From NCBI GenBank assembly GCA_011773465.1, contig WVXO01000024.1, forward strand, positions 1 to 64,000: 64,000 nt of DNA. Direction: 5' to 3'. The notes under the pieces were generated by a model. The model did no database searches. It saw only the letters and a program-made list of their open reading frames with translations, and was not told where the DNA came from. Made by a program: the position numbers and the translations under genes. Source of the DNA: Candidatus Aminicenantota bacterium (lineage in GTDB: Bacteria > Acidobacteriota > Aminicenantia > Aminicenantales > Aminicenantaceae). Shown in pieces: positions 1-64,000 of this stretch. Each line of letters begins with the position of its first letter. Within the stretch, counting starts at the first letter, position 1.

Positions 1-3000
1 GAATTGGTCGGCATGTGTGCCGCTGATTTGTATAATGGGCGAGCCGCTAAGTATTAGATCGCCCTCGCCTGTATTTTCAATGGTTAAGGTCACATCTGTA
101 TTCGTGCCAACTTCATGTGTACCATAACGGGAAATTCCGTCATCTGGGATACTTACCTCGCCCTGCTTGACGTTCATTTCTGGCTCTGATGTAAATCCAG
201 TACCGTTAAGTGTTATGTTATACGGGTTCTCATCTGAATCATTATTCGCGATGGAGATCGAGGCTGTCTTGCTCCCTTCAGAAGTGGGGCTAAACCGTAT
301 GATAAAAGTGGTGCTGTTTCCCGGCGAAACAGGCGAAGTGGGCTGCTGCTGAACACTGAATTGATTGGCGTATTCCCCGGTGATTTGAATAATCGGAGAG
401 CCGCTCAGGGTTAAATCGCCCTCGCCTGTGTTTTCAATGGTAAAGGTTTTATCGGTGTTAGTGCCTACCTCACGTGAGCCAAAATTGAAACTCCCCCCAT
501 CAGGGATGTTGGTTGTGCCCTGCTTAACGTTGATCTCGGGCAATGCGGGAGGTAACGGCTCTTTGGTCGCTTTTAAACGCAATCCCCTTTCATCGTAGAG
601 ATAACTTCCAAGAGAAGCCTCTCCGACATTCTTTACTTCTTCTAGACGATTCTGATTGTCCCAAACGTACTGATAGTTGCTGTCTGATGTCAGATTACCT
701 CTGTCGTCATAACTGTATCCGCTTATCTGATTCTTGCTGGTATAGGTTTTGCTGAAAATTGTATTGCCATCTTCTTTAACGGTCTTCATATTCCCGTATT
801 CGTCATATGTATAGGAAAAGCTATCCACTCTTCCAACACCATAAGGTGTATAAGCTGCTGAAGTCAATCTGTTGAGGCTATCATAACCAAATGATGCATC
901 CAGATCATTTGAGATGGATGTAATATTTCCCACTCCATCGTACTCATAGGAGGAATTGTAAAGCACGATGCCGCTTTTTTTCAGCGATGCCGAAGATAAA
1001 AATCCAGAACTATTGTAAGCAGCATTGAATTCGGTACCGTTTCCGCTTATATCCATATATGCCGGCTGCTTATTTATACTGTAAGTCATCTGACCGATAA
1101 GGCTCTTCGCGTTAAAATTGGCTGTTTCAGGCATGTTCAGGCCATTATTTGTATAGATCAATGTGCTTTCATCCGGATAGACAATGGAATTAAGATTGTT
1201 GTTGTTATCATACGTATAAGTCAGAGTTTTGGCACCCAATCCAGGAGTATATTGTCTCTCCGAAGTGATCGAACCCAGAGAATTGTACTGGATATTATCC
1301 CTGTACCAGCCCTTATTGCTGGATATTTTTTTAACTCTCCCATTTGAATCATATTCATAAGTGACTGTTTCATCACCGGAGTTAGTACTCGTCAATTGAT
1401 TCGATGAATTATAGGAATAGTTAATTTCTTTTCCCTCCCAATTTTTTTTCGAGATGTTATTCTCTGAATTATAGGTGTAGCTTATGGCTCCTGCTTCAGG
1501 ATGTGTTTCTTCGGTCAGGCTGTCCAGACCATTATAGGAAAAATTCTGAGTTCGTGAATTGTTATATTTCACCTCTGTCAGTCTTCCGATTCCATCATAA
1601 GTGTAATCAGCGTAACGTCCTTCAGCATCCTTTAGTTTTGCCACCAGTCCAGGGAGGTTATTGTATTCAAATTCAGTGATGTTACCTTCAGGATCCGTTA
1701 GCGTCTTTTTATCGCCTGAATACGATATGTTTGTAATTTTTCCTCTGGGATCCGTAATTTTTTTCACTTGTCCCAAAGCCGTAAGTTCATAAATATATTT
1801 GTCAGATGAACTTGTGCTGCCTTTGTTCTCTGCTATAACTCTCCCCTCAGAATCCAGAGTCTTTCGATAATACAGAGTAATTCCGTCTCCTGTTTCTTCA
1901 TAACCTGTATCTCTCCCCATTCCATCCCAGTATTTAACAACCGTATTACCCCCCTGGGTGATGGTAACCGAATTTGTCGACCAGACGGCGTTGATATCGT
2001 TAAATACGGAAGGCATATCTATCTCCTCAATTCTTCCAAGGCCATCGTAAGTAAAGTCCATTGTTCCGCCATGCTGATTGGTTTCAGTAAGAATGGAGCT
2101 GTCGTGTGTGGATATTGTGCGGATCAGTTCCGTGTAACCAGGGCGGACAATCTTGGAAAGGATTCCATGACGATACTCATAAGTCTCGGTACCTGCACTT
2201 CCCGGTAGATTAACAGTGATAGTTATTTCATATGGATTTGGGCTGGAGTAAGTGTAATCCCAGGTGTAATAAGTACTGCCGGATTTTAGCCGTTTAATCT
2301 CATCGATAGCGCCGCATTTTCCGCTGGTGTCAAAATAGGTGGTCTGGGTTTCCTTCAATTTCATCCCGCCGCTGGAATAGTCTTTTTCTTTCCATATATG
2401 GGAGAGCATGTAATTATTTTCAAATGTGGTGCTTGTCTCAAAATAATATTCCAGCGTTTTATAACTTTTCAAAGAATCGTTAGCATAATATTTTATCTTC
2501 GTTGGCAGACCATAATCCTTTACCGATGAACGCTCATAAAGATACCACTCTTCACTCTCTGCATCCCCTTTTCGTGTTCTGATAACTTTCGATATCAAGG
2601 GAGCCGTCGCATATCCCATATCTCTACTTAGCACGTACCAGTGCTTAGAAGAAATAACCTGAGGCAACCACTCATGTCCCTCTGAATAGCTTCCGTCGGT
2701 GAATGACTTATTTTTTAGCAAGCCTATTTTCCAGAGAGCCGCAGAGTCGTAAGCATGATAGGTGACCTCTGTATCAAAATCAGGACCATCTATCGAAACT
2801 GTTCCAGTGGTTGTATTGTGATAGTCTGGATAGGTATAATTCCAAGTTTTGTAAGAAGAAGATGAGGAAAATTTAATCTCTTTCTTGTTGACAACTCTTG
2901 TATCTAATGAATACGTATAAAAATAAAACGTGTGATCCGCGTACTCATATTTCATCTCTCCACCAAAACTTGTATTGACGGTAGTTAATTCATATTTATT

Positions 3001-3855
3001 TTCCTCCCCGCTATAATATTCATAAGTTGCAGCAGGAAGTTCCGGGGGATCATACGCTGTGAGCTGGAAATATCCACCGTATGAAAATGTCCCGACCGTG
3101 TAATAATAATTGGAGATATTCCCATGCGCATCTTTCACATAAATTGTTGTCAATTTGGGATTGGTCGTTCCGGAAGTTACAAAATTTATTTCCCTTTGCA
3201 TACTGTCTGTTATTTTGGTAATCGTGGGCACACTACCTGTGGGGTATGTGATATCTATGTAGTGGCCAAAGGAGTTTTCAATTCTTGTGACAACCCGAAC
3301 ATCCACTTCGGAGTCGCCATATTTGATTTTTTTTTGCTCACCAAAGATCCAGACGGTTCCATCTTTAAAATATAATTTATAATTGTCTTTATCATATTTT
3401 AAAAAGTCCCGAGTGACATAAGCAGAGCTACCGGTCTTTAAATAGGCTGTCTCCCACCGCCCATCGGGAAACTCGATAACCGGTGTATCTGAATTGAAAT
3501 TATGGACTCTCCCCATATGCATCGTCCAGCCCATTCCAACCCAGGAATAGGGCTCCTGCTGAAATCCCCAAGCACTCGCTGGGAGCCTGTCTTTGAGTAT
3601 CTTTGAATTGTAAACCCTCCAGATCTTTAGATCGAATCCATTCGGGCCCGGAAGATAAATATCAAGAAATCGTAGGGTCAAATTCCCTGTAAATAGGTCG
3701 ATATTTTCTTCCGGTACCGCCCCATGAAATCCGTGTTCAGGTATAATGCCAATCCGATCATAGATTCCACTCTCCGAAAAAAGGAAATTACCCCCAAACA
3801 GAATTGAAAAACTTAAAACAATTAAAAAGCCTTTTTGGATATTTAACTTACTCAT
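1..3855 (-). CDS. RHS/YD-repeat secreted protein with HYDIN-like repeats (3' end outside window)
   Basis: This frame is open for 1285 codons from the ATG to the left edge, so the ORF track, which needs a stop, omits it. The start follows a GGGGGAG Shine-Dalgarno. The N-terminus (MSKLNIQKGFLIVLSFSILFGG) is a signal peptide. The next ~350 residues resemble the N-terminal part of RHS-family wall proteins (LTLRFLDIYLPGPNGFDL, WTMHMGRVHNF). A long series of YD-type repeats follows, ending in YLYDERGLRLKATK. The part nearest the window edge changes character: repeats such as PEINVKQGTTNIPDGGSF and DSDENPYNITLNGTGF match the choice-of-anchor D (HYDIN/ASPM-like) fold. No RHS core cleavage motif or toxin tip is seen before the edge. 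It is probably a surface or secreted protein; its function is unknown. Confidence 0.85.
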   Translation of the reverse strand, partial: MSKLNIQKGFLIVLSFSILFGGNFLFSESGIYDRIGIIPEHGFHGAVPEENIDLFTGNLTLRFLDIYLPGPNGFDLKIWRVYNSKILKDRLPASAWGFQQEPYSWVGMGWTMHMGRVHNFNSDTPVIEFPDGRWETAYLKTGSSAYVTRDFLKYDKDNYKLYFKDGTVWIFGEQKKIKYGDSEVDVRVVTRIENSFGHYIDITYPTGSVPTITKITDSMQREINFVTSGTTNPKLTTIYVKDAHGNISNYYYTVGTFSYGGYFQLTAYDPPELPAATYEYYSGEENKYELTTVNTSFGGEMKYEYADHTFYFYTYSLDTRVVNKKEIKFSSSSSYKTWNYTYPDYHNTTTGTVSIDGPDFDTEVTYHAYDSAALWKIGLLKNKSFTDGSYSEGHEWLPQVISSKHWYVLSRDMGYATAPLISKVIRTRKGDAESEEWYLYERSSVKDYGLPTKIKYYANDSLKSYKTLEYYFETSTTFENNYMLSHIWKEKDYSSGGMKLKETQTTYFDTSGKCGAIDEIKRLKSGSTYYTWDYTYSSPNPYEITITVNLPGSAGTETYEYRHGILSKIVRPGYTELIRTISTHDSSILTETNQHGGTMDFTYDGLGRIEEIDMPSVFNDINAVWSTNSVTITQGGNTVVKYWDGMGRDTGYEETGDGITLYYRKTLDSEGRVIAENKGSTSSSDKYIYELTALGQVKKITDPRGKITNISYSGDKKTLTDPEGNITEFEYNNLPGLVAKLKDAEGRYADYTYDGIGRLTEVKYNNSRTQNFSYNGLDSLTEETHPEAGAISYTYNSENNISKKNWEGKEINYSYNSSNQLTSTNSGDETVTYEYDSNGRVKKISSNKGWYRDNIQYNSLGSITSERQYTPGLGAKTLTYTYDNNNNLNSIVYPDESTLIYTNNGLNMPETANFNAKSLIGQMTYSINKQPAYMDISGNGTEFNAAYNSSGFLSSASLKKSGIVLYNSSYEYDGVGNITSISNDLDASFGYDSLNRLTSAAYTPYGVGRVDSFSYTYDEYGNMKTVKEDGNTIFSKTYTSKNQISGYSYDDRGNLTSDSNYQYVWDNQNRLEEVKNVGEASLGSYLYDERGLRLKATKEPLPPALPEINVKQGTTNIPDGGSFNFGSREVGTNTDKTFTIENTGEGDLTLSGSPIIQITGEYANQFSVQQQPTSPVSPGNSTTFIIRFSPTSEGSKTASISIANNDSDENPYNITLNGTGFTSEPEMNVKQGEVSIPDDGISRYGTHEVGTNTDVTLTIENTGEGDLILSGSPIIQISGTHADQF

Positions 3856-4437
3856 TTAAACTCCCCCTTCTTAAAATGGATTAACGTTATAAAATTTCTC
3901 TTTTACGCAAATTATTATTGAGCTATTCCCGATGTCAAAAGCATCGCTTCTGTTTCTTACACTTTTTATATAGAAACCTACTCTTATCGATGAATATAAG
4001 AGCAATCATATTCACTTATGAGGGTCGTTTTCCCCTTGAGACTTATTCGATTTTAATAAGCTTAATATTTACAACTTAAATCAAATTTTATACTTGTCAA
4101 GCTTTTCCAATAAAATGTCGCTTCTTGTCGCTTCTTGTCGTTTCTAAGAGCAATTTATCTTTGCTAACTCTCTCTTAGGGATGATATGGGAGGATCAATA
4201 TTTGGAATGATCTCCCTCCTTATTCTTATAATAACTTTCCCTTTTGCTGACGACAGTCGGCGATTTTTAATTAATAAATCTACCGAGTTCGGGGACATTT
4301 CATTTAAGGTACATAAATATGCCAAAATGAACTTATCCTTCTGTGTCCAATATGTGCAAAAAATAGTTTAAACTAATTCTGCCTAACGGTGAGAATAGGA
4401 AAAATGATTTAAATTGCTGAAAATGGATGGAAATAAC
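3856..4437. other. Gap with short tandem repeat, no convincing gene
   Basis: This is the upstream region of the RHS-type gene. It holds a 10-nt tandem repeat (TCGCTTCTTG, about 2.5 copies near 4118-4143). A 61-aa ORF at 4186 has a hydrophobic start but no good ribosome site and no recognisable family. Nothing else can be supported. Confidence 0.4.
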
Positions 4438-4515
4438 TGGTACGCCCGATGGGATTTGTACCCCGACCTTCTGATTCGTAGTCAGATGGTCTGTCTAACG
4501 TTTAGACTTTCCCCC
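4438..4515 (-). pseudogene. tRNA-Arg(ACG) remnant
   Basis: Read on the minus strand, the sequence has a perfect anticodon arm (TCTGA-CTACGAA-TCAGA, anticodon ACG), a variable loop AGGTC, a T-arm with GGGG/CCC pairing and an encoded CCA end. The 5' acceptor strand (TGGGGGA) does not pair with the 3' strand (TCGGGCG), so the molecule cannot fold as a functional tRNA. It shares an exact 28-nt block (4460-4487) with a second remnant at 10861-10888 in the same orientation, as expected of attachment-site duplications made by tRNA-targeting integrases. Confidence 0.7.
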
Positions 4516-4547
4516 ATGTGACTTCCTTCAAAATATCCGGATCTAAT

Positions 4548-4612
4548 GGTCACAGTATATGACAATTCAAATGTGGCAAAAAGGTGACAGTCTAAATGTG
4601 GCGTAACAGGAA
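4548..4612. repeat. Imperfect direct repeat resembling an IS end
   Basis: Two adjacent ~25-nt units, ATGACAATTCAAATGTGGC and GTGACAGTCTAAATGTGGC, are followed by AAAAAGG and GTAACAGG. Repeated terminal motifs of this kind occur at the ends of IS21-like elements, but no transposase is visible here. It may be a scar from a lost insertion sequence. Confidence 0.3.
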
Positions 4613-4734
4613 TGGGTTGATTCTGCCGATAAAGTGGTATATATTAATTTATATAGACTGTCAGAGAGGGAGGAATAAATGGAAAAGCTAGTATTTGTTT
4701 TAATAGGTCTATTTTTTGTTTTTATGGTATTGCT

Positions 4735-5051
4735 GATGAGCTTAAAGTTAATGAGAAGTTTGAGTCGGTTCTTGTCTATGTTATTGCTGTTGCAGCATAT
4801 TCAGGCACCGTAGCAGAGGAAGCTCTTTGGATATTGAAGGGTAAAGAGGTTAAGGGCCCCGAAGAAAAAGCCAATCAAATGAAAGATGTATTTGATAAAT
4901 ATCCCAGTTGAAAATGGAGCGAAGCACAGGAGAGGAAATAAGACGAGGGCTGTTCAAAACGTTGATCAAGGCAGGAAAAAAGCATGCTAAGACCCTCGCT
5001 GATGAAGCAAAAAGAATTTTGAGGATTTTGAGAAGCTCATAGTCAAGACAA
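4735..5051 (+). pseudogene. Decayed C-terminus of a type I restriction R subunit (HsdR-like)
   Basis: Stitched across frames, the translation reads DELKVNEKFESVLVYVIAV..., then KDVFDKYPS, an in-frame TGA, KWSEAQERK, a frame change, and LFKTLIKAGKKHAKTLADEAKRIL. A last frame ends EDFEKLIVKTR and its stop overlaps the next ATG as ATGA. The W-S-E-x-Q-E-R-K / R-x-L-F-K-x-L-I-K pattern resembles HsdR C-termini, and HsdR genes are often followed by a YgjP-type peptidase, as here. There is no start codon, and at least one in-frame stop and two frame changes, so it is not functional. The family assignment is by eye. Confidence 0.4.
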
Positions 5052-5052
5052 G

Positions 5053-5310
5053 ATGAAGAAAATAGTATCTGCTTCAGAATTTGAGAGAGAAGTGCGGCGA
5101 TGGGCTGAGGAGATTGGAGTTAGAGTCAAAGAGATTCATTTGAGAGGAATGAAGCGGAAATGGGCAAGCTGTTCAAGCAAAGCGGGGTTGAGACACTTGA
5201 AAAGACAGCTATCTCACTTTCTTTTTTTATTTATCGCATTATGTTTTTTCACAGGCTGCATAAGGAATCCGAACCCAAGAGTATCTTTAGATAGCGATAT
5301 CATTTTTTAA
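5053..5310 (+). pseudogene. Truncated YgjP/DUF45-like metallopeptidase fragment
   Basis: Residues ~1-43 contain RVKEIHLRGMKRKWASCSSK, the signature of the YgjP/WLM (DUF45) zinc peptidase family (M+RRWGSCSSKG). The family's HExxH zinc motif is missing. After that point the reading frame runs into an unrelated tail with a hydrophobic stretch and a lipobox-like FFTGC. The 85-aa ORF is therefore a broken gene joined to foreign sequence. It directly follows the HsdR-like remnant with an ATGA overlap, the order seen in type I restriction operons. Confidence 0.55.
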
Positions 5311-5354
5311 ATTTAATTACTCATTATTGCGATGAACTTAAATTTAAAATTATA

Positions 5355-5681
5355 ATGGACCCCAGAATTAATAAAGCAGTTGAATTTATAAATAGCAATA
5401 TATATAAAAATCTAAAAATGCAGGAAATTTCGCATATATCTTATCTTAGTTACAGATATTTTTCTAAACTATTTAAAAAAGAAATGGGAATATGCTTTTC
5501 TAAGTATATAATCAAAATTAGAATAAAGGAAGCAAAATCTCTTTTAAAAAATGATTTGCTTTCGATAAAAGAGATTTCATACAAGGTAGGCTATAAACAT
5601 GTTTCAAATTTCAATCATGAATTTAGGAGACAGACGGGATTATCACCTACAAAATACAGAAACTACTTAAAAAAAATGTAA
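5355..5681 (+). CDS. Stand-alone AraC-type HTH protein
   Basis: The 108 residues consist almost entirely of an AraC/XylS DNA-binding domain with two helix-turn-helix units: LKMQEISHISYLSYRYFSKLFKKEMG and LSIKEISYKVGYKHVSNFNHEFRRQTGLSPTKYR, the second being the family signature. AraC regulators normally carry an N-terminal sensor of 150-200 residues, which is absent here, and there is no clear Shine-Dalgarno before the ATG. It may be a truncated regulator or a genuine minimal HTH protein. It converges on the minus-strand operon at 5694 with only 12 nt between the stops. The target is unknown. Confidence 0.75.
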   Translation: MDPRINKAVEFINSNIYKNLKMQEISHISYLSYRYFSKLFKKEMGICFSKYIIKIRIKEAKSLLKNDLLSIKEISYKVGYKHVSNFNHEFRRQTGLSPTKYRNYLKKM

Positions 5682-5693
5682 ACGGTTACAATA

Positions 5694-6608
5694 TCATAAG
5701 TCGAATTTTATCTTTGTCTCAACAGTGAAAAATTTATAATTTTTGTATGAAACTTGAGTTATTGTACGGATAAATTTTCTTCCTCTTTTGCTCACATATG
5801 ATTCTTCAAGGTAAAATTGACTAGGGAATCTGATTCCATTTTTTTCGATGCCAAATACCGAAATGACTGTAAGCCTAGGCTCAGCCTTGTATTTCTTGGC
5901 TCGTTCTTCAATAATTTTAAAATTCCCGATGGACCTTTGACTATATTCAATTTTCATGATGCTTGAATCACTTTCCTTAACCCAGATTCTTCCGACAAGA
6001 TATTTCTGCTTGGCTGAAGCTTTGGGAATGGCCTCGATTACCAACATCTTTTCTCCATTCAAAACTTCTTCACCGACCATTCGATAATCGTGGAAGTGCT
6101 GCCAATAATCGTTTAGCAACCCTGCTGGTCCGAAAAGTATTTTTGCATAGCGAAACGAGATAGTTTTTAACTGGGCATCTTTTTCATTTTTCTTTTTTCC
6201 GTTCTCTTCTATGAGAATCCTCTTCTCCATTATTTTCTGACCTTTTCTTATAAGCTGGAAATCGTAGACATATTTATTTTCCACTTTTGTTCTTGGAGTT
6301 TTAATGAAGCTACTTGATCTAACTTGGCCTCTGCCAATTACAGTTGGGGTTGACAAGATTTTTAGAACTATATCCCTGCTGTAGTTAGTCTCTTCTTTAA
6401 TTTCTTCCAAGCATACAAAATTCAGAGCTACATCTTGAAGCCTTTGGCAATATTTCTTGGTTCTTTTCAGAATTTCGGCTAATCTTTGCTGGTTAGTTTG
6501 ATGAATCTGATTTTGAGTAAAACTTACTGCGAAATTTCTTCCCCAAAAGCTAGAATGTAAAATAAAAAGCAGAGCTAGAGATAGAAGAACTTTTTCCTTG
6601 GGCTTCAT
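5694..6608 (-). CDS. Uncharacterised exported protein
   Basis: This 304-aa protein has an N-terminal signal sequence (KVLLSLALLFILHSSFWG). The mature part is beta-rich, with segments such as YVYDFQLIRKGQKIMEKRILIEENG and EVLNGEKMLVIEAIPKASAKQKYLVGRIWV. This layout recalls the LolA/outer-membrane lipoprotein-sorting fold, but no diagnostic motif is seen. It is the last gene of a five-gene minus-strand operon; its ATG overlaps the GWxTD gene stop by 4 nt, implying translational coupling. It probably acts in the periplasm. The function is not known. Confidence 0.8.
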   Translation of the reverse strand: MKPKEKVLLSLALLFILHSSFWGRNFAVSFTQNQIHQTNQQRLAEILKRTKKYCQRLQDVALNFVCLEEIKEETNYSRDIVLKILSTPTVIGRGQVRSSSFIKTPRTKVENKYVYDFQLIRKGQKIMEKRILIEENGKKKNEKDAQLKTISFRYAKILFGPAGLLNDYWQHFHDYRMVGEEVLNGEKMLVIEAIPKASAKQKYLVGRIWVKESDSSIMKIEYSQRSIGNFKIIEERAKKYKAEPRLTVISVFGIEKNGIRFPSQFYLEESYVSKRGRKFIRTITQVSYKNYKFFTVETKIKFDL

Positions 6609-8671
6609 TTTATCTCTTTCAGAATCTCGATAACCTTCTTAATATCCTCCTGATGGGGATTTATTTCCAGGGATTTCTGCCAAATCTTAATGGCTTCCTT
6701 GTTTTCGCCGAGCATATAATAGCACTCTCCGATGGCATTGAGAATCTCGACCACATTCCCTTTATGCGAGAGGGCTTTTTGATAATAAGAAATGGCTTCT
6801 TCAAAAGAGCCTTCTTCTTGAAAAGCTTTCCCGAGAAAATAGTTAAGTGTAAAGACCTCTCTTTCCGATTCAGTAAAAGCCAGAAGGACTTCTTGCACTT
6901 TCTTATACTCATTAGACAATAAGAGCACTCTTGCATAGCCTAAAGCAAAATCCAGAGTCTCGGGACTTTTCAGGTAGGCCTCCTCAAATTTTTGTCGTGC
7001 TTTTGGGACCTCTCCCTTGTTTAAGTACTGTTCGCCGAGAATATAAGCATAGTGTGCAACGTTGCTAGGTCCCCCTAACGGAGTCATAAGCCAAGGCTCA
7101 GGCAACCGCTTTGTTAGGATTGACAATTTTGTATTCTCTGATAGAATTTCCTTACCGTCATTATCTAAAATTGAGACCTGCAGCGTATATTTTCCCGGGA
7201 GAAATCTTTTCAGAAGGAACTCCTCTAAAAAATATCGTTGTTCTTGATATTCTCTTACTTCTTTCTTTAAGGTTAATACTTTTTCCTTTTCTCGATAAAA
7301 TGCAAACTCTAGTACTCCTTTTTCTTCTAATTCTTTAGTTAAGCCAAAAATCTGGAAGGCAAGATACAACTTGTCCCCACTAAAGAAATTCTTCCTTGGA
7401 GAAGGATAGATCTGAATGCTTCCCACCCGAAAGGCCTTATTCAATTCGCGGTAGGGAGAAAATTTATCAACTTTATTGGCAAGCATTATAGGGCTCATCG
7501 CCAGAGAATTCGGCTCAGGAATAGAAATCTCTTTCTCAAATGAGGTGAATTCCATGGAAACCGTGTTTTCGAGCAAAAGATTAAACTTATAGTTTCCAGG
7601 AATAAGCGGAAAAGAATCATACAGAAGAAATGGCCTTTCCTTTATTTTCTTTAACTCTTTCTTTTTTAATTCAATAGGCAGATTCTTTTCATCTTGGAAA
7701 ATTGTCTTTCCCTCCGAGTCCGTTATCCTGATGGATGTCTTTAGGTTTGTATGATATCTATCCAGGTAGAAATCAACAGAGAGCTTTACAGGTTCGAGAT
7801 AATAATTCACAAAGAATATTCCCGATTCATCCTGAAGAATACTAACCTCAGAAATGCTGGATATATAGTTCACAGAGTGGCTTACTTCCACTACTGGCTT
7901 GTGCTCTAAAAAACTTATGACGTACTCATCCCTGACTCTTTTGTGCGAGAAAGTAGGAACCTGACCAACCAAAATTGCCGAGGGGATTCGCTCCCTTTTG
8001 GAATTTATGCTTGAGCCAGGAAAACTGGACCAGGCTGCTTGAGCTAATTCCAGGGATACTCTTTCTTTAATTAATTTATAAGCGGCATCGTCCTCCTCTT
8101 CCGCACCCCCTCCAGCAGCTAGCGGAGTCAGACTTCTTGGGCCATCAGAAATAGGACTGTAGAGCTGATATTCTCCTACTCCAAATCTCTGAAAGAAAAT
8201 GAGACGAAAAAACGGAGGCTGACCGAACTTTGGGTCTCCCATATAGTACCATAGCTCTATGGGATAAATTTCAGCGGCGATGAATTTCATGACCTGCTGG
8301 GGTTTACCCAAGATGATATAAATCTTGCCCCTATCCGTCTTCCAGCCCGGGATGCTGGAATTCCTGACGAACGTTTTATTGGCATACTCAATCCTTCTGT
8401 AATGCTCTTCTTTGAATTCATTCCTCGGCGTTCCTGGAATATGGTCCCGTTGCCGCCAGAATTCTTCAATAAACATTTCCCTTTCTCTATTTGTCTCCAG
8501 CTTGTAAAAGGCCTCCTTTTCTCTGGGGGTAATAATGTAAACGACCTCTTCTTTGATCCATTTTTCATATTTTTCAGGAAGATTCGACTTTTCAGCCTCC
8601 TGTTTCAAAGGAAAACAAAGAATAAAAAGCAATGATAGCAATAATATTTTCTTCCCCTTTTTTTGAAACAT
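6605..8671 (-). CDS. GWxTD domain protein with TPR repeats
   Basis: The 688-aa protein begins with a signal peptide (KKILLLSLLFILCFPL). The GWxTD domain follows: EFWRQRD and a GWKTDRGKIYIILGKP motif at about residues 109-124, the defining motif of this family, which is common in Acidobacteria and Aminicenantes. The middle (~260-540) is beta-rich and may be Ig-like. The C-terminal ~150 residues hold tetratricopeptide repeats (EQYLNKGEVPKARQKFEEAY, GECYYMLGENKEAIKIWQKS). It starts 2 nt after the redoxin gene stop. The biochemical role of the family is unknown; TPRs suggest a protein-protein scaffold on the periplasmic side. Confidence 0.9.
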   Translation of the reverse strand: MFQKKGKKILLLSLLFILCFPLKQEAEKSNLPEKYEKWIKEEVVYIITPREKEAFYKLETNREREMFIEEFWRQRDHIPGTPRNEFKEEHYRRIEYANKTFVRNSSIPGWKTDRGKIYIILGKPQQVMKFIAAEIYPIELWYYMGDPKFGQPPFFRLIFFQRFGVGEYQLYSPISDGPRSLTPLAAGGGAEEEDDAAYKLIKERVSLELAQAAWSSFPGSSINSKRERIPSAILVGQVPTFSHKRVRDEYVISFLEHKPVVEVSHSVNYISSISEVSILQDESGIFFVNYYLEPVKLSVDFYLDRYHTNLKTSIRITDSEGKTIFQDEKNLPIELKKKELKKIKERPFLLYDSFPLIPGNYKFNLLLENTVSMEFTSFEKEISIPEPNSLAMSPIMLANKVDKFSPYRELNKAFRVGSIQIYPSPRKNFFSGDKLYLAFQIFGLTKELEEKGVLEFAFYREKEKVLTLKKEVREYQEQRYFLEEFLLKRFLPGKYTLQVSILDNDGKEILSENTKLSILTKRLPEPWLMTPLGGPSNVAHYAYILGEQYLNKGEVPKARQKFEEAYLKSPETLDFALGYARVLLLSNEYKKVQEVLLAFTESEREVFTLNYFLGKAFQEEGSFEEAISYYQKALSHKGNVVEILNAIGECYYMLGENKEAIKIWQKSLEINPHQEDIKKVIEILKEIK

Positions 8672-8673
8672 TG

Positions 8674-9219
8674 TTATTTTATCATTTCATCTAATATCTT
8701 GATGAATTCTTTTTGTTCATAAAGAGTAATCCTGACTCTGTCTATTAATAAAATTTTCCCCTTACTATCTATCAATAATTTAAGAGGTGTCCTCTTTATG
8801 TTGAGCTTGTTTGTAATTTGTGATTCTTCGTCATATAAGACGGGGAAATATATCTCAGAATTTTCTACCCAATCTTTAAGTTCTTTTTTATCACTATGAG
8901 TTGCAATTCCTATAATTTTAATCCTTCTTTCTTTTGAAATCCTATTCCAGAGGTCTCTTTCATTCAGGCAAGACCTGCAATCTACGGGAGAAAAAAAAAC
9001 TAAAAGTGTATAGGCTTTACTATTTAATATATCATCATATCTATATCTTACTCCATTTAAGTCATATAATAAAAAAGTTGGGATTAAGTCTAATATAACT
9101 GTAGGGCATTTCGGAATTTCAATATTTTTTTTTATCTTTTTTCTCAAAACAAAATTTTTATAAAAAAGAAATAAACTTAATAGAATTAATAATGTTATAA
9201 CTGAATATTTTAATTTCAT
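8674..9219 (-). CDS. Membrane-anchored TlpA/peroxiredoxin-like thioredoxin-fold protein
   Basis: Residues ~5-22 form a single N-terminal membrane anchor. The rest has the AhpC/TSA-TlpA thioredoxin fold: YTLLVFFSPVDCRSCLNE gives the redox motif CRSC at residues 81-84, and NKLNIKRTPLKLLIDSKGKI supplies the cis-Pro strand. At 181 aa it is a normal size for a TlpA-like protein. It lies 2 nt downstream of the beta-propeller gene and 2 nt upstream of the GWxTD gene. The neighbouring Cys-rich exported peptide is a plausible redox client, which is inference. It should reduce or isomerise disulfides outside the cytoplasm. Confidence 0.85.
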   Translation of the reverse strand: MKLKYSVITLLILLSLFLFYKNFVLRKKIKKNIEIPKCPTVILDLIPTFLLYDLNGVRYRYDDILNSKAYTLLVFFSPVDCRSCLNERDLWNRISKERRIKIIGIATHSDKKELKDWVENSEIYFPVLYDEESQITNKLNIKRTPLKLLIDSKGKILLIDRVRITLYEQKEFIKILDEMIK

Positions 9220-9221
9220 AA

Positions 9222-10310
9222 TTAATTTAACAATAGTGTATATTTGCCAATTCTATACTTAGGCTCTTTTTCTAAATTTTCTTCTTCTTTTAAAATTAGA
9301 AAATATAAGAAATCATCACTATCCCTGCACAACAGTCTATAATCAGTTTGAATCCCACCAGCGATAAAGTTTCCTTTTTTGTCCCAAATATCAATTACAT
9401 ATTTTTTATCGAAGCCTTTAATCAGATTATTCATTTCCAAAATAAGCAAAAGAAATTCATCTTTCAATACAATGATGTCTATAAGTTTAGTCCAAGAAGC
9501 CGATAATATCTTTAGTTCGTTAATTATTTCAGATTGAGCACTAAATCTTGTAAAATCGATTTTTTTTCTGATATTGGGATGCCTGAAATAAGACGGAGCT
9601 TTGCCAAATTCTGTTAATAATTTTCCTTCAGAGTTATATTTGCTAATTCTATAATCACAATGTTGGACCGCATATATTATATCTTCTCCATCGATATCGA
9701 AACTACAAAAAGGGGCAATACGTTGAACCCAATTTTTATTATATTTATTCGATGGAAAAAATGATGTAATATATCTTCCTTCTAAATTATATTTATTAAT
9801 CCACATACCAAATTCTGGATGGTTATAATCTTTTCTAATAAATCCTTTTAGAAATATAAATCCATTTGAATTTATTTTTATGCCCCATGCTTGATTTTGA
9901 GTACTAGAGATTATAAATGAATTAATAAATCCTTTATCTAGACTAAATTTACTAATCCTTTTGAGAGGAAGATCAGAAACAAAAATGTTATTTTTATTAT
10001 CAACTTCAATTGAAATTGGAAATTTAAACTCACCGGGTCCTTCACCTTTTCTTCCTATAGTACATAAAAAATTTCCTTTCTGGTCAAAAACTAAAATTTG
10101 GCATCCCTTTGGATCTAAAAAAATAATATTTTTATCTAGATCTACTTTTAGCTCTCCTAACCTCCAAACATTTAAACCATGCGTGAGTATATGTACTTCT
10201 TTATCTTTTTTAAATACATCAGCAAATTTATAAGTTTTTTCTTCATATGTAAAAGAATTGCAAAGTGAGAGGATAAAAAAAGCGTAGATGTATCCTTTAA
10301 ATTTAATCAT
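9222..10310 (-). CDS. 6-bladed beta-propeller (NHL-like) exported protein
   Basis: This 362-aa protein has an N-terminal hydrophobic signal (GYIYAFFILSLCNSF) and then NHL-like blades. The motif CTIGRKGEGPGEFKFP (around residue 83-98) is the hallmark of the 6-bladed beta-propeller family common in Bacteroidetes and Aminicenantes. Repeated blade patterns include ILVFDQKGNFL, NNIFVSDLPLKRISKFSLD and YRISKYNSEGKLLTEFG. It is the second gene of the operon, 67 nt after the small Cys-rich peptide and 2 nt before the redoxin. In Bacteroidetes such propellers sit beside short NVEALA peptides, and this arrangement looks analogous. Ligand and role are unknown. Confidence 0.85.
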   Translation of the reverse strand: MIKFKGYIYAFFILSLCNSFTYEEKTYKFADVFKKDKEVHILTHGLNVWRLGELKVDLDKNIIFLDPKGCQILVFDQKGNFLCTIGRKGEGPGEFKFPISIEVDNKNNIFVSDLPLKRISKFSLDKGFINSFIISSTQNQAWGIKINSNGFIFLKGFIRKDYNHPEFGMWINKYNLEGRYITSFFPSNKYNKNWVQRIAPFCSFDIDGEDIIYAVQHCDYRISKYNSEGKLLTEFGKAPSYFRHPNIRKKIDFTRFSAQSEIINELKILSASWTKLIDIIVLKDEFLLLILEMNNLIKGFDKKYVIDIWDKKGNFIAGGIQTDYRLLCRDSDDFLYFLILKEEENLEKEPKYRIGKYTLLLN

Positions 10311-10377
10311 GCAGCGGGCAAAATTTTGGGGGAATTTTTACCTTAAGTATTTTTCTATTATTGTTGGTTACGAATTT

Positions 10378-10593
10378 TTACATACAACCACAGCATTCTT
10401 CATAATCAGGATGACAGATGCAAAAGTAATCTGAATCTCCATCACCGTATCTTATCTCAACAGTGTATCCAAATTCACCTGCGCAAGGTCTGGCTTCCGC
10501 ATAAGGAACCAAACTTTGAATAATCATAAAAACATTTACTAAAATCAGCACTCCGATGAGTATAACTCCCAAACTAATTTTTAATTTTGCCGT
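10378..10593 (-). CDS. Small exported Cys-rich peptide, probable non-ATG start
   Basis: The ORF track starts this ORF at a TTG (10572), but a strong Shine-Dalgarno (GGGAGG) lies 5 nt before an in-frame ACG at 10591-10593. Starting there adds KLK to the n-region and gives a textbook signal peptide (AKLKISLGVILIGVLILVNVF) with a cleavage-like YAEA. The mature part is about 35 residues with six cysteines, CAGEF...YFCICHPDYEECCGCM. It leads the operon that encodes a beta-propeller, a CxxC redoxin and a GWxTD protein. It resembles the Bacteroidetes NVEALA peptides in layout, not clearly in sequence. It could be a disulfide-bonded, ribosomally made product; its function is unknown. Confidence 0.65.
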   Translation of the reverse strand, partial: TAKLKISLGVILIGVLILVNVFMIIQSLVPYAEARPCAGEFGYTVEIRYGDGDSDYFCICHPDYEECCGCM

Positions 10594-10837
10594 CTTTACC
10601 TCCCTATTTTAAATAAATAGCATTATCAAATTATGTTATCAACAGATTTTCATTGGTAAATTTCTGGATTATTCTGGCATTTTCTATCCTGAATTATTCA
10701 TAAATCAAAATATAAGAAATTGGTTTTTTGGCTTGCTACAAATTCTTCACTATTTTCCATAATTTTCACCCACTGACATCCTGCGAGACCTCCAAACCAT
10801 TGAGTCTAATAAAGAGAATCAACAAGAGGGTGGAAGC
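10594..10837. other. Upstream region of the peptide operon
   Basis: This AT-rich stretch must hold the promoter of the five-gene operon, but no pair of boxes with good spacing could be recognised. The only clear signal is the GGGAGG ribosome site at about 10600-10606. No further gene is seen. Confidence 0.4.
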
Positions 10838-10915
10838 TGGTACGCGCGGAGGGATTTGAAACCCCGACCTTCTGATTCGTAGTCAGATTTTCTATTCAGT
10901 AGCAAGACTTCTTCT
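10838..10915 (-). pseudogene. Second tRNA-Arg(ACG) remnant
   Basis: The minus strand carries the anticodon arm TCTGA-CTACGAA-TCAGA, variable loop AGGTC, T-arm GGGGTTTCAAATCCC, the 3' acceptor strand TCCGCGCGT and an encoded CCA. The D-arm is degenerate (CTACTGAATAGAAAA) and the 5' acceptor strand has no match, so folding fails. It shares 28 identical nt with the remnant at 4460-4487. It lies about 300 nt from an intact tRNA-Arg(CCT). Confidence 0.75.
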
Positions 10916-11208
10916 GTGTCAAATATGAAACAATTTTGATTGATTTGCGCTGAAATAATAGTAAAGTTGTTAATGATTAAGCTGATGATTTCAAAGATGT
11001 GGAAAGAAAAAAGCCTTTAAAGGAAAATTTTGTAGTTTCAGAGCAGGGGTTCTAGTTATATGAGGTGGGTCGAAGCGAAAGTTCCCATAGCCCCCACTTT
11101 TTTTGTTTGTGCCACTTTTGTGCCATATTGAGGTAGAAAATAATTGAAAATAAAGGAATCCTGTTGAATTTAGAATTCCTCTAAATTGTTGGTTTTTCAG
11201 GGAAAAGC

Positions 11209-11286
11209 TGGTGCGCCTGACAGGACTCGAACCTGCGACACAGGGATTAGGAATCCCTTGCTCTATCCGTACTGAGCTACAGGCGC
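11209..11286 (-). tRNA. tRNA-Arg(CCT)
   Basis: The minus strand folds as a complete cloverleaf. The acceptor stem is GCGCCTG/CAGGCGC, the D-arm GCTC/GAGC, and the anticodon arm AGGGA-TTCCTAA-TCCCT with anticodon CCT. The T-arm is GCAGG-TTCGAGT-CCTGT, with discriminator A and an encoded CCA. The 112-aa ORF called across it (RIEQGIPNPCVAGSSPVRRT) is the usual false translation of a tRNA. Confidence 0.95.
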
Positions 11287-11390
11287 ACGACTCATTTAAG
11301 AATATAATGGAAAGGCCTCTGTATTTCAATTCTTCGTCCGATTTTCATAATGGTGTTTCGATATTGTAGGATAGGTGTAAATTAATTTAA

Positions 11391-11541
11391 AGGTGGGCTT
11401 GATAAATCAAGCCCCTACAGATAAATTAATCACCTACAGATAAATCAAGCCCCTACAGATAAATCAAGCCCCTACAGAATATAAATCAACCTCCTACAGA
11501 ATATAAATCAATCCCTTACAAAAAGATAATCAAGCCCCCAC
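11391..11541. repeat. Palindromic intergenic repeat cluster 1
   Basis: One full copy of GGGCTTGATAAATCAAGCCC plus CTACA is followed by about five half-copies (GATAAATCAAGCCCCTACA) spaced 20-35 nt apart. It lies downstream of recD2 and beyond tRNA-Arg(CCT). There is no gene in the gap. Confidence 0.85.
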
Positions 11542-11580
11542 AAAACTTGATGACGCTCCTGCTGAAGATGAATCAGATCT

Positions 11581-13749
11581 TTACAACTTGCCTTGAGATA
11601 TTTTTATAAGCTTTTCTTTCACCAAGCAATTTCTTTTAACCGGTTTATCGTTTTTGATGGCGATATAAAGAGCCTTGTATGAGCCAACGATTACACTCAA
11701 TTTCTTGGCCCTGGTGAGTGCGGTGTAAAATAAATTTCTTTGAAGCATGATGTAATGCTGGGTCAGAAGGGGCATGACTACTGTCTGGTATTCGCTGCCC
11801 TGTGATTTATGAACCGAGACCGCATAAGCAAGGGTAAGGTCATCCATTTCTTCTCTTTCGTAAACAACTGATCTTCCGTAAAAATCCACAAAGACTCTAT
11901 ATCGCTGTTTATCGATATGGGACACTACTCCAATATCGCCGTTAAAGACCTCTTTCTCATAATTGTTCCTGATCTGCATCACCTTATCATGGACTCTTAT
12001 CTCCCGATTTCCGAATTTTAGGCCTTCGTGAAACCGGTTGAACTTTTTCTGCATCTCTGAATTAAGATTATCAACTCCCACAAGACCTCTGTACATAGGG
12101 CTTATAACCTGTATCTCGGGAGAAAGAGGGTGCAGATTAAACCTCTTGGGAATACGCCAACCGCAAAGACTCATTATTGTACTGAAAACTTTTTGCTCAT
12201 TCTCCTGGCGAATAAAATAAAAATCAGCTTCCTTTTCGCCCCGAGGAGGATAGACCAACGACTGGCCTCGATTGACACGGTGGGCGTTAACCACAATGAG
12301 GCTATCTTTTGCCTGGCGAAAAATTTCATCCAGCCTCACAACATCTACTTGTTGTGATTCGATAATATCCTGAAGCAGATTCCCTGGCCCTACAGAAGGA
12401 AGCTGGTCTTTATCGCCGACCAGAATAAGGCGCATTGAGGAAGGGACCGCCTTTATCAGATAATACATAAGGGGCAAGTCCACCATCGAAAACTCATCGA
12501 TGATTAAAGCATCTCCAATGAGGGGAGATTTCTCCCCGCGCCGGAAAGTGCCGAGCTTGGGATTATATTCTAATGTTCGATGAATTGTCTTTGCCTCCTT
12601 CTGTGCTGCTTCAGTCAACCTCTTGGCTGCCCTCCCCGTAGGGGCTGCTAGGAGAACTTCTCTTCCCCATTTATGAAATATATCAACAACAGCTTTAATG
12701 ATGGTCGTCTTGCCTGTCCCCGGACCTCCAGTTATAACCAGAATCTTTTTATCGAAACACTCTTTTATAGCACGCTTTTGCATCGAGGAAAATTCAAGCG
12801 ATAATTCTTTCTCCACATCAAAGATGGCACTGTCTACGTCAAAATCGGGAGTGAGACATGGAAGAGAAGATAACCTATGAATAGAGCGGGCAACTCCCTC
12901 CTCGGCTTTATAGAAGAAAGGAAGGTAAATGCTTGACTCCGAATCAACCTCTTCAGCCATGACTGACTTCTGCTTTTTTAGCTCCTGTATAGCTTCTTTT
13001 ATCTTCTCTTCTTTGACTTCAAGTTCCTCCTTGCAGTTTTTTTCTAAATCCTTCTGAAGAGAAAAAACATGTCCTTGTTCATTATCTTTTTCTAAAAGAT
13101 AGCGAATATAGGCTTTTATCCTTTCTACTGAAGAAGGACTCATTCCCAACTTCAAAGCCATCTTGTCTGCAGTCTTAAAGCCAACTCCCCAAATGTCAAG
13201 GCAGACTTGATAGGGATTAGTCTTCAATACACTGAAAGATTTCTCTCCGTATTGACGATAGATCTTTGTAGCCAAATTAGTGGAAACATTATGCCCCTGA
13301 AGGAATATGATAAGCTCTCTTATATGTTGGTGCTCAACCCAGGATTTTTTTATCTCTTTCAACTTGACACGACCCACTCCTTCAACTTGCTGCAGCTTGT
13401 CAGGGTTCTTAGTAAGTATATCTATAGTTTTATCTCCAAATTTTTTAATAATTCTTCGAGCCAGTACAGGCCCTATGCCTTTGATTAAGCCTGAGGAGAG
13501 AAATTTCTCGATTCCCTTGATTGAAGCGGGCAGGACAGGAATAAAATTTTCAACCTTGAACTGCTGACCGAACTTTGGGTTTATCACCCATTTCCCTTTT
13601 ATCTTCAGCACTTCGCCAGGAGATAAAGGCGGGAACGAACCGATAACCGTCATAGACTCCCCTTCTTCAGGAACAAATTTGAAAACAGTGTATCCTGTAT
13701 CAGGGCTGTAGTAGATGATTTGTTCGATAGTACCTTCAAAATAAGCCAT
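11581..13749 (-). CDS. recD2: RecD2-type ATP-dependent DNA helicase
   Basis: The 722-aa protein has the RecD2 (YrrC) layout: an N-terminal OB-like domain (MAYFEGTIEQIIYYSPDTGY), tandem helix-hairpin-helix segments (GIGPVLARRIIKKFG, EGVGRVKLKEI), then a superfamily 1B helicase core. Walker A is GGPGTGKTT at residues 341-349. Other helicase motifs include LIIDEFSMVD, LVGDKDQLPSVGPGNLL and LAYAVSVHKSQGSEY. RecD2 is a 5'-3' helicase found in bacteria without RecBCD and acts in DNA repair and mismatch-linked processes. Length is normal for the family. The gene lies 40 nt downstream of the SAM hydrolase gene on the same strand. Confidence 0.95.
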   Translation of the reverse strand: MAYFEGTIEQIIYYSPDTGYTVFKFVPEEGESMTVIGSFPPLSPGEVLKIKGKWVINPKFGQQFKVENFIPVLPASIKGIEKFLSSGLIKGIGPVLARRIIKKFGDKTIDILTKNPDKLQQVEGVGRVKLKEIKKSWVEHQHIRELIIFLQGHNVSTNLATKIYRQYGEKSFSVLKTNPYQVCLDIWGVGFKTADKMALKLGMSPSSVERIKAYIRYLLEKDNEQGHVFSLQKDLEKNCKEELEVKEEKIKEAIQELKKQKSVMAEEVDSESSIYLPFFYKAEEGVARSIHRLSSLPCLTPDFDVDSAIFDVEKELSLEFSSMQKRAIKECFDKKILVITGGPGTGKTTIIKAVVDIFHKWGREVLLAAPTGRAAKRLTEAAQKEAKTIHRTLEYNPKLGTFRRGEKSPLIGDALIIDEFSMVDLPLMYYLIKAVPSSMRLILVGDKDQLPSVGPGNLLQDIIESQQVDVVRLDEIFRQAKDSLIVVNAHRVNRGQSLVYPPRGEKEADFYFIRQENEQKVFSTIMSLCGWRIPKRFNLHPLSPEIQVISPMYRGLVGVDNLNSEMQKKFNRFHEGLKFGNREIRVHDKVMQIRNNYEKEVFNGDIGVVSHIDKQRYRVFVDFYGRSVVYEREEMDDLTLAYAVSVHKSQGSEYQTVVMPLLTQHYIMLQRNLFYTALTRAKKLSVIVGSYKALYIAIKNDKPVKRNCLVKEKLIKISQGKL

Positions 13750-13789
13750 GTTTAATGTCTCACTCCTCAGCGACGCTTTTTTCGACTTG

Positions 13790-14596
13790 CTACAAGCTCC
13801 TTATTGCTATCTTTACTTCATCGCCGTTTTTTATTTTTAACCTCTGAGCAGCAGAGCTCTCTTTGGCAGCAATCTCAATAAGTCCTACGCTACCGACAAG
13901 AAAAAGAAGCTCTCCTTTCTTCACAGAAGAGTAGCTTTGCTCAAAGGAAGTAATCTCCATATCTTCAATGGAGAGGCTAAGTTTCTTCTTGCCCGTTTTT
14001 TTCTGGAGAAACTTTAACATTCCCTCCGGAATGTTAGTTATTAGGTTGCCAAATTTATCTATGTACAGTATATGGCCAATTATCTCATCTCTTTTTATCT
14101 GCGGCTTCTCCGTATTATATTTTTCGTATGAATTCGCCTCAGGCCCAAATTCTTCACACGAGATGCCTCTTGAAAGCCAGGCTGCCGCAGGGGCCATTTT
14201 ATCTCGTCCTTCAAAAGTCCTGCTCTGTTCTGGAAGAAAATAGTTTTGATTTGTGACTTCTCTTAATTGCCTGATGCCCTCCTCCTCTAACACCAAACTT
14301 AACACTCCGTTATCTGGAGCAATAAAGAAATAATTATCTGTTTCAGCCAAAAGAATCTTCCGAGAGGTGCCAACTCCAGGATCGACAACAACTAAAAAAA
14401 TTGTTCTGGCGGGAAAATATTTATAGGAAGAAAATAGAATAAAGCTGCCCGCCTTGATATCAAAAGATGGAAGGCGATGCGTGATGTCGATTATTCGGGC
14501 TGGAGGATTGATTTTAGCTATAACACCTTTTAGCGAAGCCACAAAAAAGTCATCTTCCCCGAAATCTGTCATCAAGGCTATCAGAGGATATTTCAC
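13790..14596 (-). CDS. SAM hydrolase (SAM hydroxide adenosyltransferase, DUF62 family)
   Basis: The N-terminal LIALMTDFGEDDFFVASLKGVI and the following IIDITHRLPSFDIKAGSFIL and VVVDPGVGTSRK are the family signatures of the SAM-dependent chlorinase/fluorinase superfamily. The second half carries GHILYIDKFGNLITNIP, the C-terminal beta-barrel signature. Bacterial members without the halogenase loop hydrolyse S-adenosylmethionine to adenosine and methionine. At 268 aa it is a typical length. The physiological role is unclear across bacteria. It is probably co-transcribed with recD2, 40 nt downstream. Confidence 0.92.
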   Translation of the reverse strand: MKYPLIALMTDFGEDDFFVASLKGVIAKINPPARIIDITHRLPSFDIKAGSFILFSSYKYFPARTIFLVVVDPGVGTSRKILLAETDNYFFIAPDNGVLSLVLEEEGIRQLREVTNQNYFLPEQSRTFEGRDKMAPAAAWLSRGISCEEFGPEANSYEKYNTEKPQIKRDEIIGHILYIDKFGNLITNIPEGMLKFLQKKTGKKKLSLSIEDMEITSFEQSYSSVKKGELLFLVGSVGLIEIAAKESSAAQRLKIKNGDEVKIAIRSL

Positions 14597-14652
14597 TATT
14601 CAATATCTTATGCGAAACCTCGCTATCGGTCAATAAAGATTCCGTCTATACA

Positions 14653-14942
14653 GTGGGCTTGATAAATCAAGCCCCTACAATATGAATAATCGGTCATTAT
14701 TGATTCCATTTATGCAGCGAGTTTGATGAATCAAGCCTCTGCAAAAAATAACTCAAATCAATGCAATAAGGTGGGTTTGATAAATCAAACCCCTACAGAA
14801 GATAAATCAAACCCCTACAAAAGATAAATCAAGACCCTACAAAAGATAAATCAAACCCTTACACTATGAATAAAGGCACGCGAGATATGAATAAAACGTT
14901 ATATTTATTAAAAGTACGATTTTGATAAGTCAAGGCCTACAG
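14653..14942. repeat. Palindromic intergenic repeat cluster 2
   Basis: Three full palindromes (GGGCTTGATAAATCAAGCCC, GAGTTTGATGAATCAAGCCT and GGGTTTGATAAATCAAACCC) are followed by half-copies AAGATAAATCAAxCCCTACA. A weaker copy, TTTTGATAAGTCAAGGCCTACA, ends the block. The gap between the SAM hydrolase and lepB holds no gene. Confidence 0.85.
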
Positions 14943-14992
14943 AAGATGAAATCCATATGAAGTATTTATAAAGGTTAAGGTTGGCTTTTTTT

Positions 14993-15712
14993 CTATCTGA
15001 TTACTTTAAACAGGCGCTTCCATCTTGCTTTTATGATAAAATTTACATACCTTTTCAACCTTTCTCTCAAACCTGTCTTTTTATAACCATCCTTTTCAGC
15101 ATCATAGGAAAAATAGACAACCCAGGGTTTCCCTTTTATTAATTTAATGTCTAGAAAACCCCAGGTACGGCTATCCTGGCTGTTATCCCGATTATCTCCC
15201 ATGACAAAACAGTAACCAGCAGGAACAAATACTGGTCCGAAATTATCCTTTATGGAATTGTTATAATAGTAATAATCACCCTCGGCGCGATCTTGGCTAT
15301 CAATATGAACCTTGTAACTCTCAGATATGGGCACGTCGTCCACGAAAACCTGTTTATCTATAATCTCAATTTTTTCACCTTCCAAGCCAATAACTCTTTT
15401 GACAAAATCCTTCTTCAAATCATCCGGAAATTTAAAGACAATGATGTCATGTCTCTTTATTTCTTTTCGGGGGATTATCAACTTCTCCACCGATAAAACA
15501 GGCTCATAATAGACCATTTTATTCACAAGAAGAAAATCTCCCACGAGCAAGGTAGGTTCCATAGAACCAGTGGGAATCTGAAAGGCTTGGAAAACAAAAG
15601 TCATGACAAAAAAAACAAATACAGCTGTCTCTGCCAGAAGCTCAAATAATTCTCGATAAAAGTTTTTTTCTCGCTTTTTCTTTGCTTTTCTTACTTTGAA
15701 TTCTTTTTTCAT
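14993..15712 (-). CDS. lepB: Signal peptidase I
   Basis: This 239-aa protein has one N-terminal membrane segment (AETAVFVFFVMTFVFQAF), then IPTGSMEPTLLVGD with catalytic Ser50 and DFVKRVIGLEGE with the general-base Lys105. The family boxes GDNRDNSQDSRTWG and a C-terminal basic tail follow. It removes signal peptides from exported preproteins at the outer face of the inner membrane. The very basic cytoplasmic N-terminus (KVRKAKKKREKNF) is consistent with positive-inside topology. It starts 1 nt after the stop of the prenyltransferase gene, so the two form an operon. Confidence 0.95.
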   Translation of the reverse strand: MKKEFKVRKAKKKREKNFYRELFELLAETAVFVFFVMTFVFQAFQIPTGSMEPTLLVGDFLLVNKMVYYEPVLSVEKLIIPRKEIKRHDIIVFKFPDDLKKDFVKRVIGLEGEKIEIIDKQVFVDDVPISESYKVHIDSQDRAEGDYYYYNNSIKDNFGPVFVPAGYCFVMGDNRDNSQDSRTWGFLDIKLIKGKPWVVYFSYDAEKDGYKKTGLRERLKRYVNFIIKARWKRLFKVIR

Positions 15713-15713
15713 T

Positions 15714-16622
15714 TCAAACCACGAAAGAAACGCTTAATATAACTAAAAAAATAAAATTCATCAATATTGTATTTTTAACTGCCGGCAGAAATGATGGCCA
15801 GTTATCCAGGCTCCTCAGACCAACTTTGTAAGCTATGAGAGGCAAAGGAAGCGTAACCACTGCCAGCAATGACCAGATCGGCCAGCCTCCCCAGACCACT
15901 CCGCTCAAAACAAGAATATAGCAGCTTAAAGCCAAAAATAGATAAATCAACAGACTCCTTTTGAATCCAAAAAGTATAACCCAGGTCTTTCTTCCTGTTG
16001 AGAAATCAGCTTCTTTATCTGCAAACTCATTAATCAATAAGACCAGAGTCGTTAAAATGCCAGAAGGAAAGGCCACAGCAAGAACCCAAAAAGAGGAAAA
16101 ACTCTCAGCCTGAACATAGTAGGCTCCTAAAACCATTAAAGGCCCCCAGGCTAAGAATATGGCAATTTCTCCCAATCCCTTGTTGACCAAGCGTGCTGGA
16201 AAACCGTTGTAACTGAAAACAAAAAATAGAGCAGCTAGCCCGATGAATAAAATTATATTTCCTTTTGATACATAATTAAGATAAAGACCAATCGCTGAGC
16301 CTAAGATTGCGAAAAGGAGGGATACAGCCAGAGCCTCGTTAGGCTTGACAAATCCATCCAAGACCATTCGGCTTCCACCAGAAAAAGGGACTAAGGCATT
16401 CTTATTAGAAGCGTCGTTCCCGCTTTTAAAATCGAAATAGTCATTAGCCACGTTACAGCTAATATGAAGGAAGCAGGCTCCAAAAAAGGTTAAAAGGAAT
16501 AATATTAAATTGAATTGGCCAGTCTGCCACCAAGCAAAAGCCGTTCCCACGAACACAGCCCCTGCCGTAACGACCAAAAATGGTAGACGTAAAAGGAGGA
16601 GAATCGCTTTTGATTTTTTCAT
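15714..16622 (-). CDS. menA: UbiA-family prenyltransferase, likely MenA (DHNA polyprenyltransferase)
   Basis: The 302-aa protein is almost entirely hydrophobic, with 8-9 membrane helices. The first Asp-rich motif is NVANDYFDFKSGND at residues 57-70 and the second is NEFADKEADFSTGRKTW; both bind the prenyl diphosphate-Mg complex. The N-D-Y-x-D form and the FSGGSRMVLDG segment fit MenA, which attaches the isoprenoid tail to 1,4-dihydroxy-2-naphthoate in menaquinone synthesis. No other menaquinone gene is in the window, so the exact substrate is inferred. It lies upstream of lepB in a two-gene operon. Confidence 0.82.
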   Translation of the reverse strand: MKKSKAILLLLRLPFLVVTAGAVFVGTAFAWWQTGQFNLILFLLTFFGACFLHISCNVANDYFDFKSGNDASNKNALVPFSGGSRMVLDGFVKPNEALAVSLLFAILGSAIGLYLNYVSKGNIILFIGLAALFFVFSYNGFPARLVNKGLGEIAIFLAWGPLMVLGAYYVQAESFSSFWVLAVAFPSGILTTLVLLINEFADKEADFSTGRKTWVILFGFKRSLLIYLFLALSCYILVLSGVVWGGWPIWSLLAVVTLPLPLIAYKVGLRSLDNWPSFLPAVKNTILMNFIFLVILSVSFVV

Positions 16623-16708
16623 CTGGTTTTAACCAAGATTACTATTATATTTCACTTGCATAAATAATCAAGTGGGGTCACCCGTAATAAAGGATTAAAA
16701 AGGTGACA

Positions 16709-16766
16709 GGCTACTTTTTTCTTTTTTACAATAAAGAGAGAAGCCTGAATAGATAAAAAAGTAGCC
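16709..16766. repeat. Long-armed inverted repeat
   Basis: GGCTACTTTTTT (16709-16720) is repeated exactly inverted as AAAAAAGTAGCC (16755-16766), with imperfect extension into AGGTGACA/TACCT and a 34-nt loop. It lies in the divergent gap between the menA-like and ychF-like genes, so it is not needed as a terminator. It may be a mobile hairpin element or a regulatory dyad. Confidence 0.55.
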
Positions 16767-16849
16767 TACCTTCTTTATTTGCAACTCTGGCCGTTCAATT
16801 CGCCTTTGCTACCTATTTATATTATACTTATTTATATTATACTTAATCC

Positions 16850-17923
16850 ATGAACATCACGCTTTTTGGCTATCCAAAAACAGGAAAAACTACTTTATTT
16901 AATCTGCTAACCGGCGCAAAAATAGATGTCAAATCTTATGACACAGGGAAAAAAGAGCTCAACAGAAGAACATTCCCTGTTCCCGATTCCCGCTTGGAAA
17001 AAATATGGGCTCTTTACTCTGAAAAAAATAAGATCCCGACAACAGTCGATTTCATCGATTTGGCTGGAATCTCTTACGGTGATGTCAAAAGCAGTGCCTA
17101 CCTGAATTATCTCCGAAAAGCAGACGGCCTCACTCATGTTGTAAGAGGATTTCTGGATGCTCAAATTCCTCATCCAAAAGGGAAAATCAGCCCTGAGGAC
17201 GATATCCTTTCCATGGAGGAAGAACTCATCCTGGCCGATCTAGTGTCGATAGAAACCAGGCTGGAAAAATTGGAAAAAGAACTAAAAAGGTCAAAGAGCC
17301 CTGAAGGAGAAAAGGAGAAAGAACTCCTCGAACGGCTTTACCCCATCCTCGAGGAAGGAAAAGCTATTCGGGAGATCAACCTTTCTCCGTCAGAGGAAAA
17401 GCTCAGCCGCAGCTTCTCTTTTTTAAGCCAGAAGAAACTTTTGCATATGATTAATGTCGACGAAAAAGACATTCCCTTAATCGAAAATCCTGAGAAAATT
17501 TACTCATCTGAGAAAAAAGGAGTAAAAGTCCTTGCATTTTGCGGAAATATTGAAGCGGAGATTCTTGAATTAGAAGCAAAAGACAAAGCAGACTTTCTTT
17601 CTGAGTACGGATTAAGAGAACTGAGTGCTCCTAAATTCTTAAAGGCTTCCTACGATCTTCTTGAGGCTATTACTTTCTTCACGATCGGAAAGGATGAGGT
17701 CAAAGCCTGGACTATCAAGGAGAATACGACGGCCTTGAAAGCAGCAGGCTCAATTCATTCAGATATAGAAAAAGGCTTTATCCGGGCAGAAGTCATCTCC
17801 TGGGAAGAACTCCTCAAGCACGGCTCCTTTCAAACTGCCAAAGAAAAGGCAGGCGTACGGCTGGAAGGAAAGGACTACCTCGTGCAAAATGGAGATGTCA
17901 TTTATTTCCGCTTCTCAGTGTAA
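16850..17923 (+). CDS. YchF/Obg-type GTPase or ATPase with TGS domain
   Basis: The 357-aa protein opens with a P-loop (MNITLFGYPKTGKTTLFNLLTG), then TTVDFIDLAGISYGDVKSSAYL (G3 DLAG). A coiled-coil insertion (residues ~125-180, LETRLEKLEKELKRSK-like) follows, and LHMINVDEKDIP occupies the N-x-x-E base-recognition position typical of YchF. The C-terminus is a TGS domain (VKAWTIKENTTALKAAGSIHSDIEKGFIRAEVI). Canonical YchF has a P-loop G-L-P-N-V-G-K-S; here it is GYPKTGKT, so this is a divergent member. YchF proteins bind ribosomes and have ATPase activity. It is monocistronic as seen. Confidence 0.85.
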   Translation: MNITLFGYPKTGKTTLFNLLTGAKIDVKSYDTGKKELNRRTFPVPDSRLEKIWALYSEKNKIPTTVDFIDLAGISYGDVKSSAYLNYLRKADGLTHVVRGFLDAQIPHPKGKISPEDDILSMEEELILADLVSIETRLEKLEKELKRSKSPEGEKEKELLERLYPILEEGKAIREINLSPSEEKLSRSFSFLSQKKLLHMINVDEKDIPLIENPEKIYSSEKKGVKVLAFCGNIEAEILELEAKDKADFLSEYGLRELSAPKFLKASYDLLEAITFFTIGKDEVKAWTIKENTTALKAAGSIHSDIEKGFIRAEVISWEELLKHGSFQTAKEKAGVRLEGKDYLVQNGDVIYFRFSV

Positions 17924-17974
17924 ATTATGGCCGGTAGAAATTATAGTTAGTAGAAGGCGAGAATTGCAGAAAAA

Positions 17975-18237
17975 AGGTGTGTTTGATAAATCAAACACCT
18001 ACACAAGATAAATCATGCCTCTACAATTTATTTATAGGACCAGGTCATTTTTATAGGACCAGGTCATTTATTAGATTTAAAAGGTGGGCTTGATGAATCA
18101 AGCCCCTACAAGTAATTGATATAACAATAATGTAGTTTGATGAATCAAGCCTCTACGATTTATATAGAATAAGGCTATTTATAAGATCAAATTATTTATG
18201 AGGTTTAAAACGTGGGTTTGATAAATCAAACCTTACA
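17975..18237. repeat. Palindromic intergenic repeat cluster 3 with 19-nt tandem duplication
   Basis: Four palindromes are present. The first, GTGTTTGATAAATCAAACAC, differs from the common form in both arms at paired positions, so pairing is kept. The others are GGGCTTGATGAATCAAGCCC, AGTTTGATGAATCAAGCCT and GGGTTTGATAAATCAAACC. Between them TTATAGGACCAGGTCATTT is duplicated exactly in tandem (18032-18050, 18051-18069). The gap between the ychF-like gene and tgt has no gene. Confidence 0.85.
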
Positions 18238-18256
18238 ATAAAAAATGCAGATTTAA

Positions 18257-19733
<1,477 letters not shown>

Positions 19734-19803
19734 CACATCTTTGATTAGCTAATTATAGATAAATTTCATTCGTTTCTCTTCCTCTGAAGGTAACTAGTTT
19801 AAG

Positions 19804-21357
19804 ATGAAAAAAGGCTTACGCTGGAAAATTATTCTAACCGCTTTGATCATTATTTTTGCTTTGATTCTCGCTTACCCTCCCAAAGAAAAAATAGAACTAG
19901 GGCTCGACCTCAAAGGAGGAATGCATCTCGTCCTTCAAGTTGTAACAGATGACGCTATAAATTACGAAACCGATCAGGCTATCCTGCGTCTCGGTGATCA
20001 GCTGAAAAAGAATAATATTGAATATGAAGCAATCACTAAGACTACCATAGGTAAATTCTCTCTCCAAGAATTCAACCTTGAAAAAGAAGGACAGATTAAA
20101 GAGATCCTGGACGACTATTTCAGGGATTGGGATCACTCTATTATCGGCAACACCGTATCCCTTTCCTTAAGACCAAATATTGCCCGTTATTACAGGGACC
20201 AGTCAGTCAACCAAGCTCAGGAAACAATCCGAAGCCGCGTTGACGAACTCGGGCTTACCGAACCGACCATACAAAGGCAGGGCATGACAACAGGAAGCGA
20301 CAGGATAATAGTCGAACTTCCCGGAGTCGAAAATCCGGAAAGAGTGAAAAATATCCTCAAGACCACAGCCCTCTTGGAATGGAAACTCGTTAAGGGGGGA
20401 CCAGCGCCTGATAGAGAGACTCTGCTTGCGGATTTTGGCGGTGAGGTTCCTGAAGATTTGATGGTCATAAGAGGAGATCCCAGGAGAACAGAGGGAGGTT
20501 ACTACCTCGTGACTCAGGTAGCCCCTGTTACAGGAAAGGATCTACGAGATGCCCGCCCCTCCGTCGATGAATGGAACAACCCAGCTGTATTATTCTCATT
20601 GAATGCTGACGGAGCGCGAAGGTTTGCCAAACTCACTTCAGAGAATCTTCAGAAACCCCTGAGCATTATCCTGGATGGAAAAATTCAAGAAGTGGCAACT
20701 ATCCAAGATAGAATATCTGACAGTGGAATGATACATGGCAAATTCACACAAGAAACGGCCGAAGATATTTCTCTTGTGCTTAGAGCAGGCGCACTTCCAG
20801 CTTCGATCAAGTATTTGGAGGAGAGAACGATCGGTCCTTCACTGGGCGCTGATTCCATCCGGAAAGGACTTTCAGCTATCTTCATAGCCCTTATTGTGGT
20901 CTTGATGTTCATGGTCTTCTACTACCGGCTCTCTGGAATTAATGCTATTATTGCCCTCGTTTTAAATATCATCATCCTGATGGGCACTTTAGCCTACTTT
21001 AAGGCGGTCCTAACCCTTCCTGGTATTGCAGGAATCATATTGACTATAGGTATGGCAGTCGATGCCAATGTTTTAGTCTTCGAGAGGATAAGAGAAGAGC
21101 TTTCTGCAGGTAAGGGCATATTGAGTGCGATTGCAGCTGGTTTTTCTCGTGCTTTCAAGACAATTCTGGATGCAAACGTAACCACTATCATCGCCGCTAT
21201 TTTCCTTTTCCAGTTTGGAACCGGTCCGATTAAGGGATTCGCAGTAACCCTTATCATCGGCATCACGGCAAGCATGTTCACCGCCGTGTTTGTTTCTCAC
21301 TTAATTTTTGACGTATTCCATGCCAAAAGAAAAAAAAGAGAAAAATTAAGTATTTAA
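19804..21357 (+). CDS. secD: Protein translocase subunit SecD
   Basis: The 517-aa RND-type protein has an N-terminal helix, the P1 base (LGLDLKGGMHLVLQV), a large periplasmic domain with the repeat IRSRVDELGLTEPTIQRQG, and six membrane helices in the C-terminal third. The conserved GIAGIILTIGMAVDANVLVFERIREEL contains the essential transmembrane Asp. SecD with SecF uses the proton gradient to complete protein export. The stop is 2 nt before the secF start, so the two are translationally close. Confidence 0.97.
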   Translation: MKKGLRWKIILTALIIIFALILAYPPKEKIELGLDLKGGMHLVLQVVTDDAINYETDQAILRLGDQLKKNNIEYEAITKTTIGKFSLQEFNLEKEGQIKEILDDYFRDWDHSIIGNTVSLSLRPNIARYYRDQSVNQAQETIRSRVDELGLTEPTIQRQGMTTGSDRIIVELPGVENPERVKNILKTTALLEWKLVKGGPAPDRETLLADFGGEVPEDLMVIRGDPRRTEGGYYLVTQVAPVTGKDLRDARPSVDEWNNPAVLFSLNADGARRFAKLTSENLQKPLSIILDGKIQEVATIQDRISDSGMIHGKFTQETAEDISLVLRAGALPASIKYLEERTIGPSLGADSIRKGLSAIFIALIVVLMFMVFYYRLSGINAIIALVLNIIILMGTLAYFKAVLTLPGIAGIILTIGMAVDANVLVFERIREELSAGKGILSAIAAGFSRAFKTILDANVTTIIAAIFLFQFGTGPIKGFAVTLIIGITASMFTAVFVSHLIFDVFHAKRKKREKLSI

Positions 21358-21359
21358 AG

Positions 21360-22520
21360 ATGCAGATATTCAAAAAGCCCGACTTCAATTTTATGAAGTA
21401 CAAGCTCTTCGCCTTTAGCCTATCTGCAATCATCATTATAGTAGGGATCGTTAGTATCACCAAAGGCAAAGGATTGAATTACGGCATCGATTTTGCTGGG
21501 GGCTCGTTGGTCCGGGTGTTTTTAAAATACGAGATTCCTATAGATGAAGTTAGGAAATCTTTGAGTAGGGCTGGTCTAGAAAAAAGCCGCATACAGGAAA
21601 TCGGCACCAGTGAAAGAGAATATTTGATAAGAAGCTTACAGACCTCGGAAGAAAGCCAAGAAGAAGAAGAAATAGAAGCCCATGAGATCATCGGGAATAA
21701 AGTAATAGATGCTTTAAGATTGCAAGAAGACAGAGTAGCTCTCGAAAAGGGTTTTAAAGATTTGAACACCATTGATGAGAAGGAATTAATTCTCATTCTT
21801 GAAACTTCTTTTCCCGAAGAAGCAACAGGCATCGCTCAGAATATTCTTTCCTTCAGAATTTCAGAAGGCATTATTCAAGATTATGCCCAGCTTCAGCGAG
21901 AGACAGGAATAGGCCAGGAGATTATTAACACCCTAGAAGAGAGAACATTTCTTGGAAGCTTGGCTGTTCTCAGCAAGGAATCAGTGGGGCCCCAGGTCGG
22001 ACATGACCTGAGAAGAAAAGCCACCCAAGCAATAGTCTGGGCCCTCATCGGTATGCTCATCTACATAGGGATCCGCTTCAAGTTTGCCTATGGAGTTGCC
22101 GCCATCTTGACTTTAGCCCACGATGTCTTAATCACTCTTGGGATCTTCTCTTTGACCAACAGAGAAATAAACCTTCCCGTTATAGCTGCGATGCTAACTA
22201 TAGTCGGATATTCGTTGAACGATACGATTGTCATCTTCGACAGAGTCAGGGATAATCTAAGAATTTTGAGGAAACGTGACTTTGAAGGAATTCTCGATAC
22301 GAGTATTAACCAGACCTTAAGCCGGACTGTGATCACTTCAGGAACAACTTTCTTGACTGTACTAGCTCTTTATCTATTTGGCGGCGAAGTTATAAATGAT
22401 TTTGCTTTTACCATGATCATTGGTGTCATCACAGGAACTTACTCCTCTATCTATCAATCCTGTCCGCTTCTTTACTTCTGGAATAAAATATTCAAGCCAA
22501 AAAAAGGCATGAGAAAATGA
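21360..22520 (+). CDS. secF: Protein translocase subunit SecF
   Basis: SecF motifs are present: YGIDFAGGSLVRV after the first helix, IVGYSLNDTIVIFDRVRDNLR in the fourth, and INQTLSRTVITSGTTFLTV. At 386 aa it is longer than the common ~310. The extra length lies in the periplasmic domain, in an acidic insert (SQEEEEIEAHEIIG through NTIDEKEL). It completes the tgt-yajC-secDF cluster and precedes the tonB-exbBD operon by 84 nt. Confidence 0.96.
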   Translation: MQIFKKPDFNFMKYKLFAFSLSAIIIIVGIVSITKGKGLNYGIDFAGGSLVRVFLKYEIPIDEVRKSLSRAGLEKSRIQEIGTSEREYLIRSLQTSEESQEEEEIEAHEIIGNKVIDALRLQEDRVALEKGFKDLNTIDEKELILILETSFPEEATGIAQNILSFRISEGIIQDYAQLQRETGIGQEIINTLEERTFLGSLAVLSKESVGPQVGHDLRRKATQAIVWALIGMLIYIGIRFKFAYGVAAILTLAHDVLITLGIFSLTNREINLPVIAAMLTIVGYSLNDTIVIFDRVRDNLRILRKRDFEGILDTSINQTLSRTVITSGTTFLTVLALYLFGGEVINDFAFTMIIGVITGTYSSIYQSCPLLYFWNKIFKPKKGMRK

Positions 22521-22604
22521 TTATTTTGGACTTGTCAAAAATGTTTTTTTCATTTATACTTTTTTTTGGCGATATAAAAAATACCTTTAAAACGAGGTAA
22601 AAAA

Positions 22605-23387
22605 ATGCCTGAAAAAATTAAGCCAAATAGAAAAACCGAAGAAGAAATCCCTGAAATTTTCAAAGACTCTTTTTTTATCGCTGAAAAAGGTGGCATGAGA
22701 AGAGCCTTTGCTCTTCCTATCGCAATTCTTGTTCATATTTTTCTCGTTGCCGCTTTAATTATTATCCCCCTTCTTAGCATTCAAGAGTTGCCCACAGTAG
22801 AAATTTACAGTGCCTTTCTTGCACCACCACCTCCTCCTCCGCCACCACCTCCTCCCCCAGCAAAAAAACGCAAAAGCTCTAAAAAAAGAACCCGTATCAG
22901 ACCTGTCCAAGCTCAAACCACGGTCGAACCTGGAAAACTCGTCGCTCCTGTTGAAATCCCCGAAGAAATCGCTGAAGAAGAACTCAGCGATATCGGTATC
23001 GAAGGCGGAGTAGAAGGCGGAGTAGAAGGCGGAGTCGTAGGTGGCGTGCTCGGCGGAGTTGTCGGCGGTATCCTTGGCGGAGTTGTCGGTGAAGTCGAAG
23101 CCCCTATAAGAGCGGTTGGAGAGATTAAACCGCCTAGATTAATCAAGGAAGTCAAGCCAATCTATCCTGAAATTGCCCGCCAAGCAAGAGTGGAAGGGGT
23201 AGTAATTATCGAGGCCGTGACCGATATTTATGGAAGAGTGGCGCACATTAAGGTTCTCAGATCCATCCCGCTTCTCGATCAGGCAGCCAAAGATGCTGTC
23301 CGTCAATGGGTCTATGAACCCATGATTATCAACGGCCGTCCAAGAGGTGTTATTTTCACCGTTACTGTTACATTTAAATTAAAATAA
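22605..23387 (+). CDS. tonB: Energy transducer TonB
   Basis: The 260-aa protein has a cytoplasmic N-terminus, one membrane helix (PIAILVHIFLVAALIIIPLL), a run of 12 prolines after APP and a basic patch (KKRKSSKKRTRIRP). An unusual Gly-Val repeat follows (EGGVEGGVEGGVVGGVLGG and similar). The C-terminal TonB domain (IYPEIARQARVEGVVIIEAV to VTFKLK) carries the conserved Y-P-x-x-A-R. TonB transmits inner-membrane proton-motive energy to outer-membrane receptors. The Gly-rich spacer replaces the usual Pro-Lys/Pro-Glu rod. exbB follows 45 nt downstream with a strong AAAGGAGG site. Confidence 0.93.
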   Translation: MPEKIKPNRKTEEEIPEIFKDSFFIAEKGGMRRAFALPIAILVHIFLVAALIIIPLLSIQELPTVEIYSAFLAPPPPPPPPPPPPAKKRKSSKKRTRIRPVQAQTTVEPGKLVAPVEIPEEIAEEELSDIGIEGGVEGGVEGGVVGGVLGGVVGGILGGVVGEVEAPIRAVGEIKPPRLIKEVKPIYPEIARQARVEGVVIIEAVTDIYGRVAHIKVLRSIPLLDQAAKDAVRQWVYEPMIINGRPRGVIFTVTVTFKLK

Positions 23388-23432
23388 GAACTATTAAGAT
23401 GACTTTCCATCTTAGAAAAGGAGGTATGTAAA

Positions 23433-24116
23433 ATGCAATGGGGATTAGTTGAAATGTGGGGTTTAATGGCCCCTTTAGCCAAGGGAGTTGCGATCCTGCT
23501 GATGATTCTTTCTATCATTTCTCTCTATCTCTTCATCGAGAGACAGTTGGTTTTCTACAGAGCTAAGTCGAAATCAAAGAATGTTGCGCCACAACTTGCA
23601 GGGATGTTGAAAAGAGGCCAAATCCAGGAAGCCTTGAAACTTTCTTCAATGAAAGAAAACCAGGGAAGCCACTTAGCTAGAGTGACTGCTGCTGGTATTA
23701 AAGAATTCCTAGAAGGAAAGCAACATAATCTCAGCGTTGAAGAACAGATTGAAACAGCTCAGAGAGGCTGTGCAAGAGCCGCAACGATTTTCACTCAGGA
23801 GTTGAATAGAGGGTTGAATACGTTGGCTACAATCGCCACCTCTTCTCCTTTTATCGGTCTATTCGGAACAATTGCAGGAATCATCAACGCCTTCCGGGGT
23901 ATGCATGAAACCGGATCTGGAGGAATCGGCGCTGTTGCCGGAGGTATTGCAGAAGCTCTGGTGACAACCGCCTTTGGAATAGGCGTGGCTATTCTCGCGC
24001 TTTGGCTGTTCAGTTTCTTGCGGACAAGGATTGATATCTACGGCGCTGAAATGGCAAACACCAGTTCTGAAATTGTGGACTTTTTCATCAGAAGAGCGCA
24101 GGAAAAACCTGAATAA
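23433..24116 (+). CDS. exbB: MotA/TolQ/ExbB proton channel protein
   Basis: The 227-aa protein has three membrane helices in ExbB order: one near the N-terminus (KGVAILLMILSIISLYLFIE), a cytoplasmic loop, then two (LATIATSSPFIGLFGTIAGIINAFR and VTTAFGIGVAILALWLFSFL). FIGLFGTIAGI is the family channel motif. With ExbD it forms the motor that energises TonB. The start is fixed by GGAGG 8 nt upstream. Confidence 0.94.
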   Translation: MQWGLVEMWGLMAPLAKGVAILLMILSIISLYLFIERQLVFYRAKSKSKNVAPQLAGMLKRGQIQEALKLSSMKENQGSHLARVTAAGIKEFLEGKQHNLSVEEQIETAQRGCARAATIFTQELNRGLNTLATIATSSPFIGLFGTIAGIINAFRGMHETGSGGIGAVAGGIAEALVTTAFGIGVAILALWLFSFLRTRIDIYGAEMANTSSEIVDFFIRRAQEKPE

Positions 24117-24156
24117 CAAAGCCAAATCAAGAAAACTTTAAATAGAGAGGCATAAG

Positions 24157-24576
24157 ATGGCAATTAAGGTCGAAGGTCAAGGCGAAGTAAGTTCTGAACC
24201 TAATGTTGTTCCTCTCTGTGATGTGCTTCTTGTTCTGCTCATCATTTTCATGGTAGTAACACCTCTCATCCAAAGAGGAGTTGACGTAAGATTGCCTGCT
24301 GCTCTAAACACCATAAACATGCCTGAAAATCCTGAAGTGGTTCTCTCCATCAAGAGAGACGGCTCGATGTATATAGGCGAAGATCAGGTAACAATGGAAA
24401 ATCTTCAAACTATGATAGAAGAAGCTTTCATGACTGCGTCTGATCCAAGGCTATACTTAAGAGCTGATGGAGAATTGGAATACGGGAATATCGTAGACAT
24501 AGTCGAGATCCTTAAAGCAGCTGGCGTTGAGATAGTAGGCATCATTACCGAGGTTAAAACAGAAAAGATTGATTAA
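24157..24576 (+). CDS. exbD: ExbD/TolR biopolymer transport protein
   Basis: The 139-aa protein has one membrane helix with the essential Asp (VVPLCDVLLVLLIIFMVVTPL) and the periplasmic ExbD/TolR domain (VVLSIKRDGSMYIGEDQV, RLYLRADGELEYGNIVDIV). It is the third gene of the tonB-exbB-exbD operon. Its stop converges on the SPL-like gene with a 44-nt gap, in which no clear terminator hairpin is visible. Confidence 0.95.
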   Translation: MAIKVEGQGEVSSEPNVVPLCDVLLVLLIIFMVVTPLIQRGVDVRLPAALNTINMPENPEVVLSIKRDGSMYIGEDQVTMENLQTMIEEAFMTASDPRLYLRADGELEYGNIVDIVEILKAAGVEIVGIITEVKTEKID

Positions 24577-24620
24577 TAGGTCTCTATCTATCTAGCATAA
24601 AGAGTCAATTACGTAATCGA

Positions 24621-25724
24621 TTAACCAAGAGGAAAGGAAAGATATGCTTCAAGGTCCTCCTCTCCTTGCGGTATCCATCCCATAACTTCACGCCAAATAT
24701 CTTCACCTTCCATACAAAAATAAAGAGGAATCTCCTTACCTCCCCACTCCCTGATAAAGCCAACAATCTTTTTATAAAGCTCAAGACGAAGAGGCTTAAA
24801 ATAGCGGAACTTTCCGTCTTTTCCCTTTATGAACTCATCGTAGATAATCTTCGTCTTGGGAAACCTCTCTTCGATAATAGCTTTCAGAGAGGAGGGGAAT
24901 CTAAAACTCCCGAGGCTTATCCAGGCAATTCTGGCCGGATCGACGGTTGCCAGCATTTTCTTAATTACATCTTTGTATTCCTTTTCCCAGTCAGGATGGC
25001 GAATTATGGGATCGAAATGAAAAGCGATACGAAATCCTCTTTCTGAAACTCTCCTGGCTGCGTCTATTCTTTCTTCGATAGATGGAGCGCCCTTTTCTTC
25101 CTCACGGGCAATTCTCAAAGAATTTAGAGACCAGGCAATGACAAGATTCGGAGCTGGTTCTATTTTTAGAATATTTCTTATATTTACAGTTTTTGTCTTA
25201 AGCTCGAAAATAGCATTTCTTTTTTTTCTGAAGTAGGAAACGAGATCTACGGAATTTTGAGTTAAATGGTCCAGGGCCAAAGAATCTCCGAGTTCGCCTG
25301 TTCCGATGCGAATTGTCCCGTGTCTTTTCCTGTCTAAAAAATTATCAAGCTGTCTCCACAAATCTTCCAGGTTGACATGGACTGTAATCAAGGGATTCGT
25401 CAAATAATGTTGAAGAATACAGTAGGAACAGTCTAGAGGACAATTTAGGTCTATGTTCAGGATAAAATAATTGCATCCAAGGTAGCCGGGGGTACAGGGA
25501 CAGGGCTTAACGAACTCTCCTTTTTGGCGGGTGATCAAAAGATATTTTTTTCCGACTCCGATAAAATCCTTTGAAGCTCTTATGTCATCAATCAACTCTT
25601 GAGGATCATCGATGACTTCTCTAGGAACAGGACCAACATTTTTCAGGATTTTCTTTGCTAGAGGAAAATCGAAACTCTTTTTTTCTACATAAACTTTTTG
25701 AGGAAAATATTCTGATTTACTCAT
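24621..25724 (-). CDS. Spore photoproduct lyase-like radical SAM protein
   Basis: The 367-aa protein carries a radical SAM cluster motif CPLDCSYC (Cys95, 99, 102) in the context ILNIDLNCPLDCSYCILQHYL, typical of the SplB family. Later segments (RIGTGELGDSL, ELKTKTVNIRNIL, VIAWSLNSLRIAREEEKGAPS, FRIAFHFDPII) also match SPL family proteins. Non-sporulating bacteria carry such homologues, whose substrate is often unknown, so DNA photoproduct repair is possible but unproven. It is the second gene after a ParB-domain protein, 9 nt apart. Confidence 0.85.
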   Translation of the reverse strand: MSKSEYFPQKVYVEKKSFDFPLAKKILKNVGPVPREVIDDPQELIDDIRASKDFIGVGKKYLLITRQKGEFVKPCPCTPGYLGCNYFILNIDLNCPLDCSYCILQHYLTNPLITVHVNLEDLWRQLDNFLDRKRHGTIRIGTGELGDSLALDHLTQNSVDLVSYFRKKRNAIFELKTKTVNIRNILKIEPAPNLVIAWSLNSLRIAREEEKGAPSIEERIDAARRVSERGFRIAFHFDPIIRHPDWEKEYKDVIKKMLATVDPARIAWISLGSFRFPSSLKAIIEERFPKTKIIYDEFIKGKDGKFRYFKPLRLELYKKIVGFIREWGGKEIPLYFCMEGEDIWREVMGWIPQGEEDLEAYLSFPLG

Positions 25725-25733
25725 CGAGAATTA

Positions 25734-26678
25734 TTAAAGCTTAAATAGCGGTGAAAATTTTTGTTTGGATGCCAGTTCTTGAAGCTTGAGAAGGGTGGTT
25801 TTCAATTCTTCGTTATTTCCGAAAGAGAAATTCACCGAAAAGTTTTCCCCCTCGAAAAATGGCGAAGGCTTAACTACGATAGCCTTAGGCAATCGGAGCT
25901 TCTTCAATAAAGCATCAAAAGATTCTTTCTGTGAGGAAAGTGCAGGATATCGCTTTTTTTTTAAAATGAGACGGATTTTATCTGCCTTTTGAAGAGGAGA
26001 TAATTTTTCAGACTCCATAATATCAAGAATTTCTTTAGAGGATAGTATTTCTTTCGGGGCAATTTCATTTCTCCTTGATATCTCCTTGAGGTCTTCAAGA
26101 ATTCCTTTTAATTTGTTTTGGCCTGAAGGCAAAAGCAAAGGCACGAGTGATTTTCTCACCTGTGGAGTAAATCCAGCAAGCAGCTTGACCGAAGAGAAAG
26201 GCATATTTTTCTCGTGAATAATTCTTTTCAAAGCTGATTCAAACTGAGAAAAGGCTAAGTATGATTCAAGATGGGATAAGGTTGGAGGAATATCAAGAAG
26301 AGGCAGATAATGCTGAACAATCTTCTTTTCATCCTCTCCTAATTTTTTCAACTTACTCAGTATTTCTGCTTTTTCTAGGAGGCTAAATTCCCTTGCGGCC
26401 AAATTTTCATAAAACGCCGCCAAAAATGCCTTAAGCTCGTCCTCTTCTTCGGTGATAAAGACAGGAAGAGAAGATATACGCAGCTTGATGCAGGCTAGGA
26501 CTCTTTTCCACCCCGATACAAGAATAAAGTGCTTATCCCGCAATGCCACAAGAGGGGGATTGAGGAGACCCACTTCCTGGATAGAAAGGATCAGCTTTTC
26601 CAGGGAAAAATAATAAGAGATACGGAATCTTTCATCTTCGAGAAAGATTTCTTTTAGGGATAATTTTTTCTTTTTCAT
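25734..26678 (-). CDS. ParB/Spo0J N-terminal domain protein
   Basis: The first ~110 residues form a ParB-like N-terminal fold: LEKLILSIQEVGLLNPPLVAL, the box SGWKRVLACIKL in the position of the G-E-R-R CTP-binding motif, and ENLAAREFSLLEKAEILSKL. The remaining 200 residues are helical, with Lys- and Leu-rich segments and no clear domain. It is not a chromosomal ParB of the usual type, because parA is absent and the central HTH is not obvious. It precedes the SPL-like gene by 9 nt, so the two probably act together, perhaps in DNA repair; that is inference. Confidence 0.75.
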   Translation of the reverse strand: MKKKKLSLKEIFLEDERFRISYYFSLEKLILSIQEVGLLNPPLVALRDKHFILVSGWKRVLACIKLRISSLPVFITEEEDELKAFLAAFYENLAAREFSLLEKAEILSKLKKLGEDEKKIVQHYLPLLDIPPTLSHLESYLAFSQFESALKRIIHEKNMPFSSVKLLAGFTPQVRKSLVPLLLPSGQNKLKGILEDLKEISRRNEIAPKEILSSKEILDIMESEKLSPLQKADKIRLILKKKRYPALSSQKESFDALLKKLRLPKAIVVKPSPFFEGENFSVNFSFGNNEELKTTLLKLQELASKQKFSPLFKL

Positions 26679-26693
26679 GCACTTATTCTACTT

Positions 26694-26870
26694 GTAGGGG
26701 CTTGATTCATCAAGCCCACCTTACTGTTGCAGAAAATGGGGCCAGGCCCCATTTTTTTCATTTTTTTGTAGGGGCTTGATTTATCAAGCCCACCTTATTG
26801 TTGTAGCTCGCTGCACTTATATTGGTTTAACATAATTGTAGGGAGTTTGATTTATCAAACACGCACTTTT
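26694..26870. repeat. Palindromic intergenic repeat cluster 4 with GC-rich hairpin
   Basis: Three palindromes occur in the reverse orientation (TGTAGGGGCTTGATTCATCAAGCCC, the same with TT in the centre, and GAGTTTGATTTATCAAACAC). Between them AAAATGGGGCCAGGCCCCATTTT (26733-26755) is a near-perfect hairpin followed by Ts. The flanking genes diverge, so it does not sit where a terminator is needed. Confidence 0.85.
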
Positions 26871-26947
26871 AACTATTCATATGGATTGATTAATCATACC
26901 ATTTGACCCCCTGTCTGTTTTTCTGTTATCTTGATTGACCAGAAGCG

Positions 26948-27661
26948 ATGAGCAAATCCCATGAAAAATCAATCGTAAACCCAGAGCCTCTAAGAGATTT
27001 TGTTGCCGAAGAAGTCATATGCATTCCGTTCGATCCTCCTTCCCGTTTCCTGCAAAAAGCCATTAAAAAGCGGGCATCCAAAGAAAAAAACATTGGCTTT
27101 GGCTATTTGTATCATCTAAAGAACAAAATCGTCCTTTATCAGTCTTTAGGAGCTCCTTCAGTTGTTCTATCCTTGGAAAGACTCATTGTCTCTGGAGCCA
27201 AAAAAATCATCCTCCTTGGATTCTGTGGTTCTCTTAATCCCAAGTTCAAGATAATGAATGTGGTCAGTATTTCAAAGGCTTTCTCTGAGGAGGGAACTTC
27301 TAAGCATTATTTTCCTCGGAAAAGAATCTTTTATCCCTCGCTCCCCCTGAAAAACAGGATTGAAGCAGCTCTCTATGATTCGAAACTTCCCTTCCTCAAA
27401 GGCTCTCTCGTCTCTACAGATGCTCCCTATCGGGAAACAAGATCTTGGTTAAAACAGAAACAAAAAACAAGAATAAATTTAGTAGATATGGAGGCTTCTG
27501 CTGTATTTGCCATAGCCAAATTCTACGCAATTCAAGCAGCTGCTCTGACGATAATCTCTGATGAACTCTGGAGCAGTGCCTGGAATCAGAAGTTCCTCCG
27601 AACAGAACTCGAAGAGAAAATGAAGAAATATTTTATACCGTTTATAAAAGAGTTGGATTAG
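26948..27661 (+). CDS. Nucleoside phosphorylase (PNP/UDP family)
   Basis: The 237-aa protein shows the PNP_UDP_1 fold: a nucleotide loop ILLGFCGSLNPKFKI, the ribose/base site INLVDMEASAVFAIAKFY in place of the usual V-x-M-E, and ALTIISDELW with the catalytic Asp. It also has YQSLGAPSVVLSLERLI near the N-terminus. Members cleave nucleosides such as uridine or inosine with phosphate. The substrate cannot be told from the sequence; uridine phosphorylase is the closest feel. It is monocistronic here, beyond a repeat cluster. Confidence 0.8.
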   Translation: MSKSHEKSIVNPEPLRDFVAEEVICIPFDPPSRFLQKAIKKRASKEKNIGFGYLYHLKNKIVLYQSLGAPSVVLSLERLIVSGAKKIILLGFCGSLNPKFKIMNVVSISKAFSEEGTSKHYFPRKRIFYPSLPLKNRIEAALYDSKLPFLKGSLVSTDAPYRETRSWLKQKQKTRINLVDMEASAVFAIAKFYAIQAAALTIISDELWSSAWNQKFLRTELEEKMKKYFIPFIKELD

Positions 27662-27778
27662 CTTGACTTTATTGACTCTTAAGACCTAGATTTATTTGAA
27701 AACTTATTTTTTCAAAAATGCGCGACAATATATCGCAGCTAGTTAAAAAGTTGCATTTTTCATTATGAGGAGAGAAAA

Positions 27779-28738
27779 ATGAAGCCAAAGGTATTAATAA
27801 CACGGAAAATTCTGCCCGAGGCTCTTGACTATCTTAAGGAACACACAGATTACGAAATAGGCGCCACAAAAAGAAACTTAACAAAAGAGGAAATCATAAA
27901 GAAAGTCCAGGGAAAGGAAGGACTTCTCTCGCTTCTTGTGGATGATATCGATAAAGAAGTCATCAATTCTGCCCCGGCCTTAAAGATCATTGCCAACTGT
28001 GCTGTGGGCTATAACAACATTGAAATCAGCGAGGCTAAGAAAAAAGGGATTCTTGTCACGAACACTCCTGGAGTTTTGACAGAAACCACGGCTGACCTAA
28101 CCTGGGCGCTTATCATGGCTGTCGCTCGAAAAATCCCTCAAGCTGATCAATTCACACGGTGCAAGAAATTCAAGGGCTGGGAACTGGACCTTTTTCTGGG
28201 AAAGGAAATCACCGGGAAGCGCCTGGGGATTATAGGCATGGGCCGAATAGGCAAAGCAGTTGCCTTGAGGGCTCAGGCCTTCGGTATGGAAATCGTGTAT
28301 TCTGATCCGAATAGACTAACTCCAGAAGAGGAGGAAAAATATAAAGCATCAACTCTTCCCTTAGACAAGCTTTTATCCAGTGCGGATATAATCACTATCC
28401 ATGCTTCCCTCAATCCTCAGACGTTTCATCTGCTTTCTAGAGAAAATATAAACTTAATAAAAAAAGACGCTATTCTCATAAATGCCGCGCGAGGGCCAAT
28501 CGTAGATGAGAAGGCACTGGCAGACGCCCTAGAAAGAGAGCGAATTTGGGGGGCAGGTTTGGACGTCTATGAAAGAGAGCCTGAAATCGAAACAAAGCTT
28601 TTTTCCTTGGAAAATGTTGTTCTCCTTCCTCATATAGCAAGCGCCACTTATGAAACTCGATTAAAAATGGCCATGATGGCTGCCCGCAATCTGGTCCAAG
28701 GATTGAAAGGTGAAAAACCAGATAATCTGGTTGTCTAG
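27779..28738 (+). CDS. D-2-hydroxyacid dehydrogenase (glyoxylate/D-glycerate reductase type)
   Basis: The 319-aa enzyme has the full D-isomer 2-hydroxyacid dehydrogenase layout. The Rossmann motif is LGIIGMGRIGKAVALRAQAFGM, the catalytic Arg lies in ILINAARGPIVDEKAL, the Glu in VYEREPEIE, and the His in LLPHIASATYETR. VGYNNIEISEAKKKGI and LTETTADLTWALI match the GyaR/GhrB subgroup, which reduces glyoxylate or hydroxypyruvate with NAD(P)H. GGAG lies 9 nt before the ATG. It converges on larE. Confidence 0.9.
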   Translation: MKPKVLITRKILPEALDYLKEHTDYEIGATKRNLTKEEIIKKVQGKEGLLSLLVDDIDKEVINSAPALKIIANCAVGYNNIEISEAKKKGILVTNTPGVLTETTADLTWALIMAVARKIPQADQFTRCKKFKGWELDLFLGKEITGKRLGIIGMGRIGKAVALRAQAFGMEIVYSDPNRLTPEEEEKYKASTLPLDKLLSSADIITIHASLNPQTFHLLSRENINLIKKDAILINAARGPIVDEKALADALERERIWGAGLDVYEREPEIETKLFSLENVVLLPHIASATYETRLKMAMMAARNLVQGLKGEKPDNLVV

Positions 28739-28826
28739 GCTAGGAGGGCTATAAGCTAGGATTTGATGAATCAAATCTGAAAAATATAGCTTCCGATCTC
28801 CGCTCTCTATTCTTTCTTGCGTGCTC

Positions 28827-29735
28827 TTACTTCTTATTCTTTGGTTTTCTTTTACGTTCTCGTCTTTTTCCACTCGCTAAATTAAGCGGTTCATTCATGC
28901 TTCCGCTTCTGAAACCAGCAAGGTCTAAGGCTATGTAGATATATCCGAATTTCTTAAAACTTTTAACAACTGCCTCCCTAATTTTCTTTTCTGTTATCTT
29001 TGGAAATTCAGACGGCTCTATCTCAATCCGGGCAATCTGACCATGGTGCCTCACTCTTACTTGAACAAAGCCCAATTTTCTCAGGAACTCTTCAGCCTGG
29101 GCGACCTGTTTTAGATTTTTTGTTTCGATTTTTGTGTAATAAGGAAAGCGTGAAGAAAGGCAGGCTAAAGAAGGCTTGTTCCATGTGGAAAGGCTGGATC
29201 TTTTGGAGAGCTGTCGTATTTCGCTTTTTCCCAGATGAGCTTCCTTCAACGGCGAGCGGATGCCCAGCTCCTCACCGGCCCTCATTCCAGGCCTGAAGTC
29301 AGCCTTATCCTCATAATTGGAGCCGTCCAGAATGTAGGAAATGCCCTCAGCTTCTGCAATATCTTTAAGCTTCGAAAAAAGCTCCTTCTTGCAAAAGTAA
29401 CATCTTTCGGGAGGATTGTTTGCAAAATCGGAGCTTTCAAGCTCCTTTGTCTCGATAACCTTATAACGAATACTAAATTTTTGAGCCAATCTTATGGCTT
29501 CTTCTTTTTCTTTTGGAGGGTATGTCTCAGAGCTGGCAATAACCGCTAAAACATTCTTTCCTAAAACCTCGTGGGCAGTCTTCAAGAGGAAAGTGCTGTC
29601 CACCCCACCAGAGAAAGCCACAAGAACCCCTCCCATCTCTTGAAGAATATTTTTTAATTTCTCATATTTTGACAGCGTTATCTTGGGTATTTCTTTTATT
29701 TCTATGTTGTTCATTTTATTCATAATTATTCCCAT
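28827..29735 (-). CDS. larE: ATP-dependent sacrificial sulfur transferase LarE
   Basis: The 302-aa protein has an N-type ATP pyrophosphatase P-loop (LVAFSGGVDSTFLLKTAHEVLG) and family segments ILDGSNYEDKADFRPGMRAGEELGIRSPL and KPSLACLSSRFPYYTKIETKNL. Cysteines in RCYFCKKELF and in SLACLSSR lie where LarE proteins place sulfur-donating or cluster-binding cysteines. LarE inserts sulfur into the pincer nucleotide that becomes the nickel cofactor of lactate racemase and related enzymes. larA, larB and larC are not in the window. The first ATG is used; others lie at codons 5 and 8. Confidence 0.9.
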   Translation of the reverse strand: MGIIMNKMNNIEIKEIPKITLSKYEKLKNILQEMGGVLVAFSGGVDSTFLLKTAHEVLGKNVLAVIASSETYPPKEKEEAIRLAQKFSIRYKVIETKELESSDFANNPPERCYFCKKELFSKLKDIAEAEGISYILDGSNYEDKADFRPGMRAGEELGIRSPLKEAHLGKSEIRQLSKRSSLSTWNKPSLACLSSRFPYYTKIETKNLKQVAQAEEFLRKLGFVQVRVRHHGQIARIEIEPSEFPKITEKKIREAVVKSFKKFGYIYIALDLAGFRSGSMNEPLNLASGKRRERKRKPKNKK

Positions 29736-29780
29736 ATCCGAAGATGTGTTCTTTCTTGTTCATATTTTTACGTTAATAAA

Positions 29781-29907
29781 GGGGGCTTGATAAATCAAGC
29801 CCCTACAAACAAATCGAACCAATGCAATAAGCTGGGTTTGATGAATCAAACCCCTACAATTCATTTTAAGCTCGTAAGTATAGGTTTGATGAATCAAATC
29901 CCTACAC
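29781..29907. repeat. Palindromic intergenic repeat cluster 5
   Basis: Three copies: GGGCTTGATAAATCAAGCCC, GGGTTTGATGAATCAAACCC and GGTTTGATGAATCAAATCC, each followed by CTACA. They lie between larE and ispG, both on the minus strand. Confidence 0.85.
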
Positions 29908-29915
29908 AAGATAAA

Positions 29916-31034
29916 TCATTTCTTTGCAAGTTTTTTTACTTCTTTTACGAATTCGGGGATGATTTCGCGCTCTTTCAAACTGCGGTATACTTTACCTTTC
30001 TTAAACAGCACACCTTTACCTCGCCCGCAAGCTAAGCCTATATCAGCTTCTTTGGCTTCGCCGGGCCCGTTGACCATGCAGCCCATGACTGCAACATCAA
30101 AAGTACTTTTTATCGGAGAAAGACGCTTCTCGATCGCGGAAACGATTTTAATAAAATCAACCTCACACCGACTGCAGACAGGACAGGAGATGATATTAAG
30201 ACCTCTCGAACGAAGCCCTAGGCTGGAGAGGATTAAGTAGCCAACACGAACCTCCTCTTCAGGAGGAGCTGTCAGAGAAACTCTTAGAGTATCCACCAAT
30301 CCCAGATTCAGAAGAAGAGCTAGGCCTACCGAAGATTTCACAGATCCAGGAACCAAACTCCCTGATTCTGTTATTCCAGCATGAAGAGGATAGTCAACTT
30401 TGTCTGCTAAAAGCTTGTAAGCTTCGACTGTCCGCATAACGTCAGAGGCTTTCAACGATATTTTTATATGAGGAAAGTCCATATCTTCCAAGATTCTTAC
30501 GTATCTCAAAGCACTCTCAACCATAGCCTCGGGGCAAGCTTCCCCGTATTTGCGGAGAAGACCTTTCTCCAGAGACCCTGAATTCACCCCGATTCTTATA
30601 GGAACAGCACGATCCTTCGCAGCCCGCACAACTTCTTTTACCTTTTCCTTAGTCCCAATATTGCCTGGATTGATGCGCAAAGCATCAGCCCCCTTTTCAA
30701 GGGAAGCTAAAGCCAATCTATGATCAAAATGGATATCAGCCACAAGGGGAAGTGATGCCCGTTTCTTTATTTCTCCGAATGCTTCGACGGCTTCCTTGTC
30801 AGGAACAGCAATTCGAACTACTTCACACCCTTCCTTTTCCAGCCTTTTTATCTGAGCTACGGTTTGTTCGATGTATTTTGTGTCTGTCTTTGTCATGGAT
30901 TGGACAACGATTGGAGCACCTCCACCTATAGCCACTTCTCCGATTTTAATCTGTCTTGTCTTCCGTCTTTTGATAGATTTTTTCTGCTTTGGATATTGAA
31001 AATCACAGGAATTGGAGTTATTTATTTTTTTCAT
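29916..31034 (-). CDS. ispG: 4-hydroxy-3-methylbut-2-en-1-yl diphosphate synthase IspG
   Basis: The 372-aa enzyme carries out the penultimate step of the MEP isoprenoid pathway. The N-terminal TIM-barrel region contains PIVVQSMTKTDTKYIEQTVAQI and LPLVADIHFDHRLAL. The [4Fe-4S] ligands lie in SCPVCSRCEVD and in AVMGCMVNGPGEAKEADIG. Length is normal for the bacterial short form. With dxr, uppS and cdsA upstream it forms an isoprenoid/envelope cluster, but a repeat cluster of 159 nt separates it from rseP. Confidence 0.97.
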   Translation of the reverse strand: MKKINNSNSCDFQYPKQKKSIKRRKTRQIKIGEVAIGGGAPIVVQSMTKTDTKYIEQTVAQIKRLEKEGCEVVRIAVPDKEAVEAFGEIKKRASLPLVADIHFDHRLALASLEKGADALRINPGNIGTKEKVKEVVRAAKDRAVPIRIGVNSGSLEKGLLRKYGEACPEAMVESALRYVRILEDMDFPHIKISLKASDVMRTVEAYKLLADKVDYPLHAGITESGSLVPGSVKSSVGLALLLNLGLVDTLRVSLTAPPEEEVRVGYLILSSLGLRSRGLNIISCPVCSRCEVDFIKIVSAIEKRLSPIKSTFDVAVMGCMVNGPGEAKEADIGLACGRGKGVLFKKGKVYRSLKEREIIPEFVKEVKKLAKK

Positions 31035-31061
31035 AAGTAATACATCCTATTCATATCCATA

Positions 31062-31188
31062 AAGTGGGTTTGATAAATCAAATCTCTACAATAAAAGTGG
31101 GCTTGATGAATCAAGCCCCTACAATCAATGCAGGCTTGATAGATTAAATCCGTACAATCAATATGAGTTTGATGAATCAAACCCCTAA
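31062..31188. repeat. Palindromic intergenic repeat cluster 6
   Basis: Four copies with varying arms: GGGTTTGATAAATCAAATC, GGGCTTGATGAATCAAGCCC, AGGCTTGATAGATTAAATCC and GAGTTTGATGAATCAAACCC. Each is followed by CTACA, GTACA or CTAAA. They separate rseP from ispG. Confidence 0.85.
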
Positions 31189-31192
31189 ACAT

Positions 31193-32536
31193 CTATTTCC
31201 AGAAAAGAAAACTTTCCCAACCGTTAGGGAGATTCTTGGCGACATCATTCAGGATTACAAAGACAAACAAGAGAATAAAAATAATAAATCCAATCTGCAT
31301 CACGATTTGCTTGACCTTAGCACTGAAATCTTTTCGGAATAATCCCTCAAGACTCAGGACAAGAATCTGTCCTCCATCCAACAGAGGAATAGGAAAAAGA
31401 TTGACTATTCCCAGTTGGAGGCTGATGAAGGCAATAAAACCCATCAGAGCAAAAAATCCCAACCGGAAAAAGGTACGAGAGAATCTTGCTATTTCAATAG
31501 GTCCTGCGATTTGCCGCGCGGAGGCTTGTCCTGCTGCCAGGTCTTTCACATAATTGACAAGCACAAAGGCGAGCTTCCAGTTCTCTTTAATACTTCGACC
31601 TATCGCAGGGAATAAGCTATATCTCCTGAGCTCGGACTTTATTCCTGTCCCGATTCCAAGCTTTCCGACTTTCCCCTCGAGGCGAAGCGTGATATAGAAG
31701 GTCAAAATCTCTCCATCCCTGTCAACGAGAAATTCAAGCTCTTTTTCGGGGTTTTTTTCGATTACTTCCAGAAATTGATGATAATAGACAACCTGACCGT
31801 TAATAGCCAGGAAGACATCTCCTACTCTTAATCCTGCTTTCTCGGCAGGAGTTCCAGGAAGGATATAAGTCACCTGGACCAAATTCTTGGGGTAGAAACC
31901 AGCATAACCCAGCGCTAATCTTGTCCTGCTCTCGGTCTTCAACTGAACTTCGAGTACCTGCTCTCCTCTTTTGACCTCTAAAGCTATCAATCTTTTGGGT
32001 TTAGTTCCCACGGCTATTTCCACATCACTCCAGGTCCTTGTCCTCCTGTCGTTGATGCTCAGGATTTCATCATCAACCTTTAAGTTTGCACTTTCTGCGG
32101 GAGAGCCAGGATCAATCCAACCAATTACAGGCTTCTGTTCCGAATACTCGGGAACAGTAACTCCAACCATGCTGATAATCGAGACGAGCACCAAAGCAAG
32201 AAAAATATTCATCAGAGAGCCTGTAACCAGAACCAAGAACCTCTCCCACCTCTTCTTGGCCATAAAATCATTGGGAGCAAGCTCTTTTTTCTGCTCATAA
32301 GCCTCTTCTCCAGAAAACTTAACGAAACCGCCGATCGGAATCAGGCTGACCCGGTAATCTGTATCACCTTTCTTGATTCCAAAGAGCCTTTTACCAATGC
32401 CCCAAGAGAAAACTTCTACTCTAATCTTCATGAGCTTAGCCATGAAAAAGTGTCCTAATTCATGAACGAAAACAAGGACGCCAAAGACAATCACGAAAGC
32501 TAAGAGAGTTTCTAATGTTGCGAAAATTTTTGCCAT
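31193..32536 (-). CDS. rseP: RIP zinc metalloprotease RseP
   Basis: The 447-aa site-2 protease has the active-site helix LVFVHELGHFFMAKL (HExxH at residues 25-29) and the second motif NLFPIPLLDGGQILVL with the zinc-binding Asp. Two PDZ domains lie between them (around residues 125-200 and 215-290), marked by IGWIDPGSPAESANLKVDDEI and LPGTPAEKAGLRVGDVFL. It cleaves anti-sigma factors and remnant signal peptides within the membrane. The start is 1 nt after the dxr stop, placing it in the uppS-cdsA-dxr-rseP operon. Confidence 0.96.
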   Translation of the reverse strand: MAKIFATLETLLAFVIVFGVLVFVHELGHFFMAKLMKIRVEVFSWGIGKRLFGIKKGDTDYRVSLIPIGGFVKFSGEEAYEQKKELAPNDFMAKKRWERFLVLVTGSLMNIFLALVLVSIISMVGVTVPEYSEQKPVIGWIDPGSPAESANLKVDDEILSINDRRTRTWSDVEIAVGTKPKRLIALEVKRGEQVLEVQLKTESRTRLALGYAGFYPKNLVQVTYILPGTPAEKAGLRVGDVFLAINGQVVYYHQFLEVIEKNPEKELEFLVDRDGEILTFYITLRLEGKVGKLGIGTGIKSELRRYSLFPAIGRSIKENWKLAFVLVNYVKDLAAGQASARQIAGPIEIARFSRTFFRLGFFALMGFIAFISLQLGIVNLFPIPLLDGGQILVLSLEGLFRKDFSAKVKQIVMQIGFIIFILLFVFVILNDVAKNLPNGWESFLFWK

Positions 32537-32537
32537 T

Positions 32538-33695
32538 TCAAGACCTTTTTTTCAATAAATCCAAGGATGCCCGCCTCGTTTCTCTGTCCACATCGAATAT
32601 ATCCTCTAAACTTTGAACTTTTCGTTTTTGATGATTCTCAACAATCGCGCTTACAACTTCTGAAATATCCATAAATTTTATTCTCTTTTCTAGAAAAGCA
32701 GAAACTACCACCTCGTTGGCGGCGTTAAGGACAATCGGGAAACTTTCTCCCTCTTCTAGGGCCAAGCGAGAAAGTTTGATAATCGGAAATTTTTCTGTAT
32801 CAACTTCATAAAACTCCAGGGCCTTTATCTCGGATAAATTCAGTGAAGGCAATAGGGAATCTTCTCTTTCGGGATAAGTCAAAGCATACTGGATAGGAAT
32901 TTTCATATCGGTCGGGCTGAGCTGAGCCAAAACAGACCCATCACTCATCTCTACAAGGGAATGAACGATGCTTTGGGGGTGAATCAAAATGCCCAGTTGC
33001 CGGGGCGCAAGGCCAAAAAGCCAGTGGGCTTCAATCAACTCCAATCCCTTGTTCATTAAAGTTGCTGAATCAATAGTAACTTTTTTGCCCATTTTCCACC
33101 GGGGATGATTCAAGGCTTCCTCAAGAGTGATATTATTCATTTCAGAGGGAGGCTTCCGGAAAAAGGGACCTCCAGAAGCTGTTAGGGTTATTTTCTTTAC
33201 GTTTTCCATCTTTTCCTTGGCCAAGCACTGGAAAACGCCACTATGCTCGCTGTCGACAGGGATGAGTTGAGCTCCGAACTTTCGGATCCTATCCTGGATC
33301 AAAGGGCCAGCCACAACCATAGACTCTTTGTTGGCCAGAGCAATTTTTTTCCCTTCTTGCACTGCGGCAAGAGTTGGCCTCAAACCATCTATGCCTGTTA
33401 TAGCCGAGATAATGATGTCATTTTCCGAAAAACTGGCTACCTCTTCTGCTCCTTCTTGAGCGAAGGTAACTCGAATGGATTTATCTTTGAGCCTCCTCTT
33501 GAGTTCCTCGGCTTCTTCCTTTTTTTCCACAGAGACAATTTTTGGATTGAATTTTTCAACCTGTTTCTCCAGAAGCTGGGTATTGCGGCCGGCTGTAAGC
33601 CCGACAACCTTGAACCTGTGACTGAGCTTATCGATGACATCGAGGCTGCTGCGGCCGATAGAGCCGGTTGAACCAAGGACGGAAATATTTTTCAT
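32538..33695 (-). CDS. dxr: 1-deoxy-D-xylulose-5-phosphate reductoisomerase
   Basis: The 385-aa enzyme makes 2-C-methylerythritol 4-phosphate with NADPH. Motifs: the NADPH loop ISVLGSTGSIGRSSLDVI, substrate/metal binding LIPVDSEHSGVFQCL, the flexible loop NHPRWKMGKKVTIDSATLMNKGLELIEAHWLF, and IHPQSIVHSLVEMSDGSV. It is complete in length. It lies between cdsA (28 nt gap) and rseP (1 nt gap). Confidence 0.97.
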   Translation of the reverse strand: MKNISVLGSTGSIGRSSLDVIDKLSHRFKVVGLTAGRNTQLLEKQVEKFNPKIVSVEKKEEAEELKRRLKDKSIRVTFAQEGAEEVASFSENDIIISAITGIDGLRPTLAAVQEGKKIALANKESMVVAGPLIQDRIRKFGAQLIPVDSEHSGVFQCLAKEKMENVKKITLTASGGPFFRKPPSEMNNITLEEALNHPRWKMGKKVTIDSATLMNKGLELIEAHWLFGLAPRQLGILIHPQSIVHSLVEMSDGSVLAQLSPTDMKIPIQYALTYPEREDSLLPSLNLSEIKALEFYEVDTEKFPIIKLSRLALEEGESFPIVLNAANEVVVSAFLEKRIKFMDISEVVSAIVENHQKRKVQSLEDIFDVDRETRRASLDLLKKRS

Positions 33696-33723
33696 TTTAT
33701 CTCACAAATTTGGCTTTTCTTCT

Positions 33724-34530
33724 CTAATCCCAAAAAAATTTAATAAAAAAATAGAAAAAAGGTGCAGCTAATATGAGGCTATCCATTCGGTCCAAGAATC
33801 CGCCATGCCCGGGAAGTATATTGGAGGAATCTTTTACTCCCACCGCTCTTTTGAAAAGAGACTCCAAAGGATCGCTTATCTGGGCCACGGTGTGAACAAG
33901 AAAGCCACAGAGGATAGCCTTCCAGAGAACAGTATCTGGCAACAAGACCTGTTGAGCAGCAATCGCCCCCAGACAAGCAGCTAAGATCCCGGCAATGCTT
34001 CCCTCCCAAGTTTTCCGAGGGCTGGCTATGGGCACCATTTTTCGTCGCCCCCAGAGGCTTCCGATGATGTAAGCTCCCGTATCCCCTACAATAATCACTA
34101 CTAGAAGAAAATAGATGTAAAACGGGCCTCTTTCCTCCATTAGCGGATAGAAAAAATTGAGGGTAAAGCTCAAATAAATTGCGCCAAAAAAAGTTAGGGC
34201 GATCGAAGAATGGGAGGTAACAAGTCTCTCCAGTGTATTGTAATAAATGAGGAAATATAATCCAGCTACGAGAAGAACTGCAAATAAAGCTAGCTCAATG
34301 GAGATTTCTTTAAAGTAGAAGGAAGAGCTTATGATCAATGCTAGGGCGATTCCGAGTGTTCTATGAGGATAGATTTTTTTTGCTGAAAACAGGTTGTAGA
34401 ACTCAAAAAGAGACACCAATATCAAAATCTGTAATACGATGAAAAAACCGAGAAGAGGCATAAATTGTATGACCAAAAAAAAGAAGGCCAACAACACAAA
34501 GGCAGTAAGTGTTCTTTTGAGAAAGCTCAT
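33724..34530 (-). CDS. cdsA: Phosphatidate cytidylyltransferase
   Basis: The 268-aa protein has about seven membrane helices and the CdsA signature near the C-terminus, SDPLESLFKRAVGVKDSSNILPGHGGFLDRMDSL. The upstream GDTGAYIIGSLWGRRKM and SPRKTWEGSIAG are the other conserved blocks. It converts phosphatidic acid and CTP to CDP-diacylglycerol for phospholipid synthesis. It follows uppS in the operon after a 178-nt gap. Confidence 0.96.
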   Translation of the reverse strand: MSFLKRTLTAFVLLAFFFLVIQFMPLLGFFIVLQILILVSLFEFYNLFSAKKIYPHRTLGIALALIISSSFYFKEISIELALFAVLLVAGLYFLIYYNTLERLVTSHSSIALTFFGAIYLSFTLNFFYPLMEERGPFYIYFLLVVIIVGDTGAYIIGSLWGRRKMVPIASPRKTWEGSIAGILAACLGAIAAQQVLLPDTVLWKAILCGFLVHTVAQISDPLESLFKRAVGVKDSSNILPGHGGFLDRMDSLILAAPFFYFFIKFFWD

Positions 34531-34557
34531 TTTATTAAGTAAAATAGAGGAACCCCC

Positions 34558-34680
34558 TTAGGGATAAATAATCTTGTTTTCATATTGAGGATTTGTCTTC
34601 TCAAGATGGATGCCTCTCCAATTCAGGGAAAAATCTCTCAGTATCTTTTCCTTAAGGATATCTTCTGTTCCTTGCTTCAT
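34558..34680 (-). CDS. Possible 40-aa ORF between uppS and cdsA
   Basis: The ATG at 34680 opens a 40-codon frame (MKQGTEDILKEKILRDFSLN...) in the otherwise unexplained uppS-cdsA gap. It is the tail of a 108-aa ORF whose first half only shadows uppS. The ribosome site is weak (AGGA 3 nt upstream). The sequence looks amphipathic, but no family is recognised. A remnant or chance ORF is as likely as a gene. Confidence 0.22.
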   Translation of the reverse strand: MKQGTEDILKEKILRDFSLNWRGIHLEKTNPQYENKIIYP

Positions 34681-34708
34681 AATCCTGAATAGATCAGCCG
34701 GAGAAAAA

Positions 34709-35491
34709 CTAGTTTTGATCCCCTTGGGGATAAATATCTCCAAACCTCCTTTCTCTCTTCTGATAATCGACAAGCGCCTGAAGCATGTGCTTCTTCCGGA
34801 AATCAGGCCAAAAGTCCTGAGTAATCCAGATTTCAGCATAAGCAATCTGCCACAATAAAAAATTAGAGACGCGAAGCTCTCCACTTGTCCTTATCAGCAA
34901 ATCAGGGTCAGGAACATGGATTGTGTATAAATATTGAGAAAATTTCTCCTCATTCAAGGTACTTATATCAAAGCCTTTATCGTTAACTATTTTTTTGACT
35001 GCATCCACAATTTCATCTCGCCCTCCATAGTTAAGGGCCAAAACAATGGTCAACCGAGTGTTATTTTTTGTCAACTTTTCAACCCGCTCTAACTCTCTTC
35101 GCACGGAGGCTGGGATCGCTTCTATCTGACCTATGACCTTTAAGCGGAACTTATTTTTAACCAGGACCTTATCCTCCTTCTTCAGGTAATCTTCAAGAAG
35201 CCCCCAGAGAGTTGCAACCTCTTTTTTAGGCCTTTTCCAGTTCTCCTTGGAGAAAGCATACAGAGTCAGGTATTCGATTCCCAAACGAGCACAAGTTTCC
35301 ACCACTTCGCGGATGGATTTAGCTCCGGCTCGGTGGCCTTCTACCCGAGGTAGCTTTCTCTTTTTTGCCCAACGGCCGTTACCATCCATGATTACTGCCA
35401 CGTGCCTAGGAAGGCGGGAAAAGTCAATTTGCTTCACCAACAATTCTTCCTCGCTGCCTGGAGGAATGAAATCTTTAAGGTTCTCGGGCAT
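34709..35491 (-). CDS. uppS: Isoprenyl transferase (undecaprenyl diphosphate synthase)
   Basis: The 260-aa cis-prenyltransferase has the diphosphate-binding segment HVAVIMDGNGRWAKKRKLPRVEGHRAG with the catalytic Asp. It also has YLTLYAFSKENWKRPKKEV and the C-terminal PDLLIRTSGELRVSNFLLWQIAYAEIW. It makes the long-chain lipid carrier for cell-wall and glycan synthesis. It is the first gene of the uppS-cdsA-dxr-rseP operon, divergent from hypC with a 97-nt gap. Confidence 0.97.
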   Translation of the reverse strand: MPENLKDFIPPGSEEELLVKQIDFSRLPRHVAVIMDGNGRWAKKRKLPRVEGHRAGAKSIREVVETCARLGIEYLTLYAFSKENWKRPKKEVATLWGLLEDYLKKEDKVLVKNKFRLKVIGQIEAIPASVRRELERVEKLTKNNTRLTIVLALNYGGRDEIVDAVKKIVNDKGFDISTLNEEKFSQYLYTIHVPDPDLLIRTSGELRVSNFLLWQIAYAEIWITQDFWPDFRKKHMLQALVDYQKRERRFGDIYPQGDQN

Positions 35492-35588
35492 AGATAGATT
35501 ATAGGGGCTTGCGTGTGAATTGTCAAAAATATAGACCTCGCATTCTATATCTGGTAATCTATTATGTTAGTGTAAATAGAGGATAAAA

Positions 35589-35864
35589 ATGTGCTTAGGA
35601 ATTCCGGCTAGAGTTGTCCAGATCGATGAATCCGACCTGGGAAAAGTTGATTATTTAGGGACAAGAGTCAAGACAAATTTCGCGCTTCTCGAAAACATAA
35701 AGGTTGGAGATTGGGTCATCGTTCATGCCGGATTTGCTATTTCCAAATTGAACGAAGAAGAAGCAAGGGAGACCTTCTCGCTGCTTAGAGAAATGGCCGA
35801 AAAGGAAGCAGCGGTAGATGATAATAAGGGAAACAAGAAGCAAAATAAAAGAAAGAATGGATAA
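35589..35864 (+). CDS. hypC: Hydrogenase maturation chaperone HypC
   Basis: The 91-aa protein starts MCLGIPARVVQID; Cys2 after the initiator Met is the conserved residue that binds the iron and its ligands with HypD. GDWVIVHAGFAISKLNEEEA is the other family block. The last ~20 residues are Lys- and Asn-rich, beyond the usual domain. AGAGGAT lies 5 nt before the ATG. It is followed by hypD (58 nt) and, after a repeat block, hypE. Confidence 0.95.
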   Translation: MCLGIPARVVQIDESDLGKVDYLGTRVKTNFALLENIKVGDWVIVHAGFAISKLNEEEARETFSLLREMAEKEAAVDDNKGNKKQNKRKNG

Positions 35865-35922
35865 GGGGAAAAGGACGAAACCATCTCCTCTGGCTAGGAT
35901 TTCACGCCCAGCATGATTTCGA

Positions 35923-37035
35923 ATGAAAGAATTAAGGGATAAGAAAGTAATCAGAGGTCTTCTTTACGAGATAGAGAATAGGACTCAAGCACTCTCCTCT
36001 TCTCCCCGGATCATGGAAGTCTGTGGAACCCATACTATGACCGTGCATAAATATGGTTTAAAAAACATGCTCGAAAAGGCGGGAGTGGAAATGGTTTCTG
36101 GACCGGGATGTCCGGTGTGCATCACCCCGAATGAAATCCATGAGGCTGCCATTGAGTTAGTTACAGAGAATGAAAATTTTATCCTGACCACTTTTGGAGA
36201 CATGACACGGGTTCCCACAAGAAAAAGCTCTCTCCAAAAAGCAGTTCCGGCTGCAGGTTCGATGGTTAAGATTGTTTATTCTCCACGAGAATCTCTAGAG
36301 ATAGCCAGATCAAATCCAGAAAAACAGGTTGTTTTCTTCGGGGTCGGATTTGAGACCACAATCCCTGCTATCGCTTTGACCCTTAGGGAAGCTTTTGAGA
36401 AAAATCTTGCCAACTTCTCGATCCTTTCGGCTCTCTGGATCATTCCTCCTCCCCTTAGAGCGATCGTCGAAGCAAAAGAGATAGCTATAGACGGCTTTCT
36501 TTACCCTGGTCATGTGAGCGCCATCATCGGAGAAAAGCCTTATCAATTCATTGCCGAAGAGTACGGGATTCCGGGAGCTATTGCTGGCTTTGAACCGAGC
36601 GACATCCTCCTTGGCATTTCCTCTATTTTAGATCAGATAAAAGAGGGAAAGGCCACGGTTGCCAACGAGTATTCAAGGGTGGTCAGAGCTTCGGGGAATC
36701 CAAAAGCTCTGGCCGTCATGGAAGAGATGCTGGAAACCAAAGATTCCTATTGGAGGGGCCTGGGCCTTATTCCTCAGAGTGGCTTGAAAATCAAAAAAAG
36801 ATATTCTGCCTGTGATGCTGAAATCAGATTCAACCTGAGCATAAAAGGTGGAAGCGGCGATCTTCCGGGCTGTCGATGTGGGGATGTTTTGCAAGGCTTA
36901 ATCTCTCCACCCCAATGCCCTCTGTTTGTTGAAAAATGCAATCCTGATTCTCCCTATGGACCCTGTATGGTCTCTTTTGAAGGGGCATGCTTTGTCTATT
37001 ATAAATTTAATCCAACCCTAAAGAATAAATTGTAG
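35923..37035 (+). CDS. hypD: Hydrogenase maturation factor HypD
   Basis: The 370-aa iron-sulfur protein scaffolds Fe(CN)2CO assembly. Conserved motifs: MEVCGTHTMTVHKYGL, GPGCPVCITP, FGVGFETTIPA, PGHVSAIIG, and the C-terminal cluster ligands in LPGCRCGDVLQGLISPPQCPLF and GPCMVSFEGAC. It has normal length. hypC lies upstream, and a 104-nt-period tandem repeat separates it from hypE. Confidence 0.96.
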   Translation: MKELRDKKVIRGLLYEIENRTQALSSSPRIMEVCGTHTMTVHKYGLKNMLEKAGVEMVSGPGCPVCITPNEIHEAAIELVTENENFILTTFGDMTRVPTRKSSLQKAVPAAGSMVKIVYSPRESLEIARSNPEKQVVFFGVGFETTIPAIALTLREAFEKNLANFSILSALWIIPPPLRAIVEAKEIAIDGFLYPGHVSAIIGEKPYQFIAEEYGIPGAIAGFEPSDILLGISSILDQIKEGKATVANEYSRVVRASGNPKALAVMEEMLETKDSYWRGLGLIPQSGLKIKKRYSACDAEIRFNLSIKGGSGDLPGCRCGDVLQGLISPPQCPLFVEKCNPDSPYGPCMVSFEGACFVYYKFNPTLKNKL

Positions 37036-37290
37036 GTGTTTGATTTATCATGCCCACCTTGTAATTGTTTATATGGAGTTGACTCATCAAATTCATTATT
37101 GTTGTAGGAGCTTGATTTATATATCCAAAGTGGATGTAAGGGCTTGATTTATCATGCCCACCTTGTAATTGTTTATATGGATTTGATTCATCAAATTCAT
37201 TATTGTTGTAGGGCCTTAATTTATATATCCAAAGTGGATGTAGGGGCTTGATTTATCAAGCCCACCTTTTATTATTTGTATAAGGTTGAT
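37032..37290 (+). repeat. 104-nt tandem repeat built from palindromic element 7
   Basis: A unit starting GTAGGTGTTTGATTTATC is repeated with a 104-nt period (37032, 37136, and a partial third at 37240). Each unit contains two palindromic elements joined by GCCCACCTTGTAATTG and TATATCCAAAGTGGAT. Only a few mismatches separate units one and two. It fills the hypD-hypE gap. Confidence 0.85.
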
Positions 37291-37332
37291 TAATCAAATG
37301 CTAACAGAAAACATAAGAAGAATGAGGTAAAA

Positions 37333-38322
37333 ATGACAAAAAAGGTCAGCTTAGAGCTTGGAAGCGGCGGCAGGTTGATGAGAGATTTTATCGCCCAACA
37401 TATTGTCAAGACCTTTAAAAATCCTTTTCTGGATGAGCTTTCCGACTCGGCCCATCTTCCTCATCAAATTGCTTTCACAACTGACAGCTATGTGGTCGAC
37501 CCTATTTTTTTCCCAGGCGGCGACATCGGCACACTGTGCATTAACGGCACAGTCAATGATCTTGTTGTCTCAGGTGCTGATCCCATGTACATATCCCTTT
37601 CCTTGATCTTAGAGGAAGGATTTTCCTGGGAAGACTTGGAAAAAATCCTCAAATCTATCAAAAAGGCAGCTAAAAATGCAAAGGTCGATATTGCAGCAGG
37701 AGACACCAAAGTCGTCAGGCGCGGCCAAGCCGACAAAATCTATATAAACACTTCAGGCGTGGGAACGATTCAAGCCAGACCGGCTATCAGTAAAATCCGA
37801 CCCGGTGATAAAATCATTTTAACAGGCACTCTTGGAGAACACAGCCTTGCAGTGATGCTGGCTAGGGGAGATTTTGGACTGGAATCAAAGGTTAAAAGCG
37901 ATTGTGCACCTTTAAACTTTCTCCTTCCTCTCTGGAAAAAACGTGTTCTGTGGATGAGGGACATCACACGTGGAGGGCTGGCCACTGTGCTCTGTGAACT
38001 TGCAGAAAGAATTCCCTATTCCCTCCTTATTGAAGAGGATAAAATTCCTCTTTCTAGAGCTGTAAGGGGAGCAACAGAGCTTTTGGGAATTGATCCCTTC
38101 TATCTTGCCTGTGAGGGAAGGGCTGTGGTTATAGCACCCGAGAAAAGTGCCGGGGATATTCTTGAAGAAATAAGAAAGGATTCCCTTGGCAAAAAGGCTG
38201 AGATCATAGGGCAGGTGGAGGACAAAATCGGAAAACCAGGAGAGCTTCTTCTCTCAACCTTCTCAGGGGGATTAAGATTGCTTGAGCCCTTAACCTCAGA
38301 ACTCCTTCCTCGCATTTGCTGA
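37333..38322 (+). CDS. hypE: Hydrogenase maturation protein HypE
   Basis: The 329-aa protein belongs to the AIR synthase-like ATP-binding family. It has the N-terminal ELGSGGRLMRDFI, GTLCINGTVNDLVVSGADP and WMRDITRGGLATVLCELAE. It ends LLPRIC; the C-terminal Pro-Arg-x-Cys is the site where HypF attaches the carbamoyl group that becomes cyanide. GAGGT lies 6 nt before the ATG. hypF, hypA and hypB and any hydrogenase subunit are outside the window. Confidence 0.96.
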   Translation: MTKKVSLELGSGGRLMRDFIAQHIVKTFKNPFLDELSDSAHLPHQIAFTTDSYVVDPIFFPGGDIGTLCINGTVNDLVVSGADPMYISLSLILEEGFSWEDLEKILKSIKKAAKNAKVDIAAGDTKVVRRGQADKIYINTSGVGTIQARPAISKIRPGDKIILTGTLGEHSLAVMLARGDFGLESKVKSDCAPLNFLLPLWKKRVLWMRDITRGGLATVLCELAERIPYSLLIEEDKIPLSRAVRGATELLGIDPFYLACEGRAVVIAPEKSAGDILEEIRKDSLGKKAEIIGQVEDKIGKPGELLLSTFSGGLRLLEPLTSELLPRIC

Positions 38323-38388
38323 TAAAAAGAAAAATAGGGACAGATCCCCGTTTTTGCACTGTTTTTTAGTCATTTGTATAAGATAAAA

Positions 38389-38466
38389 GGTGGGCTTGAT
38401 GAATCAAGCCCTTACACAAAATACATTTAAATAATTAAAGGTGGGCTTGATGAATCAAGCCCCTAC
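38389..38466. repeat. Palindromic intergenic repeat cluster 8
   Basis: Two copies of GGTGGGCTTGATGAATCAAGCCC plus CTTACA or CTACA lie 54 nt apart, downstream of both hypE and the UDP-glucose dehydrogenase gene (convergent). Confidence 0.85.
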
Positions 38467-38542
38467 ATAAGGAAAATAAAATCCATACTGAAGACGAAAT
38501 AAATATAGAAGATAAAATAATGAGAAAAGGGGGCAGGCTATA

Positions 38543-39847
38543 TTACTGGCGGCCGATAGAAGAGTACTCAAAGCCGAGTTTCCGCACTTCACAAGGATCA
38601 TAGACATTTCTCCCGTCAATGATAATGGGGTTGTTCATCACTTCCTTAATCTTCTTCAAATCCAGCTCTTTAAACTCATCCCATTCTGTAATAATAAGCA
38701 AAGCATTGGCCTCTTTTACTGCTTCATAGGGAGATTTAACGTAGGAAATTTGCGGCTGCTCTTCAGGAAAAATCTTTTTCATATTCTCCATAGCTCTGGG
38801 ATCATAAAGACGAAGATAAGAACCTTCGTCAAGAAGCTTCTTAATAATTTTAATACTCGACGCTTCCCTTATATCATCAGTCTCGGGCTTAAAAGCTAGC
38901 CCTAATACAGCAATCTTCTTGTCTTTCAATATCCAGAGAGCTTTCTTTGTCTTCTCCATGAAAGAATCAATCCTATCCAGGTTGACTCTGTCGGCTTCTC
39001 TGAGCAAATTCATGTTGACACCCAAATCTTCTCCAATCTTGGTGAGTGCCCTTATGTCCTTGGGGAAGCAGGAGCCTCCATAGCCAAGGCCAGCTCTTAA
39101 AAACTGACTTCCTATCCTGGGATCAAACCCCATTCCTAGGGCTACCTGATTCACATCGCCATCTGTTTTCTCACAAAGCTCAGCAATAAGGTTGATATAA
39201 GAAATTTTCAGGGCCAGAAACGAATTCGATGCATGCTTGATAATCTCTGCTGTATCTATGTTAGTTACCAGGATTCGGTCTTTATATTTCTCGTAAATCT
39301 TCACCAGGATATCCCTGGCCTTCTCTGTCTCCACGCCAATGATTATCCGGTCTGGATTGAGAAAATCTGAGACAGCAGAACCTTCTCTCAGGAACTCAGG
39401 ATTTGAGGCTACGTCAAAATCTACATCTTTCTTCTTATGCAATGTAATTGTTTTTTTAATCCACATGGATGTTTTAACCGGCACAGTGCTCTTCTCTACT
39501 ACCACTTTATAATCGTTCAAGTTTTCAGCAATCTTTCTTGAAACACCTTCAACAAATGTCATATCAGCGCTTCCATCCTCCTTTTGAGGTGTGTTGACAG
39601 AGACAAACAGAACATCAGAGGATTGGATAGTTTTATCTAAATCATGGGTGAAGCTAAGATTTCCTCTCTTGAGATTTGCTTTCAATAAATCTTCAAGGCC
39701 AGGCTCGTAAATATGAGGAATTCCTCGAGATGCTTTCTCAATCTTGTCTGCAACCACATCAGTTCCGACAACATCATGGCCCAAATCAGCCAGGCAGACA
39801 GCAGTCACCAACCCCACATACCCTGTACCTATAACCCCAATTTTCAT
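38543..39847 (-). CDS. UDP-glucose 6-dehydrogenase
   Basis: The 434-aa enzyme oxidises UDP-glucose to UDP-glucuronate with NAD. It has the Rossmann start MKIGVIGTGYVGLVTAVCLADLGHDV, VASNPEFLREGSAVSDFLNPDRIIIG, and the catalytic-Cys motif GLGYGGSCFPKDIRAL; the C-terminal domain has VLGLAFKPETDDIREASSI. It is the last gene of the minus-strand sugar-nucleotide/sulfation cluster, 91 nt after a second UDP-sugar dehydrogenase. UDP-glucuronate would feed an acidic exopolysaccharide or other glycan. Confidence 0.93.
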   Translation of the reverse strand: MKIGVIGTGYVGLVTAVCLADLGHDVVGTDVVADKIEKASRGIPHIYEPGLEDLLKANLKRGNLSFTHDLDKTIQSSDVLFVSVNTPQKEDGSADMTFVEGVSRKIAENLNDYKVVVEKSTVPVKTSMWIKKTITLHKKKDVDFDVASNPEFLREGSAVSDFLNPDRIIIGVETEKARDILVKIYEKYKDRILVTNIDTAEIIKHASNSFLALKISYINLIAELCEKTDGDVNQVALGMGFDPRIGSQFLRAGLGYGGSCFPKDIRALTKIGEDLGVNMNLLREADRVNLDRIDSFMEKTKKALWILKDKKIAVLGLAFKPETDDIREASSIKIIKKLLDEGSYLRLYDPRAMENMKKIFPEEQPQISYVKSPYEAVKEANALLIITEWDEFKELDLKKIKEVMNNPIIIDGRNVYDPCEVRKLGFEYSSIGRQ

Positions 39848-39938
39848 GACTTTCTCCTTTTAAATAAACCACTGATGCCCCAGATAACATGCACCCAGGA
39901 CTCTTGGGCAATTATTTTCGCATTCCTGAAAATGCTGG

Positions 39939-41258
39939 CTAAGCTTTGACAACGTTATTTTTTTTCTTCTTTATAGCGTTTCGAGTGTCAATGATTAGGG
40001 ATGAGTTTTCTGCAATCCATTCAAAGTCATAATCAGAATGCGCAGTAGCAATGATCACAGCATCAAACTCTTTTAACATTTTTTCCGTCAAGGCAACCGA
40101 CTTAAGCTCTAAGCCAGGATAGTCTCTATGTCCATAAGATTGATGCACATAGGGATCATTGTAAGAAACTTTAGCTCCCTTTTTCTGGAGGAGACTTATA
40201 ATCTTGAGTGCAGGAGACTCTCTCTGATCATCGATATCTTTTTTGTAGGCAATCCCAAGAATCAATATCCTGGATCCTCTCGCGGACTTTCCCTTCTTGT
40301 TTAAGGCTTCAATTGTTTTAGTAACAACATAATAGGGCATAAGCGTATTGATCTCCCCTGCTAGCTCGATAAATTTTGTCGGATGATCGACTTCTTTGGC
40401 TTTCCAGGCGAGATAAAAGGGATCAACTGGGATGCAGTGTCCACCGTAGCCAGGGCCAGGCAAAAAAGGCATGAAACCGAACGGCTTAGTGGATGCAGCC
40501 TCGACTACTTCCCAGATGTCTATATCCATGCGGTCAAAAATCATCTTCATCTCATTAACCATCGCTATATTGACAGACCGGAAAATATTTTCCATCAGCT
40601 TGGTAGCTTCCGCAACTCTTGGCGAGGAAACAGGGATCGTTTTAACTACGACCTGGTCATAAAGAACTTTTGCCACTCGTCTGCACCTGGGCGTAACTCC
40701 CCCGACGATTTTAGGTATTTTTTCAGTTGTATAAACCTTGTCTCCTGGATTTTCTCTTTCTGGAGAATAAGCCAGGTAAAAATCTTCTCCCGCTTTTAAT
40801 CCTCCAGCCTCCAACAGAGGAAGCATCTTCTCCTCCGTAGTCCCTGGATATGTGGTGCTTTCCAAAACTACGAGTTGTCCTTTCCTCAGGCTTTTGCAAA
40901 TAATTTCAGTCGTCTTCAGTACATAAGATAGATCAGGATTTTTATGGGTGTCTAAAGGAGTTGGAACACAGATAATAATCACATCCGCTTTAGCGAGATG
41001 TCCAAAATCAGTTGTTGCCTGAAACTTTTTCGTCTTCAGAAAAGTTTTCAGTTCTTCAGCAGTAAAATGTTTTATATAGCTTTTACCCTGATTCAGCATC
41101 TCGACTTTCTTCTCATCTATGTCAAATCCTAAAACTCCAAATCCTTTGCCTAAGAATGTTTTGACAAGAGGAAGCCCCACATAGCCCAGACCGATGATTC
41201 CGATGCGAGCTTCCTTTTTCTCTATTTTACTTTCCAGATGCAATGCTTCCCGGGACAT
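39939..41258 (-). CDS. UDP-N-acetyl-hexosamine 6-dehydrogenase (WbpA/WecC type)
   Basis: The 439-aa protein has IGIIGLGYVGLPLVKTFLGKGFGVLGFD, the motif GPGYGGHCIPVDPFYLAWKAKE with the catalytic Cys, and ILGIAYKKDIDDQRESPALKI. The H-C-I-P-V-D-P form marks UDP-N-acetylglucosamine or UDP-N-acetylmannosamine 6-dehydrogenases, as opposed to the S-C-F-P-K-D of UDP-glucose dehydrogenases. The exact substrate is not settled. It starts 3 nt after the epimerase gene stop, within the same operon. Confidence 0.88.
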   Translation of the reverse strand: MSREALHLESKIEKKEARIGIIGLGYVGLPLVKTFLGKGFGVLGFDIDEKKVEMLNQGKSYIKHFTAEELKTFLKTKKFQATTDFGHLAKADVIIICVPTPLDTHKNPDLSYVLKTTEIICKSLRKGQLVVLESTTYPGTTEEKMLPLLEAGGLKAGEDFYLAYSPERENPGDKVYTTEKIPKIVGGVTPRCRRVAKVLYDQVVVKTIPVSSPRVAEATKLMENIFRSVNIAMVNEMKMIFDRMDIDIWEVVEAASTKPFGFMPFLPGPGYGGHCIPVDPFYLAWKAKEVDHPTKFIELAGEINTLMPYYVVTKTIEALNKKGKSARGSRILILGIAYKKDIDDQRESPALKIISLLQKKGAKVSYNDPYVHQSYGHRDYPGLELKSVALTEKMLKEFDAVIIATAHSDYDFEWIAENSSLIIDTRNAIKKKKNNVVKA

Positions 41259-41261
41259 TCT

Positions 41262-42206
41262 CTATTTCCTTTCCCTGTACCAGCGGATAGTTTCCTCCAG
41301 GCCTTTGCCAAAAGGTACTAGGGCTTCATATTTTAGCAATTTCCTTGCCATTGAGATATCAGCAAACGAATGCCTGACATCTCCTGGACGGGGCTCATCA
41401 TAGGAAGGGCTGATTTCTTCCTTCAATATTTCGTTTAAGTTTGAAGCTAGGGAATTAACTGTGGCTCTCTCACCGCAGGCAATATTGAAAACCTCACCAG
41501 ACACGCCCTTGGCTTTTGAAGCCAGGATGTTGGCCTCCACTACGTTAGATACATAGGTAAAATCACGCGATTGTTCACCATCGCCGAAAATTATGGGGCT
41601 TTTGCCCTTGAGCATCCTGGTAATAAAATTCGGGATCACCGCCGCATACTGGGAAAAAGGATCCTGCCGAGGACCGAAGATATTAAAATACCTAAGACAA
41701 ACTGTATAAAGTCCGAAAATCTGGCTGAAAACGCGACAATATTTTTCTCCGGCAAGCTTGCTTATGGCGTAAGGGGATAGAGGATTTCCTACATTGCTTT
41801 CTTTTTTGGGGAGGTTTGGATCATCTCCGTACACTGAAGAAGATGAGGCAAAAACAAATCCTTTGACTTTTGCCTCTCGGGAAGCAAGGAGAATGTTCAA
41901 AGTCCCCTTAATATTGATTTCAGCTGTCAGAAGCGGATCTTCGATAGAGCGGGGAACAGAAGGTAAAGCTGCCTGATGCAGAACAAAATCTACTCCTTCT
42001 AAAGCGCGGTTGCAGGCATCATAATCCCTGATATCACCTTCGACGAGTTCTATCTTATCCAAGAAAGAGGAGATGTTTTCTCTTTTTCCTGTTAAAAAAT
42101 TATCAATAATCCTGACTTGATATCCCCTCTTGACTAGTTCCTCGGCAATATTTGAACCGATAAAACCAGCCCCGCCCGTAACTAAGTATTTATCCATTCT
42201 TAACAA
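41262..42206 (-). CDS. NAD-dependent UDP-sugar 4-epimerase (SDR family)
   Basis: The 314-aa extended SDR has the NAD motif YLVTGGAGFIGSNIAEELVKRG, the catalytic Y-x-x-x-K in LSPYAISKLAGEKYC, and LRYFNIFGPRQDPFSQYAAVIP. This profile matches the WbpP/Gne-like UDP-N-acetylglucosamine and UDP-glucose epimerases. It may supply an N-acetylgalactosamine-type sugar to the dehydrogenase just downstream. A repeat cluster separates it from cysC. Confidence 0.87.
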   Translation of the reverse strand: MLRMDKYLVTGGAGFIGSNIAEELVKRGYQVRIIDNFLTGKRENISSFLDKIELVEGDIRDYDACNRALEGVDFVLHQAALPSVPRSIEDPLLTAEINIKGTLNILLASREAKVKGFVFASSSSVYGDDPNLPKKESNVGNPLSPYAISKLAGEKYCRVFSQIFGLYTVCLRYFNIFGPRQDPFSQYAAVIPNFITRMLKGKSPIIFGDGEQSRDFTYVSNVVEANILASKAKGVSGEVFNIACGERATVNSLASNLNEILKEEISPSYDEPRPGDVRHSFADISMARKLLKYEALVPFGKGLEETIRWYRERK

Positions 42207-42220
42207 CTAATAGTCATATT

Positions 42221-42300
42221 AAAAGGTGGGCTTGATGAATCAAGCCCCTACAACTTCTTCTTATCCTTATAAATGTGGGCTTGATGAATCAAGCCCCTAC
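42221..42300. repeat. Palindromic intergenic repeat cluster 9
   Basis: Two copies of GTGGGCTTGATGAATCAAGCCCCTAC, 50 nt apart, in the gap between cysC and the epimerase. The element interrupts an otherwise tight minus-strand operon. Confidence 0.85.
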
Positions 42301-42306
42301 GAAAAT

Positions 42307-42837
42307 TTATTCTAAATATCCTAAGTCATTCAGTTTCTGGATAACCTTTTCGGCACTCTCTTCTAGAGTTTCCTTATCGGTCTCCAGAATAATTTCCGGA
42401 TTCAAGGGTTCCTCATAAGGATCGGAGACGCCAGTGAACTCTTTTATTTCTCCGTTGATGGCCTTCTTGTACATTCCTCTTACATCACGCTCGATGCAAA
42501 CTTCCAGAGGACACTTGACATAAACTTCTATGAATTTTCCGATCTCTTTCCGGGATTCGGCCCTTATCTTACGATAGGGAGAAATAAAAGAAGTGAGCAC
42601 TGCTACACCATTCCTTGTCAAGAGCTTGGCCACAAAAGTCACCCGTCGAATGTTTTCATCCCTATCTTCTTTTGAAAATCCCAGGTCTCGAGTCAGACTC
42701 TTGCGGACTATATCGCCGTCCAACCTCTCAACCTTTAGGCCTTTCACTTTTAATATTTCTGCTACTCGATCTGCCACCGCAGATTTGCCTGAAGAAGGTA
42801 ATCCTGTAAACCATAAAGTGAAGCCCTTTTGTTCCAT
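42307..42837 (-). CDS. cysC: Adenylyl-sulfate kinase
   Basis: The 176-aa kinase phosphorylates APS to PAPS. Walker A is TGLPSSGKSAVADRV, followed by RLDGDIVRKSLTRDLGFSKEDRDENIRRV, the APS-binding signature, and FISPYRKIRAESRKEIG. It lies 4 nt after the sulfotransferase gene and two genes after sat. The set supplies PAPS for sulfation; no APS or PAPS reductase is present, so a role in sulfate assimilation is less likely (inference). Confidence 0.95.
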   Translation of the reverse strand: MEQKGFTLWFTGLPSSGKSAVADRVAEILKVKGLKVERLDGDIVRKSLTRDLGFSKEDRDENIRRVTFVAKLLTRNGVAVLTSFISPYRKIRAESRKEIGKFIEVYVKCPLEVCIERDVRGMYKKAINGEIKEFTGVSDPYEEPLNPEIILETDKETLEESAEKVIQKLNDLGYLE

Positions 42838-42841
42838 CTTA

Positions 42842-43405
42842 TTACCTCACTCTCCTCTGTCTGTACAATTTCTCATCGACTGCCTCTATCATTCTCTCTA
42901 AATCCAGGCTTTTCTCTCCAAAGAAACGATGTATTTCCTCCAGATGCTTTTTAGGGCTGAAAAGAATCTCGTTGTAATCTACGAATAAAACCTGCATGTC
43001 CTCTCTTTCTTTGATATCCGCCTTTGCCTTGTTGTTCAACTTGATGAAGGCCTTCTTTGTGTCATCCCTTTCCTCATCCTTGGCCCTCATCATTTCCTCC
43101 ATCGAGTCCATTATTTCTTCTATGTTCCTATCCACATAGATTAATTTGTAGTTACCAGGAGGAAGGTATTGAAGGCCGTAGGCTATGACCTTTAAAACTC
43201 TATCCTCAAAATTGAACACATAATCAGGATCGTCCTTAAGTTTATCTATGATACTCTCGACCTCTAGGTACCCCTTTGGATTGCTTCGATCAGGTTTCCT
43301 TTTTCCATCTGAAGCGACGGGCATGCCCCCAGCGTCCAGAATTTGCATTAACATCGAAGTGCCTGATCGCGGCAGGCCTGAGACTATGTAAATCGGTTTC
43401 ATCAT
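42842..43405 (-). CDS. Sulfotransferase family protein
   Basis: The 187-aa protein begins IYIVSGLPRSGTSMLMQILDAGG, the 5'-phosphosulfate loop of PAPS-dependent sulfotransferases. A 3'-phosphate-binding region is suggested by YKLIYVDRNIEEIMDSMEEMM and VLFVDYNEILFSPKKHLEEI. It is shorter than typical sulfotransferases (250-300 aa), and the acceptor cannot be predicted. Placed between sat and cysC (gaps 2 and 4 nt), it is the likely user of the PAPS they make. Confidence 0.85.
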   Translation of the reverse strand: MMKPIYIVSGLPRSGTSMLMQILDAGGMPVASDGKRKPDRSNPKGYLEVESIIDKLKDDPDYVFNFEDRVLKVIAYGLQYLPPGNYKLIYVDRNIEEIMDSMEEMMRAKDEERDDTKKAFIKLNNKAKADIKEREDMQVLFVDYNEILFSPKKHLEEIHRFFGEKSLDLERMIEAVDEKLYRQRRVR

Positions 43406-43407
43406 TT

Positions 43408-44556
43408 TTACTCCACAAATGGATTGTCGTACCCGAGGATAATCTTGGCCACTTCCGGCCGCATCAGTTCCGGCGGAGGAGTCTTTCCCTGAATCAGCAT
43501 TTCCCTAATCTTAGTCCCGCTGAAATTGATATGGTCTGAAGGCTGATGCGGGCATATTTTCTCGTTGACCACAGAATTGCACTTCTTGCAAAAATAAAAG
43601 GACTTAAAGAATAAAGGGACGATTCCCAGATCAGGAAATTCTTCGAAAATATCCTGAGCAGCATAAGGTGAATAGTAATTGCCGACACCTGCATGATCGC
43701 GGCCTATGATAATGTGGGTGCAGCCAAAATTCTTTCGGATTATAGCATGAAAGATAGCCTCCCTCGGGCCAGCATACCTCATCTCCATTTGGAGAATAGC
43801 CACCACTGCGCGCTCCTTCAGATAATAATACTTGATGAGCTCGTCATAAGAAGCAAGAATCACCTCGTCCTTGAAATCCCCCTTTTTCTTGCGACCAATG
43901 ACCGGATTAACGAAGATCCCATCGGTGAAAGTCAGGGCTGTCTTCTGGACATACTCATGTCCGATATGGGGAGTATTCCTTGTTTGAAAACCCACAACTG
44001 TCCTCCAGCCCTTCTCCTTAAAAAGAACCCTTGTCTCGATAGGCTTGAGTTTATATTTATAAAAAGGAGTCGGAGATTCCTGGATTAAATCGATTTTCCC
44101 CGCGAGCAGGACATCTTTCATGCTTTTGACCTTGGCCACACCAGGATGAGCCGTGTCTTTTGTCTGGAAGACCTTCTCTGCCATCTCCTCTCTGTCGTAT
44201 TCATATTTCTCTTCAAGCTGGAGGAGAGCTATTGGGTCGTTATTCTCATTACGAAGGATAACTTCCTGCCCGATCTTCAGTTTTTTTGCCTCCTCCTTTT
44301 CAGCATCAAGGACAATAGGAATGGGCCAGGGAAGGTCGTTGGAAAGTCTCATGTTGTTCAAGACATTCCGGTACTCCACTTCCCCCATAAAGCCTTGGAG
44401 AGGACTGAAAATACCGGAGGCTATGTTTTCCACGTCGCTTACCAACTCAAAATTCAATTTAAGGTAGGGTAAGACCTTGGCTTTTTCCAGAGCTTTCTCT
44501 TTTTCCTCTCCGTGAAGAACTCGCTCCACGAGTTTTCTGCCATGGGGCTGTATCAT
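43408..44556 (-). CDS. sat: Sulfate adenylyltransferase
   Basis: The 382-aa ATP sulfurylase has the ATP/sulfate motif VGFQTRNTPHIGHEYVQK (Q-x-R-N-x-x-H-x-x-H-E), GRDHAGVGNYYSPYAAQ, and the C-terminal INFSGTKIREMLIQGKTPPPELMRPEV. A Cys-rich segment, FYFCKKCNSVVNEKICPH, is typical of the zinc-binding forms in bacteria and archaea. It makes APS from sulfate and ATP. It is the first enzyme of the sulfation operon and ends 2 nt before the sulfotransferase gene. Confidence 0.96.
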   Translation of the reverse strand: MIQPHGRKLVERVLHGEEKEKALEKAKVLPYLKLNFELVSDVENIASGIFSPLQGFMGEVEYRNVLNNMRLSNDLPWPIPIVLDAEKEEAKKLKIGQEVILRNENNDPIALLQLEEKYEYDREEMAEKVFQTKDTAHPGVAKVKSMKDVLLAGKIDLIQESPTPFYKYKLKPIETRVLFKEKGWRTVVGFQTRNTPHIGHEYVQKTALTFTDGIFVNPVIGRKKKGDFKDEVILASYDELIKYYYLKERAVVAILQMEMRYAGPREAIFHAIIRKNFGCTHIIIGRDHAGVGNYYSPYAAQDIFEEFPDLGIVPLFFKSFYFCKKCNSVVNEKICPHQPSDHINFSGTKIREMLIQGKTPPPELMRPEVAKIILGYDNPFVE

Positions 44557-44685
44557 CTTTCTCTCCTAAGCTGAGGCAAGCGGCAAGCTGTTTTCCAAGT
44601 TACATGATTATGTATCGTTGCGAGTGACCGAAAGGAGCGTGGCAATCCGGAGTTGCGAGCGTAGCATGGCAATCTCATAATAAAA

Positions 44686-44901
44686 TCAGTCAATATAACC
44701 CAGCGCTTTCAACCTTTTCTTTACTTTTTCTTCGTCCTCTTTAGTCAAGCCTTCCTGTGTCGCCTCCTCTTTCGAAAGGCTCTCTCTCAATACTTTAGCA
44801 ACATAGTTCGAGACAGAAGTGATTTCTGAACCCTTTATTTTTTCCTTTATTTTCTTATACAAGGACGTGGGAATAGAAACATCTGTAAATTCTTTCTCCA
44901 T
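44686..44901 (-). CDS. Small RHH-like protein upstream of sat
   Basis: The 71-aa protein starts with a beta-strand-like segment (FTDVSIPTSLYKKIKEKI) followed by two helices (SVSNYVAKVLRESLSKEE, LTKEDEEKVKKRLKALGYID). The pattern resembles ribbon-helix-helix (CopG-like) proteins. It lies 129 nt upstream of sat on the same strand and could regulate the operon, but no operator is visible. The assignment is by pattern only. Confidence 0.55.
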   Translation of the reverse strand: MEKEFTDVSIPTSLYKKIKEKIKGSEITSVSNYVAKVLRESLSKEEATQEGLTKEDEEKVKKRLKALGYID

Positions 44902-45021
44902 CTTTTTTCTCCCTTCAAAACAAAAAGCAGAAGCCTTTTTTGAAACGGGCTTTTGCTATTATCCTTTTTGATTTAAATAAGATATATACAACACCTCACC
45001 CATTTTTTCAAGTGGGCTAGT

Positions 45022-45142
45022 GGGGTCAGACTCGCAAAACTTGAATTATTTAAATTAAGAGAACTTTCTAAAGAATAATTCAAGTTTTGTAGTCTAACCC
45101 CAAGTTTACTAAAGAATAACGCAAGTTTTGCAAGTCTGACCC
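45022..45142. repeat. Large inverted repeat with a third arm
   Basis: GGGGTCAGACTCGCAAAACTTGAATTATT (45022-45050) pairs with AATAATTCAAGTTTTGTAGTCTAACCCC (45074-45101) across a short loop. A third arm, AATAACGCAAGTTTTGCAAGTCTGACCC, follows at about 45116-45142. The 327-nt gap upstream of the phoH-like gene contains no ORF. It looks like an intergenic mobile hairpin element. Confidence 0.75.
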
Positions 45143-45228
45143 TAACTTGATCAACTTGACAAATTCCCTCGTTTAATGTTTAAATCTATTAAAAATGGAA
45201 GAAGGTCCCTCCCTTACTACCTAATAAT

Positions 45229-46182
45229 ATGGAAAAAATCGAACACCCCTACTTTAGGAAGAATTCTTTTTCAGGAGTTCTGGACAGGAATTTGAAAAAA
45301 CTCGAAAAAAGGCTCGGAATCTCTCTTTCTGTCAGGGGAGACAGCCTTTTGATAGACGGAGACCAAGAAAAAGTCAAATTTGCCAAACATTTCTTCAACA
45401 AAATGAAAGAACTAGAGGAAAAAGGCTGCGCTCTTAAAGAAGAAGATTTTCACATCGTGCTTGATCTTCTCGAAGAGGGCAGCGACGATCGTCTGGAAGA
45501 CTTTTTCCCAGCAGAGCCTTTGAGCCTGTCCCGAAAATCCGTCACTCCCAAAAGCCTCAACCAACAAGAATACATTAAAGCAATTAAAGATCATGATTTA
45601 GTCTTTGGGATAGGACCTGCAGGGACTGGAAAGACTTACCTGGCTATGGCCATGGCTCTTTCTTTCCTCCAGAATAAAACTGTCAATCGCATCATTCTCA
45701 CCCGGCCTGCCGTTGAAGCAGGCGAAAAATTGGGTTTCCTTCCTGGGGATATGTACCAAAAAATAAATCCCTACCTCCGCCCCCTCTATGACGCTCTGTT
45801 TGACCTGGTTGAGTCAGAGCAGGCTAACAGATTGATTGAGAAAGGTATCATAGAGATTGCTCCTTTAGCATACATGAGAGGCAGAACTCTAAACAGTTCC
45901 TTCATCATTCTTGATGAAGCCCAAAACACCACAAAAGAACAGATGAAGATGATCTTAACTCGCGCTGGCTTTGACTCGAAGATGGTTGTTACAGCCGACA
46001 TCACCCAGATAGACCTGCCTCAGCCCCGAAAATCCGGCGTCTTGCATGCAATGCAAATTTTATCTTCCATAAACGGGATAGCTACGGTCCATTTTAACGA
46101 AAGAGATGTTTTCAGGCACCCGTTGGTTCAAAAAATCATCAAAGCTTACCAAAAAGCTGAGGCCAAATCTCGCAAAAAGTAA
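45229..46182 (+). CDS. PhoH family protein
   Basis: The 317-aa protein has an N-terminal KH-like region and the PhoH ATPase core. Walker A is LVFGIGPAGTGKTYLAMAMAL, followed by LTRPAVEAGEKLGFLPGDMYQKINPYLRPLYDAL and SFIILDEAQNTTKEQMKMILTRAGFDSKMVVTADI. PhoH-like proteins are putative ATP-dependent RNA helicases. It starts the conserved cluster phoH-like, pgpH-like, ybeY, corC-like, era, which is linked to ribosome and RNA quality control. The next gene is 6 nt away. Confidence 0.93.
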   Translation: MEKIEHPYFRKNSFSGVLDRNLKKLEKRLGISLSVRGDSLLIDGDQEKVKFAKHFFNKMKELEEKGCALKEEDFHIVLDLLEEGSDDRLEDFFPAEPLSLSRKSVTPKSLNQQEYIKAIKDHDLVFGIGPAGTGKTYLAMAMALSFLQNKTVNRIILTRPAVEAGEKLGFLPGDMYQKINPYLRPLYDALFDLVESEQANRLIEKGIIEIAPLAYMRGRTLNSSFIILDEAQNTTKEQMKMILTRAGFDSKMVVTADITQIDLPQPRKSGVLHAMQILSSINGIATVHFNERDVFRHPLVQKIIKAYQKAEAKSRKK

Positions 46183-46188
46183 AAGCAA

Positions 46189-48555
46189 ATGAATCCCATT
46201 TCGTTTAAAAACCTTAAATTCTTTAAGAAGTCTGAACCCCAAACACCAAAACAAAAAAACAGCTCTTCTCCCTCTACGACAGATATAAAGCTAAGCTTTT
46301 GGAAAAAACTGGCTCAGAGTCCTATTGTTATACTTTTCATTTTTGTGGTGATTCTCGCTGTCTTTATCTCTTATGTTCCTTCAAGGTCCCTCCCGCTCCC
46401 CATAGAAGGCGAGATCGCACGCTCAGATATCATTGCCCCGGCTAATTTAAACATCGAAGATAAAGAAACAACTGAAAAGAGGAGAAAGGAAGCAGCCGAT
46501 GCAATCCTGCCAGTTTACCTCCTGAATGCGAATGTCTTCTCGGACACAGAAGAGAATATCCGGGAATTTTTTAATTATGGACGAGAATGGCTCAAGGAAC
46601 CCGTTACAGTTGAAAGGAGAGATGATTTCCAAAAAAACATTCAAAAAAAATACGATTTTGAAATTTCTTCCAAAAACTTGAGGCTTCTGATAAAAACCAA
46701 ATTTGCAGCAGTTACTGAGGAGAGTCTCATCAGCCTCCTCGGAAAAATCTCTGCACGAGGCATCATCCTCTCTAAGAATCTTTTCATCCACGGAGAGCAG
46801 AAGCGAGGCTTCAATCTTTTAATGGGCCCGGATACTGAAAGAGTTTTTAGAGTTGAGGAGATAATTGATACAAAAGAAGCAAAAGAAATATTGGCCGAGG
46901 AAATAGATCAATTGGACCTTCATAGAAACGAGAAAGCCCTGCTAAAAGATCTTGCCAACTTCGTCCTTTTGGCGAATATCAACTACAACAAAACAGAAAC
47001 AGAAGCACGAAAAGAGCAGGCCCGCCGAAGTGTAAGAGCTATTTTTTACACTATAAAAAAAGGCAAGGTGATCATCCGCAAAGGGGATGAGGTCGATAGA
47101 GAAGCTTTAGAGCAAATCAATATGATTAACCAAAACTTACAGGCCAAACCTGGCTGGCTAAGCAACTTCTCGGGCACATTTCTTCTTTATACTCTTCTTT
47201 TCCTCGCCCTTTGGTATTATTTAAACTCTATCACGAAATTCAGACGAGCTTTGAAAATTTTCATCATGATGGGTGCAACCCTCATCATCAGTGTTCTTCT
47301 TTATAAACTCTCAATCTTCTTAGCCAACATTTTCAGCGCAAGCACCAATATTTTCCTGTTCAGGCATACCCAGAGCTACTGGTATGCCTTTCTCTTCCAG
47401 TTCGGAGTTCTTCTTTTTGCTTTTCTTGCAGGCAATCAACTCGCCATGATTTACACAATCCTCAATAGCTTGTTGGTAGGCTATCTCTTCAAAGAGAATT
47501 TTTATCTGATGATCTTTAGCCTTATAGGAGGCTTAGTAGCGATTTACGGAATAAAATACTTTGGAAGACAGAAAAGAACATCTGCCTTTCGGGCAGGGAT
47601 CTTTTTAGTTGCCCCCACCAATATTATCGTTATTCTCATTATCCATCTTATAAGAGAAATAATGGGCCCTGTTGATGTGCTGGTAAGCGAACTTTTCATG
47701 GGTATTTTAGGAGGGATATTATCCGGTTCCTTAGCTTTTCTTCTTCTTCAGGTCTTTGAAAACGTGTTTGACTTCTTAACTCAAACTAAGCTCCTGGAGC
47801 TTATGAACACGGACCTCCCGATCTTCAGGCAGATGGCTACGGAAGCTCCTGGAACCTATCAGCATTCTCTGACTGTCGCTTCTTTGGCTGAAAGAGCCGC
47901 CGAAGAAATTAAACTAGATCCCATGCTGGTCAAGGCCAGTGCTCTATACCACGATATAGGCAAAATCAGAAGGCCTGAATACTTTATCGAGAACAGAATC
48001 GCAAATCCTGATATGCATAGAGACCTCAAGCCGAGTATGAGCACTCTTGTCATTATTAACCATGTCAAGGAAGGAGTGGAGCTCGCAAAAAAATTAAAAC
48101 TTCCAGAAAAAATAATTGAAATAATCGCCCAACATCACGGAAGATCACTGATGAGATTTTTCTTTCAGAAGGCAAAAGAAAAATATGATCCAGAAATGCA
48201 TAAAATAGGTGAAGAAAGCTACAGATACGCAGGGCCTATACCTAAAAGCAAAGAAGCTGCCTTGATTATGCTCTCCGACTCCGTCGAGGCAGCCGCTCGA
48301 AGTTTGAAAACACCGTCGCTTCCAAGCCTGAGAAAAGTGATTACAGATATCTTTAATAATTATATACAGGATGGGCAGCTCGATGACTGTTATTTTTCCT
48401 TCAAAGAGCTTCAGACAGTGGCCTCGACTTTTCTCTCCACTCTTTACTCAATCTATCATCCACGAGTCGAATACCCTGGCTTTGACTTTGAAATGAAAAA
48501 AAAGACCGAAAAAAACAAAAAACCTGATGATAGAAATTATAAATCAACAGCATAG
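46189..48555 (+). CDS. 7TM-HD hydrolase (PgpH-like)
   Basis: The 788-aa protein has an N-terminal membrane segment, a 7TMR-HDED extracytoplasmic domain (~60-320; LPIEGEIARSDIIAPANLNIEDKE), seven membrane helices (~330-530), and a C-terminal HD phosphohydrolase. The HD domain has PGTYQHSLTVASLAERAAEEI, ASALYHDIGKIRRPEYF and IIAQHHGRSLMRFF. Related PgpH proteins hydrolyse cyclic di-AMP to pApA, so it may control c-di-AMP levels. Its end overlaps the start of ybeY by 29 nt. Confidence 0.93.
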   Translation: MNPISFKNLKFFKKSEPQTPKQKNSSSPSTTDIKLSFWKKLAQSPIVILFIFVVILAVFISYVPSRSLPLPIEGEIARSDIIAPANLNIEDKETTEKRRKEAADAILPVYLLNANVFSDTEENIREFFNYGREWLKEPVTVERRDDFQKNIQKKYDFEISSKNLRLLIKTKFAAVTEESLISLLGKISARGIILSKNLFIHGEQKRGFNLLMGPDTERVFRVEEIIDTKEAKEILAEEIDQLDLHRNEKALLKDLANFVLLANINYNKTETEARKEQARRSVRAIFYTIKKGKVIIRKGDEVDREALEQINMINQNLQAKPGWLSNFSGTFLLYTLLFLALWYYLNSITKFRRALKIFIMMGATLIISVLLYKLSIFLANIFSASTNIFLFRHTQSYWYAFLFQFGVLLFAFLAGNQLAMIYTILNSLLVGYLFKENFYLMIFSLIGGLVAIYGIKYFGRQKRTSAFRAGIFLVAPTNIIVILIIHLIREIMGPVDVLVSELFMGILGGILSGSLAFLLLQVFENVFDFLTQTKLLELMNTDLPIFRQMATEAPGTYQHSLTVASLAERAAEEIKLDPMLVKASALYHDIGKIRRPEYFIENRIANPDMHRDLKPSMSTLVIINHVKEGVELAKKLKLPEKIIEIIAQHHGRSLMRFFFQKAKEKYDPEMHKIGEESYRYAGPIPKSKEAALIMLSDSVEAAARSLKTPSLPSLRKVITDIFNNYIQDGQLDDCYFSFKELQTVASTFLSTLYSIYHPRVEYPGFDFEMKKKTEKNKKPDDRNYKSTA

Positions 48556-48940
48556 ATACTGGATAAGTCTAAAGAAATTTAAGGATTTGCTTAATAAATT
48601 AGTAGAACACCATAAATTGAAAGACCCAGAGGTGACTCTGGTCTTTGTAGATACAAAAACAATAAAAAGACTAAATAACAAGTTCCTGAAAAGAAACACA
48701 CCGACTGATGTTCTAAGCTTTCCTCTTGGGGAAAAAAGTCCTGACGGAAAATTCTATCTTGGTGACATTGTCATATCTGTTCCCCAGGCTTTCAAGCAAT
48801 GTTTCTCGCAAAAACACGGCCTGGAAAGAGAGCTGGAGCTTTTGACCATCCATGGTTTTCTTCATCTTATCGGATTTGATCACTCTGAGGGATTTGAAGA
48901 AGAGGAAAAGAAAGTCCACAGGCTTGTATTAGAAGGATAA
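48527..48940 (+). CDS. ybeY: rRNA maturation endoribonuclease YbeY
   Basis: The 137-aa protein carries the zinc motif LTIHGFLHLIGFDHSEGFEEEEKKV (H-G-x-L-H-L-x-G-x-D-H). It also has FLKRNTPTDVLSFPLGE and GDIVISVPQA, all characteristic of YbeY. It matures 16S rRNA 3' ends and takes part in ribosome quality control. It overlaps the PgpH-like gene and is followed 1 nt later by the corC-like gene. Confidence 0.95.
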   Translation: MIEIINQQHRYWISLKKFKDLLNKLVEHHKLKDPEVTLVFVDTKTIKRLNNKFLKRNTPTDVLSFPLGEKSPDGKFYLGDIVISVPQAFKQCFSQKHGLERELELLTIHGFLHLIGFDHSEGFEEEEKKVHRLVLEG

Positions 48941-48941
48941 A

Positions 48942-50162
48942 ATGGAAATAGAATCTTTAGAATGGGCGGGCTTCTTTTTTAGTTTTTTGGCTGCGTTTCT
49001 CTTTTCTCTCTTTCATATGTCCTTAGGTTCTTTTTCCAAAATTTCTCTCAGCCGATTCCTTGAAGACGAAGAAAAACAGTACCGCCTCAAAATTCTCGAG
49101 ATCTATGATGAGATCAAAATCGCAGTCGAGTTTATGAGAATTCTTTTCATCATCGCTTTTCTGATTTACCTATATGTGATTTTCCCTCGTTTAATGTTCT
49201 GGCCGCTTTGGCTGTTTCTAATTTCTCTGGCTATTTACTTCATTTTCTTTGATCTTATTCCCCGTCTCCTTAACTCTCTAAGCAGAAAGAAAATCCTCGG
49301 CTTTTTCCTCCCATCCTATAGACTTGCCTATTTTATTGCCTCTCCGCTTTTGCTCATAAAAAAAATAAAGCCTTCAGATGAGGAGAAGGATGAAATACGT
49401 GAGACTTCGGATGAAGAGATTCAGGCATTTATAGATGAAGCCAAAGAGGAAGGTATCATCGAAAAAGAAGAAGGCGTGCTGCTGAGAAGTGTAGTTGAAT
49501 TTGGCGACATAGTCGTCAGGGAAATCATGACCCCAAGGGTGGATATTGCCTGCATACCTAAAGATTCAACCATACATAAGCTCAGAGACCTGGTTATACA
49601 GGTAAAGCATTCTCGCATCCCTGTCTACAAGGATAAGATAGATAATATTGAAGGAATTGTGATTGCCAAAGACCTGCTCGAGTATGCAGATGACAAACTC
49701 AAGAACTATCCCATCGAACCGCTCATAAGGCCGGTTTATTTTGTTCCAGAATCCATGAAGGTGGCAGAGCTCTTGAAAGAATTCCAAAGAAGAAAACAAA
49801 AATTGGCCGTAGTCGTTGACGAGCACGGAGGTGTATCAGGTCTTGTCACCATGGAAGATCTTGTCGAAGAAATTGTCGGAGAAATCAGGGACGAATACGA
49901 TATGGATCAAGCTCGGATTGTAGAAAAAGGACCTTTCGATTATGTTGTCTCAGGTGATGCCGAAGTCGAAGAAATCGAGGAGCTGTTTGATTTAGAATTT
50001 GCCGAAGAGGATTATCTTACAGCTGGAGGATTGATTACACATCATCTGGGAAGACTGCCAGAGAAGGGTGAACAACTACAGATAAAGGGATTGTCCCTGG
50101 AAGTTCTCGAAGTGGACCAGAAAAGGATAAAAAAGCTGAGAATAAAAAAGCAACCCAATTAA
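48942..50162 (+). CDS. CBS-domain membrane protein (HlyC/CorC family)
   Basis: The 406-aa protein has an N-terminal DUF21-like membrane region of about three helices, then two CBS domains. The first is VREIMTPRVDIACIPKDSTIHKL, the second LIRPVYFVPESMKVAELLKEFQRRKQKLAVVVDEHGGVSGLVTMEDLVEEIVGEI. The C-terminal transporter-associated domain reads FDYVVSGDAEVEEIEELFDLEF. Family members are linked to magnesium or cobalt transport and efflux. It lies between ybeY and era, a usual position. Confidence 0.92.
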   Translation: MEIESLEWAGFFFSFLAAFLFSLFHMSLGSFSKISLSRFLEDEEKQYRLKILEIYDEIKIAVEFMRILFIIAFLIYLYVIFPRLMFWPLWLFLISLAIYFIFFDLIPRLLNSLSRKKILGFFLPSYRLAYFIASPLLLIKKIKPSDEEKDEIRETSDEEIQAFIDEAKEEGIIEKEEGVLLRSVVEFGDIVVREIMTPRVDIACIPKDSTIHKLRDLVIQVKHSRIPVYKDKIDNIEGIVIAKDLLEYADDKLKNYPIEPLIRPVYFVPESMKVAELLKEFQRRKQKLAVVVDEHGGVSGLVTMEDLVEEIVGEIRDEYDMDQARIVEKGPFDYVVSGDAEVEEIEELFDLEFAEEDYLTAGGLITHHLGRLPEKGEQLQIKGLSLEVLEVDQKRIKKLRIKKQPN

Positions 50163-50185
50163 TTCCTTGTTTGGGCTTTATTTAT

Positions 50186-50347
50186 GTAGGGGTTTGATTC
50201 ATCAAACCCACGTAATATTTTGTAGGGATTTGATTCATCAAACCCACCTTTTTGTAATGATTTTATGTATTCTTTGTAATGATTTTATGTATTCAATTCA
50301 CCCTTTGGAAATAAAATGGAATTGTAGGGGCTTGATTTATCAAGCCC
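50186..50347. repeat. Palindromic intergenic repeat cluster 10 with 22-nt tandem duplication
   Basis: Three palindromes occur in the TGTAG-first orientation (GGGTTTGATTCATCAAACCC, GGATTTGATTCATCAAACCC and GGGCTTGATTTATCAAGCCC). TTTGTAATGATTTTATGTATTC is duplicated exactly in tandem (50251-50272, 50273-50294). The gap lies between the corC-like gene and era. This is the rightmost copy of the element in the window. Confidence 0.85.
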
Positions 50348-50408
50348 GCCTGTTTTTATAAGGATTTTATAAATTAAATCCATATTTTGAAGATAAAGCG
50401 CTAAACAC

Positions 50409-51332
50409 ATGGCAAAATTAAAAGTAGGCTACGTGGCCATAATTGGTCGCCCCAATGTAGGCAAATCCACACTTCTCAACACAATGTTGGGGCAAAAAGT
50501 AGCCATCATCTCTGATAAGCCCCAGACAACAAGAATCAGCATCCTCGGCATCAAAACTACTGAAAAAGGACAAATTATTTTTGTCGACAATCCCGGCATT
50601 CATAAGCCTTTGCATAATTTGAACAAGAGAATGATGAATTTTGTCTATTCTGCTCTGGAGACCTCTAACCTCGTCAATTTGCTTATCGACGCCACGTTGA
50701 AGTTTGGTCAGGGAGACCAATTCGTCATTGAAACGTTGAAAAATATTTCCACCCCGATATTTCTGCTGATTAATAAGGTAGATATCGTTAAAAAAGAAAA
50801 AATCCTTCTCCTCATCGACAAATACAAAGACCTGCTGAATTTTAAAGAGATCATTCCTATTTCTGCACTCAAGGGAACTAACCTCGATGTCCTCGAGGAT
50901 GAAATCTACAATAATTTGCCTGAAGCTCAAAAAATTTATTCCGATGATGAAATATCAGATCAATCTGAGAGATTTCTTCAATCAGAAATTATTCGAGAAA
51001 AAGTTCTAAGCCATGTCGAACAAGAACTTCCTTTTGTGACAGCTGTCTATGTTGACAAGTTGGAAGATGAAGTGAAAGATTCCTCTCCGAATGCACAATC
51101 AGGGAAAAAGAAAAAGATAAAATACATCAAGGCCACTATCTTTGTCGAGAAAGAGTCACATCGAAGAATCGTCATCGGCAAACAGGGACGGCTGATAAAG
51201 ACAATCGGCACCCAAGCTCGCCAAGAGCTGGAGAAAATTCTGGGTACACGTGTTTTCCTTGATTTGTGGGTAAAGGTCAAGGAAAAATGGCGCGACTCAC
51301 CAGACGTCCTGGATTTAATAGAAAGCCAATAA
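50409..51332 (+). CDS. era: GTPase Era
   Basis: The 307-aa protein has Ras-type G motifs: VAIIGRPNVGKSTLLNTMLGQK (G1), TTRISILGI, IIFVDNPGIHKP (G3) and LLINKVDIVKKEK (G4). The C-terminal KH domain has HRRIVIGKQGRLIKTIGTQARQELEKILGTRVFLDLWVKV. Era binds the 3' end of 16S rRNA and helps assemble the 30S subunit. An insert with poly-Lys (AQSGKKKKIKYIK) lengthens the KH domain. It ends the phoH-like to era cluster. Confidence 0.97.
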   Translation: MAKLKVGYVAIIGRPNVGKSTLLNTMLGQKVAIISDKPQTTRISILGIKTTEKGQIIFVDNPGIHKPLHNLNKRMMNFVYSALETSNLVNLLIDATLKFGQGDQFVIETLKNISTPIFLLINKVDIVKKEKILLLIDKYKDLLNFKEIIPISALKGTNLDVLEDEIYNNLPEAQKIYSDDEISDQSERFLQSEIIREKVLSHVEQELPFVTAVYVDKLEDEVKDSSPNAQSGKKKKIKYIKATIFVEKESHRRIVIGKQGRLIKTIGTQARQELEKILGTRVFLDLWVKVKEKWRDSPDVLDLIESQ

Positions 51333-51381
51333 TAACCTATCCAACCTACCTTTTCTTGCCTTTTTAGCTTCCAATTAGCAA

Positions 51382-51410
51382 TTGACAAGAGCCATAATTG
51401 ATGCGAAAAT
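51382..51410 (+). promoter_or_regulatory. Predicted promoter of tRNA-His
   Basis: TTGACA (51382-51387) is a perfect -35 box; with 17 nt spacing the -10 is GAAAAT. The predicted start lies just upstream of the tRNA 5' end. Confidence 0.5.
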
Positions 51411-51427
51411 TTTATTCCCCTTTTCAT

Positions 51428-51505
51428 GGTGAGCGTAGCTCAACTGGTTAGAGCACTGGACTGTGGATCCAGAGGTTGGGGGTTCGAGACCCCTCGCTCA
51501 CCCCA
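51428..51505 (+). tRNA. tRNA-His(GTG)
   Basis: The acceptor stem GTGAGCG/CGCTCAC is preceded by the extra G(-1), which pairs with discriminator C73, the hallmark of tRNA-His. The anticodon arm is CTGGA-CTGTGGA-TCCAG with anticodon GTG; the T-arm is GGGGG-TTCGAGA-CCCCT, and CCA is encoded. A 35-nt copy of its 3' half lies at 58604-58638. Confidence 0.96.
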
Positions 51506-51631
51506 CCTTATTAACTCAATTTTCAGCCATTTACCTTGTTTTTGTTTTTCAACCCAAATACCATAATTTCAGCACAATTCAACAATTTTTTTTATAAATC
51601 TGTGAGATGGGGATAAAAGTCCATATTTGAT

Positions 51632-51660
51632 TTGACACTCATCTCATAAATTATTATGCT
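51632..51660 (+). promoter_or_regulatory. Predicted promoter of the kinase-TPR gene
   Basis: TTGACA (51632-51637), 17 nt, then TATGCT (51655-51660). The same box pair is conserved in the inverted copy at 58444-58472, supporting function. Confidence 0.6.
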
Positions 51661-51684
51661 ATTGCCAAGTAAGCTGAGGGAACA

Positions 51685-54174
51685 ATGGGAATAAAGTGCC
51701 CTAAGTGTCAAACCGATAATCCCGACACCCAGAAATTTTGTGGTGAGTGTGCGACTCCTCTTCCTGCTTCAAAGGAAATCCCTGTCACTGAAACTCTCGA
51801 AACACCCAAGGAAGAATTAACCAGAGGGACTACTTTCGCTAATAGATACGAGATCATTGAGGAGCTTGGAAAAGGAGGCATGGGTAAGGTCTATAGAGTA
51901 GAAGATAAGAAGATAAAAGAAGAGCTTGCACTAAAATTAATAAAACCTGAAATTTCTTCTGATAAAAAGACCATTGAACGATTTAGTAATGAGCTGAAAA
52001 TGGCTCACAAGGTATCACATAGGAATGTATGCCGTATGTATCACCTCAGCGAAGAGAAAGGGACTTATTTCATTACTATGGAGTATGTGCCAGGAGAGGA
52101 TTTAAAGAGCTTCATTAAGAGGGCTGGACCATTAGGTGTCGGGAAAACTATTTTCATTGCCAAACAGGTGTGCGAAGGATTAGCAGAGGCACATAGATTG
52201 GGAGTTATGCATAGAGACTTAAAGCCCCAGAACATCATGGTTGATAAAGAGGGAAATGCTCGAGTAATGGATTTTGGCATAGCCCGCTCTTTAACGGCGA
52301 AAGGGATAACAGGTGCTGGGGTAATGGTTGGGACGCCTGAGTATATGTCACCTGAACAGGCAGAATTGAAGGAGGTAGACCAGCGTTCTGATATCTATTC
52401 GTTGGGAGTTATTCTTTATGAGATGGTCACTGGGAGAGTTCCTTTTGAGGGAGAAACTCCTTTAGGCATAGCTATGAAACATAAAAGCGAGATGCCTAAA
52501 GATCCCAAAGAAATTAATGCTCAAATCCCAGAAGACCTTAGCCAAATGATACTGAAATGCATGGAAAAGGATAAGATGAAAAGGTATCAGAATGCTGGTG
52601 AAGTGTGTTCTGAGCTAACAAAGATAGAAAAAGGCATTCCTACGACTGAAATAGAAGTTCCCAAGCGGAAGCCAATAACCTCAAGGGAAATAACTGTCAC
52701 TTTTGGATTGAAGAAGCTTTTCATCCCTACAGTTTCTATTGTAGCTCTTGCCGTTATCGGAGTACTCCTCTGGCAGGCTTTTTTCAGGAAAGGCTTCCCT
52801 CCTTCTGCTCCTTTGCAACGTTCTGTCGCTGTTCTTCCTTTCATCGACCTCAGTCCTCAAAAAGACCATGAATGGCTGTCGGACGGGATATCAGAAGCCA
52901 TGATCAATGCCTTGAGCAGCCTCAAGGGTTTGAGAGTCCCGGCACGAACTTCCTCGTTTTTCTTCAAAGGAAAGGAGCTGAATATTCAAGAGGTCGGCCA
53001 AAAGCTGAAGGTGGAAAATGTGCTCGAAGGGAGTGTGCAGGTGGCTGGAGACGCGCTTCGCGTCAATGCCCAGCTCATTAGTGTCAAAGATGGCTACCAA
53101 CTCTGGTCGGATAAATTTGACCGCAGGCTGGAAGATGTGTTTTCGATCCAGGATGAGATTGCCCGGGAGATTGTCAGAGCCTTGAAGGTGAGGCTGCTGG
53201 GGGAAGAAGAAATCCAGTTAACAAAGAAGTACACTGAGAATTTAGAAGCTTACAACTTTTATCTTCAGGGCCGCTATTTCTGGAAAAGGAGAGGGAGAGA
53301 GGATTTGTATAAATCCATCGAATATTACGAGAAGGCCCTTGAAAAAGACCCGAATTATGTCCTTGCCTACGCAGGCCTGTCAGATTCTTACTCCACCTTG
53401 GCGAGTCCTCCAGAGGAGGTTTATCCCAAAGCCAGGGAGTTTGCGCTAAAGGCGCTCGAGATAGACAATAGGCTTGCCCAAGCACATACTGCATTGGCCC
53501 ATATTAAGAAGGATTACGACAGGGATTGGACTGGCGCAGAAGAAGAATATAAGATTGCCCTGCAACTTAATCCTGACTATGCTTATGCTCACCATTGGTA
53601 TGCCTTTCTTTTGTCAGCTATGGGCCGGCTCGAGGAAGCTATTAAAGAGATCAAAACAGCAAGAGATTTGGACCCTTTAGCCCCAGAAATAACGGCTAAT
53701 GTTGGAGTTGTGCTTTATTTTGCCCGCAAGTATGATCAGGCGCTTGAAGAACACAAAAAAGCAATAGAACTTTATCCTGAGTATATAGGCAATTATACTA
53801 GGGAGGCTGAAGTTTATACGGCTCTGGGTCGATATGAAGAAGCCCTTGCTTCTCTTCAAAGATATGAAGAAATTACAGGAGCAGAGCTCATAACCAGAAA
53901 AGCCTATAATTATGCTAAATGGGGGAAAAAAAAGGAGGCTGAGAAGTTACTCAAAAAAATAATCGAAGAATCAGAGAAAACTTATATCTCCTCAACATCT
54001 ATTGCTCGCATTTATGGAGTCTTGGGTGACTTTGACCAGGCTTTTTCCTTACTTGAGAAGGCCTATTCAAAAAGAGATCATGATTTGCAATATCTCAAGG
54101 TTCATCCAACTCTTGACTCCCTTCGTTCTGACCCGCGCTTCAAAACCCTGCTCAAGAGAATGAACTTGGATTAA
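51685..54174 (+). CDS. Zinc-ribbon Ser/Thr kinase with TolB-N-like and TPR domains
   Basis: The 829-aa protein has four parts. Residues 1-25 form a zinc ribbon (Cys5, 8, 19, 22). Residues ~55-315 form a complete Hanks-type kinase: loop LGKGGMGKVYR, Lys84, HRDLKPQN (176-183) and DFGIARS (196-202). A membrane helix lies at ~346-366. Outside are a TolB-N/FlgO-like domain (SVAVLPFIDLSPQKDHEWLSDGISEAM, QVAGDALRVNAQLI, YQLWSDKFDR) and ~8 TPRs (GRYFWKRRGREDLYKSIEYYEKALEKDPNY etc.). The kinase faces the cytoplasm and the TPR sensor the periplasm. Substrate and signal are unknown. It is the first gene after tRNA-His in the island. Confidence 0.92.
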   Translation: MGIKCPKCQTDNPDTQKFCGECATPLPASKEIPVTETLETPKEELTRGTTFANRYEIIEELGKGGMGKVYRVEDKKIKEELALKLIKPEISSDKKTIERFSNELKMAHKVSHRNVCRMYHLSEEKGTYFITMEYVPGEDLKSFIKRAGPLGVGKTIFIAKQVCEGLAEAHRLGVMHRDLKPQNIMVDKEGNARVMDFGIARSLTAKGITGAGVMVGTPEYMSPEQAELKEVDQRSDIYSLGVILYEMVTGRVPFEGETPLGIAMKHKSEMPKDPKEINAQIPEDLSQMILKCMEKDKMKRYQNAGEVCSELTKIEKGIPTTEIEVPKRKPITSREITVTFGLKKLFIPTVSIVALAVIGVLLWQAFFRKGFPPSAPLQRSVAVLPFIDLSPQKDHEWLSDGISEAMINALSSLKGLRVPARTSSFFFKGKELNIQEVGQKLKVENVLEGSVQVAGDALRVNAQLISVKDGYQLWSDKFDRRLEDVFSIQDEIAREIVRALKVRLLGEEEIQLTKKYTENLEAYNFYLQGRYFWKRRGREDLYKSIEYYEKALEKDPNYVLAYAGLSDSYSTLASPPEEVYPKAREFALKALEIDNRLAQAHTALAHIKKDYDRDWTGAEEEYKIALQLNPDYAYAHHWYAFLLSAMGRLEEAIKEIKTARDLDPLAPEITANVGVVLYFARKYDQALEEHKKAIELYPEYIGNYTREAEVYTALGRYEEALASLQRYEEITGAELITRKAYNYAKWGKKKEAEKLLKKIIEESEKTYISSTSIARIYGVLGDFDQAFSLLEKAYSKRDHDLQYLKVHPTLDSLRSDPRFKTLLKRMNLD

Positions 54175-54202
54175 TGATTAGAAGTAGAATGGCCTGAAGA
54201 CA

Positions 54203-54313
54203 GAAGCTATTATGTATTACGAAAAATTCCTTGACCTCTGGAAGGACGCTGACCCTGGTATAGCTGAAGTCGCAAATGCGAAGAAGCGGATAACTAAATT
54301 GCGAGGCTTGTGA
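54203..54313 (+). pseudogene. Kinase-TPR C-terminal scar 1
   Basis: The frame reads EAIMYYEKFLDLWKDADPGIAEVANAKKRITKLRGL and a stop. This matches the usual C-terminal tail of Ser/Thr kinase-TPR proteins in this lineage (YEKFLDLWKDADPG...KKRL). No body of such a gene precedes it; it lies 28 nt after the intact kinase gene. It is a leftover of a deleted paralogue. Confidence 0.6.
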
Positions 54314-54477
54314 ATGAGGGGGCAGATCTTTTATTTTGCTTATGTTCTTAAGCTTATTTATTTTATCTGGTGTTCAAGGTTATATAAACCAATTAACTCA
54401 AGAGGATTTGGGGAAAGATATAGAATTTCGTTTGTGTTTATTGCTGCTTTGAACTTAGCCAAAAGGAGGACGCATCT

Positions 54478-54924
54478 GTGATTATTAAAAGAAATTTGGC
54501 TATTCTTTTAGGAATTCTTTTGATATTATTCCTTTCTTCTCCATCTTTCGCACAACTTCAAGAGCTTCATGAATTCAAAGGAGTAAAAATCCCTTGGACT
54601 CTAAAATATGAAGATGTCGTGATTGAGAAAGGGAAGTGCGATTTAATTTTTTTAAGACATGGTACATTTACAGGAAACTTCTACCTTAAAGTAAAAAAGA
54701 GGGGAAAGACGATTTGTCTTATTCCGAAAGGAGAAAGAGTGAGGTATAAAAATCAAGGGATTTTGGTCGCGTTACAGAATGATCCAGAGATTCCTAAAAA
54801 TGCCAAATTGCAAATTAAGAGGAATCCTGCACTTAAAATTGTGTATATTATATTTGAATCTGGAAAACATACCCAGATTTGTCCTTTTCATAAAGTAAGA
54901 TTTAAATTGAAATATGAAGATTAA
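54478..54924 (+). CDS. Uncharacterised exported protein
   Basis: The 148-aa protein starts at GTG, 9 nt after AAAGGAGG. It has a clear signal peptide (NLAILLGILLILFLSSPSFAQ), leaving a mature part of about 120 residues rich in beta strands and Lys (IPWTLKYEDVVIEKGKCDLIFLRHG, VRYKNQGILVALQNDPEIPKN). Two Cys near the middle and one near the end might form a disulfide. No family is recognised. It lies between kinase scars in the tRNA-His island. Confidence 0.75.
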   Translation: MIIKRNLAILLGILLILFLSSPSFAQLQELHEFKGVKIPWTLKYEDVVIEKGKCDLIFLRHGTFTGNFYLKVKKRGKTICLIPKGERVRYKNQGILVALQNDPEIPKNAKLQIKRNPALKIVYIIFESGKHTQICPFHKVRFKLKYED

Positions 54925-55273
54925 CTCTTAGTTTCTTAAACATTTTAACTCCCAAAAACAGAATTATTATTCATATGATTGTTTTTAAAATCCATCAAAA
55001 TTTATATCTAAAATTTGTATGTATTGAAAATGGTGATCCAGTCCTAACTGAGGTTGATGATGCTAAGAAGAGGCTGGCTGGGATGGGAAGGCGATAATCC
55101 ATAGTAATTTTTTGTGTCGTCTAAGAAACGTTATGGTGCCTTGAAAGAGATGGCGAAAAAGCTGAAATTTAAGTTGCCTTTAGGATTTGGAAGATAATTT
55201 AATCAGATCGCTAATTCTTATCAGAATTTCATAAGGGGATGCCTAATCTGAAGAATTATTCTTATGTTGTTGA
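54925..55273 (+). pseudogene. Gap with kinase C-terminal scar 2
   Basis: At 55029-55097 the frame NGDPVLTEVDDAKKRLAGMGRR matches another kinase-TPR C-terminus. Then a GTG at 55114 opens a 27-codon frame (SSKKRYGALKEMAKKLKFKLPLGFGR) that may be a further remnant. No complete gene is seen. Confidence 0.5.
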
Positions 55274-55519
55274 CTAGATCCACCAGAAACCCTGCTTATA
55301 TACCCCCATAAGTCGCATAGCTCGCTTGGTGACTTGACGCCACGGCAGTTTGCCGAACAGTTTGAATGCCAGGAAACTATATTTTTGACTGGACCAGTTT
55401 TTAGGGATCCCAGGGACTTCATCGCCTGGGTTAAAGGGATGACAGCGCCCAAATTCAAAGCATTCATCATAGCCTGTATTGATGAAGGGCAGGTCAGGAG
55501 TCCCAAGTTATTCCCATAG
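55274..55519 (+). pseudogene. IS3-type transposase C-terminal remnant
   Basis: The frame reads LLIYPHKSHSSLGDLTPRQFAEQF, close to the Y-N-x-x-R-P-H-S-S-L-G-x-x-T-P-x-x-F-A end of IS3-family DDE transposases (orfB). The following ~45 residues (CQETIFLTGPVFRDPRDF...) do not look like a transposase, so it runs into other sequence. There is no start and no catalytic DDE, so it is not functional. Confidence 0.6.
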
Positions 55520-55697
55520 TGATTCCTTATGACACAAGAAAAAACACCTTTATATAAATGGGGAATATTTATTTCTGTTCGATTACGGACATTAACTGTT
55601 AATAAATGATACATGTATGTTTCATGAGTGCTAGAAAATCCCAAGAAGATGAAATTGGCATGTTATTTGCTCTTATAAAAGGATAAAGGAGACAAAG

Positions 55698-55883
55698 ATG
55701 AGATTAAGAACAAAAATTGCGATTTTTTTAGTGGCTGTTTTTCTCACTTTTGTCGGATTTAACCTCATTGCTTTTTCACCTGCAGTGGATTTATTAAGAC
55801 TTGGAAAAGAAGCTGGCAACGAAATAATTGCGAATGTTCTGGCTAAGGAAGAACCAATCACTAAACATTCCGGCAGTTCATAA
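55698..55883 (+). CDS. Small exported peptide (61 aa)
   Basis: ATG follows AAAGGAGA by 7 nt. The N-terminus (RLRTKIAIFLVAVFLTFVGFNLIAF) is a signal peptide or anchor, followed by a 35-residue mature segment, SPAVDLLRLGKEAGNEIIANVLAKEEPITKHSGSS. No cysteines. It is the first of two small ORFs closed by a strong terminator, which suggests a real transcript. Function unknown; a secreted signal peptide is one option. Confidence 0.6.
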   Translation: MRLRTKIAIFLVAVFLTFVGFNLIAFSPAVDLLRLGKEAGNEIIANVLAKEEPITKHSGSS

Positions 55884-55896
55884 GGACGAGGATCTT

Positions 55897-56025
55897 ATGA
55901 TAAGAATAGTGAGAAGCGAAATCATCAAAATCTGGGATTGGTTGGTAATTGATTTTGAGAAGCTTATGCTCTCCCCTTCCAAAGGCAGATTAAGCCTTCA
56001 GACACAACCTATTCCCATCCTTTAA
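55897..56025 (+). CDS. Small ORF of 42 aa downstream of the exported peptide
   Basis: The ORF track gives a longer 65-aa ORF that overlaps the previous gene. The better start is the ATG at 55897, 5 nt after AAGGACGAGG, giving MIRIVRSEIIKIWDWLVIDFEKLM... The protein is amphipathic with Trp and Ile/Leu-rich helices and no signal peptide. It is followed directly by a terminator. The product is unknown. Confidence 0.5.
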   Translation: MIRIVRSEIIKIWDWLVIDFEKLMLSPSKGRLSLQTQPIPIL

Positions 56026-56071
56026 GAGGCTACGGTTTCCTTCAGGCGAGTAAATCGTAGCCTCTTTTTTT
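56025..56071 (+). terminator. Rho-independent terminator
   Basis: AGAGGCTACG and CGTAGCCTCT form a 10-bp perfect stem around a 21-nt loop, followed by seven Ts (the run begins in the stem). It ends the two-peptide transcript. Confidence 0.9.
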
Positions 56072-56320
56072 GCTTTTCCAGCTTAAATTATCTCCCTTAA
56101 AAACAATCCCATGCTGAAATTACCCCCCTTTTTATTGCTTAGGAACTTATTACTCGTCTCTCTTTAGTCTCTGTAGCAAGGTACCACGGGTATAAAATAT
56201 GACAATTTAGTAAAGAAGGACAAAACTGTATTGAGTGCAAAAATGATAGAGTTGACTTTTAAATTATAATCTATACTTTTTTTATTTCTCTAAATTGAAG
56301 TTTAAGTTAAGAAAATTTAA
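56072..56320. other. Gap between terminator and phospholipase-like gene
   Basis: AT-rich, no ORF of note, no repeat of the core palindromic family. Nothing supportable is seen. Confidence 0.5.
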
Positions 56321-57136
56321 TTATTCAAATAGGTGCGCTTTTAGCTCTTTATCGACATAGTCGATTGTTGCCGATATTTCAGCTAAATAGTCTAGTGCAC
56401 AATGTGACATCGCCAGCAGTAGAATACTTGCTAAATCTGTTGCCTCTATTGTAATCCCATAAACAAATTCAGCAAGATCAGCAAGCTGTTGAGAAAGATC
56501 CAACAAATCATCAGGTGCATTCTTCTTGAGTGCCTCTCCGAGTAAAAGCGTCGCATATCTAAATGTCATCTCTGCTGTAGTTATGATTGCAGCTGCTCCC
56601 TCCTCAGAACCCGTTTCTGATGGATAATTTTCAAAAAAATCTCCGGCATAAGCACGGATCAAAAGATCATGAATAACTTTATTTGGCCGCATCGAAGAAG
56701 AAACAATCTTCTCTCCTATTTGAGGATCTTCATTTTTTATCAGAAGATCCACAGCACTTTCGATAAGATGGTGGCAAATTTCTAAACATAGATCGTAATC
56801 TGAACCATAAGGATCCAGACCTAAAGAAATAAATAAAGGTGCAAGATCATCAAGCAAAATCTTCGCTTTAGTGATAACATAACCTTCCGACAATCCCGTT
56901 GTTAGAGCAGCATTATGCGCTGTTGAGTCAGCTCCCCAGATGTCATTGTGACTGATAAAACCATAGGCCATAGGCTTCTCATATCCCCTTTTGATGACGT
57001 TACATACTTTCATGAATTCAACGTGAGTTTCAAAATGCAAATAGCTTTGGTAAGGGGCTCCAAACAGGTAGTTGGGTATGTCAGGAGCAATCTCTCCATA
57101 GGTTTCATCTTCAAAGGAAATGGAATTAGTTGTCAA
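56321..57136 (-). CDS. Zinc-dependent phospholipase C-like protein
   Basis: The 271-aa frame contains APDIPNYLFG, HFETHVEFMKV and AYGFISHNDIWGADSTAHNAA. This His/Asp-rich series resembles the metal-binding helix bundle of zinc-dependent phospholipase C-like proteins. The rest is helical (LCLEICHHLIESAVDLLI, ATDLASILLLAMSHCAL). The start is a TTG and no signal peptide is present, though relatives are usually exported. An in-frame stop lies eight codons upstream, so the N-terminus may be lost. It follows the HD-GYP gene. Confidence 0.5.
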   Translation of the reverse strand: MTTNSISFEDETYGEIAPDIPNYLFGAPYQSYLHFETHVEFMKVCNVIKRGYEKPMAYGFISHNDIWGADSTAHNAALTTGLSEGYVITKAKILLDDLAPLFISLGLDPYGSDYDLCLEICHHLIESAVDLLIKNEDPQIGEKIVSSSMRPNKVIHDLLIRAYAGDFFENYPSETGSEEGAAAIITTAEMTFRYATLLLGEALKKNAPDDLLDLSQQLADLAEFVYGITIEATDLASILLLAMSHCALDYLAEISATIDYVDKELKAHLFE

Positions 57137-57205
57137 GAGTGTAGGCCTGGCCTCATTTTACAGGCACAGTGGGGATACATGAAAGGACCAGAGACATTAA
57201 TTATC

Positions 57206-58129
57206 TCAGCCCCTATTTTTATCAGTGTCTTCGTCTGCAATGACTCCATATAAGTTGTCTGCTGGAGGTGTCCCCCTTTTCTCGGAGGAAACCCTACATT
57301 CTCGAAAATGAGGTCTATCCTTTCGGTTATGAGACACTAAGGTCTGGACTACATCCCAGCTTAATTTGCCCCGCTGGGCCATCTCGGTGATCTCCTCCAA
57401 AGCTGTCCTATTGTCATATGGGGTAGTCCGATAAGGCCTTGGCGAAAGGAGGGCATCATAAACGTCGCATGCGGCAATGATCTCTACCATCCTATCTCTC
57501 AATGAGATGCCCAGAGGATATCCAGATCCATCCCTTCGTTCATGGTGTTCTCTGGCTACCTGCGCTGCAATACTCCGGCGATCTTGAAGGAAGTAACTGA
57601 GTAGCACAAAGCCGGCTAAGGTATGGTGTTCCAGGATGCTCCTGTCGGTTCTGGTCAGTGGATCGCTCTTTTCCAATATCTGGAGGGGAACGCATATTTT
57701 GCCGTAATCATGTATAGTCCCGGCCATGGCCTCCATGATCCAATCCTCGGATTTTTCCAGCAGATCCCGAGCCATGATTGTTGACATGGCGAACACCATC
57801 AGAGTGTGCCGGTAAGTGTAAAAGTCGTTCTCTTTGAAATAGTCGAGGGATTCCAGAACGGGTGGAATGAAATTGATCTTCTTCATTAGGTTCAAGACAA
57901 TTTCACTTTTTAGCTCATCGAAGATTACATGGTATGGGGGCTTTTGGAGTAAGCGGAGGATATCTTGATAGACGGTGCCATACTCTAAAAAGGGAAGCGT
58001 CTTATAAGATGTGCCCTTATTGGTTGCGATCAATTCATCCAGGGCCTCTGATGTAAGGAGCTTGCCAGCTGGAAGAAGCAATCGGTTGTCTAATGTATGA
58101 ACCGGGTAATCGAGCTTAGCGGTATTCAT
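57206..58129 (-). CDS. HD-GYP phosphodiesterase
   Basis: The 307-aa protein has an N-terminal helper region (HTLDNRLLLPAGKLLTSEALDELI) and an HD-GYP domain. The HD pair lies in AMAGTIHDYGKICVPLQIL; the others are ILEHHTLAGFVLLSYFL and the signature AREHHERRDGSGYPLGI. HD-GYP enzymes hydrolyse cyclic di-GMP. There is no ribosome site of its own: the ATG overlaps the stop of the kinase fragment (TTATGA), so translation depends on that leader. The C-terminal ~40 residues (FRECRVSSEKRGTPPADNL) look unstructured. Confidence 0.88.
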   Translation of the reverse strand: MNTAKLDYPVHTLDNRLLLPAGKLLTSEALDELIATNKGTSYKTLPFLEYGTVYQDILRLLQKPPYHVIFDELKSEIVLNLMKKINFIPPVLESLDYFKENDFYTYRHTLMVFAMSTIMARDLLEKSEDWIMEAMAGTIHDYGKICVPLQILEKSDPLTRTDRSILEHHTLAGFVLLSYFLQDRRSIAAQVAREHHERRDGSGYPLGISLRDRMVEIIAACDVYDALLSPRPYRTTPYDNRTALEEITEMAQRGKLSWDVVQTLVSHNRKDRPHFRECRVSSEKRGTPPADNLYGVIADEDTDKNRG

Positions 58130-58419
58130 AATTTTTTCTTATCCGATGCTATTTCAGGCTTTATGAGCTTAAGTGCGACTTGCTCTTTCAGCTGTTTATC
58201 GAGCACTCTATAGACCTTCCCCATGCCACCTTTAACCAGTTCTTCGATGATTTCGTACCTTCCAGCGAAAGTTGTTCCTCTAGTTAATTCTTCCGTGGGT
58301 GTTTCAAGAGTTTCCTTGACAGGGAATCCCTCTTTAGGGATTAATTGGGTTCCGCACTCTTTACAGAACTTGGAATCAGAAGGATTGTCGAAATGACATT
58401 TAGGGCATTTCATTCCCAT
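58126..58419 (-). pseudogene. Truncated kinase N-terminus: inverted copy leading an HD-GYP gene
   Basis: The 97-aa frame aligns without gaps to residues 1-95 of the 829-aa kinase: zinc ribbon (CPKC...CKEC), linker, ATP loop and VALK lysine. It stops at SDKKKL, before the catalytic loop. The first Gly of the loop is Val here (LVKGGMGK). Its promoter and leader are also duplicated. It is translated into the HD-GYP gene through a 4-nt overlap. No kinase activity is possible; it may serve only as a leader or as a zinc-ribbon peptide. Confidence 0.8.
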
Positions 58420-58443
58420 TGTTCCCTAAGCTTACTTGGCAAT

Positions 58444-58472
58444 AGCATAATAATTTATGAGAGGAGTGTCAA
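58444..58472 (-). promoter_or_regulatory. Inverted copy of the kinase promoter
   Basis: On the minus strand TTGACA (58472-58467) and TATGCT (58449-58444) with 17 nt spacing match the boxes upstream of the intact kinase. The surrounding ~60 nt are nearly identical, so the HD-GYP unit uses the kinase promoter. Confidence 0.6.
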
Positions 58473-58603
58473 ATCAAATATAGATTTTTTTTAATTATCC
58501 CTTTGTCACCAGAATTGCTTAAGATCGCCTACGTCTGCATATGGATGCTTAAGCGAAAGTGAGGGTTTTACAGGGGAAAATCAATTCCTCAGGCAGGAAT
58601 CGA

Positions 58604-58638
58604 ATCCAGAGGTTGGAAGTTCGAGACCCCTCGCTCAC
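58604..58638 (+). repeat. tRNA-His 3'-end duplicate (putative attachment site)
   Basis: ATCCAGAGGTTGG-AA-GTTCGAGACCCC... matches tRNA-His positions 51467-51501 at 33 of 35 nt, in the same orientation. The rest of the tRNA is absent. This is the expected scar of integration into the 3' end of a tRNA gene. Confidence 0.85.
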
Positions 58639-58764
58639 GCTTTTCTTCTCATCCTCTGCCTCAGGGAGGTTTCCGGCCGTGACAGAGACATCCAAATTCC
58701 ATGTCAAGATAAATATTGTCTTATCCAAATTGTCTGATATGATTTGCTCAACTAGGAGGCAAAA

Positions 58765-59112
58765 ATGCTTAAGAGATATCAGGCTCTCCTTCCCGATTGA
58801 TTGGAGGATAATGTCAAATTATTAGCTGATAAATATGACCTGAGTTTCTCCGAAGTCATTAGAACGATGATATGCAACTAGATCTTAGCTACAGTACCTA
58901 ATCTTTTCCCAGAATTGAGGCTAGGAATAATGCCCAAAGAGATTCATGAAATGGTTAAAGCAGAGGCTCGAGAAGATATGAGCAGAAAGGATGTACACTG
59001 AATGCTATCCCGAATTTATTTTGAGTCAAGGAAAGTAGCAGAATATAGAATGGCCCAAGAAAAGAAGAAGTTTCCTTCACATATAATAGTTGAAGTAAAA
59101 GCGGATCATTAA
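58765..59112 (+). pseudogene. Broken paralogue of the 105-aa protein at 63.5 kb
   Basis: From an ATG after AGGAGG the frame reads MLKRYQALLPD-stop-LEDNVKLLADKYDLSFSEVIR, then CN-stop-ILATVPNLFPELRLGIMPKEI and VH-stop-MLSRIYFESRKVAEYRMAQEKKK. It aligns along its length to the intact minus-strand gene at 63512-63829. There are three in-frame stops (TGA, TAG, TGA) and no frameshift. TGA replaces the Trp of the paralogue. TGA is a normal stop elsewhere in the window, so this is a recent pseudogene. Confidence 0.8.
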
Positions 59113-59156
59113 TAAAGTTGAAGTCGACTTAAGAACACTTGATCTAATAGCGAAGC

Positions 59157-59927
59157 TTACTCTAAATAAGTCCTCGCACCTACGTATCGTCTTATAAAAT
59201 ACGGATTAGAGAGGGATTCCGTGCGTATGTGCTTGTTATATCCCGGTGCATGAATAAATTTATTATTGCCTATATAAATCCCCACATGAGAAACTTTTCT
59301 GCCTCTAGATGTTGAAAAGAATACCAAATCGCCCTTCAGTAGTCGGCTTTTTTTTATGGAAGTCCCGGTTTTGTATTGTTCCCTTGAAGAACGAGGTAAA
59401 CTTAAACCATTCAGCTGGTACACCACCATAGTCAGGCCGCTGCAGTCAAATCCCTTATGGGGTGAAGAGGCACCCCATGCATAGGGCATGCCAAGAAATC
59501 TTTTCGCTGTTGCCACGATTTCGTTCCGGAGATACTGCTTTCCATGCTCTCTCCTTTTAGCGACCGAATACTCCTCAGGGCTTACGATGTAATATTCATC
59601 TATGATTCCTGTAGCAGCGAGTCTCTGCGCTTTCATTTGAGCAGCCTCTCTTGAGGAGAAATCACCAAATCGAACTTTGTAAAGCCCGGATGGATGAGCA
59701 AAATAATAGGCGTTTAATCCTTTCTTATTTAAAGATTTTGTCAGCTTGATTGCATTATCCACTTTTGAAAAAGCACCAACCTGGATAGTATATCCCATCC
59801 GCCTCAGTTCTCGTTTTGGAGGTCTTGGTTCGGGCGGCCGAGAAATCGGGGCTATACTTCTGCAGGCAGCTGCCGCCAGAATCAGGGATAAGAAAAGTAC
59901 ATGGCGCCATTTCCATTCATGCTTCAT
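59157..59927 (-). CDS. SPOR-domain NlpC/P60 peptidoglycan hydrolase lipoprotein
   Basis: The 256-aa protein has a lipoprotein signal (LFLSLILAAAACRS). A SPOR domain follows (~45-115; GYTIQVGAFSKVDNAIKLTKSLNKKGLNAYYF), which binds denuded septal peptidoglycan. Then comes an NlpC/P60 endopeptidase. Catalytic residues are Cys in HKGFDCSGLTMVVYQL, His in RKVSHVGIYIGNNKFIHAPG, and the following His. It should cleave peptide stems at the outer leaflet. The gene stands alone. Confidence 0.93.
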   Translation of the reverse strand: MKHEWKWRHVLFLSLILAAAACRSIAPISRPPEPRPPKRELRRMGYTIQVGAFSKVDNAIKLTKSLNKKGLNAYYFAHPSGLYKVRFGDFSSREAAQMKAQRLAATGIIDEYYIVSPEEYSVAKRREHGKQYLRNEIVATAKRFLGMPYAWGASSPHKGFDCSGLTMVVYQLNGLSLPRSSREQYKTGTSIKKSRLLKGDLVFFSTSRGRKVSHVGIYIGNNKFIHAPGYNKHIRTESLSNPYFIRRYVGARTYLE

Positions 59928-60309
59928 GGACTGCTTCTCCCTAAAGTGCCTTAATGTTTAAGTTATTTCTGCCAGCTGTTCTGCTGGCTGTATCCGTTCT
60001 CTCTGATAAAACATTTAGCACGGCTGAAACAATTAGTCAAAAATGTGCTCGCTGCCACCTTTTTCCAAATATCCATTAATTAGCTGTTTATTTTCTCAGT
60101 TTTTAGTAAAAAAGAGAAGAGTTCCTTTTTTCCATTTTCTCGATCACATATATTTGACTCTTTTTTCATGAATTGGTATTCTTTTGCCAAGCAGGCGAAC
60201 TAGGATGATGGGCTATTATGAAATGGCCAAAACGTAATACTGAAACCAGTTCATCCTGGATTTACTGCTGCGCGTGAACCCCCTGGAGTAAAAAGTATTT
60301 GAAAAAACC
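59928..60309. other. Divergent gap
   Basis: This 382-nt region separates the NlpC/P60 and PhoX-type genes. A small hairpin GCCAGC-TGTTCT-GCTGGC lies near 59970-59990. No ORF or strong promoter pair could be identified. Confidence 0.4.
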
Positions 60310-61713
60310 ATGGAAATAAACCGCCGTTCTTTCCTGAAAAAATCCGGCCTCGCTTTTCTTAGCCTTTTCGCCTTGAAAAATGCTTTTGCCGATGATATTA
60401 ACATCTCTTTTCTCTCAGATGATATAAAGAAATTTGGCTATGGGCCGCTAATAAAGGACACCAAAAAAATTATTGATCTGCCAAAAGATTTCTCTTATAA
60501 GATTATTTCCCGTGTGGGAGAAAAGATGACTGACGGCTTTTATGTACCTGCCTATCCTGATGGAATGGGGACTTTCCCCGGGCCTGATGGATTGACAATT
60601 ATTTTGCGCAATCATGAAATCTGGCCTGGACTGCCATCTTCTTTTGGTGCTTTTGGAAAAAGGAATCGACTATTGAAGAAATTGAGTGATGATCTTATCT
60701 ACGACAAAGGCAGAAAAGACAATCGTTGTCTTGGCGCGACTACAACTCTTGTATTTGATACAAAATCTCAGCGGCTTAAAAGTCAATTTTTATCTCTGGC
60801 TGGCACTTTAGCGAATTGCAGTGGTGGAGTAACTCCTTGGAATTCTTGGCTTACAGCTGAAGAAACGTTTGAAGAAACTGGAAAAATATACAATAAAGAC
60901 CACGGGTATATTTTTGAGGTTCCTGTATCAGTTGAGCCAAGAATTGCCCAACCTCTGCCTCTAAAGGCAATGGGACATTTTGTGCACGAAGGAGTAGCGG
61001 TGGAGCCTGATAGAAGCATTGTCTATCAAACTGAAGACCAGCAGGATAGCCTGTTCTATCGTTTCATTCCTAACAAAGCGAAGTACTTATCTGAAGGAGG
61101 ACGACTCCAGTGCCTTGCGGTCGCTGGCATGCCTCAGTTTGTCACACGAAACTGGGGCAATCAAAGAGTATCGCCTGGAGAAATTCTAACCGTTCATTGG
61201 CTTGATCTGGATGATGTGGACCCAGACCAGGATAATTTGCGTTACCAAGGTTATAAGAAAGGTGCTGCTGTATTTGCCCGCGGCGAAGGTTTGTGCTTGA
61301 GTGATGGAGTAGTCTATTTTGCTTGTACGATTGGAGGTCAAACCAGCACAGGTCAAATATGGCGGTATATCTTAAGTCCTTTTGAGGGTAGTGAACGGGA
61401 AAAAGAATCACCCGGCAAGCTGGAATTATTTATTGAATTAAATGACAGAAAAACTCTCGAAAATCCTGATCAGTTAGCTATGGCCCCCTGGGATGATTTA
61501 CTTGTCTGCGAAGATGGACCGGGCGAGCAATATCTGTTGGGAATTACTCCTCAAAGAAAAATTTATAAGTTTGCTCGAAATGCATTAGATGATTCTGAAT
61601 TCTCCGGAACATCATTTTCTCCAGATGGCAGCACGATGTTTTTGAACAATTTAAAGTCTGGTTTAACATTTGCCGTAACAGGCCCCTGGAAGCATAGTGC
61701 TGAGGTGGGATAG
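60310..61713 (+). CDS. PhoX-family (DUF839) alkaline phosphatase-like protein
   Basis: The 467-aa protein starts EINRRSFLKKSGLAFLSLFALKNAFA, a Tat signal with the R-R-x-F-L-K motif. The body shows the DUF839 propeller: YPDGMGTFPGPDGLTIILRNHE, CSGGVTPWNSWLTAEETFEE, HEGVAVEPDRSIVYQTEDQ, LFYRFIPN and WDDLLVCEDGPGEQYLLG. PhoX enzymes are calcium/iron phosphatases. Conserved acidic residues in EETFEE and EDG fit metal binding. Substrate unknown; it is a monocistronic periplasmic enzyme. Confidence 0.87.
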   Translation: MEINRRSFLKKSGLAFLSLFALKNAFADDINISFLSDDIKKFGYGPLIKDTKKIIDLPKDFSYKIISRVGEKMTDGFYVPAYPDGMGTFPGPDGLTIILRNHEIWPGLPSSFGAFGKRNRLLKKLSDDLIYDKGRKDNRCLGATTTLVFDTKSQRLKSQFLSLAGTLANCSGGVTPWNSWLTAEETFEETGKIYNKDHGYIFEVPVSVEPRIAQPLPLKAMGHFVHEGVAVEPDRSIVYQTEDQQDSLFYRFIPNKAKYLSEGGRLQCLAVAGMPQFVTRNWGNQRVSPGEILTVHWLDLDDVDPDQDNLRYQGYKKGAAVFARGEGLCLSDGVVYFACTIGGQTSTGQIWRYILSPFEGSEREKESPGKLELFIELNDRKTLENPDQLAMAPWDDLLVCEDGPGEQYLLGITPQRKIYKFARNALDDSEFSGTSFSPDGSTMFLNNLKSGLTFAVTGPWKHSAEVG

Positions 61714-61810
61714 ACAAAACATGTAAGGAGAAAGGCTGCAGGCTATGTCCTTCCAGTGTTTATTCAGGATTTAGCAGTCTTTATTCCAAGCAAATCTTCA
61801 ATATGAAATA

Positions 61811-62302
61811 TCACCTTTTGCGCTTTCCCAGACGGATAAACATAATTCCTCCAACCAGGGGACAAGCAGCGAAGGTCATCCAGAGAAGAATGTGGGAGAA
61901 TCTCATGGGCTCGGGTATTGCGTTGTAGATGAGAAGGCCCACCCATGCAGCCGCCAGAACGATCAGGACGATCCCCCCTACAATGTGAGCTCGCCAGGCA
62001 ATATAGACCAACAAGGCGTGCACAATCAAGATCATAATTCCTAACAGGTCGGGATCCATAACCAGAGAAGCCACTCCTGGAAGCAGAGAAACGACAGTTG
62101 CTAAATATATCATTTTATAGAATTTCTCCCTTGGCTTTATCTTAAAAAAATAATAAACTCCTGTATATACAAGACATATCAAAAGATAAAGAGGAATCAC
62201 AATCAAAGCAATAATGAAGAAAAATGGTTCATCTGTTCCGCGGCTATCAAAAAAATCTTGAAATAGCCCATAAACAATATTGTGTAAAAGAACAGCCACC
62301 AC
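61811..62302 (-). CDS. Uncharacterised integral membrane protein
   Basis: The 163-aa protein has about five membrane helices (FFFIIALIVIPLYLLICLVYTGVYYF, YLATVVSLLPGVASLV, LLGIMILIVHALLVYIAW, GIVLIVLAAAWVGLLIY, FAACPLVGGIMFIRL). It ends in a basic tail (GKRKR). No family is recognised. It converges with the PhoX-type gene. Confidence 0.7.
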   Translation of the reverse strand: MVAVLLHNIVYGLFQDFFDSRGTDEPFFFIIALIVIPLYLLICLVYTGVYYFFKIKPREKFYKMIYLATVVSLLPGVASLVMDPDLLGIMILIVHALLVYIAWRAHIVGGIVLIVLAAAWVGLLIYNAIPEPMRFSHILLWMTFAACPLVGGIMFIRLGKRKR

Positions 62303-62543
62303 CCAAGAAACAGGTATTAATAGTAGCTTTTTCGACGTTAATAAGAAGATGCTTTTGAGTTTTATTTCAGTCCCCTTCTCTCGTCTAAGCTGGACTCATT
62401 TTATCCCCAAGCTTTGACTCTTTGATTTACGCTTATAGCACTTGGAAAATGGAATGTCAAACGAGAATATACCAGGCCTTTATATTTGTGAACAAAAAAA
62501 ATATTTTAAAATTATGAGAATTATAGTATAAAGGAAGCAAATT

Positions 62544-63224
62544 ATGGGCAAAAAAGTACCGATGAGGATAAAAGCATTTTTTTTAGGTTTATTGTTTATT
62601 TTTCTTTTTGGTTGTGCAGCATCTGTTATTCACTACTTACAATATGACATTGTTCTAGAAGAAGTGGAAAGACCCCCTGAAGCAAAAGAGCGGTATAGAG
62701 GGCATGAAATATCAACAGCTGAGGAAGAAGGTTATAAATACATCTTTGAAGACGAGATGATAAGAATATTATGGATGGCGTCACCTACAGAGCTTAGATT
62801 TCGTCTCCAAAATAAAACAGATCATTCAATAAAAATTATATGGAACGATGCTACATACGTTTGTGAGAAAGGAAAATCACACAGGGTAATGCACGCTGGC
62901 GTTAAATACATAAACAGGAATAATCCACAACAGTCGAGTATCGTTGCAGGAAAGGGATCGATAACAGACTTTATCTATCCTGCTGACTATGCAAATTACA
63001 CTTATGACAGGTGGGTTGAAAGGCCTTTACAGGCCGGGGGCTGGATTGTAAAACCTCTATTGCCTTACTCACAAGCAGGGGGAGATCCGCAAAAGCTTTT
63101 AAATAATGCAACAAGCTATATAGACAAAACGATACAGGTCTTATTGCCGATTAAGCTAGAAGAAGTGACGTACAATTATATCTTCACCTTTTTGGTGAAA
63201 GATGTCCATTTAGCTGCAACATAA
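62544..63224 (+). CDS. Uncharacterised lipoprotein
   Basis: The 226-aa protein has a lipoprotein signal (FFLGLLFIFLFGCAAS, lipid-bearing Cys24). The mature part has beta-rich segments (LRFRLQNKTDHSIKIIWNDATYVCEKG, TYNYIFTFLVKDVHL), suggesting an Ig-like or DUF-type domain. No family is recognised. AAGGAAGC precedes the ATG by about 6 nt. Confidence 0.75.
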   Translation: MGKKVPMRIKAFFLGLLFIFLFGCAASVIHYLQYDIVLEEVERPPEAKERYRGHEISTAEEEGYKYIFEDEMIRILWMASPTELRFRLQNKTDHSIKIIWNDATYVCEKGKSHRVMHAGVKYINRNNPQQSSIVAGKGSITDFIYPADYANYTYDRWVERPLQAGGWIVKPLLPYSQAGGDPQKLLNNATSYIDKTIQVLLPIKLEEVTYNYIFTFLVKDVHLAAT

Positions 63225-63511
63225 CACAAAAAGCCTAAAAAGTTTGAAAGGTCTGATCCCTTTTTTTCTTCACTTTTTCGGGTTTGCGATAAAGCTGCGT
63301 GCTGTTGGTTTCAGTCGGGACTTCTCCCTATCTATTGCACGAGCCAAAGCATCTCGTTTTCATAACTGTTTTCACTAGAGTATTTTATTCTTGCCATATC
63401 ATTCGTATCCATAGCTCGGACACCTTGATTTTTGATAACACTTGTCAGGAAATTAGAAATCTCCTGATACAGATTCTTGAAATTCATAACCACAAGGAGC
63501 GAGAAGATATA
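63225..63511. other. Gap with a weak terminator
   Basis: AAAGG-TCTGATC-CCTTT followed by Ts (63247-63267) may terminate the lipoprotein gene. The rest carries no supportable gene; the 116-aa ORF at 63299 is a shadow running through it and across the next gene. Confidence 0.4.
63247..63267 (+). terminator. Weak candidate terminator
   Basis: 5-bp stem AAAGG/CCTTT with a 7-nt loop merging into a T-run. The stem is short, so strength is doubtful. Confidence 0.35.
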
Positions 63512-63829
63512 TTATTTCTTTTTTTTCTTTTTCTCTTCATAAAATCTATGTTCTATAGCTTTCCTTGTTTCAAAGTAAATCTTAGAAAGCATTCGATGTT
63601 CTTCTTCTTTTTCCATATTCTCTTGAACATCTTTCTTAATCATATTTAAAATTTCTTCAGGTGTAATGCCAAACTTATAGTTTGGATAAAGCATAGATAT
63701 TGTGTTAATTATAGCAATACATATTTCAACTCTAATTACCTCGGAAAAGCTTAAGTCATACTTGTCAGACAAAAATTTAATATAATCCTCTAACCAATCA
63801 GGGAGAAGAACTTGATATCTTTTAAGCAC
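63512..63829 (-). CDS. Small helical protein of unknown function
   Basis: The 105-aa protein starts at GTG after GGAGGTAAAA. Residues ~5-35 (VLLPDWLEDYIKFLSDKYDLSFSEVIR) resemble the strand-helix-helix of ribbon-helix-helix proteins; the rest is helical and ends in a poly-Lys tail. A broken paralogue lies at 58765. It could be a DNA-binding regulator, but no partner gene is visible at the right edge. Confidence 0.65.
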   Translation of the reverse strand: MLKRYQVLLPDWLEDYIKFLSDKYDLSFSEVIRVEICIAIINTISMLYPNYKFGITPEEILNMIKKDVQENMEKEEEHRMLSKIYFETRKAIEHRFYEEKKKKKK

Positions 63830-63901
63830 TTTTACCTCCTAACAAATTTTTTAACAGCAGATAATAACAAATATTTTAAAAAACACAAGAAAATTTTCTT
63901 C

Positions 63902-63930
63902 TTGACATTAATACTTGATTATTGTAATAA
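63902..63930 (+). promoter_or_regulatory. Candidate promoter reading off the right edge
   Basis: TTGACA (63902-63907), 17 nt, TAATAA. The -35 is perfect, the -10 is weak. Any gene served lies beyond the window. Confidence 0.35.
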
Positions 63931-64000
63931 TAACACGAATTTTAGGTAGTAGGGATGATACTACTAAAATACATAGGCATTCATCGGGAAAGAAAAGATA

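Follow-up and report, generated by a model that had tools for sequence, protein, structure and literature searches.

A conserved three-gene cassette, as read from the sequence, lies within a minus-strand run of five genes in the window, the 64,000-nt stretch of Candidatus Aminicenantota contig WVXO01000024.1 analysed here. It encodes a small exported peptide, an NHL/DUF5128 beta-propeller and a membrane CxxC redoxin (Table 1). Genome comparisons show that the cassette is widespread in this class of Acidobacteriota and that the co-occurrence of its genes is real. The explanation that we lean towards is that of a disulfide-hairpin peptide matured by its own redoxin and bound by its own propeller. 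The small peptide would be exported by a Sec-type signal, the membrane-anchored periplasmic redoxin would form or reshuffle its disulfide(s), and the secreted neighbouring propeller would be its dedicated binding partner, whether as carrier, receptor or larger subunit.

Table 1. Cassette genes, signals and neighbouring genes in the window
Feature	Positions	Strand	Length	Evidence or remark
GGGAGG ribosome-binding-like site	10599..10604	minus		5 nt before ACG 10593
Small exported peptide frame	10378..10593	minus		Leader ending AEA, ~35 residues with six Cys; start ACG 10593 or TTG 10572
C-x6-C family signature, CHPDYEEC	10393..10416	minus		Spacing C-x6-C in most peptides
Six-bladed NHL/DUF5128 beta-propeller with signal peptide	9222..10310	minus	362 aa	PF17170 (DUF5128) 51.4 bits, cut-off 22.9; structure model
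Membrane-anchored thioredoxin-fold protein (TlpA/ResA-like), CRSC, cis-Pro	8674..9219	minus	181 aa	AhpC-TSA 43 bits, cut-off 26
GWxTD-domain TPR protein, co-directional neighbour outside cassette	6605..8671	minus	688 aa	TIGR04514 109.9 bits (cut-off 28), 8e-32, plus TPRs
LolA_like exported protein, neighbour outside cassette	5694..6608	minus	304 aa	PF17131 30.0 bits, exactly the cut-off; 4-nt overlap with GWxTD gene

All five open reading frames are present in the ORF list of the window, and the gaps of 67, 2, 2 and -4 nt given in an earlier note on this DNA match the recomputed coordinates exactly. The propeller, the membrane thioredoxin-fold protein with its CRSC motif and the GWxTD-TPR protein that this note had named were each recovered by profile searches (Table 1), and the peptide frame carries six cysteines in ~35 residues after a hydrophobic stretch (AEA followed by RPCAGEFGYTVEIRYGDGDSDYFCICHPDYEECCGCM), as it had described. 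Just upstream of the cassette, positions 10838-10890 on the minus strand hold the 3′ part of a tRNA-Arg with no recognisable 5′ half. Two 3′ ends nearly identical to it (2 mismatches in 32) occur at other places in this genome as parts of intact tRNA-Arg genes, and the fragment is possibly the trace of an integration event.

The peptide frame of the window has no ATG, and its ribosome-binding site points at the ACG. The TTG, its first in-frame ATG, GTG or TTG, lies ~26 nt from the GGGAGG site, and a start there would drop the positively charged N-end of the leader. Peptides of the other cassettes start with ATG, or in a few cases with GTG or TTG, behind a site of this kind; a AAAGGGGG/GGAGG-type site stands before most of the family's peptides. 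Sequence alone cannot decide whether the ACG is a start codon of a rare kind, a damaged one or a mistake of the assembly. With ACG in place of the expected start codon, this genome may express the peptide only weakly or may have lost it.

Frames with six cysteines in 35 residues are not rare, being reached by 3 of the 270 small ORFs of the window, so the case for the peptide rests on conservation and we dropped cysteine composition as evidence. Neither the window peptide nor those of its relatives match a Pfam family. With a profile built from only the two peptides of the closest relative, the window frame ranks first among 1074 frames (E 0.004), and its position and cysteine pattern add to this link. 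It is the most divergent of the peptides and comes only second-best (E 0.099) against a wider profile built without it.

The earlier note had proposed looking in relatives for a short cysteine-rich ORF upstream of propeller-TlpA-GWxTD sets, and such an ORF does recur beside propellers with a redoxin. Within the family, the best match of the propeller (~44-45% identical) was found in only one other genome, a MAG labelled Acidobacteriota that is the closest relative (G001). There the order is peptide-propeller-redoxin-peptide-propeller (L044), and the redoxin, which adjoins a propeller, is 42% identical to that of the window. A third propeller match, at 34% (G297, L140), has no peptide adjoining it in the ORF list. 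A three-peptide profile then matched an ORF in G014, again upstream of a propeller, and iteration of the profile revealed class-B peptides in 18 of the 94 genomes of the order, with scores mostly between 1e-20 and 1e-38 in most of the 18. A propeller, whole or broken, adjoins 22 of 23 class-B peptide loci; most of these loci also have a redoxin, which overlaps the propeller stop by 4 nt. The merged peptide profile has matches in 26 of the 142 genomes of the class.

For an out-of-sample test, we searched with a peptide-only profile and then inspected the neighbours of 14 newly matched loci. Twelve lie beside a propeller, one, at the edge of a contig, adjoins a redoxin, and one, a weak 49-aa match, lies beside neither. 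At several loci of family f7 (L258, L261, L267, L269) the order is propeller-redoxin-peptide; the genes are shuffled yet together, and the association therefore survives reshuffling. Where copies stand in tandem (L044, L171), pairs or triads of genes are duplicated together, and some cassettes lack the redoxin (L173, L238). This recurrence is a solid part of the case.

The cassette also appears in decayed form. At four loci (L142, L179, L180, L182) the propeller or the redoxin is frameshifted or truncated beside the peptide ORF, which suggests fast gain and loss. No propeller copies were found in viral contigs. In the 2.6 Mb of the genome studied here, DUF5128 propellers are matched 18 times, mostly with no such peptide upstream. 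Upstream of one of these other propellers (contig C16, L050, 5836-6433), we observed 76- and 97-aa exported cysteine-containing ORFs of an unrelated type, and no redoxin was seen at that locus.

GWxTD homologues occur in 37 of the 38 genomes of the family, and in a same-family control none of the three cassette genes lay within 1.5 kb at any of 29 sampled GWxTD loci; we therefore place the GWxTD and LolA-like genes outside the cassette. The LolA-like gene also follows GWxTD in G008 (L240), where the pair stands without the cassette, and neither gene was seen in the ORF list of the G001 cassette. The earlier note had counted both genes as parts of the system and had suggested the GWxTD protein, as an alternative to the propeller, for display, binding or export of the peptide; the comparison supports neither a place in the system nor an export role for the two genes. 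A five-gene system in which the GWxTD-TPR and LolA-like proteins join in peptide display or export would agree with the spacing of 2, 2 and -4 nt, which suggests co-transcription in this genome, but given the G001, G008 and control loci we regard it as very improbable. The best explanation is that the two genes form a separate unit, probably running in the same direction by chance.

Conservation of cysteines points to the substrate of the redoxin. Of 35 peptides, 34 have two cysteines within 30 residues of the C-terminus, spaced C-x(4-8)-C and mostly C-x6-C, as in the CHPDYEEC of the window; the exception is a peptide with a single core cysteine (L143). The CxxC is kept in 22 of 23 redoxins, and both the CxxC and the cis-Pro are invariant in the 11 cassette redoxins that were aligned. 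One redoxin (L257, 1590-2099) has CxxN in place of CxxC and lies beside a four-cysteine peptide. An alignment of the cassette propellers revealed no cysteine column common to the mature proteins. Since only the peptide and the redoxin keep conserved cysteines, the redoxin probably has the peptide as its natural substrate. This pattern of conservation, which is another solid element, favours the suggestion of the earlier note that the redoxin handles the disulfides of the peptide; the chemistry itself we infer. A model of a G001 peptide (pTM 0.36) is too weak for reading a disulfide pattern. The window redoxin shares with TlpA/ResA-type oxidoreductases the N-terminal membrane anchor, AhpC-TSA fold, CxxC and cis-Pro, and has PDB matches to ResA. 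Unlike those enzymes it sits in a peptide cassette, and it scores below the NCBIfam cut-offs for ResA, DsbE and StoA.

A class-C variant of the cassette (G418, G297; L144/L176, L237) combines a MauE-rhodanese fusion (PF07291, 9e-25 and 4e-14) with tandem Cys/Trp-rich peptides, a propeller and a membrane protein that occupies the redoxin position but shows no CxxC. The variant is what speaks for another reading, in which a periplasmic propeller protein consists of two subunits, the peptide being the small cysteine-rich one, and is assembled by redox factors like MauD and MauE, as is the small subunit of methylamine dehydrogenase. For that enzyme, MauE has been proposed to help form the disulfides of the beta-subunit (PMC7794033). 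The mau maturation set likewise brings redox factors, a small cysteine-rich partner and a propeller together in one locus. However, the cassette shows no homology to mau structural genes, its propeller is six-bladed and of NHL type, the window cassette has no MauE, and the class-C protein in the redoxin position shows no CxxC. Membership in methylamine dehydrogenase was rejected, as Pfam scans of peptides and propellers returned no such family, and we consider the two-subunit reading unlikely.

The peptide could also be a secreted effector or signal, of the antagonist, hormone or bacteriocin type, with the propeller as its receptor or immunity protein. A leader followed by a short cysteine-containing core, a patchy distribution, and tandem and decayed copies would all suit such a role, and that Streptomyces has MauE/MauD genes in candidate RiPP clusters (PMC7794033) counts on the same side. 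A radical SAM gene (PF04055, 3e-15) in one class-C locus (L237, 1424-2968) lies beside a 62-aa cysteine-rich ORF (CCEYC...CPLVC), between two propellers, and looks like a RiPP pair. This is the only cassette locus with a radical SAM gene; the window cassette has no maturase among its ORFs, so that a RiPP cluster was rejected, and no exporter either. Unlike diversifying toxins, which pair a conserved leader with a hypervariable core, class-B peptides show similar conservation in the mature part (42% identity) and in the leader (45%), and sequence comparison shows them to be under purifying selection (dN/dS about 0.1-0.4). In class A, pN lies only a little below pS. On balance an effector or signal seems to us improbable, at about the level of the two-subunit reading.

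It is less probable still that the leader stays uncleaved and the peptide works with the redoxin as a small single-span membrane subunit. The long, well-conserved hydrophobic stretch, predicted to be helical over residues 4-28 in the G001 model, would fit such a subunit, as would the membrane anchor of the redoxin; against it, most leaders finish with an AxA-type site (AYA, AKA, AEA).

For the hairpin peptide that we favour, the partner would be the propeller. Its structure model (pLDDT 76) has an NHL-type six-bladed fold, with Foldseek E-values down to 1e-12. The solved structures nearest to it are the NHL domains of TRIM71 and Brat, the Bacteroides exported proteins 4raa and 3s9j, and the lyases Vgb and PAL, all alike in fold; the cassette propeller is exported. 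We tried the possibility of a peptide-amidating or virginiamycin-type lyase and rejected it. No histidine is strongly conserved in 16 cassette propellers, the most conserved column reaching at most 9 of the 16, which speaks against catalysis of the Vgb/PAL type. A binding role is favoured, and this too we infer. Distances between peptides correlate with those between their propellers (r 0.87 for all, 0.81 within class B), a result that would fit dedicated pairing but also shared descent.

The parallel that the earlier note had drawn to Bacteroidota, which place NVEALA peptides beside propellers, holds for the layout of the genes. On a Phocaeicola vulgatus plasmid (NZ_CP096966), an NVEALA (PF14055) peptide is followed by a six-bladed propeller, a membrane CYPC redoxin and another propeller. 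The ORF of this redoxin starts upstream of the annotated one and includes the membrane anchor and the CYPC. Here, too, a leader peptide, a six-bladed propeller and a membrane CxxC redoxin lie side by side, and tandem peptide-propeller pairs are shared as well, P. massiliensis having three of the NVEALA kind. The two kinds of cassette differ in their parts. NVEALA peptides have variable cysteines and leaders that end in NVEALA or NIEALA, unlike the peptides here; the Phocaeicola propeller has a lipoprotein-like N-end, unlike that of the window; and the redoxins are only distantly alike (39% probability). By sequence, the peptide itself is not an NVEALA peptide, as neither that of the window nor those of its relatives match PF14055 (hhalign 0.3%). 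It was also rejected as a member of DUF6520 (PF20130), a family of small Bacteroidota proteins. The best E-value was 0.01, and the matches, to 2 of 17 class-B members, are all below the curated cut-off, as is a similarly weak match of DUF6520 to one NVEALA peptide (0.056). No peptide was found beside propellers in Parabacteroides and in one P. massiliensis record (L219-L222), and the propeller family is therefore broader than the cassette. A literature search for NVEALA, DUF5128, DUF6520 and GWxTD returned no papers, and no functional description of gut Bacteroidota propellers beside tiny leader peptides was found in the open literature.

The layout across phyla is a further solid part of the evidence. 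Recurrence of the same arrangement in another phylum, with unrelated peptides, usually fixed cysteine spacing and a retained CxxC, points to a shared job. More tentatively, we suggest that the peptides form an undescribed C-x6-C disulfide-hairpin family, each with its own propeller and dedicated redoxin, that NVEALA is its Bacteroidota counterpart, and that both may represent a periplasmic peptide-propeller module general to diderm bacteria; we would stop just short of calling this probable. The cassette adds a peptide family that is absent from Pfam-A and NCBIfam. Its comparison across genomes names a likely substrate for the redoxin and makes the function of the propeller/peptide pair directly testable.
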